Virus record (IMG/VR): IMGVR_UViG_3300017732_000062
Location: 1 to 24,871 of that record
Reading direction: 5' to 3' (one strand)
Source: a virus
DNA: 24,871 bases
Of the stretch, positions 1 to 24,871 are shown piece by piece (position 1 is the stretch's first letter; every line of letters begins with the position of its first letter). Position numbers and translations under genes: made by a program. The notes under the pieces were generated by a model, which searched no databases, had not been told where the DNA came from, and saw only the letters and a program-made list of their open reading frames with translations.

Positions 1-2
1 AA

Positions 3-1259
3 ATGCGGGAAATGGGCATAGACCCCGACGAGTATGTAGTAGGTAACGAGCTTAATTCTTTAAACCCTGTTACAGGCCAGCCTGAGTTTTTCCTTAAAAA
101 ACTGTTTGGCAAGCTGAAGAAGGGTATTAAAAAAGCTTTCAAAGTAATTGCTCCTATCGTGGTTCAAACGTTTTTAACACCAATCTTAGGCCCTATGGGT
201 GTATCAGCGGCTACAAGCTTCTTGCAAGCTAAGATTTCTGGAGTAAGCACCAAAGACGCTTTTAAACGAGCAGGGATTGCTGCGCTTACTACGGGTATCT
301 TAAAAGGTGCGCAAGGTGCAAAAGAATTTGGCAAAGGAGCACGCCTTGACGGGTTTAAAGAGGGCTTTAAGTCTTCGATGACCGGAACGGAAACCTTGGG
401 CAGTATCGCATCAAACAAAGCCCAAGAGCCTAATAGGTTGGCTCAAATGCTAGGTGTTGAACCTACGGCTACCCAAACTGCAAATACTGCTGCAAGTAAA
501 GCGGCAGAAAGGGCCCCGTTGTATAGTGCAAGTCGATCTCAGGACGCGATTAACAATCAAACTGGCGTTCAAATTGGAGACGCGGCGACCCTTGTAGAAC
601 CAAGTGCGTCTTACGTCGATCCAAATTCGCTACCGAATGCAACCTTCGCATCGATGCCAAAAGGGGTATCCGAGGTTGGCACTCAAGCGGCGACGCAAGA
701 TATGAACTATTTAGGCGATGCACTTTTAAAAGATTTAAATCCTCCAGCGGCCTACACCCCACCTAACAGCGTGTTTGAGCGTGGTAAAAACATCTTTACA
801 AGCGGCGGTCGAGGCTCTGGGGTCATGGATACTTTGGGCGACATCAAAGATTTCGTTATAGCTCCCGATGGCGCGGAGAGCTTTATGGACCGGTTCGCTG
901 TTCCTGCGGGTATAGGCTATTTGGCTTTGGCGTCTAACGCGCCTACCGATGAGAGTGCTCCGGACTTCTTTAGAAGCGGAGCCGCACTGGATGAATTCTA
1001 CAGGGATCGTCCTCGCTACGGTTACGGCTATGGTAACTATCGACCTCCTGGTATGGCAGATGGAGGTCAAGCTTTTCCAAGACGGACCGGTCAGATCGCT
1101 GGTCCTGGTACAGAAACTTCTGATGATATTCCTGCTATGTTGTCTGACGGCGAATTTGTAATGACTGCTCAAGCGGTCAGAGGTGCCGGAAACGGTAGTC
1201 GTCAACGCGGAATGAAAAAAATGTACGACGCAATGCGTCAATTTGAGAGTGCAGCATAA
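3..1259 (+). CDS. Virion protein, possibly partial at 5' end
   Basis: A 418-residue protein from the first ATG of the window. No SD is visible because the window begins two bases earlier, so the true start may lie upstream. Residues about 30-50 are Lys-rich and amphipathic, followed by an Ala/Gly-rich hydrophobic stretch. Near the C-terminus (about 367-400) is GPGTETSDDIPAMLSDGEF, a motif known to recur at the ends of tail and ejection-type proteins of marine and other phages, followed by a basic end (RQRGMKKMYDAMRQFE). There is also a short MADGG motif and a Tyr/Gly-rich patch (YGYGYGNY). The stop overlaps the next start (TAATG), so the two are translationally coupled. Role is inferred: a structural or DNA-ejection protein near the end of the virion module. 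The exact homologue is not recognised. Confidence 0.7.
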   Translation: MREMGIDPDEYVVGNELNSLNPVTGQPEFFLKKLFGKLKKGIKKAFKVIAPIVVQTFLTPILGPMGVSAATSFLQAKISGVSTKDAFKRAGIAALTTGILKGAQGAKEFGKGARLDGFKEGFKSSMTGTETLGSIASNKAQEPNRLAQMLGVEPTATQTANTAASKAAERAPLYSASRSQDAINNQTGVQIGDAATLVEPSASYVDPNSLPNATFASMPKGVSEVGTQAATQDMNYLGDALLKDLNPPAAYTPPNSVFERGKNIFTSGGRGSGVMDTLGDIKDFVIAPDGAESFMDRFAVPAGIGYLALASNAPTDESAPDFFRSGAALDEFYRDRPRYGYGYGNYRPPGMADGGQAFPRRTGQIAGPGTETSDDIPAMLSDGEFVMTAQAVRGAGNGSRQRGMKKMYDAMRQFESAA

Positions 1260-2416
1260 TGGCAGAGACACAATATCAAGTAACGCAACGTACTCCTGAG
1301 ATTGAAGCGTATGAGCTTGGGCTTTTACAGGCGGCTCAAGGGTTAACAGATAAAGCTCTATTTGATCCACGTTTTGAGACCCCTGCTTATCAAATTGCTG
1401 GATTATCCCCTTTTGAACAACAAGCCTCCGCGTTAGCACAACAAGGCGTGGGGTCTTACGTGCCCTATTTGCAGCAAGCATCCGAAAGCATAGGCGGTTC
1501 AGGGCGATTTCTAGCGGATTCTGCCGTGCCTACCTTGGCCCAAGGGCAGCAGTATGCTCAAGAAGCAGGGCGTTTAGCGCAGCAGCTACGGGAAATTCCT
1601 TATCAGTATCAGACCGCCGCAGGGGAAGGCTACCTATCTAGCGCAGGGACATTTGATCCAGCGCAAACTGCTAACTTTATGAACCCGTTTACAGAGCAAG
1701 TGATTGATATATCCGAGGCAGACATTGATGAGCGCAATGCCCAACTTCAGAATGAATTAGCCGCTCAAGCTGTGTCGCAAGGGGCGTTTGGTGGATCAAG
1801 GTCCGGTGTAATGGCTTCGAGAACAGCACGGGACATGGAGCGGGAGAAAGCGCGTATTGGTAGTCAGCTTCGTGCATCAGGGTATGAGTCTGCAAGAAAC
1901 GCGGCCCAAGAAGCTTTTGAGAATACGCAGAGCCGTCGTCTGGCTGCTTCACAGGGCATTGGTGGATTAGGTCTACAGTATGGACAATTAAGTCAAGCGG
2001 ATATAGAACAAATGCGCGGAATTGGCAGTGACTTTGCTGGATTAGCCGGTGGCTATGGTAATTTAGCGCAGCAAGGTGCAAACATTGGCGTACAGCAAGC
2101 CGCTTTGGGTGAGACAGCCCAATCATTGCTCGGTAGAGACGTCGCCTCATTGGGTGGCATTGGCGGTCTACAGCGTGGTTTACAGCAAGCAGGACTTGAT
2201 GCACAAAGGGCCACGAAAACGGATCAACGTAACCAGCCTTTCCAAACTCTAGCCTTTATGGGTGATATGGTGAGAGGTGTTCCGAGCACGCAACAAACAA
2301 TGACCACGACCACGGGTGGTGGGAGTGCATCTCCTTTCCAACAGCTATTAGGTTTGGGCGGTTCACTTTACGCTGGAAGTAAAGCACTGTCCGGTCTCGG
2401 GAGCATAATGCCATGA
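1259..2416 (+). CDS. Virion/ejection-type protein, Ala/Gln/Gly-rich
   Basis: A 385-residue protein that starts at ATG 1259, sharing one base with the upstream stop. It is very rich in Ala, Gln and Gly with little Cys, and has long helical stretches. Around residue 141 it has MNPFTEQVIDISEADIDER, followed by QGAFGGSRSGVM. This arrangement is familiar from conserved structural proteins of marine podo- and siphoviruses, usually annotated only as virion or injection proteins. The C-terminal part has repeated short Gly-Leu-Gln segments (GGLGLQYGQLSQ, GIGGLQRGLQQ). No enzymatic motif is visible. It sits between two other putative virion genes and overlaps the next by ATGA, so joint expression is likely. 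Function beyond virion structure is unknown. Confidence 0.7.
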   Translation: MAETQYQVTQRTPEIEAYELGLLQAAQGLTDKALFDPRFETPAYQIAGLSPFEQQASALAQQGVGSYVPYLQQASESIGGSGRFLADSAVPTLAQGQQYAQEAGRLAQQLREIPYQYQTAAGEGYLSSAGTFDPAQTANFMNPFTEQVIDISEADIDERNAQLQNELAAQAVSQGAFGGSRSGVMASRTARDMEREKARIGSQLRASGYESARNAAQEAFENTQSRRLAASQGIGGLGLQYGQLSQADIEQMRGIGSDFAGLAGGYGNLAQQGANIGVQQAALGETAQSLLGRDVASLGGIGGLQRGLQQAGLDAQRATKTDQRNQPFQTLAFMGDMVRGVPSTQQTMTTTTGGGSASPFQQLLGLGGSLYAGSKALSGLGSIMP

Positions 2417-4287
2417 CAATACTAGCTCGACCGATGTTCAATATGCCTCGGCGCATGGCAAATGGTGGCGGTGCTTCGTTTCCTGATTTAAGCGGTGACG
2501 GTCAGGTTACACGCAAAGACATTCTAATGGGTCGAGGCGTTGTACAAAAGGCTAACGGTGGCGGGATTGCCTCTATGATGGACCCTGCGATGATGGGTAT
2601 GGCACCACCGCCCATGGACCCTATGATGGCTCAAGACTTAAACGCCATGGAGAATCAGGGCATGGCGTTGGGTCAAGACTTGGTCGTAAATGCAGAAATG
2701 GGGATTGATGCGGCTGAAAATCCGCAGCAAGTCATTGATGCGTTACGCGGTAACCAGTTACCCCTGCAAGCTCGATACGATGAGTTAGCAACGTTTGTCG
2801 GACCAGAGGATGCTGCAATCACCCCTACCTCCGTTTTGGCTTTGACCCAACCTGCAATCATCATGGCTAGTGAAGGCGAAGTAGATCAGGGCGTTGGCGG
2901 TCTCATGCAAGGCATGACCGGTGATGTGATGATGGAAAATGAAATGGGCATGGGTGTTGGTGAGTTAATGGCTGGCCCTGCGCCTCAACCTGTTCCCATG
3001 AACAAAGGCGGTGCCGTCCCAAAGTTACAACGCGGTAGCACAGATCAAGAAACTGCGCCTGGACGTTTCAATTTAGAATCAGAAACGGGTAAGACTTTTG
3101 ATGAACTTCAGCGTATGGCTGGTATAACAGAAAATGAGAAAAAACTCCAAGACTTGGCTATTTATAGCAGCCTTTTTGATCGCGCAGTGGGCTTGGTGAC
3201 TAATAAAGATCCACGCACGGGTGAAAATTTAGATGGCAACACCCTTGGTAATATTGCGCAAGTAGCTGGCGGCTTCTTAGGGGATGTTGCTAAAGCCAAA
3301 GCTCCCGAATTAACGCGTAACGCACAGTTAAGAGATTTTTCATTACAAGACACTTTGGCCCGTAGGACCATGCAAGAAAAAGCCGGTTATGACCTACAAG
3401 CGGCAGAAGTTGCAGCAGGTTTGAGAGGCGTTAACACTAATCAAATGAGAAGCGTTTTAGTTTCTCCGGAATATGCGCCTTTAGTAGAATCGTATAAGAC
3501 GGGGCAACCCCTAACAGAAGCTCAAATTCGTTTAGTTGAGGGGGCTATTGATGCGAATCAACGTTATAACACTGTGCTGGACCCGTTGAGCGGTAATCAA
3601 ATAGATAGACCTTTACCTAATCCTTATAGATATATTTTAGAGGAACGAGCAGCCGCTTTAAGCGGAGACAAAACAGAAAAGTCAGACGATGCTGAATCTT
3701 CGGAAACATATGAAAACCAGTTTAGAGTAGACCTCGAAGCGCAAGAAAGAGTTGATGAATATTTTGAAAAAGTAGTAAAAGACGCGCCGGAAATATTTGG
3801 TACAGGCGGTGTGATAAAAGGAACTATTGACGACTTTAGAACCTTGATAGGTGCGCCTTCAACAGCAGGGGCTTCTCGTGACAATGCGTTAGCGTATGTT
3901 CAAAGGTTAAACAAAGATCTTTTATTTGATATTAAAGAAACTAACGCTTTAGGCGATAGAGGTCAGTACATTTTAGACGAACTAAGGAAAGGCATCCCTA
4001 ATCCGCAAGAATTCCTAACTAGTCCTGAAAGAGCGGCAGACCAATATTTAAATCTTCTTAGCAATTTACTAGAGTTAAAAAAATCTACCGAAGACCTAAT
4101 GCAGACGCCTTATCTAAATCAAGATGCTAAAGCCATGCAAGACGCTAAACTTTTTATCGACAGAACTAGCAACAATATTAAAAGAGTAAATGAATTAGTT
4201 TCAGTTTTACAAACTGGTGGGCAGTCAGGTGGCATAACATCTTCTGAGCTTAACGATTTGTTAAATACACCGTTAAATACACCGTAA
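2413..4287 (+). CDS. Virion protein with EF-hand/dockerin-like loop and MxxGG motifs
   Basis: A 624-residue protein starting at ATG 2413 in an ATGA overlap with the previous gene. The N-terminus has MANGGGASFPDLSGDGQVT; residues 25-36 (DLSGDGQVTRKD) match the calcium-binding loop pattern of EF-hand and dockerin repeats (D-x-S-x-D-G-x-V-x-x-x-D). It is followed by a Met/Pro-rich linker (MDPAMMGMAPPPMDPMMAQ) and further ANGGG and NKGGA motifs up to about residue 205. The remainder is charged, helical and without recognisable enzyme motifs. Context (third of four consecutive long genes) suggests a structural or internal virion protein. Calcium binding is an inference from a single loop. Exact function is unknown. 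Confidence 0.65.
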   Translation: MTILARPMFNMPRRMANGGGASFPDLSGDGQVTRKDILMGRGVVQKANGGGIASMMDPAMMGMAPPPMDPMMAQDLNAMENQGMALGQDLVVNAEMGIDAAENPQQVIDALRGNQLPLQARYDELATFVGPEDAAITPTSVLALTQPAIIMASEGEVDQGVGGLMQGMTGDVMMENEMGMGVGELMAGPAPQPVPMNKGGAVPKLQRGSTDQETAPGRFNLESETGKTFDELQRMAGITENEKKLQDLAIYSSLFDRAVGLVTNKDPRTGENLDGNTLGNIAQVAGGFLGDVAKAKAPELTRNAQLRDFSLQDTLARRTMQEKAGYDLQAAEVAAGLRGVNTNQMRSVLVSPEYAPLVESYKTGQPLTEAQIRLVEGAIDANQRYNTVLDPLSGNQIDRPLPNPYRYILEERAAALSGDKTEKSDDAESSETYENQFRVDLEAQERVDEYFEKVVKDAPEIFGTGGVIKGTIDDFRTLIGAPSTAGASRDNALAYVQRLNKDLLFDIKETNALGDRGQYILDELRKGIPNPQEFLTSPERAADQYLNLLSNLLELKKSTEDLMQTPYLNQDAKAMQDAKLFIDRTSNNIKRVNELVSVLQTGGQSGGITSSELNDLLNTPLNTP

Positions 4288-4305
4288 AATTAATAAGGCT
4301 TCGTA

Positions 4306-7300
4306 ATGGCAGAGAACTTTATTCCAGGTACAAGTATTCCACGCGGTAACGCGGGGATTCGTACTGAAGCGGATTTGCTAACAAGCACTCGTAGCAACCC
4401 TAATATAATTACCCCGTCGTTAGATGAAAGAAACGAAGCCAAACGCGCCGAGTTAAAATCGAGGCCAGTAAAATCTTTTATAAACCCTGAAACAAGTGAA
4501 ATAGTGCTAGGGCAACCCAAAGATTTTGATGTATACGCTTTTATGCGTGGAGATAACGCAATAGGGAAACGCGTTAACACTTCGGACATGGCGCAGATTT
4601 TAGTAGAAAATTTGCATGAGTTACCTACAGGATCTTATCAAAGACTTTTAGATTCGGGCTTAACACCTGATCAACTTATTCAAGACTTAGCTTTAGACCC
4701 TCAAACACAAAACATTTACACTATGCCGACCGGCCCAGAAGCAGTACTACAAGGTGCTAAAAAAGGCGTAAGAAATTTGGCAGCGATGGGTATTCCAATG
4801 GCGGCGGTGGGTACAGCTACCGGAAACCCTTATGTGGTAGGAGGCGCAGGGGTTTTAGGCTTATTAGGTTATGGCATAACAGAGAGTGCTTTATTTCCTT
4901 CTGAAAAAGTTGTGCCAGGAAAAAGAAATTTGGAAATGTCAGGAGAGTTTTTTAGTAGCATGGCGGCAAGCTCTCCGGCTGCATTGTTAATTCCCGAGAA
5001 CGCTATAGCAAAAAACTTGCCTCGATTGTTAGGTAAAAATATAAGAAAGCTTCCTATCTTCAAGCAAGTGGGCCGTGTGTTAGATTTTAGTGGCGACGTA
5101 GTAGAACGAGGCTTGCGTTCTCAAAGAGCTAATCCTGCACGGGCCTTGATTGGGGAAACTGGTTCGGGTGCTGGGGGTGCGGCGGCTGGGGCTATTTATG
5201 ATCAAGAGGCAATAGATCCAAGTCTTGAAAGGGCTGCACTTGAAGTTACAGGGGCCTTTGCTTTTAACCCTTTAAACCTTTTAAATATGCTGGATATCAC
5301 AGATTCAATAAAACAATTTCGTCAATTAAGATCGACTGAAGGGCGAAAGCAAGCATTAGCGGACCGACTTTTTAATCTATTTGATGAAGTTGATGGCGAA
5401 GGAGGTACGCAAAGATTATTAGATAGCCTTGGCCCTCAAAGCGAATATGAAAAGCTTTTATCTCAATACAACGTAAATCCAGGAAACCCTACCGCAGTGG
5501 AGAGGTCAAGAAACCCTGTTCTTGCCTTGCTGCAAAACGAACAGGCTAAACTTGATCCAAATTTGGGCGAAAGAGTCGTGGGTCGTTATAAGCAAAACAT
5601 TAAAGCCATGGAAAATTTAATGGCGGGGTTAATTGAATTAGATACTCCAGAGGCTTTAGGTGCTTTTGGGCAAGCTAGGGAAGCTTATTTTGAAGGGATG
5701 TTGCAAGCAGATGTAAGTAGAGCCTATGAACGTTTTGAAAAAGCAGCAGATAGGTTAACTCGAGCCGGTACGTCCTTTGATGAAAATCGATTACTTTCCA
5801 CATTCCTCGATGAAAACCTACAGGCAGTGCGTAATCAAGAAAAATATTTATACGATCAAGTCCCGAAAGAAATTAGCAGTGATGCAAGCTTTCTTTTAGA
5901 CGCTGCTACCGAGCTTCAAAAATCTACGCAAGTTGGCTCACAAAGCGTGCGATTAGACAGCGGTCAAAATCCCATAAGTATACGGGTTGCTTTAAATGAT
6001 TTTAAAGAAATTTTAAAAGGGGATGACGCGTTAGAAAAAACGTTCGATGAAGTTGCAGAAGAAGTAGAGGCTAATTTGCCAGGTTTACTCACTGGCCGCT
6101 TTCTTGACGCTCCGGATAGTCCTTCAAAACCTGAAGCTACGGGGACTCGATTACCTTTACCCGAAACAATTACTTCTGGACAGTTGTTAAAACTACGTGA
6201 AACTGTAGTCGGTGCGCTGGCTCGAGAAAGAAGAACAGGCAACAGCAATTCAATTGTTGCACAGTCTTTGTCTGTTTTAGAAAATGCAATTCGTAAAGAC
6301 CTTGGAGCGTTACCCAAGGATACTGATAGAACGGTTCAACGCAGCTTAGATAATGCTATTGCATTTAGTGAACAAGTTAATGACACCTATAGTCGAACGC
6401 TTCTTGGCGACATCATTAAAAGCAACAAAGCCCCAGAGTACTTAATAGAAGACATTTTAAATCGAAAGCCGACAGCGGCTATTGTGGCATTAGATCAAGC
6501 AGATACTGCGATAAACTTTTTAAAAGATAAATTAGTAGAGGGCTCTTCTGGATTACCCGAAAATATAAGAAATCAAATAATAGATGGGAATTTGACTCCT
6601 CCGCCTTTTGCTAATGCACAAATCCTTCAGTTTTATGATGATGTAAACTCAATAGCGAGCCGCTCGGCTACTCTTTATGGGCAAGCGGAAAGAGGGATGC
6701 GAGACATTTTTCGTCGATTTACAGTGTTTGATAACCAAGGTCAGCTAAAACCAGATCGCGCCGCCATCCGAAATTTCTTAGCTGATCCTGAAAATCAAAA
6801 TTTAATTACCCAAATTAGTCCTCGAGTGCTAATTAATGGAGAGCTAAAAAGCCCATTGTTAGAAGATTTGATGGACGTTGATAAAGCCGTACAGTTATTC
6901 CAAAATCAAGGCACTATGGCAACAGATGCCGCTGAAACAAGGCAAAAGGAACAGTTAATAAGTCGTTTCGCAGGTGTTACTGATAATCCTGGAAATGTTA
7001 TTTCTCGAATAATAGGTGTTCCTGGTCAGCGTCCAGATAACCCAATTCAAGATTTTAATTTACTTGCAAAAGATGTCGCTGACATTACTCAAAAAGATTT
7101 AGACTTTTTCAATCTGGTTGATTCTAACGGTCTTGCGTATTCACCAGAAGACTTAAAAAAAGCTTTGTTTGACGCAACAGTAAATCGCGGATTTACTGAG
7201 TCTGGCGGTGGAACATCTGACGGAGAATTCTCTTTCGCTCGGTTTAGCGATTACCTGACAAGCCCTTTGGTTCCAGGAACATCCAATCGTTTGGACGGTG

Positions 7301-8181
7301 CCGTTCCAGCAAGAGGCACAGGGCCCGTAACAAGCACACAAAACAGCGTTTTAGATATTTTAAGAAAAAACAAAATTATTAGTAATGAGGATTTTGTTAA
7401 TTTTAAAACTGTGCTTAATGAAGCTATTGAAATTGAAAGCTTGCTAAACACCGGCGACGTTGAGCAAATTTTAAAAGCTTATGAGACCAATCCAATTACT
7501 GCCGAATTAGTTCAAAGACTTATTGGCGCAAAATTAGGAACAATCGCAGGGGATTTACTGCCTGGTACAAGTCCTAACTCTCTTGTTGCTGCGGGAGCAG
7601 GAGTCAGGGCAGTGCGAGGCTTTCTAGATAAAGTACCTGCGACTATGTTCCAAGAGTTAGGTTCTAGTTTTTTCACTGACATGGATTTAACCAAAGAAAT
7701 TTTACAATTGGGCATAAATAGAGCTTCAGGTCCGTCCACCCCTTTTCTCGTGGACACGGCGCAATCTTTTGCAAATATTGGTAAAAATATTGGTGCTGAA
7801 AAAGCGTTGAATGTTTTAAGGTCCAGCCTGATTAGCTTGGGGTACACAGGGTTGCCTTCAACGGAAGAAATTATGCAAGAGACGTTTGGGGCGACCGTTT
7901 ATACTCCACCAGGTCAACGCCCTTCTCCAGGCAACATTGCGGGCTTCCGGCGCGAACAACTACGAAATCAAGCGGCAGAACAAGCTCGTGTACAAGGGCC
8001 AGTGCGGCCTCCAATGGCAATGACCGACCAAGCCCAACAGTTCTTGCCCCAAGGGCCTTCATCTGCTCCAACTGCGCCTAATCCACAAGCTCGAGCACAG
8101 TTTGCGGCAATGTTTCCTGACGACATAACCAGTAACCTCATCAAGGCTGATCAGCAGGGCATTATGTCCTTAAACATATAA
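4306..8181 (+). CDS. Large internal virion / DNA-ejection-like protein
   Basis: At 1291 residues this is the longest protein in the window. The start at 4306 has an SD-like TAAGG seven bases upstream. About residues 145-190 form a Gly/Ala-rich hydrophobic region (MGIPMAAVGTATGNPYVVGG and onward) able to insert in a membrane, with further Gly/Ala-rich patches near 285-320. The body is helical and charged. The C-terminus is Pro/Gln/Ala-rich and ends with an AQFAAMFPDD segment. Size and position after other virion genes resemble the largest internal core protein of T7-like ejection apparatuses (gp16), but I see no lytic transglycosylase motif, so this is analogy rather than homology. A tape-measure-like role is an alternative. 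One base is shared with the next ORF (TAATG). Confidence 0.65.
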   Translation: MAENFIPGTSIPRGNAGIRTEADLLTSTRSNPNIITPSLDERNEAKRAELKSRPVKSFINPETSEIVLGQPKDFDVYAFMRGDNAIGKRVNTSDMAQILVENLHELPTGSYQRLLDSGLTPDQLIQDLALDPQTQNIYTMPTGPEAVLQGAKKGVRNLAAMGIPMAAVGTATGNPYVVGGAGVLGLLGYGITESALFPSEKVVPGKRNLEMSGEFFSSMAASSPAALLIPENAIAKNLPRLLGKNIRKLPIFKQVGRVLDFSGDVVERGLRSQRANPARALIGETGSGAGGAAAGAIYDQEAIDPSLERAALEVTGAFAFNPLNLLNMLDITDSIKQFRQLRSTEGRKQALADRLFNLFDEVDGEGGTQRLLDSLGPQSEYEKLLSQYNVNPGNPTAVERSRNPVLALLQNEQAKLDPNLGERVVGRYKQNIKAMENLMAGLIELDTPEALGAFGQAREAYFEGMLQADVSRAYERFEKAADRLTRAGTSFDENRLLSTFLDENLQAVRNQEKYLYDQVPKEISSDASFLLDAATELQKSTQVGSQSVRLDSGQNPISIRVALNDFKEILKGDDALEKTFDEVAEEVEANLPGLLTGRFLDAPDSPSKPEATGTRLPLPETITSGQLLKLRETVVGALARERRTGNSNSIVAQSLSVLENAIRKDLGALPKDTDRTVQRSLDNAIAFSEQVNDTYSRTLLGDIIKSNKAPEYLIEDILNRKPTAAIVALDQADTAINFLKDKLVEGSSGLPENIRNQIIDGNLTPPPFANAQILQFYDDVNSIASRSATLYGQAERGMRDIFRRFTVFDNQGQLKPDRAAIRNFLADPENQNLITQISPRVLINGELKSPLLEDLMDVDKAVQLFQNQGTMATDAAETRQKEQLISRFAGVTDNPGNVISRIIGVPGQRPDNPIQDFNLLAKDVADITQKDLDFFNLVDSNGLAYSPEDLKKALFDATVNRGFTESGGGTSDGEFSFARFSDYLTSPLVPGTSNRLDGAVPARGTGPVTSTQNSVLDILRKNKIISNEDFVNFKTVLNEAIEIESLLNTGDVEQILKAYETNPITAELVQRLIGAKLGTIAGDLLPGTSPNSLVAAGAGVRAVRGFLDKVPATMFQELGSSFFTDMDLTKEILQLGINRASGPSTPFLVDTAQSFANIGKNIGAEKALNVLRSSLISLGYTGLPSTEEIMQETFGATVYTPPGQRPSPGNIAGFRREQLRNQAAEQARVQGPVRPPMAMTDQAQQFLPQGPSSAPTAPNPQARAQFAAMFPDDITSNLIKADQQGIMSLNI

Positions 8182-8342
8182 TGAGTAGAATCACTATTGA
8201 GTTAGAAGGAGAAGACGCTCTTGAAGCTTTAGAGCGGGTTGCTGCAATGGAAGAGTCTTTGCTTGATCTTAAAGAGATGGTTTTAGAGATAAAGGATTTA
8301 ATGCTAAAGCCGACAACCCGTACTAGGAAACCCAAGTCTTAA
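8181..8342 (+). CDS. Small helical hypothetical protein (53 aa)
   Basis: A 53-residue ORF starting at ATG 8181, one base overlapped with the stop of the 1291-residue gene. It reads MSRITIELEGEDALEALERV, continues as an acidic amphipathic helix with leucine spacing suggestive of a coiled coil, and ends in a basic tail (TTRTRKPKS). No SD stands out, so translation would depend on coupling. It ends inside the 3' end of the convergent helicase gene (20-base overlap). No function is recognised. Its coupling and clean heptad-like pattern favour a real gene over chance. Confidence 0.5.
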   Translation: MSRITIELEGEDALEALERVAAMEESLLDLKEMVLEIKDLMLKPTTRTRKPKS

Positions 8343-9780
8343 ATTCTTCACCCAACACTTTACTTGCCGTTTTATCTTTCTTCATTAACGCTTCTAGAAT
8401 CTTCTCATCTACTGTATTAGGGCTGACAATATCTATATAGGTGACCGGCTGACCCTGTCCAATGCGATGAGCCCTGTCTTCTGACTGCACTCTCTTCTCT
8501 AAATCATAACCGTTGCTGTAATAGATAACGGTATGAGCCGCCGTTAAAGTTATTCCAAACCCTGCCGTAGCCGGTTGACCTATAAAGTATTGCAGCTTAC
8601 TGGCTTTATCTTGGAATTCAGTGACAATATTTTGACGCTCTTCTTGGGGTGTTCCCCCGTAATACATGGCTACTGAGTCGGGTCCATAGGCTATGCTTAA
8701 CTCCCTATGAATGCGGTGTATATCATAGGTATACGTGGCCCATATGATCACTTTACCGTTAGTTTCTTGAAGAATATCAAGGAGTTCCTGAACTCGATTG
8801 TTCTTTACTTCTTCTATCTCGCCTTCATCCGGTTGCACAAACCCGCACGTAATTTGTTGCAGCCTCATTATTTGCGTCAAAATATTGTTAGTAGTCGTCA
8901 AAATTCCGTCACGTATTTTAGCTAACGCCAACTCTTTCATTTGTACATAGAGCCGCTCTTGTTCTTTGGACAAAGGCACCTCTCGGCGCATATAGATCTT
9001 TTCAGGCAAATCCAAACAATCTTTCTTTAACACCCGAGAGCTAAACTTATCCAGCTTCTGCCCTAGTTCTTCAAGGTTCCGGTAGCCTACTACCATGGGA
9101 AAATGTCCGCCGCCCTTTTTGTGCTGCTTAATTAGCACCGCATAACGCGCCCTGAAGCTGTAGTAACTTGTAAACCCCAAGGCATTGGGTGAAAGAAAAT
9201 CGCATTGAGCGTAAAGGTCCATGGGGTCTTTGGTGATAGGGCTACCGGTCAAGATACGTCGATACTTAGACGTCCGAGCCAGCTTTAAAGCATTCTTAGT
9301 GCGCTTTGCTGCATGATTTTTGATGGTGGTGCTTTCATCCACAATAATTAAATTATTAGGATTTAGTTGCAAAACCTTTAGAGCACTGTCGGCTCCTTTA
9401 GGTGTAGACAACGCCTCAATGTTCATCACCAATATGCTAAGTGTGCCTGGTTCACGGAACTTAGGAACCGCCATATCAGTCATGTTTTTTCTAAAAGCTT
9501 TTGTAAACGCAGGGTTCCAACGAACAATGTTGGTTTTTATTCTATCCGGCAAATGCGCGGGTATTTCTTTTTTTACCCAGTTGTCAAAAACCCCTTTTGG
9601 GGCTATTATAAGTGCTGTATCGATGTCGCCGTTTTCGTACAGCGCACCCATAGTGTCGATAGCAATTTTAGATTTACCTGTACCCATCTCGAGCAAAAAA
9701 GCGTACCACTGCTTTTTCCAAGTAGCCTCGAAGATTTCCTGTTGATGAGCATACGGCTCAACTTTAAAAACATATTTCAT
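8323..9780 (-). CDS. Snf2-family SF2 DNA helicase/ATPase
   Basis: A 485-residue SF2 helicase and the only large - strand gene. The ATG at 9780 is chosen over an in-frame TTG at 9801 because AGGGG lies about five bases before it. Motifs in order: PYAHQQEIFEA (Q-motif-like), EMGTGKSK (Walker A), IVDESTTIKN (Walker B variant DEST), LTGSPITKDPMDLYAQ (motif III), ATAGFGITLTAAH (motif V) and QSEDRAHRIGQGQPV (motif VI), the last typical of Snf2 proteins. These enzymes translocate on duplex DNA or remodel DNA-protein complexes; here it probably acts in phage replication, recombination or transcription. Compact Snf2-like helicases are common next to marine phage replication genes. It is divergent from the replication operon and converges on the virion operon. 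Confidence 0.93.
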   Translation of the reverse strand: MKYVFKVEPYAHQQEIFEATWKKQWYAFLLEMGTGKSKIAIDTMGALYENGDIDTALIIAPKGVFDNWVKKEIPAHLPDRIKTNIVRWNPAFTKAFRKNMTDMAVPKFREPGTLSILVMNIEALSTPKGADSALKVLQLNPNNLIIVDESTTIKNHAAKRTKNALKLARTSKYRRILTGSPITKDPMDLYAQCDFLSPNALGFTSYYSFRARYAVLIKQHKKGGGHFPMVVGYRNLEELGQKLDKFSSRVLKKDCLDLPEKIYMRREVPLSKEQERLYVQMKELALAKIRDGILTTTNNILTQIMRLQQITCGFVQPDEGEIEEVKNNRVQELLDILQETNGKVIIWATYTYDIHRIHRELSIAYGPDSVAMYYGGTPQEERQNIVTEFQDKASKLQYFIGQPATAGFGITLTAAHTVIYYSNGYDLEKRVQSEDRAHRIGQGQPVTYIDIVSPNTVDEKILEALMKKDKTASKVLGEEFKTWVS

Positions 9781-9864
9781 AACTACCCCTTGCTTATGCA
9801 ATCTTATCAGATTAGTATGTGCTGCTCAAGTTCATAAAAAGAACTTTAACCAGGAGGTAATACT
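9781..9864. promoter_or_regulatory. Divergent intergenic region with inverted repeat and strong SD
   Basis: This 84-base gap separates the - strand helicase from the + strand replication operon, so promoters for both should be here. AAGTTC (9828-9833) and GAACTT (9841-9846) form a perfect 6-bp inverted repeat with a 7-base A-rich spacer, which could be an operator or a small 5' hairpin. AGGAGGT at 9852-9858, six bases before ATG 9865, is the strongest SD in the window. I could not assign a -35/-10 pair with confidence. Confidence 0.45.
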
Positions 9865-10440
9865 ATGAAAGACTTTTTTGCAGAGATGGAATCTGACGCC
9901 CAAGGTTCTGATGTAGAAACTCTGTCAACCGAAGGGCTGGCTACTGTTGCGGAAATTGCTCGTGCAGTACGTCAAAAAGAAGAAGAAGTGCAATTACTTG
10001 AGTTAGCTGTAAAGAAAGCTAAAACAGAACTGCTCAAACTCACCGATGAAGACCTTCCCAACTTAATACTTGAACTAGGCGTTCGCGACTTTACTTTAGC
10101 CGATGGCTCAAAGGTAGAGCTTCGCACAACCTACGGTGCTCACATCAAGGTGGATAACCGTGAGGAAGCTTTTGCTTGGCTCAAGAAAGCAGGTCACGAC
10201 GATATTATTAAGAACGTCGCGTCTTGTCAGTTTGGTCGAGGGGAAGAAGCCCAAGCCGTGGATTTTGTGAAGTTAGCAGAATCGCAAGGGCTACCTGTAT
10301 TACAAAAGAGAGACGTCCATCCGAGCACCCTCAAAGCGTTTGTGCGAGAGCGTGTTGAAGCCGGTGATGAGTTTCCGATGGATTTATTTGGGGCCTATGT
10401 AGGCCAACGTGCAACTATAAAAGGAGCTAAAAATGTCTAA
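9865..10440 (+). CDS. Conserved phage protein, first gene of replication operon
   Basis: A 191-residue protein with a near-perfect SD (AGGAGGT) six bases before the ATG. Residues about 25-65 form a charged coiled coil (RQKEEEVQLLELAVKKAKTE). A globular part follows, with a short strand/turn pattern (FTLADGSKVELRTTYGAHIKVD) and a helical C-terminus (VHPSTLKAFVRERVEAG). The architecture is familiar from uncharacterised proteins located just upstream of SSB-like genes in marine phages, but I cannot name a family. It overlaps the next gene by eight bases. A role in DNA metabolism or as an SSB partner is inferred from position only. Confidence 0.75.
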   Translation: MKDFFAEMESDAQGSDVETLSTEGLATVAEIARAVRQKEEEVQLLELAVKKAKTELLKLTDEDLPNLILELGVRDFTLADGSKVELRTTYGAHIKVDNREEAFAWLKKAGHDDIIKNVASCQFGRGEEAQAVDFVKLAESQGLPVLQKRDVHPSTLKAFVRERVEAGDEFPMDLFGAYVGQRATIKGAKNV

Positions 10441-11257
10441 AGCAAAATCAGAAGTAGGTACAGTAGAAGTAGAAAGCCAATTACCAGCGTCAATTTCTTC
10501 TTTCGAAGAGGATGGCTTGGAGTTTGTAGAGGATTTGACTTCAGAAGAGATCGGTCTGCCCCGCATTAAAATTGCCGTAGGCACTTCAGATAATCATGGA
10601 ACGGCGGCTAAAGATGGCGAAATCTATAACCCTGTAACATCGAAGGTTTATGGTGAAGGAATGCTGGTAGTCCCTGTTCATTTCACCACTAGCTGGTGCG
10701 AATGGAAGTCGGTGCAGGGTGATGCCCCTGTAAATACTTTTTACTCAGAGAAGGACCTGCCCCCCACAGTTAGACGGGAGGACAAACAATGGCGTGAGAT
10801 AATTCAAGTCAATGGTGAGGATCACCCAGAAGATAACTACATTGGGCTAAATCACGATCACTATGTTCTAATCGTTGATCCTGAAACAGGTGCTTGCGAA
10901 AGTGCGCTAATCGCCATGACGAATACGCGAATCAAGAAGTCTAAGGCGTTAAACACGACAGTGTTAAGTCAGATTGCCCAAGGTGCAAATGGTCCTTTTA
11001 GACCGCCACGCTTTGCGTATCTGTACAATTTTAAGACTATTAAAGAGCAAAATGCTAAGAAACAGCTATATCATAACTGGCAGATAACGATAGACCGGAT
11101 GCTTAATCTGGAAAATGCTACTGAGCAGATGTGGTATGGGGCGGCTAAAAGCTTTAAGAAAGCCGTAATTGCCGGAGAGGTTAAAGTTAGTGCAGAAGTC
11201 GCAGAAGAGGCTACTCAGCCAGCAACTGAGACCTTTGAACCTAGCCCCTTTGGATAA
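10433..11257 (+). CDS. Probable phage single-stranded DNA-binding protein
   Basis: A 274-residue acidic protein. The central part (about 40-215) mixes beta strands and conserved aromatics: LPRIKIAVG, GEGMLVVPVHFTTSWCEWKS, DHYVLIVDPETG and RPPRFAYLYNFKT. The last 20 residues are disordered and acidic, ending in FEPSPFG, which resembles the acidic PF-type tails by which SSBs recruit partners. Position between the operon's first gene and the primase supports a DNA-binding role. I infer SSB from layout and tail, not from a diagnostic motif. The SD is the extended AAAAGGAGCTA (core 10422-10429), part of a set shared by six genes here. Start ATG 10433 overlaps the previous stop. Confidence 0.55.
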   Translation: MSKAKSEVGTVEVESQLPASISSFEEDGLEFVEDLTSEEIGLPRIKIAVGTSDNHGTAAKDGEIYNPVTSKVYGEGMLVVPVHFTTSWCEWKSVQGDAPVNTFYSEKDLPPTVRREDKQWREIIQVNGEDHPEDNYIGLNHDHYVLIVDPETGACESALIAMTNTRIKKSKALNTTVLSQIAQGANGPFRPPRFAYLYNFKTIKEQNAKKQLYHNWQITIDRMLNLENATEQMWYGAAKSFKKAVIAGEVKVSAEVAEEATQPATETFEPSPFG

Positions 11258-11263
11258 ACACTT

Positions 11264-12805
11264 ATGTCAAACGCAAAGCGATTTGCGGACATATTTGATG
11301 GCCTAAAGCTTGCTTATGGCACTTATAAAATTGACCGCAAAAAAACAAACGGAAAACAGGCTGGTAAAGCCTCGGTCGTGAAAGAACCTCGGGCCCTCTC
11401 TCATTGGGAGGGCCATCTTTCGGGGAAGGGTGATTCCATTGGCATCATTCCGATCAATGAAGATAACGCCTGTAAGTGGGGCTGTATCGACGTTGACACC
11501 TATCCTTTGGACCATAAAGAGGTTATATCTAGGATTCGCCGAATAAAGCTGCCTTTGGTAGTTTGTCGCAGTAAATCAGGAGGGGCTCACCTTTTTCTAT
11601 TTACTTCCGAGTGGATATCCGCTGCGAAAATGCAAGAGGTGCTCCAACATATTGCAGGGGCTCTTGGCTACGGAGGTTGTGAGATATTTCCCAAGCAAAA
11701 ATCTTTGCAACTGGATCGTGGAGATGTGGGCAACTTTCTGAATATGCCTTTTTATGATGCAGAGGAGGGGCTGCGCTATGCTATAAAAGATGATGGGCAG
11801 TCTGCCACCTTAGATGAGTTCTTTGAGTTATATGAACAGTTTGTGCAAACGTCGGAACAGATTGACGCATTAACCATAGAAGACGACCCAGAGACCCCCG
11901 TAAAAGATGGGCCTCCGTGTCTTCAGACATTATGTAGACAGCAGATTTCTGAAGGCGGTCGTAACTCTGGGCTTTTTAATTTGGGTGTTTATCTACGCAA
12001 GGCTTATCCGGATTCATGGGAATCAGAGATCTTAGTGTACAACGCTAAGTATTTAGACCCTCCGCTACCTCTGGCTGAAGTCAACACTGTGGCTAAACAG
12101 CTACTAAAAAAAGACTATGGCTTTAAGTGTAAGGATGCGCCTATCAATGCTTACTGCAACTCAGAAGTGTGTCGGACTCGTAAGTACGGCATCGAAGTGG
12201 GCCTTGCAGGGGCCGAGATAGCGAATCTTCGCAAATATAATAGTAGCCCACCTATTTGGTTCTTAGACGTCAATGGGACGCCCTTAGAGCTTGATACTGA
12301 GGGTTTGATGATGCAGGGCGCATTTCAACGCGCTTGTGTAGAGCAATTGAACTTTATGCCTCAAACAATGTCAAAGCCGACATGGGAAGGGCGCATCAAT
12401 CAACTGCTTACTGATATGAGCGAGACCGATGGTAGCGTTGTCGAAGTTTCCCAAGATGCCAGTATTTCAGGACAGTTCTATGAGTTTTTAGAAGAGTTCT
12501 GTACAGCCATGCAAAAAGCTGAAAGCAGAGAAGAGATACTACTGCGTAGGCCGTGGCTCGATGAAGAGGAAGACCTCATTTACTTTCGTTTAAAAGACTT
12601 TGAAGGCTACCTGCGAAAGAATAGGTTCTTTGAATATAAGAGTCATAAGATTGCGCAACGGCTGCGGGACATCAACGGCGACGCTACGTCTTTAAAGATT
12701 AAAGGCAAGACAACTCGCGTTTGGGCTATCCCCAGCTATGAAACGGGTTCCGGTGTGATTGCTACACCAACCCTTGGTTCTACCGGCGAAAGGGCACCCT
12801 TCTGA
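11264..12805 (+). CDS. Archaeo-eukaryotic-type (AEP, TOTE-like) DNA primase
   Basis: A 513-residue primase. N-terminal AEP catalytic motifs: CIDVDTY (metal-binding D76 and D78), SGGAHLFLF (S105, H109) and EIFPKQ, then GNFLNMPFY, a segment typical of AEP primases found in phages and in TOTE-type systems. A PriCT-like helical part follows (GGRNSGLFNLGVYLRKAYPD). Next is a Cys cluster C289-x8-C298-x4-C303 before RTRKYGI, as in many phage and plasmid primases. The C-terminal ~130 residues include a winged-helix-like segment (FKxxEGYLRKNRFF-type). No helicase motifs lie in this polypeptide; the next gene supplies one. It makes primers for PolA. The SD is weak, six bases separate it from the SSB-like gene, and its stop overlaps the next start (TGATG). 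Confidence 0.88.
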   Translation: MSNAKRFADIFDGLKLAYGTYKIDRKKTNGKQAGKASVVKEPRALSHWEGHLSGKGDSIGIIPINEDNACKWGCIDVDTYPLDHKEVISRIRRIKLPLVVCRSKSGGAHLFLFTSEWISAAKMQEVLQHIAGALGYGGCEIFPKQKSLQLDRGDVGNFLNMPFYDAEEGLRYAIKDDGQSATLDEFFELYEQFVQTSEQIDALTIEDDPETPVKDGPPCLQTLCRQQISEGGRNSGLFNLGVYLRKAYPDSWESEILVYNAKYLDPPLPLAEVNTVAKQLLKKDYGFKCKDAPINAYCNSEVCRTRKYGIEVGLAGAEIANLRKYNSSPPIWFLDVNGTPLELDTEGLMMQGAFQRACVEQLNFMPQTMSKPTWEGRINQLLTDMSETDGSVVEVSQDASISGQFYEFLEEFCTAMQKAESREEILLRRPWLDEEEDLIYFRLKDFEGYLRKNRFFEYKSHKIAQRLRDINGDATSLKIKGKTTRVWAIPSYETGSGVIATPTLGSTGERAPF

Positions 12806-14298
12806 TGTTTAGGATATTTGGGCCACCTGGAACCGGTAAAACCACTACCTTGTTGAATATGGTAGATAAGGCTCTTGAGAGCGGTATCGCGCCCCAAGAG
12901 ATTGCATTCTTAGCGTTTACGCGAAAGGCTGCTAACGAGGCTAAAGAGCGTGCCAGCACACGCTTTGGCCTTGATCCTAAAACTGATCTTTACTTTTTTA
13001 GGACATTGCACTCTTTGGCCTTTAGGCTGTTAAACATTAAAGCTAAAGATCTGATGCAAAAGAAACATTATGACGAACTGTCGGACATGATTGGGTTTTC
13101 ACTTAATGTTAAAGCCAACCCTCATGTAGAGGACTCGCCAATCGCCACAGCCGATCACCCTATTTTATCTTTGATTAACTTGTCTAGGCTTAAAAAGTCT
13201 ACGTTAATCTCTGAATACAACACGACTGACATACCTTTTAGTTGGGATGAAGTTGATTACGTCGCACGATCTTATGATAAGTATAAAAAAATTAAAGGGC
13301 TTATTGATTACACTGATATGCTCAGTTTGTTTGCGCAAGACCCTAAACGAGTTATTCCTAACTTTAAGTTGTGCTTTTTGGATGAAGCACAAGACCTGAG
13401 TCCTTTGCAGTGGGATATTGCCTATGCCTTGAACGATCAGTGCGAAAAGATGTATGTCGCCGGTGACGACGATCAAAGCATCTATCGTTGGGCCGGAGCG
13501 GATACCGACACATTTATAAACCTTCCAGGCGGAAGTGAAGTGCTCGAACAGAGCTATAGAATTCCTAAAGCTGTGCATGAAGTAGCTAATCGAATTGTCG
13601 GTCGTATTCAGAACCGCTTCCCAAAGACTTACAACCCTCGCGACGTCGAGGGCACTGTGCAACGTTTGAGCACTCTCGATGACATTAATCTTGATCAAGA
13701 CGATTGGCTGATAATGGCGCAAGCTAACTATATGTTGACCTCTTTGGCAGATGACTTGAAGTCACGGGGATACCTTTTTGAGCGCAACGGCTCTCGGTCT
13801 ATATCTAGTAAACTGAGCACCGCCGTTAACGCGTGGGAAAGCGTCAGGAAAGGAGGCACCTTAGATGAACCTAGTGCCAAGGTAATGTATAGCTGCATGA
13901 GCGGTAACGGTAAAAAGATTGCTCGGGGCAAAAAGAATATCGAAGGGGATCTTTTTACTTTCGAGACGTTGGTAGAACACCACGGGCTACTAGCCACCAA
14001 AGACATGATCTGGTCAGAAGCGTTGGACCGCATACCCGACAGTGATAGAGCCTACATAACGGCCCTCCTGCGCAGGGGCGAGAAGTTTAATGCTGTGCCT
14101 CGAATACGTTTGAGCACGATCCATGGAACTAAAGGGGGAGAAGCTACGAACGTTGTGCTCTTTACCGATTTAACTAACGCCGCACTTAACACGCAAGGCG
14201 ATGACCTGCATCGCGTTTTCTACGTGGGGGTAACCCGTACACTAGCAAACTTGTTTATCGTTGAGCCGGACGACTATACAAGGGCCTATGCTATATGA
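12805..14298 (+). CDS. UvrD/PcrA-like SF1 DNA helicase
   Basis: A 497-residue SF1A helicase. Walker A is GPPGTGKTT (residues 6-14), motif Ia is FLAFTRKAANEA, Walker B is LDEAQDLSPLQW (D193-D197), motif III is GDDDQSIYRWAGAD, motif IV is EQSYRIP, motif V is STIHGTKGGEA, and motif VI is FYVGVTRTLANLF. All motifs for ATP-driven 3'-5' ssDNA translocation are present. It is shorter than bacterial UvrD (about 720), consistent with reduced 1B/2B domains. It probably unwinds DNA ahead of the family A polymerase, since no DnaB-like helicase is in the window. Coupled to the primase by TGATG and to the next gene by ATGA. Confidence 0.95.
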   Translation: MFRIFGPPGTGKTTTLLNMVDKALESGIAPQEIAFLAFTRKAANEAKERASTRFGLDPKTDLYFFRTLHSLAFRLLNIKAKDLMQKKHYDELSDMIGFSLNVKANPHVEDSPIATADHPILSLINLSRLKKSTLISEYNTTDIPFSWDEVDYVARSYDKYKKIKGLIDYTDMLSLFAQDPKRVIPNFKLCFLDEAQDLSPLQWDIAYALNDQCEKMYVAGDDDQSIYRWAGADTDTFINLPGGSEVLEQSYRIPKAVHEVANRIVGRIQNRFPKTYNPRDVEGTVQRLSTLDDINLDQDDWLIMAQANYMLTSLADDLKSRGYLFERNGSRSISSKLSTAVNAWESVRKGGTLDEPSAKVMYSCMSGNGKKIARGKKNIEGDLFTFETLVEHHGLLATKDMIWSEALDRIPDSDRAYITALLRRGEKFNAVPRIRLSTIHGTKGGEATNVVLFTDLTNAALNTQGDDLHRVFYVGVTRTLANLFIVEPDDYTRAYAI

Positions 14299-14486
14299 GT
14301 GATGACGATTTAAGTGTGATTGAATGTCCAAAGTGCAAGAAGAAGGCTGGTGAAATTTTAAACATGGAGACCGTAATACGAGTGGGTTGGTACTGTGAGC
14401 ACTGTAAACATTTTGAGAAAGCTATTTTACGAGAACGAATGTTTATTCCTAAAAAATTAAACGGAAAGCCTGTATATGACAAATAA
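14295..14486 (+). CDS. Small zinc-ribbon protein (63 aa)
   Basis: A 63-residue protein with CPKC (Cys11, Cys14) and CEHC (Cys34, Cys37), a four-Cys zinc-ribbon pattern with a 19-residue spacing. The C-terminus is basic (RERMFIPKKLNGK). It begins in an ATGA overlap with the helicase and ends 11 bases into the polymerase gene, so it is embedded in the replication operon. Many short phage zinc ribbons bind nucleic acid or polymerase partners. No specific function can be assigned. Confidence 0.75.
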   Translation: MSDDDLSVIECPKCKKKAGEILNMETVIRVGWYCEHCKHFEKAILRERMFIPKKLNGKPVYDK

Positions 14487-16380
14487 ACTGCAAATGGCAA
14501 TGTTTCCCCCAAAATCAGATTGGCTACCGCCCGAGCACCCGTTTCCCGATATTTTAGAAGCAAAGGAGATTGCAATCGATGTCGAGACACGGGACCCGCA
14601 TCTTAAAGAAAGAGGTCCTGGTTGGCCTACAAAGAACGGGGAGGTGGTTGGTTACGCCATCGCCGTCGCAGGTTGGAAGGGCTATTTTCCGGTGGCCCAT
14701 GTTGGTGGCGGAAACATCGACACCCGTATACTGAACAAATGGCTCAAAAAGGTCTTTGAGTGCCCTGCGGATAAGATTATGCATAACGCCAGTTATGATC
14801 TCGGCTGGATACAAGCCATGGGGTTCGAGGTTAAAGGACGCATCATTGATACGATGATGACCGCCGCGCTGCTGGATGAAAACCGTTTTTCCTATAGCTT
14901 GAATGCCCTCTGCTACGACTATCTGGGAAAAACTAAATCAGAAAAAGACTTGGTCGCTGCTGCCCGTGAGTTTTCTTTGGATCCGAAAAGTCAAATGTAT
15001 ATGCTTCCTAGTATGTATGTGGGTCCTTACGCGGAGGTCGATGCGGAGATCACCTTAGAATTGTGGACGCATTTAAAAGTGCTGTTAAAGAAAGAAGATC
15101 TCATGGAAGTTTGGGAGCTTGAAACAGCGTTGCTGCCCTGCTTTGTCGCCATGACCATGAACGGTATAAAAGTTGACCTGGATCGCGCCGAAAGGACCAA
15201 ACAAGAGCTTATAAAGCGCGAAAAAGCGACTCTTAAAAAAATACATGACCTGTCTGGAATAAAAGTAGAGATTTGGGCGGCAAATAGCATTGCTGCGGCC
15301 TTTGATAAGGCGGGTCTAAGCTACCCGAAAACACCGAAAGGGGCACCTAGCTTTAAAAAGAATTTTCTTAATGAACACCCCTCTGAACTTGCAAAGCTGA
15401 TTGTAGAGGCAAGAGATCTTAATAAAATTTCGTGTACGTTTATCGATTCAATCTTGCGGTATGTCCATAAAGGCCGTGTACACAGTCACATCAATCAGGT
15501 GAGATCCGATCAAGGCGGTACGGTATCAGGGCGCATCAGCGCGAATAACCCTAACCTTCAACAAATTCCTGCACGGCATCCCGAATTAGGGCCCATGATA
15601 CGCAGTTTGTTCCTGCCTGATAAAAAATACTTCTGTAGCATCGATTTCTCGCAACAAGAACCAAGGATCTTAACCCACTATGCACAGATCTACGGTGAGT
15701 TCACAGGCGAAGAGCTTCCTGGAGCTAAGGAATTTGTCGAAGAGTATCGAAACAACCCTAATGCGGATTTTCATAGCTTAGTTAGCGAGATGGCGTCCAT
15801 CTCTAGGAAAGCGGCCAAAACACTGAATTTGGGCCTCATGTACGGAATGGGGGTAGGGAAGATGTGCGTTGAATTGGACATGGAGGAGTCTGAAGCCAAG
15901 GCCCTAATTGAGCAGTACCATAGTCGCGTTCCTTTTGTTAAAATGCTGACTAAAGGCGTGCAAAAAAGGTTGGACGACCCACGATCAAGCGGTAGTATAC
16001 GCTCACTCAAAGGTCGTAAATGTCGTTTCGAGTTGTGGGAACCGGCCACGTTTGAAATGAATAAAGCGTTGCCGCGTACAGAAGCCATTGCCGAATATGG
16101 CCCGACCACGCGCTTAAAACGCAGCTTTACATACCGCGCTGCTAATCGGTTAATACAGGCGTCGGCTGCTGATCAAATCAAGGCCGCTACATTAGCGGTG
16201 TATAAAGCAGGTTATACGCCGATCTTACAAGTGCATGATGAGCTTGCTTTTTCGGTAGATTCGTTAGAAGAGGCTAAAATGCTTCGAGATTTAATGATTC
16301 ACGCTGTCGAGTTGGTTGTCCCGTCTAAATGCGACATAGAGATGGGCCCAAGCTGGGGCGAAGCAAAAGAGGTGAAGTAA
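14476..16380 (+). CDS. polA: Family A DNA polymerase (3'-5' exo + pol), Leu762 type
   Basis: A 634-residue replicative polymerase without the 5'-3' exonuclease domain. Exo I is IAIDVETRD (D35, E37), Exo II is HNASYDLGW, and Exo III is YAEVDAEIT. Polymerase: GTVSGRISANNPNLQQIPAR, motif A CSIDFSQQEPRIL (catalytic D390), motif B RKAAKTLNLGLMYG (R444, K448, Y456) and motif C LQVHDEL (H587, D588). In motif B the residue equal to E. coli Phe762 is Leu452. The SQQEPR variant of motif A often goes with this type in marine phages. The proofreading residues look intact. Start ATG 14476 overlaps the zinc-ribbon gene, with GGAAAG upstream. It works with the SSB-like protein, primase and helicases. The stop overlaps the lipase start (TAATG). 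Confidence 0.96.
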   Translation: MTNKLQMAMFPPKSDWLPPEHPFPDILEAKEIAIDVETRDPHLKERGPGWPTKNGEVVGYAIAVAGWKGYFPVAHVGGGNIDTRILNKWLKKVFECPADKIMHNASYDLGWIQAMGFEVKGRIIDTMMTAALLDENRFSYSLNALCYDYLGKTKSEKDLVAAAREFSLDPKSQMYMLPSMYVGPYAEVDAEITLELWTHLKVLLKKEDLMEVWELETALLPCFVAMTMNGIKVDLDRAERTKQELIKREKATLKKIHDLSGIKVEIWAANSIAAAFDKAGLSYPKTPKGAPSFKKNFLNEHPSELAKLIVEARDLNKISCTFIDSILRYVHKGRVHSHINQVRSDQGGTVSGRISANNPNLQQIPARHPELGPMIRSLFLPDKKYFCSIDFSQQEPRILTHYAQIYGEFTGEELPGAKEFVEEYRNNPNADFHSLVSEMASISRKAAKTLNLGLMYGMGVGKMCVELDMEESEAKALIEQYHSRVPFVKMLTKGVQKRLDDPRSSGSIRSLKGRKCRFELWEPATFEMNKALPRTEAIAEYGPTTRLKRSFTYRAANRLIQASAADQIKAATLAVYKAGYTPILQVHDELAFSVDSLEEAKMLRDLMIHAVELVVPSKCDIEMGPSWGEAKEVK

Positions 16381-17105
16381 TGCTGAACAAAACCCTTCTC
16401 AAATTGGCCTGTGATTACAGCCTTCAGGCGTACAAAGAAGAGATCCCTAACGCAATAAAAATCGAATCGAAGTTTACTTCGACCACGGCTTTTTTTATCG
16501 AGGGAGATGGTACTTTACCTGATATTCTTTGTTTTCGAGGCACCGCAGAAAAGTTAGATTGGGTGACTGACGCCATGGTTTTTCCCGTGCCTTACGCCGG
16601 TAGGCTCTGCCACGGCGGCTTTGTAGCTTCTCACGCGTCTGTTTGGGGTAAGATTAAAAAGCTTATACGCATGGATCAGCCCACTTTAATTTGTGGTCAC
16701 AGCTTAGGCGGGGGGCTTGCTGAATTAACCGCCGCCAAATTGCATAAGAAGCACGACGCACTGTCCCTTTGTACTTTTGGCAAGCCGAATACCTTTTTTA
16801 AAGGGTTTAAACGGCCCATGAAGCTTTTAGATCAAATTTCTTGCGTGTCGGGCAGCGATATTGTTGCCCGTATCCCACGGTATTGTTACGGCCCTAGCGT
16901 GTCCCAAACGATTTTGTATCACGCCAATAACAACAAGGACTATATAGATCCAACCAAAGACCTTAAAAGAAAAGATTTTTTGGCAGGAAAGACCGAAATG
17001 TTTTCTGATCATTTTATGAAAGAATATAAATCAAGACTAACCCGTTATTTGAGCACATCAAAGAAAAAGAAGGGGAAGAAAAATGCGATTATTGATAACA
17101 CTTAG
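16380..17105 (+). CDS. Class 3 lipase-like alpha/beta hydrolase
   Basis: A 241-residue hydrolase. ATG 16380 is chosen because it overlaps the polymerase stop (TAATG) with GAGGTGAAG just upstream; a longer in-frame start at 16329 would run through the polymerase end. The nucleophile elbow is GHSLGGG (Ser108). Likely acid is Asp160 in SGSDIVARIP and His211 in FSDHFMKEY, in the order and setting usual for class 3 lipases. FRGT (52-55) is the typical oxyanion-side motif. No signal peptide is seen, and the tail is Lys-rich (KKKKGKK). Expected activity is ester or phospholipid acyl hydrolysis. It sits directly before lipoprotein, holin and lysozyme genes, so membrane damage at lysis is a reasonable inference; lipid scavenging during infection is the alternative. 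Confidence 0.88.
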   Translation: MLNKTLLKLACDYSLQAYKEEIPNAIKIESKFTSTTAFFIEGDGTLPDILCFRGTAEKLDWVTDAMVFPVPYAGRLCHGGFVASHASVWGKIKKLIRMDQPTLICGHSLGGGLAELTAAKLHKKHDALSLCTFGKPNTFFKGFKRPMKLLDQISCVSGSDIVARIPRYCYGPSVSQTILYHANNNKDYIDPTKDLKRKDFLAGKTEMFSDHFMKEYKSRLTRYLSTSKKKKGKKNAIIDNT

Positions 17106-17313
17106 TGCAATTGTTATGTTGTCGGGCTGTACTTCAATGCAACAGGTCATGGACAACAAGGATTTATACTGCAACCAGCTTTACAAGGGCATGAGAGCTG
17201 TCGGTCGTTCTGCCCTGTCCGCTACCACTGGAGTGGTTGTCAGAGACGTTTGCGATACCATCGATGGCATCCTAGCCGAGGAGCAGATGCCTTCCGATAA
17301 GGTAGGCGCGTGA
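17083..17313 (+). CDS. Small predicted lipoprotein (spanin-like position)
   Basis: A 76-residue protein with a short signal peptide (MRLLITLSAIVMLSGC) and an LSGC lipobox with Cys16 as the lipidated residue. The mature part is about 60 residues, with two more Cys (YCNQLY, VRDVCDTI) and a small hydrophobic patch. The SD AAGGGGAAG precedes ATG 17083, which overlaps the lipase end by 23 bases. A small lipoprotein next to holin and endolysin is where an outer-membrane o-spanin (Rz1-like) could be, but it is not Pro-rich and no i-spanin partner is seen. Spanin function is therefore only a possibility; the lipoprotein call itself is well supported. Confidence 0.75.
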   Translation: MRLLITLSAIVMLSGCTSMQQVMDNKDLYCNQLYKGMRAVGRSALSATTGVVVRDVCDTIDGILAEEQMPSDKVGA

Positions 17314-17786
17314 TGAAATTAGGGGGCTTGCTCAAGTCTCTAGCCCCTAACATAGCTTCGGCGGCGGGTGGGCCGCTGGCCGGTATGGCTGTTAAAATGG
17401 TGGCATCAAAGTTAAGCTTGCCCGAATCCACTACAGCTAACGAAATTGAGGACTTAATCGAAAGAGAACCAGACAAAGCCGTTCTCGTTAAGCAAGCCGA
17501 TGAGGACTTTAAGCTCAAAATTAGAGAGATGGAAATCGACCTTGAGTCGTTTAAGACTGAGGTTGAAGATCGTAAAGACGCAAGAGCCGCCTTTTCTACA
17601 GACCTAACCCCTAAACTTTTCTCTGTATTGACGCTTCTTCTTTATGGTGCTTTTGTGCTTATGGTCACTATGATGCCGCATGATCAGAATGATGAAACTA
17701 TCATTTCTCTAGTTTTGGGGCAGCTTTCGGGGATCCTGGGTACGGCAGCGGCGTTTTACTACGGCGGCTCAAATGGAAAAAAATGA
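17313..17786 (+). CDS. Holin, 3TM/GTA-type family
   Basis: A 157-residue protein. ATG 17313 overlaps the lipoprotein stop (TGATG) and is preferred to a GTG three bases earlier. The N-terminal part has an amphipathic Ala/Gly segment (ASAAGGPLAGMAVKMVASKL). The middle is a charged helix (about 55-95) ending in EDRKDARAAF. Two clear membrane segments follow (LFSVLTLLLYGAFVLMVTMM and LVLGQLSGILGTAAAFYY), then the YYGGSNGKK tail typical of the 3TM holins first described for gene-transfer-agent release (Pfam Holin_3TMs). It would form the inner-membrane lesion that frees the endolysin encoded by the next gene, which it overlaps by 14 bases. Confidence 0.82.
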   Translation: MKLGGLLKSLAPNIASAAGGPLAGMAVKMVASKLSLPESTTANEIEDLIEREPDKAVLVKQADEDFKLKIREMEIDLESFKTEVEDRKDARAAFSTDLTPKLFSVLTLLLYGAFVLMVTMMPHDQNDETIISLVLGQLSGILGTAAAFYYGGSNGKK

Positions 17787-18231
17787 AATGTATGATTTAA
17801 TTGAACAATTAAAACGCCATGAGGGCGTTGTCAAGACCAATGACAGGCACCTAATCTACAAGTGCCCCGCAGGGTTCTATACGTTGGGTATAGGCCGTAA
17901 CGTGGACGCTAACGGAGGCATTGGACTTTCGGACGAAGAAGTAGAGCATTTGCTCGAGAACGACATTATCCGCACGATTAAAGAACTGACGCGGGAGTAT
18001 GAGTGGTTTAGGGAGCTTCCTGACGGGGCTCGACGAGATGCGATCATCAATATGCACTTTAACTTGGGCGGCCCAAAGTTTGGTACTTTTCAAAAAGCTA
18101 TTGGGTACATGGAAAGTGGGCTATACGACCTCGCTGCTACCGAGTTTCTCGACTCTCGATGGGCTAAACAGGTGAAGGGCCGGTCCATCGAGGTTACTAA
18201 TCAAATTAAAACGGACAAATATGATGTCTGA
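17773..18231 (+). CDS. Endolysin, T4-type lysozyme (GH24) with Glu/Cys/Thr triad
   Basis: A 152-residue muramidase. Catalytic Glu17 is in KRHEGV and Thr37 is in FYTLGIGR. The position of T4 lysozyme Asp20 is Cys31 (YKCPAGFYT), with the conserved five-residue gap to Thr. Between Glu and Cys there are 13 residues instead of 8 in T4. Further family blocks are LSDEEVEHLLENDI, RRDAIINMHFNLG and DSRWAKQVKGRS. No signal peptide is seen, so export depends on the holin. An alternative start is ATG 17788. Natural Cys at this position is known in GH24 enzymes, and T4 D20C retains activity, so it is probably active. It overlaps both holin and nuclease genes. Confidence 0.93.
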   Translation: MEKNEMYDLIEQLKRHEGVVKTNDRHLIYKCPAGFYTLGIGRNVDANGGIGLSDEEVEHLLENDIIRTIKELTREYEWFRELPDGARRDAIINMHFNLGGPKFGTFQKAIGYMESGLYDLAATEFLDSRWAKQVKGRSIEVTNQIKTDKYDV

Positions 18232-18637
18232 TCCTTACTTATTTAACTGCACAATTGTAAAAATAATTGATGGAGATACCGTCGATGTTGATGTTGACTT
18301 GGGGTTTGGCTGCTGGGTTCGTGGCAGTGCTGGTCGTATCCGTCTTTTCGGAGTCGATTGCGAGGAGTCTCGCACTCGAGATTTGGAAGAAAAAAAATTC
18401 GGTCTACTTGCAAAAGCGTTTGTTGAGGACTTCTTGCCAATCGGGTCCCAAGCAATCCTAAAAACGCACGAGAAGGGCAAATATGGCCGCTATCTTGGTG
18501 ACTTTCAGGTAGATGGACTATGGCTATGCGCTAGTCTGCTGGCTCACCACCACGCGGTACCGTACCACGGTCAAAGTAAGCAGGAAATTATTGCCGCACA
18601 TCTTTTAAACCGCGCAAAAGTTGTAGTCCCCAGCTAA
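18221..18637 (+). CDS. Thermonuclease (staphylococcal nuclease-like)
   Basis: A 138-residue SNase-fold nuclease. Motifs are IIDGDTVDVDVDLGF (metal-binding Asp), RIRLFGVDCEESRTRD (equivalents of Arg35, Asp40 and Glu43; Cys replaces Thr41) and EKGKYGRYLGDF (Arg87 equivalent), so the catalytic set looks complete. No secretion signal is present. Start ATG 18221 overlaps the lysozyme stop; ATG 18224 is an alternative. Thermonucleases occur in many marine phage genomes and may degrade host DNA or process phage DNA. Being last in the lipase-to-lysozyme operon suggests late expression. Confidence 0.93.
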   Translation: MMSDPYLFNCTIVKIIDGDTVDVDVDLGFGCWVRGSAGRIRLFGVDCEESRTRDLEEKKFGLLAKAFVEDFLPIGSQAILKTHEKGKYGRYLGDFQVDGLWLCASLLAHHHAVPYHGQSKQEIIAAHLLNRAKVVVPS

Positions 18638-18671
18638 ATCCGATACCATTGCATATACCAGGGGGTAAAAT

Positions 18672-18896
18672 ATGGACCAAAATAAATGGAAATCGGTAGT
18701 GGTGCCCAGAGAGACGTACTACGATATGCGGTTGATTGCAGAAATCGAAGGCCGGACCATTTCTCGGCAGCTTCGCATGATTGTGGAGCAGTGGATGGAC
18801 GAGCATTTGACCGACAATGACAATGAAAGGCTGGCGACAGCTAAAATTAAGTTAGAGATTGAGGAAGGTAAGCATAACACTAGCTTTTCAATTTGA
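18672..18896 (+). CDS. Ribbon-helix-helix (Arc/CopG-like) DNA-binding protein
   Basis: A 74-residue protein with SD AGGGGGT about six bases before ATG 18672. The N-terminal WKSVVVPRETYYDMRLIAEI followed by EGRTISRQLRMIVEQWM fits the beta-strand, helix, helix pattern of RHH dimers, with SVVVPRE as the DNA-contacting strand. The C-terminal tail is acidic and helical (ERLATAKIKLEIEEGK). It lies beside two divergent promoters and an inverted repeat at 19092-19134, so it may regulate them. The stop overlaps the end of the convergent HTH gene by nine bases. Confidence 0.8.
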   Translation: MDQNKWKSVVVPRETYYDMRLIAEIEGRTISRQLRMIVEQWMDEHLTDNDNERLATAKIKLEIEEGKHNTSFSI

Positions 18897-19043
18897 TGCT
18901 CGACGTCCTCGAAAAATCCAATCGCGAATCGTATCGATGGGTATTTTTAATTCTTTAGCTATCCATTTAATTGAACGCGCTTCGACTTCTCTCAGATGCC
19001 GAACGTGATCAACCACTTCTTGTGAATATTTTTTAGCTGCCAT
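18888..19043 (-). CDS. Small HTH DNA-binding protein, probably leaderless mRNA
   Basis: A 51-residue basic protein from ATG 19043. It reads MAAKKYSQEVVDHVRHLREV and then ARSIKWIAKELKIPIDTIRDWIFRGRR, a homeodomain-like helix-turn-helix with I-x-W-I-A-K-E-L as first helix and TIRDWIFRG as recognition helix. An ATG six bases earlier (19049) lies inside the predicted -10 spacer and no SD exists. The promoter directly upstream places the transcription start at the A of ATG 19043, so a leaderless transcript is predicted. It could be a small repressor or activator for the divergent RNA promoter. Confidence 0.7.
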   Translation of the reverse strand: MAAKKYSQEVVDHVRHLREVEARSIKWIAKELKIPIDTIRDWIFRGRRASN

Positions 19044-19049
19044 ACGCAT

Positions 19050-19077
19050 AGTATACCATATTTTAATGTGCATTCAA
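19050..19077 (-). promoter_or_regulatory. Sigma70-like promoter for the HTH gene
   Basis: On the - strand, -35 TTGAAT (19077-19072), 16-base spacer, -10 TATACT (19055-19050) with TGG directly before it, which is an extended -10. Predicted +1 at 19043 coincides with an ATG. Its -35 lies back to back with the -35 of the + strand promoter, only two bases apart. Confidence 0.65.
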
Positions 19078-19079
19078 CC

Positions 19080-19108
19080 TTGACACCACGGACCAAGGAC
19101 CTTATTAT
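19080..19108 (+). promoter_or_regulatory. Consensus sigma70 promoter for small RNA
   Basis: TTGACA (19080-19085), 17-base spacer, TATTAT (19103-19108): a perfect -35 and 5/6 -10 at optimal spacing, the best promoter in the window. Predicted start near 19115. ACCAAGGA at 19092-19099 in the spacer is repeated inverted at 19127-19134 and nearly directly at 19115-19122, so the spacer may carry an operator. Confidence 0.75.
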
Positions 19109-19114
19109 CCATAT

Positions 19115-19189
19115 ACCAAAGATAGCTCCTTGGTAATAAAAGCCTCGCAGGGTCCAGCCATCCTTTCCTGATGCCCTGCGGGGTTTTTT
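19115..19189 (+). ncRNA. Predicted ~75-nt small RNA with anti-SD hairpin
   Basis: No ORF fits between the consensus promoter (19080-19108) and an intrinsic terminator ending at 19189, which bounds a ~75-nt RNA. It starts with a hairpin: ACCAAAGA (19115-19122), loop TAGC, TCCTTGGT (19127-19134), eight pairs with one A-C mismatch. A linker AATAAAA leads to the terminator hairpin. TAGCTCCTTGGT (19123-19134) is the reverse complement of ACCAAGGAGCTA, nearly identical to the ACCAAAGGAGCTA leader of genes at 23967 and 24868, and its TAGCTCCT core matches the extended SDs of 10433, 20693 and 21860. I infer a trans-acting RNA that blocks ribosome binding. Alternatives: an attenuated leader of the gene at 19254, or a reversed relic of a - strand leader. 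Confidence 0.6.
19143..19189 (+). terminator. Strong intrinsic terminator
   Basis: CCTCGCAGGG (19143-19152) pairs with CCCTGCGGGG (19174-19183), ten pairs with one G-T, followed by six T. The apical part can extend with CATC (19159-19162) and GATG (19170-19173), presenting the pyrimidine loop CTTTCCT. It ends the predicted small RNA. On the opposite strand the stem is followed by CTTTTATTA, so weak bidirectional activity is possible. Confidence 0.9.
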
Positions 19190-19194
19190 CTTGC

Positions 19195-19223
19195 TTGTAA
19201 TCCACATAAAACTCATATATATT
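19195..19223 (+). promoter_or_regulatory. Possible promoter for the gene at 19254
   Basis: TTGTAA (19195-19200), 17-base spacer, TATATT (19218-19223), located just after the terminator and about 30 bases before the start codon. The match is moderate. It would restart transcription after the small RNA terminator. Confidence 0.45.
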
Positions 19224-19253
19224 GCATTTTCTAACAACTATAAGGAGAAAATC

Positions 19254-19463
19254 ATGGGCGATTGGGACGACGACGAAATTATATACGACACGTTACAAAA
19301 TCGAGAAGACGAGGATCGAGCGTATCTGCAAAAGAAAGAATCCGATCTTCATAAAGACCGCAACGCGGTAACCCGTATTTTAAAAGACAATATTCACGCG
19401 ACAGCTGACCTGGTCGATGAATTGGTTAAACATATGCACTTGGTTCGACACGGCATGGATTAA
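19254..19463 (+). CDS. Small acidic hypothetical protein (69 aa)
   Basis: A 69-residue protein from ATG 19254, chosen because TAAGGAG lies seven bases upstream; an in-frame ATG at 19191 lacks an SD and would run through the promoter. It reads MGDWDDDEIIYDTLQNREDE, then a charged amphipathic helix (AYLQKKESDLHKDRNAVTRI) and ends LVDELVKHMHLVRHGMD. No family is recognised. The acidic N-terminus could be a DNA mimic or a protein-binding segment, but that is speculation. It lies between the small RNA and the dyad region before terminase. Confidence 0.65.
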   Translation: MGDWDDDEIIYDTLQNREDEDRAYLQKKESDLHKDRNAVTRILKDNIHATADLVDELVKHMHLVRHGMD

Positions 19464-19484
19464 GAAAAACCACTATATAGCTGT

Positions 19485-19690
19485 GGCTGGAGATTTATTT
19501 TTTATTTTTTTTTTAAAAAAAGGACGTAACCGACGTAACCACGTAACCTTTGGGCTGAGAAGCACGGCCCAAGGGGCTTTGCGAGGTTACGGCAAGGTTA
19601 CAGAAGCCACGCCTCTCGTTAATCTTCAAATTCCGTTAATGTCCTTATATTGTTTTTTTTATTTTTTTTTATTCCAGCCCTATATAACAG
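19485..19690. repeat. GTAACC/GGTTAC nested dyad between T-rich tracts (cos/origin candidate)
   Basis: This 264-base gene-free gap (19464-19727) holds two T-rich tracts (about 19496-19514 and 19650-19671) bracketing a GC-richer block. In the block, GACGTAACC occurs twice in tandem (19523-19531, 19532-19540) followed by ACGTAACC (19541-19548). In the other direction are GGTTAC at 19585-19590 and 19596-19601. Between them TTGGGC (19550-19555) and GCCCAA (19567-19572) form an inner hairpin. The whole is a nested imperfect dyad of about 80 bases right before terminase small subunit, where cos or pac sites usually lie. Iteron-like spacing (9, 8 bases) plus AT tracts also fits a replication origin. 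Overlapping reading frames there look like chance. Confidence 0.6.
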
Positions 19691-19727
19691 TATAGACTTT
19701 TTTAAAAGATCCACATAAACTTCCGGC

Positions 19728-20294
19728 ATGGACTTAGAATTAGAAAAGAAAAAGCAAGGCCGCCCTAAAGGCTCCGGACGAATTGGCGTCAATCGCCTTC
19801 TGACTCGAAAGCAAGAACTTTTTGTTAAGGAGCTTGTGAGCAAGGACGGTCAAATTACCAAAAGGCAAGCGGCGATCAATGCTGGCTATCCCGAGGGTTC
19901 AGCACACACTCGAGCCTATGATTTAACTAATCCCAAAAAAACTCCTCACGTTTGTGCGGCAATTCGTCGATATCGACAAGAGCTTGATGAAAAATATGGC
20001 ATAGATTTCAAGCGACATGTGAGAGATTTAAAACTTATTCGTGACGAAGCTCTGGCTGCTGGAGCTTTTTCGGCTGCGACGCAGTGCGAAATAGCACGGG
20101 GTCGTGCGCATGGCGATATATATGTTACCAAATCCGAAGTCAGGCATGGTTCAATCGACCAGATGGATCGCGATCAGGTTATGAAAGCTTTGAAGGAAAT
20201 TCAAGAGCAAAATGGAAATGCCATGGGAACTATCATCGACGTCACGCCCGAAGAAAAAGGTGATAAAGGAAAGCAAGCTTTGGCAACGAGTTAA
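19728..20294 (+). CDS. terS: Terminase small subunit
   Basis: A 188-residue protein. The N-terminus is basic (KKKQGRPKGSGRIG). Residues 25-80 contain LTRKQELFVKELVSKDGQ, then ITKRQAAINAGYPEGSAHTR and LTNPKKTPHV, the helix-turn-helix region and spacing typical of Terminase_2-type small subunits. A helical oligomerisation part follows, and the C-terminus is charged and probably binds the large subunit. It recognises packaging DNA and recruits TerL; the GTAACC dyad upstream is the natural candidate site. The SD before ATG 19728 is poor. TerL is not adjacent: the next gene is a nuclease. Confidence 0.85.
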   Translation: MDLELEKKKQGRPKGSGRIGVNRLLTRKQELFVKELVSKDGQITKRQAAINAGYPEGSAHTRAYDLTNPKKTPHVCAAIRRYRQELDEKYGIDFKRHVRDLKLIRDEALAAGAFSAATQCEIARGRAHGDIYVTKSEVRHGSIDQMDRDQVMKALKEIQEQNGNAMGTIIDVTPEEKGDKGKQALATS

Positions 20295-20637
20295 AGCATC
20301 TCTTTCCGAACATAAACCGAAATGGACACAAACTCGCATCGAGACTTGGTCAGTGCCAGGCGTTCCGGATGTAATGCTTTGTGACGCCAACGGTAACTTT
20401 CACTTAGTTGAGCTTAAAGTGGTCACCGGATATGCCGTCAAGCTTAGTCCGCATCAAGTTAGTTTCGCTCAAAATCATGCTCATGCTAGTGTCTGGCTTC
20501 TTGCGTGGAAGGACGAAGAATACTACCTGTATAGAGCAGCGGAGGTTGTCAATGTTGCTGAAAAAGGGCTGAAACACATCCCATTACTTAAAACAAAAGA
20601 TTTATTTTGGATATTACACTTGATTTGTCCACATTAA
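20212..20637 (+). CDS. PD-(D/E)XK nuclease, VRR-NUC-like
   Basis: A 141-residue protein with the catalytic pattern of small phage restriction-like nucleases: RIETWSVPGVPDVMLC (Asp53), then a turn and FHLVELKVVTG (Glu67, Lys69), followed by LSPHQVSFAQNHAHA, the QxxF/H helix common in VRR-NUC and Holliday-junction-type enzymes. The rest supplies strands and a helix (ASVWLLAWKDEEYYLYRA). It overlaps TerS by 83 bases if ATG 20212 is the start. A later GTG at 20260 would still keep all motifs, so the start is uncertain. Likely role is resolving or trimming branched phage DNA before or during packaging. Confidence 0.8.
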   Translation: MEMPWELSSTSRPKKKVIKESKLWQRVKASLSEHKPKWTQTRIETWSVPGVPDVMLCDANGNFHLVELKVVTGYAVKLSPHQVSFAQNHAHASVWLLAWKDEEYYLYRAAEVVNVAEKGLKHIPLLKTKDLFWILHLICPH

Positions 20638-20651
20638 ATATGTAGAGTTCT

Positions 20652-20687
20652 ATGTGTACGACAACATAAATTTAAATTAAGGAGCTA
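20652..20687 (+). promoter_or_regulatory. ATGTGTA element and extended SD before gene 20693
   Basis: ATGTGTACGAC at 20652-20662 matches the ATGTGTAYAAT element found before three other transcription units in this window at a similar distance from the start codon. AAGGAGCTA (20679-20687), five bases before ATG 20693, is a nine-base perfect match to the small RNA's TAGCTCCTT. A canonical -35 is not clear. Confidence 0.4.
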
Positions 20688-20692
20688 TACAA

Positions 20693-20845
20693 ATGCCAAA
20701 AGTTATATTTGATTTTCCAGGACGAAAAGTGACGGAAGTGGATCTTGCGGATCTAAAAGAAGAAAAGGATCTCAAGGCTTGCATTAAGCAGATTCCCTTG
20801 AAAGCCGATGCGGATAAGGGTGTTGATACACCGGAGGCTAAATAA
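20693..20845 (+). CDS. Small hypothetical protein (50 aa)
   Basis: A 50-residue protein with a strong extended SD (AAGGAGCTA) five bases before ATG 20693. It reads MPKVIFDFPGRKVTEVDLAD then an acidic/basic segment with one Cys, ending KGVDTPEAK. The first 20 residues suggest a short beta hairpin. Its stop is fused with the next start (TAATG). No family is recognised. Confidence 0.65.
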   Translation: MPKVIFDFPGRKVTEVDLADLKEEKDLKACIKQIPLKADADKGVDTPEAK

Positions 20846-21057
20846 TGTATTACATTAGCCCTGCTGAAACGAATCCATCTATCTCGAGGATTGTCAAAAG
20901 ATTGAAAGACTTCAAGGGAGAGGAAGGTAAAGACTATCATGTGCGTAAAAAAGCTAAGATAGATTATTTAGATGCAATTCCGCATTATACGGTCAAAGCC
21001 GGTAAGCTAACTCGATGTCCTCAAAAAACGTATTCAATCTTCAGATTGTTTGGGTGA
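20845..21057 (+). CDS. Small basic hypothetical protein (70 aa)
   Basis: A 70-residue protein coupled to the upstream gene by TAATG, with CGGAGG shortly before. It begins MYYISPAETNPSISRIVKRL, is rich in Lys and Arg (HVRKKAKIDYL), and contains PHYTVKAGKLTRCPQKTYSI. The basic charge suggests nucleic-acid or phosphate contact, but no domain is recognised. Second of three tiny genes ending at the shared terminator. Confidence 0.65.
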   Translation: MYYISPAETNPSISRIVKRLKDFKGEEGKDYHVRKKAKIDYLDAIPHYTVKAGKLTRCPQKTYSIFRLFG

Positions 21058-21061
21058 TAAA

Positions 21062-21190
21062 ATGTTTTTTTTAATGTATGCAAAAGAAAAGCAGTTGACT
21101 GAAGAAAAGAAAATAAAAGCGATGGAAAACTTGAAGAAGCAGATTCGCGAAAGAGAACAACAAAAGGAGAAACAAAAAAAGGGGCGTTAA
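21062..21190 (+). CDS. Tiny charged coiled-coil ORF (42 aa)
   Basis: A 42-residue ORF four bases after the previous stop. After MFFLMYAKEK it is nearly all Lys, Glu and Gln (for example KQIREREQQKEKQKK), a single charged helix. ATG 21074 is an alternative start. No SD of its own, so it depends on reinitiation. Its stop TAA (21188-21190) lies in the loop of the terminator hairpin. Low sequence complexity means it could be an A-rich 3' end rather than a gene. Confidence 0.4.
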   Translation: MFFLMYAKEKQLTEEKKIKAMENLKKQIREREQQKEKQKKGR

Positions 21191-21201
21191 GCCCCTTTTT
21201 T
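21174..21201. terminator. Bidirectional intrinsic terminator with both stop codons in its loop
   Basis: A seven-A run, GGGGC (21181-21185), loop GTTAA, GCCCC (21191-21195), six T. The A and T runs extend the stem, so it works in both directions between the convergent gene clusters. The + strand TAA (21188-21190) and the - strand TAA (21189-21187) both lie in the loop, sharing two bases. Confidence 0.85.
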
Positions 21202-21390
21202 ATTATCCCGTTTATGCATTATTTGTTTTTGAAGTCTTTGTAAAAGGCCCACTATGTGGTCCAATTCAACCTCGATTGCAACCGTTCCAATTCTTGTATT
21301 TTTGATTTCTGCAAGATCTTCTTCTAAGTCTTGCTGTGCAGCATACAGAACAACGGCTAAACGTTCTAAGTCGTCCTCACTAAACTTCAT
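21187..21390 (-). CDS. Small helical hypothetical protein (67 aa)
   Basis: A 67-residue protein starting at ATG 21390 with SD GAGGT six bases upstream (a longer in-frame start at 21435 has none). It reads MKFSEDDLERLAVVLYAAQQ, is acidic and helical throughout (DLEEDLAEIKNTR, ELDHIVGLLQRLQKQIMHKR), likely a coiled coil, with a basic end. Last gene of the three-gene - strand cluster. It overlaps the upstream gene by 11 bases. Function is unknown. Confidence 0.65.
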   Translation of the reverse strand: MKFSEDDLERLAVVLYAAQQDLEEDLAEIKNTRIGTVAIEVELDHIVGLLQRLQKQIMHKRDNKKGA

Positions 21391-21586
21391 CGAAGACCTC
21401 AATTTCTGAGTATTGCCCCGATGAAGGATAAACATAATATCCTTCTGTTTTGCCTACAAGCACTCCCACTTCTGGTCGAGACCTTAACCAAAGAGCTACA
21501 GCTTTTTTGTGCTCTTGTTCTTTTTCAGCGGATAAAAAAGCTATCCGATTCTCTTCTTCGACCTTTGAATTTAATCTACTCATCAT
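21380..21586 (-). CDS. Small hypothetical protein (68 aa)
   Basis: A 68-residue protein from ATG 21586, overlapping the upstream stop as ATGA; the adjacent ATG 21583 is an alternative. It begins MMSRLNSKVEEENRIAFLSA, continues with a charged helix (EKEQEHKKAVALWLRSRPEV) and a short strand-like end (GVLVGKTEGYYVYPSSGQ). No family is recognised. Translationally coupled to both neighbours. Confidence 0.6.
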   Translation of the reverse strand: MMSRLNSKVEEENRIAFLSAEKEQEHKKAVALWLRSRPEVGVLVGKTEGYYVYPSSGQYSEIEVFDEV

Positions 21587-21771
21587 GCGACCCCAATCAT
21601 TGAAAAAGCAATAGTCGCGCTTGCTACTGCAAACCCGAGAATAAAACTCACTAAAATAAACTCCCAAGCTAGAGCGGAGTTTTCCGCGCAGCGTTCGCGC
21701 TTTCTTATCTCTTCTTTTGTATAAAGAATGTCTTCTTCAGTGTGCAATTGCATTACTCGCCATTTATCCAT
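21583..21771 (-). CDS. Small C-terminal single-TM membrane protein (62 aa)
   Basis: A 62-residue protein with SD GAGGTGA about six bases before ATG 21771 (an in-frame ATG at 21819 overlaps the promoter). The N-terminal half is a charged helix (MDKWRVMQLHTEEDILYTKE, KRERC). The C-terminal half is one hydrophobic segment (WEFILVSFILGFAVASATIA), giving a tail-anchored inner-membrane protein with its N-terminus in the cytoplasm. First of three coupled - strand genes. Possible roles include superinfection exclusion or an accessory lysis function, both speculative. Confidence 0.65.
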   Translation of the reverse strand: MDKWRVMQLHTEEDILYTKEEIRKRERCAENSALAWEFILVSFILGFAVASATIAFSMIGVA

Positions 21772-21806
21772 TGTTATCACCTCATCAAAGTATTTATAGT
21801 TAGAGC

Positions 21807-21839
21807 TTGTATTGTACACATAAATGTCACATAATCAAA
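21807..21839. promoter_or_regulatory. Overlapping face-to-face promoters
   Basis: On the + strand, TTGTAT (21807-21812), 17-base spacer, CATAAT (21830-21835), for the gene at 21860. On the - strand, TTGATT (21838-21833), 16-base spacer, TACAAT (21816-21811), for the gene at 21771; the latter includes the ATGTGTACAAT element. The two overlap almost completely, so only one RNA polymerase could bind at a time. Confidence 0.5.
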
Positions 21840-21859
21840 CTTCATTAGGAGCTATTATT

Positions 21860-22471
21860 ATGTTGAAAATATCAAAAATGACCGGAAAGCTAGAAGGTAT
21901 ACCGGCCTTAAATACTAATACCTTAACCAATTCTTTTTGCAAAAAAGCTAGTGCAAATCAACACCCGAAGTCTATTTGTGGACAATGTTATTCGGTATCT
22001 ATGCTTAAAACTTATAGATCCAATTGTGCCGAAGCTTGGCAGAAGAACAGCGATATTCTTAGCCATTCTATAATACAGGACCATTTGCTTCCGTCGGTTA
22101 ATGCTCACTCATTTAGATTTGATGGACATGGTGAATTGATAAATTTAACGCATTATTTCAATTTAGTGCGCATCTGTAAAAAGAACCCTAATTGTACTTT
22201 TGCGCTATGGACCAAACGACGCGACATAATCAAACGGGCCGAACGCTCAGTTGATCCAAACGCCGTTCGACCGCCGAATATGATTTTGATTTATAGCAAT
22301 CCGAGAATAGACGCTATTCTTGAAAACCCGCCGTCGCCGTTTGATAAAGTGTTTAACAACACGAGCACGTTCACTGAACGCGACAATTGTTCTGGTAAAA
22401 AATGCCTAGAGTGTATGCAATGCTATAAAAAAGACTCAGGGGTGAATGTAATCGTTGAAGAAGTAAAATAG
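21860..22471 (+). CDS. GP88-like Cys-rich phage protein
   Basis: A 203-residue protein. ATG 21860 is chosen because AGGAGCTA (21847-21854) lies five bases upstream; an in-frame ATG at 21824 is inside the promoter. Two Cys clusters are seen: CKK near the start with SICGQCYSV and SNCAEAW, and at the end NCSGKKCLECMQCYKK. Between them are SFRFDGHGELIN, THYFNLVRICKKNPNCTFAL and WTKRRDI. This layout resembles the phage GP88 family (named for a mycobacteriophage gene), whose biochemical function is unknown; clustered Cys suggest a metal or Fe-S site. It is followed nine bases later by the methyltransferase in one operon. Confidence 0.65.
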   Translation: MLKISKMTGKLEGIPALNTNTLTNSFCKKASANQHPKSICGQCYSVSMLKTYRSNCAEAWQKNSDILSHSIIQDHLLPSVNAHSFRFDGHGELINLTHYFNLVRICKKNPNCTFALWTKRRDIIKRAERSVDPNAVRPPNMILIYSNPRIDAILENPPSPFDKVFNNTSTFTERDNCSGKKCLECMQCYKKDSGVNVIVEEVK

Positions 22472-22480
22472 GAGCTTAAT

Positions 22481-23827
22481 ATGGATTATCAATATGCAAA
22501 ATTAGGAACAAACAAAGGTCGTCGAAGATTATGGTTTGAGGGCGAGATTTTAAACAAATCGGGATTTGCGCCAAATACGCCTTATCGACGAGTTAACAAT
22601 CCGGACGGAAAACAAATCTCTTTGTTTAAGCTTGACGAAAGCGATTATGTTTCGACAGATCGACGAGTGACTAAATCAATGAGGGGCGACAAGCCAAGAC
22701 CAATTATTGATCTTTGTGACAAATCTATTGAAACGATTCTAGGTGATGTTGAAAGGGTAAGAGTGCAATTGTCCTATGGTCTTATTGTTATTTCGGCCCA
22801 TCCAGAAGATCAAGCTAAGAGTGATAGAGAATCGCGTTTTACCGATAACAAAAACAAGGGACAAATTACTCACGCATCTTTGTTTACTGGTGGTGGCATT
22901 TCAACCGACGCTATTCACTCTGCACTAAATGAAGAAGGTTTAATTAAAACTGGTTGTACTTGGGTTTGTGAAGCAGATTCAAAATATATTAACGAAGCTC
23001 AACAAAATTGTTTTGCTATTGATGACGAAACAGTAATTTTAAATGGTCTCGTTGAAGAAGTAGAAACTCAACTATTTACAGAAGTAGACGTTTTATCTTT
23101 ATCGATGGAATGCGCTGGTTTTAGTAAAGCGGGAAAAGTTAAGCATAAGATGAGTGCAGAAGAGCATTCTGGAACAGCTTTGTTTGGTGTAATAAACGCT
23201 ATTAAATCCAGCAATCCCGCCGTCATTATTTCCGAGAATGTTATGGAAGCGATGAACAGCCCAATATACGTTTTGCTAACTTCTGAACTAAAACGATTAG
23301 GTTATAAAGTATTTGAAACAGAACTATCAAATAAACAAACGGGTTCAGTGGAAAGAAGACGCCGGTATTGGTTAACAGCGATCAGTGAAAACTTAGCACC
23401 GGATGATATTTCGCTCTCGGATGTTGCGCCCAATTTAATTCCGTTGAAGCACTATTTAGACAGTGTTCCGGAAACAATGTGGGCGGACAATCAATATTTA
23501 AAAGATAAACAAATACGAGACGCAGCAGCGGGAAAAGGTTTTGCCAATCGACAACTATTAACTGGTGAAGAAACAGAAGTGGGAACAATTGGTCGTCACT
23601 ATGCTAAACGCAGATCAACCGAGCCCTTTATGGTGAGAGCGGACAATAAAGAAAGACTTTTTACTCCGGAAGAGCACGCCAAACTAAAGTCTATTCCTCA
23701 ACGATTAGTGCCTAAAACCGGAATGACAATCGCGCATCAAATTCTAGGACAATCGGTTGATTACTTGCAGCCTTATAAATTGATGCAATGTGTGATTAAT
23801 CGTATAAGGCCGCTTTTGATCAGTTAA
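22481..23827 (+). CDS. Divergent DNA C5-cytosine methyltransferase-like protein
   Basis: A 448-residue protein with AGGAGCT five bases before ATG 22481. Residues 1-125 are an extra N-terminal domain of unknown type. The catalytic part follows: motif I HASLFTGGGIS (131-141), motif IV-like SMECAGFSKAG with the nucleophile Cys211, motif VI SENV (E252-V254), motif VIII VERRRRYWL (R292-R295), and IX/X-like TPEEHAKLKSIPQ and QILGQSVDY. The usual PCQGFS is ECAGFS: the Pro before Cys is Glu and the following Gln is Ala, while Cys and FSxAG remain. It could modify phage cytosines to evade restriction, or act on another pyrimidine substrate. Transcribed with the GP88-like gene. Confidence 0.82.
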   Translation: MDYQYAKLGTNKGRRRLWFEGEILNKSGFAPNTPYRRVNNPDGKQISLFKLDESDYVSTDRRVTKSMRGDKPRPIIDLCDKSIETILGDVERVRVQLSYGLIVISAHPEDQAKSDRESRFTDNKNKGQITHASLFTGGGISTDAIHSALNEEGLIKTGCTWVCEADSKYINEAQQNCFAIDDETVILNGLVEEVETQLFTEVDVLSLSMECAGFSKAGKVKHKMSAEEHSGTALFGVINAIKSSNPAVIISENVMEAMNSPIYVLLTSELKRLGYKVFETELSNKQTGSVERRRRYWLTAISENLAPDDISLSDVAPNLIPLKHYLDSVPETMWADNQYLKDKQIRDAAAGKGFANRQLLTGEETEVGTIGRHYAKRRSTEPFMVRADNKERLFTPEEHAKLKSIPQRLVPKTGMTIAHQILGQSVDYLQPYKLMQCVINRIRPLLIS

Positions 23828-23831
23828 ACTA

Positions 23832-23851
23832 GCCCCCCATGGGCGGGGGGC
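23832..23851. repeat. GC hairpin after methyltransferase gene
   Basis: GCCCCCC (23832-23838), loop ATGGGC, GGGGGGC (23845-23851): a perfect 7-bp stem five bases after the methyltransferase stop. There is no T-run, so it is not a standard intrinsic terminator; it may stabilise the 3' end or stop transcription with a factor. Confidence 0.5.
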
Positions 23852-23871
23852 CTTGGGCCCTAATCCTACGG

Positions 23872-23898
23872 CCTTGAACCAAGAACTGTGGTTCAAGG
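23872..23898. repeat. 9-bp inverted repeat upstream of promoter
   Basis: CCTTGAACC (23872-23880) and GGTTCAAGG (23890-23898), perfect, nine-base spacer. It lies 11 bases before the -35 at 23910, a fitting position for a regulator site or a second hairpin. Confidence 0.55.
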
Positions 23899-23909
23899 TT
23901 TGTGGTGAT

Positions 23910-23966
23910 TTGCACATATGCAAGGAAAATGTGTATAATGACCCTTCAACCAAAGGAGCTAAAACG
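23910..23966 (+). promoter_or_regulatory. Promoter and leader cassette, copy 1
   Basis: TTGCAC (23910-23915), 18-base spacer, TATAAT (23934-23939). TTGCA and TGCAA (23910-23914, 23919-23923) form a small palindrome. The leader contains ACCAAAGGAGCTA (23949-23961) and AAACG before ATG 23967. From 23929 through the ATG it matches copy 2 (24830-24870) at 38 of 41 positions. Confidence 0.8.
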
Positions 23967-24251
23967 ATGACAATAACCAGAGAGCAAATAGAGCAAAATT
24001 TTAAAACCAATCCCGCCGTTAGCGGGGGGATTGTTCACAAGATCGGGGGACACGAGCCCGAGTCGTATGGAAATTTAGAAAGTTCCGTGATTTTAGTGGA
24101 ACGCGACCATGCCCACAGCCCTTTCGTCACATGGGTCGCAACCAAACAGCGCGGCAGCGGCAAGGTAAATTTTGTGTGGGGAAATTATCTAGATAATTTC
24201 GAGACGGCGGAACGTAATTTTGCGGCAAGGGTTAAGGAGACGCAGCGATGA
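23967..24251 (+). CDS. Hypothetical protein (94 aa)
   Basis: A 94-residue protein from ATG 23967, chosen for the SD AAAGGAG and the promoter directly upstream; a longer in-frame start at 23853 would read through the promoter. It begins MTITREQIEQNFKTNPAVSG and contains ESSVILVERDHAHSPFVTWV and GSGKVNFVWGNYLDNFETAE, which suggests a beta sheet with two Trp and one C-terminal helix. No family is recognised. It overlaps the next gene by four bases (ATGA). Confidence 0.7.
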   Translation: MTITREQIEQNFKTNPAVSGGIVHKIGGHEPESYGNLESSVILVERDHAHSPFVTWVATKQRGSGKVNFVWGNYLDNFETAERNFAARVKETQR

Positions 24252-24697
24252 GTGAAATGACTGAGACATTAGAAGAATTTGTTACTCTCATTGTTAGGGC
24301 AATGGTGTTAGATTTTGAGTCGAATAGTCAGATTGACGAGAATCACCCCTTTTTTCCGGCGGGGTGGGCGACGATGGAATGGGTGAAAGATTATTGTCAA
24401 GAGTATACCGATCGACAGATTGAACGGTTAGATGAGGAATATAATTTTGACGAGATACCCGACGGCGATGACTTTGTGACTAAGGAAAAATTTGATGCAA
24501 TCACGAATCATATAAACGAGCGTTTGGATCAAATTAAATGGGATACTGAACCCCGTTCATCGTATGACGATGAAACTGTGCAGTCTGTTCACCGGCTTCA
24601 GGCTCGGGAGCTCAATTTTTCGGAACGGTTAGATCAGATCGAAAATGCCTTGAACCACATCAAACGGGCGGGGTTCTATTTGAATAAGATAGAATAG
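24248..24697 (+). CDS. Acidic helical hypothetical protein (149 aa)
   Basis: A 149-residue very acidic protein (MSEMTETLEEFVTLIVRAMV) with SD AAGGAG about nine bases upstream, in ATGA overlap with the previous gene. It has NHPFFPAGWATMEWVKDY-like aromatic residues in the first third. Two related helices follow (FDAITNHINERLDQIKWD and FSERLDQIENALNHIKRA) sharing ERLDQI, which suggests an internal duplication or coiled coil. No family is recognised. It is followed by an intrinsic terminator. Confidence 0.7.
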   Translation: MSEMTETLEEFVTLIVRAMVLDFESNSQIDENHPFFPAGWATMEWVKDYCQEYTDRQIERLDEEYNFDEIPDGDDFVTKEKFDAITNHINERLDQIKWDTEPRSSYDDETVQSVHRLQARELNFSERLDQIENALNHIKRAGFYLNKIE

Positions 24698-24716
24698 CCA
24701 GGACAATTTCCGGATA

Positions 24717-24743
24717 AGCCCGCCACATGGCGGGCTTTTTTTT
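24717..24743 (+). terminator. Intrinsic terminator
   Basis: AGCCCGCC (24717-24724), loop ACAT, GGCGGGCT (24729-24736), then a run of T to 24743. A perfect 8-bp stem that ends the two-gene operon starting at 23967. Confidence 0.93.
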
Positions 24744-24759
24744 GTTTCGTGTGCCAGTT

Positions 24760-24810
24760 GGCCCACCCCTTGCCATGCAAAATATCAAAGCATATTGCAA
24801 GGGGTGGGCC
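24760..24810. repeat. Perfect 14-bp inverted repeat upstream of promoter
   Basis: GGCCCACCCCTTGC (24760-24773) and GCAAGGGGTGGGCC (24797-24810), perfect, separated by 23 AT-rich bases that themselves hold ATGC (24775-24778) and GCAT (24790-24793). The right arm touches the -35 of the following promoter. There is no T-run, so a large operator, cruciform or hairpin element is more likely than a terminator. Confidence 0.75.
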
Positions 24811-24867
24811 TTGAGTCTATATGCTTTTTATGTGTATAATGGCTCTTCAACCAAAGGAGCTATAACG
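24811..24867 (+). promoter_or_regulatory. Promoter and leader cassette, copy 2
   Basis: TTGAGT (24811-24816), 18-base spacer, TATAAT (24835-24840), leader with ACCAAAGGAGCTA (24850-24862) and TAACG before ATG 24868. Copy of the cassette at 23910-23966; the leader part is almost unchanged while the upstream DNA is different. Confidence 0.8.
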
Positions 24868-24871
24868 ATGG
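24868..24871 (+). CDS. Start of a gene cut by the window end
   Basis: ATG at 24868-24870 with the complete promoter, SD and spacing of copy 2, followed by one base. The product cannot be judged. Confidence 0.6.

Follow-up and report, generated by a model that had tools for sequence, protein, structure and literature searches.

The window, by which we mean the whole virus record of 24,871 bases that was analysed, encodes a primase, a helicase, a DNA polymerase A and a terminase small subunit, together with a region holding a C5 DNA methylase and a GP88-like gene. Between a small, divergent HTH-like gene on the minus strand (18888-19073), a conserved neighbour whose match to Sigma70_r4_2 is weak and below the cut-off, and a gene of 69 aa on the plus strand (19254-19463) lies a predicted small RNA of about 75 nt (19115-19189, plus strand).

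The RNA unit and its neighbours

The unit opens with a sigma70-type promoter (19080-19108, plus strand), with TTGACA at 19080-19085, a 17-nt spacer and TATTAT at 19103-19108. At 11 of 12 matching positions it ranks at the top of the 14 promoter-like sites found between 17.0 and 24.9 kb, but since this number of sites does not exceed that in shuffled sequences (mean 16.1), the promoter match alone is little proof. The predicted RNA begins with a 20-nt hairpin (19115-19134), ACCAAAG-AUAGCUC-CUUGGU, in which UAGC lies within a 7-nt loop, AUAGCUC. An intrinsic terminator follows (19143-19189; CCTCGCAGGG...CCCTGCGGGG-TTTTTT, its loop region spanning roughly 20 nt). The whole RNA folds at -31.8 kcal/mol (z -4.27), a value equalled by none of 200 shuffles, and scores 75.7 bits against a covariance model that has the window itself among its training rows. 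An earlier note on this DNA had described a consensus promoter and a terminator bounding an RNA of this length, and the unit is indeed present at 19080-19189.

A promoter and terminator of its own, no ORF and conservation at the RNA level, the features expected of a trans-encoded phage sRNA, were all found here, with the caveat that in one group of relatives (subgroup C, below) the promoter and U-tract are weak or poor. Rfam 15 gave no match for the window at the gathering threshold and none for 19050-19260 at E<=1, and nucleotide searches of INPHARED gave no match.

Exact-pattern scans recovered six further contigs of the window lineage with the hairpin and the terminator-loop sequence. Three variants occur among the contigs compared, namely the window type, G006 and G003 (G002 has the G003 sequence). 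The hairpin is identical in all three and in the seven window-lineage contigs compared, and the terminator loop is the same save for one T insertion in G003. The promoter spacer and the start region vary among the three, yet both hexamers and their 17-nt spacing are unchanged in G003 and G006. Three one-sided changes in the G003 terminator stem each keep the pairing. A 20-nt match to the hairpin in a 48-kb contig (L083) was rejected as a chance hit: it lies in apparent coding sequence with tandem repeats adjacent and no T-run after it, and by our estimate a collection this large should contain roughly one 18-mer match by chance.

The order of promoter, hairpin, terminator and gene is also that of an attenuator, in which the terminator would be conditional and the hairpin would act as a sensor in cis, and in subgroup B an ORF, which we take to be lipase-like from its GHSLGG motif, begins directly after the U-tract. 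Against a cis leader, however, the gene downstream of the unit changes from lineage to lineage; in G003, for instance, one more ORF separates the unit from the 19254 homologue. The window also has a weak promoter-like site (19195-19223, 9 of 12 positions) between terminator and gene, and the predicted folds contain no structure that competes with the terminator. We therefore give an attenuator very little weight.

Further along, the non-coding stretch at 19466-19602, ahead of the terminase small-subunit gene, contains CGTAACC repeats and the dyad GGCCCAAGGGGC; it is 80-85% identical in L164-L167 and looks like an origin or packaging site. Other short promoter-hairpin-terminator units occur near the HTH-to-terminase interval in relatives (L014-L019, L029-L031, L006-L011, L023-L027, L040 and L046), with hairpins such as AAGGG-UAGUAU-CCCUU and AGGU-GUUGU-ACCU, and this interval is possibly a hot spot for small RNA genes.

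Units with the same loop in related phages

A promoter-plus-terminator scan of relatives, which ran without a shuffle control and whose ORF filter removed the unit of the window but not the G006 copy, found units with the same loop in phages whose HTH-like gene shares 60% (subgroup B) or 67% (subgroup C) identity with that of the window. The stems of these units differ, with pairing kept: ACCAA(A)G/CUUGGU in the window, UUCUAG paired with CUAGAA or CUAGAU in subgroup B, UUCUAG/CUAGAU in subgroup C, and UUCGAG/CUUGAA in a second copy found in contig L163. The loop is always NUAGCUC, closed by a G-C pair and followed by C. The base N is A in subgroup A, C in B and U in C, and U as well in the second L163 copy.

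In a single alignment of eight rows, three of them from the window lineage, RNAalifold predicted the hairpin and the terminator with 22 pairs, 12 of which have two-sided changes. For the hairpin alone, aligned in five rows, three of six pairs have two-sided changes and 28 of 30 cells are paired; shuffles scored as high in 6 of 500 cases for paired cells and for the covariation score, in 40 of 500 for pairs with two-sided changes and in 27 of 500 for pair types. The covariance model R1, searched against 31 sources (28 clade loci and three MAG contigs), returned 28 matches above 50 bits, which represent 20 units spread over 19 distinct contigs from subgroups A, B and C; eight of these units were training rows. 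A further nine matches fell below 22 bits, and six of these come from a single GGAGCTA leader, read on its reverse strand. The 84 loci of other relatives, 805,842 bases in all and many of them fragments, yielded no R1 match at E<=5; 76 of these loci came from the polymerase search (L005-L080), and a homologue of the neighbouring HTH-like gene, which occurs with or without the RNA, is present in 44 of the 76.

In a quick DNA-polymerase tree of 73 distinct sequences (91 before identical ones were merged), A (two rows), B (ten) and C (one) form one clade with SH-aLRT support of 99 and no other row inside, so that a single origin of the RNA suffices for the data. Polymerase identity between the window and L218 is 70%, and the predicted RNA has been kept over divergence down to that level. 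Seven MAG contigs with related polymerases carry labels of six bacterial groups and hence do not identify the host; none of the seven has a TAGCTC hairpin with at least four pairs, the covariance model having been run on three of them.

L163 has two copies of the RNA on its minus strand (565-464 and 2071-1958), each directly after a gene of the 19254 type. The first of these genes, just upstream of the RNA, is 36% identical to the window's over 69 aa (E 2e-10), and the second was judged by eye from its MKQAHNDE start. This suggests that gene and RNA were duplicated as a pair.

A broad scan of viral sequences, which unlike the covariance model required NUAGCUCC, gave 83 stretches in 62 distinct contexts, most of them without a good stem or terminator and rejected. 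Further stretches belonged not to this RNA but to a GUAGCUC element in 5' leaders of 18 viral contigs (L193, L205, L214, L226, L235, L240, L220, L230, L184, L212, L213, L190, L178, L209, L211, L181, L222 and L204). This element lies shortly after a TTGACA-17-TANNNT promoter, is often closed as GGGUAGCUCCC and in many contigs is followed by more inverted repeats and then a gene start. None of the 11 of these 18 contigs that were scanned had an Rfam match for it at the gathering threshold, and it may be an undescribed cis-regulatory RNA.

The variety of stems also bears on a reading of the dyad as a DNA operator, in which CCAAGGA repeats around the promoter would bind a phage regulator and the same operator would recur near other promoters. 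CCAAGGA does occur in the promoter spacer (19093-19099) and, reversed, at 19127-19133, and CCAAAGGA lies just after the promoters at 23911 and 24811. In G006, however, the spacer copy is CCACGGA; the B and C stems are unrelated to CCAAGGA although the loop is kept; and CCAA is absent from 17 of the 21 clusters of GGAGCTA leaders described below. An operator thus appears most improbable.

A leader motif complementary to the loop

The loop and the C after it (19122-19129, plus strand) are antisense to leaders of the form GGAGCUA(U), and NUAGCUC-C is present in every unit found. The window contains AGGAGCT eight times, against a shuffle mean of 3.1 (eight was reached in 2 of 100 shuffles). One copy lies reversed within the RNA and one in coding sequence at 19828; the other six are in Shine-Dalgarno (SD) leaders, at 10422, 20680, 21847, 22470, 23954 and 24855. 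These are the six leaders, of genes 10433, 20693, 21860, 22481, 23967 and 24868, that had been listed as able to pair with the hairpin, and the list is borne out.

All six candidate target leaders are on the plus strand. They comprise AAAGGAGCTA (10420-10429) before gene 10433-11257, of the Pam3_Gp34 family; TAAGGAGCTAT (20678-20688), a 10-nt perfect match that is the same in G005, before gene 20693-20845 (50 aa); TAGGAGCTAT (21846-21855), a 9-nt match, before gene 21860-22471, of the GP88 family; TAGGAGCT (22469-22476) before gene 22481-23827, a C5 cytosine DNA methylase; and two copies of a promoter-leader cassette, one with TATAAT and then ACCAAAGGAGCTA (23911-23966) before gene 23967-24251, the other (24811-24867) before gene 24868 (135 aa, complete in L084). 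Three of these genes are thus named by Pfam: the Pam3_Gp34-like gene, the GP88-like gene and the C5 methylase. CCAAAGGAGCTA occurs exactly twice in the window, in the leaders of 23967 and 24868. The 12-nt match to ACCAAAGGAGCTA with its bulged A carries less weight than the loop core of 7-10 nt that is common across the phages. The duplicated cassette (TGTGTATAATG...TTCAACCAAAGGAGCTAWAACGATG; 23911-23969 and 24811-24871) precedes two different genes, and a large inverted repeat (GGCCCACCCCTTGC...GCAAGGGGTGGGCC) lies upstream of its second copy.

GGAGCTA leaders are located in the replication and accessory region, and G010, like the window, has about six candidate targets. The tail and ejection genes of the window have no such leaders, and in an 18.8-kb contig that continues the window lineage downstream, whose genes are unannotated, only the first gene has one. 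A possible exception is a long gene of subgroup B (G007, 9691), related to a window gene in the 4306 region.

Among unique GGAG leaders, counted with a home-made gene caller, GGAGCTA accounts for 6 of 25 in A (which include two near-identical leaders of one gene), 19 of 55 in B and 2 of 13 in C, compared with 4 of 290 in the outside group D and 0 of 27 in OR003939 (49.5 of its 61.5 kb). For A, B and C together against D this gives a Fisher p of 1.4e-14. An unbiased scan of leader 7-mers, ranked among words seen at least four times, returned GGAGCTA as the word most enriched in the clade (27 of 262 leaders versus 5 of 948; p=2.7e-14), followed by the overlapping words AGGAGCT, TAGGAGC and GAGCTAG. 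Both p-values treat related phages as independent, while the clade represents one origin and leaders within a phage may be copies of a cassette. GGAGCTA is the exact complement of the loop sequence UAGCUCC. In a cruder count, CTA follows AGGAG in 4 of 9 window leaders and in 3 of 139 leaders of relatives, and distinct GGAGCTA sites are in leader position in 31 of 59 cases in A, B and C versus 10 of 40 in D. In two of the MAG contigs with related polymerases, L256 and L259, a single GGAGCTA lies shortly ahead of an ATG or GTG, and AGGAGAAA leaders occur in relatives without the RNA.

The CUA that follows GGAG does not pair with the usual 16S tail and is therefore left unexplained by ribosome binding. 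The target-gene orthologues shown from outside the clade lack GGAGCTA. Leaders of the GP88-like gene have GGAGCTA in A and in the two B orthologues shown, GGAGCTG in C and CGGGAGTT in the three D orthologues shown (L014, L017 and L030); the 14 further orthologue leaders shown for the Pam3_Gp34-like gene all lack GGAGCTA. The loss of UAGCUCC while the SD leaders persist had been named as an outcome that would speak against the idea of an antisense RNA, and the opposite was found, with an invariant loop and enriched leaders.

The variable loop base N changes along with the leaders. The base after GGAGCTA is T in 3 of 5 leader clusters of A, G in 8.67 of 13 of B and A in 2 of 2 of C, and 13.67 of 20 clusters match the RNA of their own subgroup (permuted mean 7.25, p=0.0001); the one of the 21 clusters left out is a mis-called duplicate ORF (VKRR). 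Of four flank tests in all, that for the base at -2 was not significant (p=0.17), the total extension gave p=0.09, and N and -2 together gave p=0.0005. The covariation of hairpin and leaders for which a check had been proposed was seen at N and not at -2. As leader cassettes are copied within genomes (23911 and 24811), we consider the link between loop and leader that this supports to be suggestive rather than proven. At 8 nt there is no subgroup specificity within the clade, and the A, B and C RNAs each match 9 of 56 A leaders.

These patterns also speak to the possibility that the RNA is real and its loop anti-SD, but that its selected targets are host mRNAs, with the phage leaders matching through their ordinary SD. 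The loop contains CUCC, and known phage sRNAs, PreS and VpdS among them, are described as often acting on host mRNAs (PMC12197685). Neither the enrichment of CUA in the RNA-carrying clade, although CUA lies outside ribosome pairing, nor the way in which N tracks the leader base is expected on this account, which we judge unlikely, if less so than the attenuator or the operator.

Duplex energies, computed with the 27-nt hairpin part and with z-scores against shuffled leaders, were -18.6 kcal/mol for 20693 (z -4.05), -18.1 for 23967 (z -4.29) and -15.5 for 21860 (z -3.36); z was -2.28 for 22481 and -1.9 for 10433, the weakest target, and 24868 reached -20.7, without a z-score since the window ends there. 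Four of the five window targets thus paired better than shuffled leaders (z -4.3 to -2.3), as the earlier note would have it, but 10433 did so less clearly and some non-targets paired equally well. Indeed, only 24868 among the targets pairs more strongly than the leaders of 1811, 17313 and 18672 (-20.3 to -19.6); in 1811 and 17313 the pairing lies outside the SD, whereas in 18672 it spans the start region. After correction for accessibility, 20693 is the best of all leaders (-12.1) and 23967 reaches -9.0; four non-targets (-8.4 to -10.5) outrank the other four targets (10433, 24868, 21860 and 22481; -2.9 to -6.4). This target set would not have emerged from energies alone; it is the comparison that singles it out.

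Complements of at least 8 nt to the window RNA occur in 33 of 267 clade leaders versus 29 of 969 others. Among shuffled RNAs, 33 clade leaders were attained by 6 of 3000, and by 5 of 1303 when CTCCT was preserved. Over 16, 15 and 14 nt, the window RNA shows perfect complementarity to a subgroup-B leader module (TATTACCAAGGAGCTA) that precedes genes of the MKIEKNIP- and MTIYRWIP- types, the next best leader match being 11 nt, and the second L163 RNA matches this module over 13 nt. A match of 16 nt never arose in the 3000 shuffles, while the CTCCT-preserving set of 1303 included at least one with 17 nt. The leader with the 16-nt match, TTACCAAGGAGCTA, was found in subgroup B only and in none of the seven window-lineage contigs, where ACCAAGGAG occurs only reversed inside the RNA and no sense-strand leader copy was found. 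The match would fit a main target that is lost or unsampled, or else a hairpin that originated when such a leader was copied in inverted orientation.

Taken further, the same identity of the minus strand to the B module over 16 nt would make the element a reversed leader relic without a function of its own, its complementarity stemming from inverted duplication. The earlier note had offered such a relic as its alternative, pointing to a 12-codon ORF on the minus strand. That ORF (MDNKVLGPWCQG) exists, but its ATG is ATC in G003 and ATA in G006, so it is not conserved, being lost in two of the three variants. The promoter is conserved, stem changes keep the pairs, and the loop is invariant over the range down to 70% polymerase identity. 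We see scant room for a functionless relic, while inverted duplication could still be how the element arose.

Outside the clade, L014, L017, L030 and L078 carry another extended leader consensus, ~AAACGGGAGTT, on several accessory genes, some of them target orthologues. A mirrored loop, expected for these CGGGAGT-type leaders, was not found (8-nt matches to own leaders in 1 of 130 and 1 of 38), and five other unit types matched 2 of 61, 2 of 47, 1 of 10, 1 of 22 and 0 of 96 own leaders at 8 nt. Because the L040 unit matches leaders of other groups as often as 9 of 130 and 8 of 104, 8-nt matches by themselves are not rare. A loop that mirrors the leaders is not a general feature of the family.

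Proposed mechanism and known systems

Comparison across the clade establishes a conserved gene for a predicted RNA and its structure, and shows that loop and leader occur together, and are complementary, specifically in this clade. Of the proposal that this RNA silences phage genes through their SD, the conserved structure and the invariant loop complementary to a clade-enriched leader motif are thereby borne out. We consider it likely that 19115-19189 encodes a trans-acting anti-SD RNA of the phage that blocks ribosome binding at a set of replication- and accessory-region genes, and we hold to this estimate because the case rests on the clade-wide comparison. Transcription of the RNA would begin at its own promoter and stop at its own terminator, and the 5' hairpin would offer the 7-nt loop NUAGCUC to GGAGCUA(N'), that is, to an SD core plus a CUA 'address' found on several of the phage's own genes. 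The loop would make the first contact, and pairing would then extend into the 3' arm, over 8-10 bp in the window phage, covering the SD and lowering translation of the whole gene set together. That the RNA is transcribed and represses rather than activates is what we infer from sequence, and a shut-off of replication and accessory genes late in infection would be the natural guess.

More tentatively, and with the odds somewhat against it, the clade may run a post-transcriptional regulon in which CUA-N' serves the RNA and not the ribosome and in which loop and leaders coevolve (A-U, C-G and U-A at N). The RNA itself may have arisen by inverted copying of such a leader. If this were true, one RNA would shut down an entire gene class of a virus. 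Accounts of gene timing in phages usually invoke promoters, sigma factors and proteins acting on mRNA; a conserved viral RNA able to address many of the phage's own mRNAs via a shared extended SD would be a compact translational switch, and leader motifs mirrored by an RNA loop would offer a way of finding regulons in uncultured phages.

In the titles and abstract openings surveyed from the open-licence literature we did not find one phage RNA combined with a clade-wide leader address on several phage genes, and the known phage RNAs each share part of the arrangement. OOP and sar are described as short phage RNAs that lower phage-gene expression by base pairing (PMC12197685); they are antisense to one gene, whereas the RNA here is predicted to be trans-encoded, with a short seed and many genes. 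VpdS of VP882 and PreS of lambda are described as trans-acting and Hfq-dependent, VpdS affecting both phage and host mRNAs (PMC12197685). They resemble the present RNA in being trans-acting phage sRNAs (here by prediction), and that account describes no leader motif common to many phage genes.

The c4 RNA of P1 and P7, which has complementary sequence probably in loops and blocks a ribosome binding site on phage mRNA (PMC12197685), is similar in that the loop of a phage RNA is complementary to a phage ribosome binding site. In the same account c4 acts on ant mRNA, compared with about six leaders in the window and in G010, and c4 belongs to an Rfam family, whereas the present RNA has no Rfam match. 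In rhizobia, NfeR1/alpha-r14 is reported to carry an ultraconserved unpaired anti-SD motif in hairpins with variable stems, acting in trans and blocking the translation initiation region through about eight nucleotides (PMC10746234). As there described, it is bacterial and has three hairpins with unpaired CCUCCUCCC, whereas the phage RNA has one such hairpin, with loop NUAGCUC, and is matched by a CUA extension in the phage leaders. Both nevertheless combine an ultraconserved anti-SD loop with stems that vary, a likeness that we regard as an analogy of design and not of descent.
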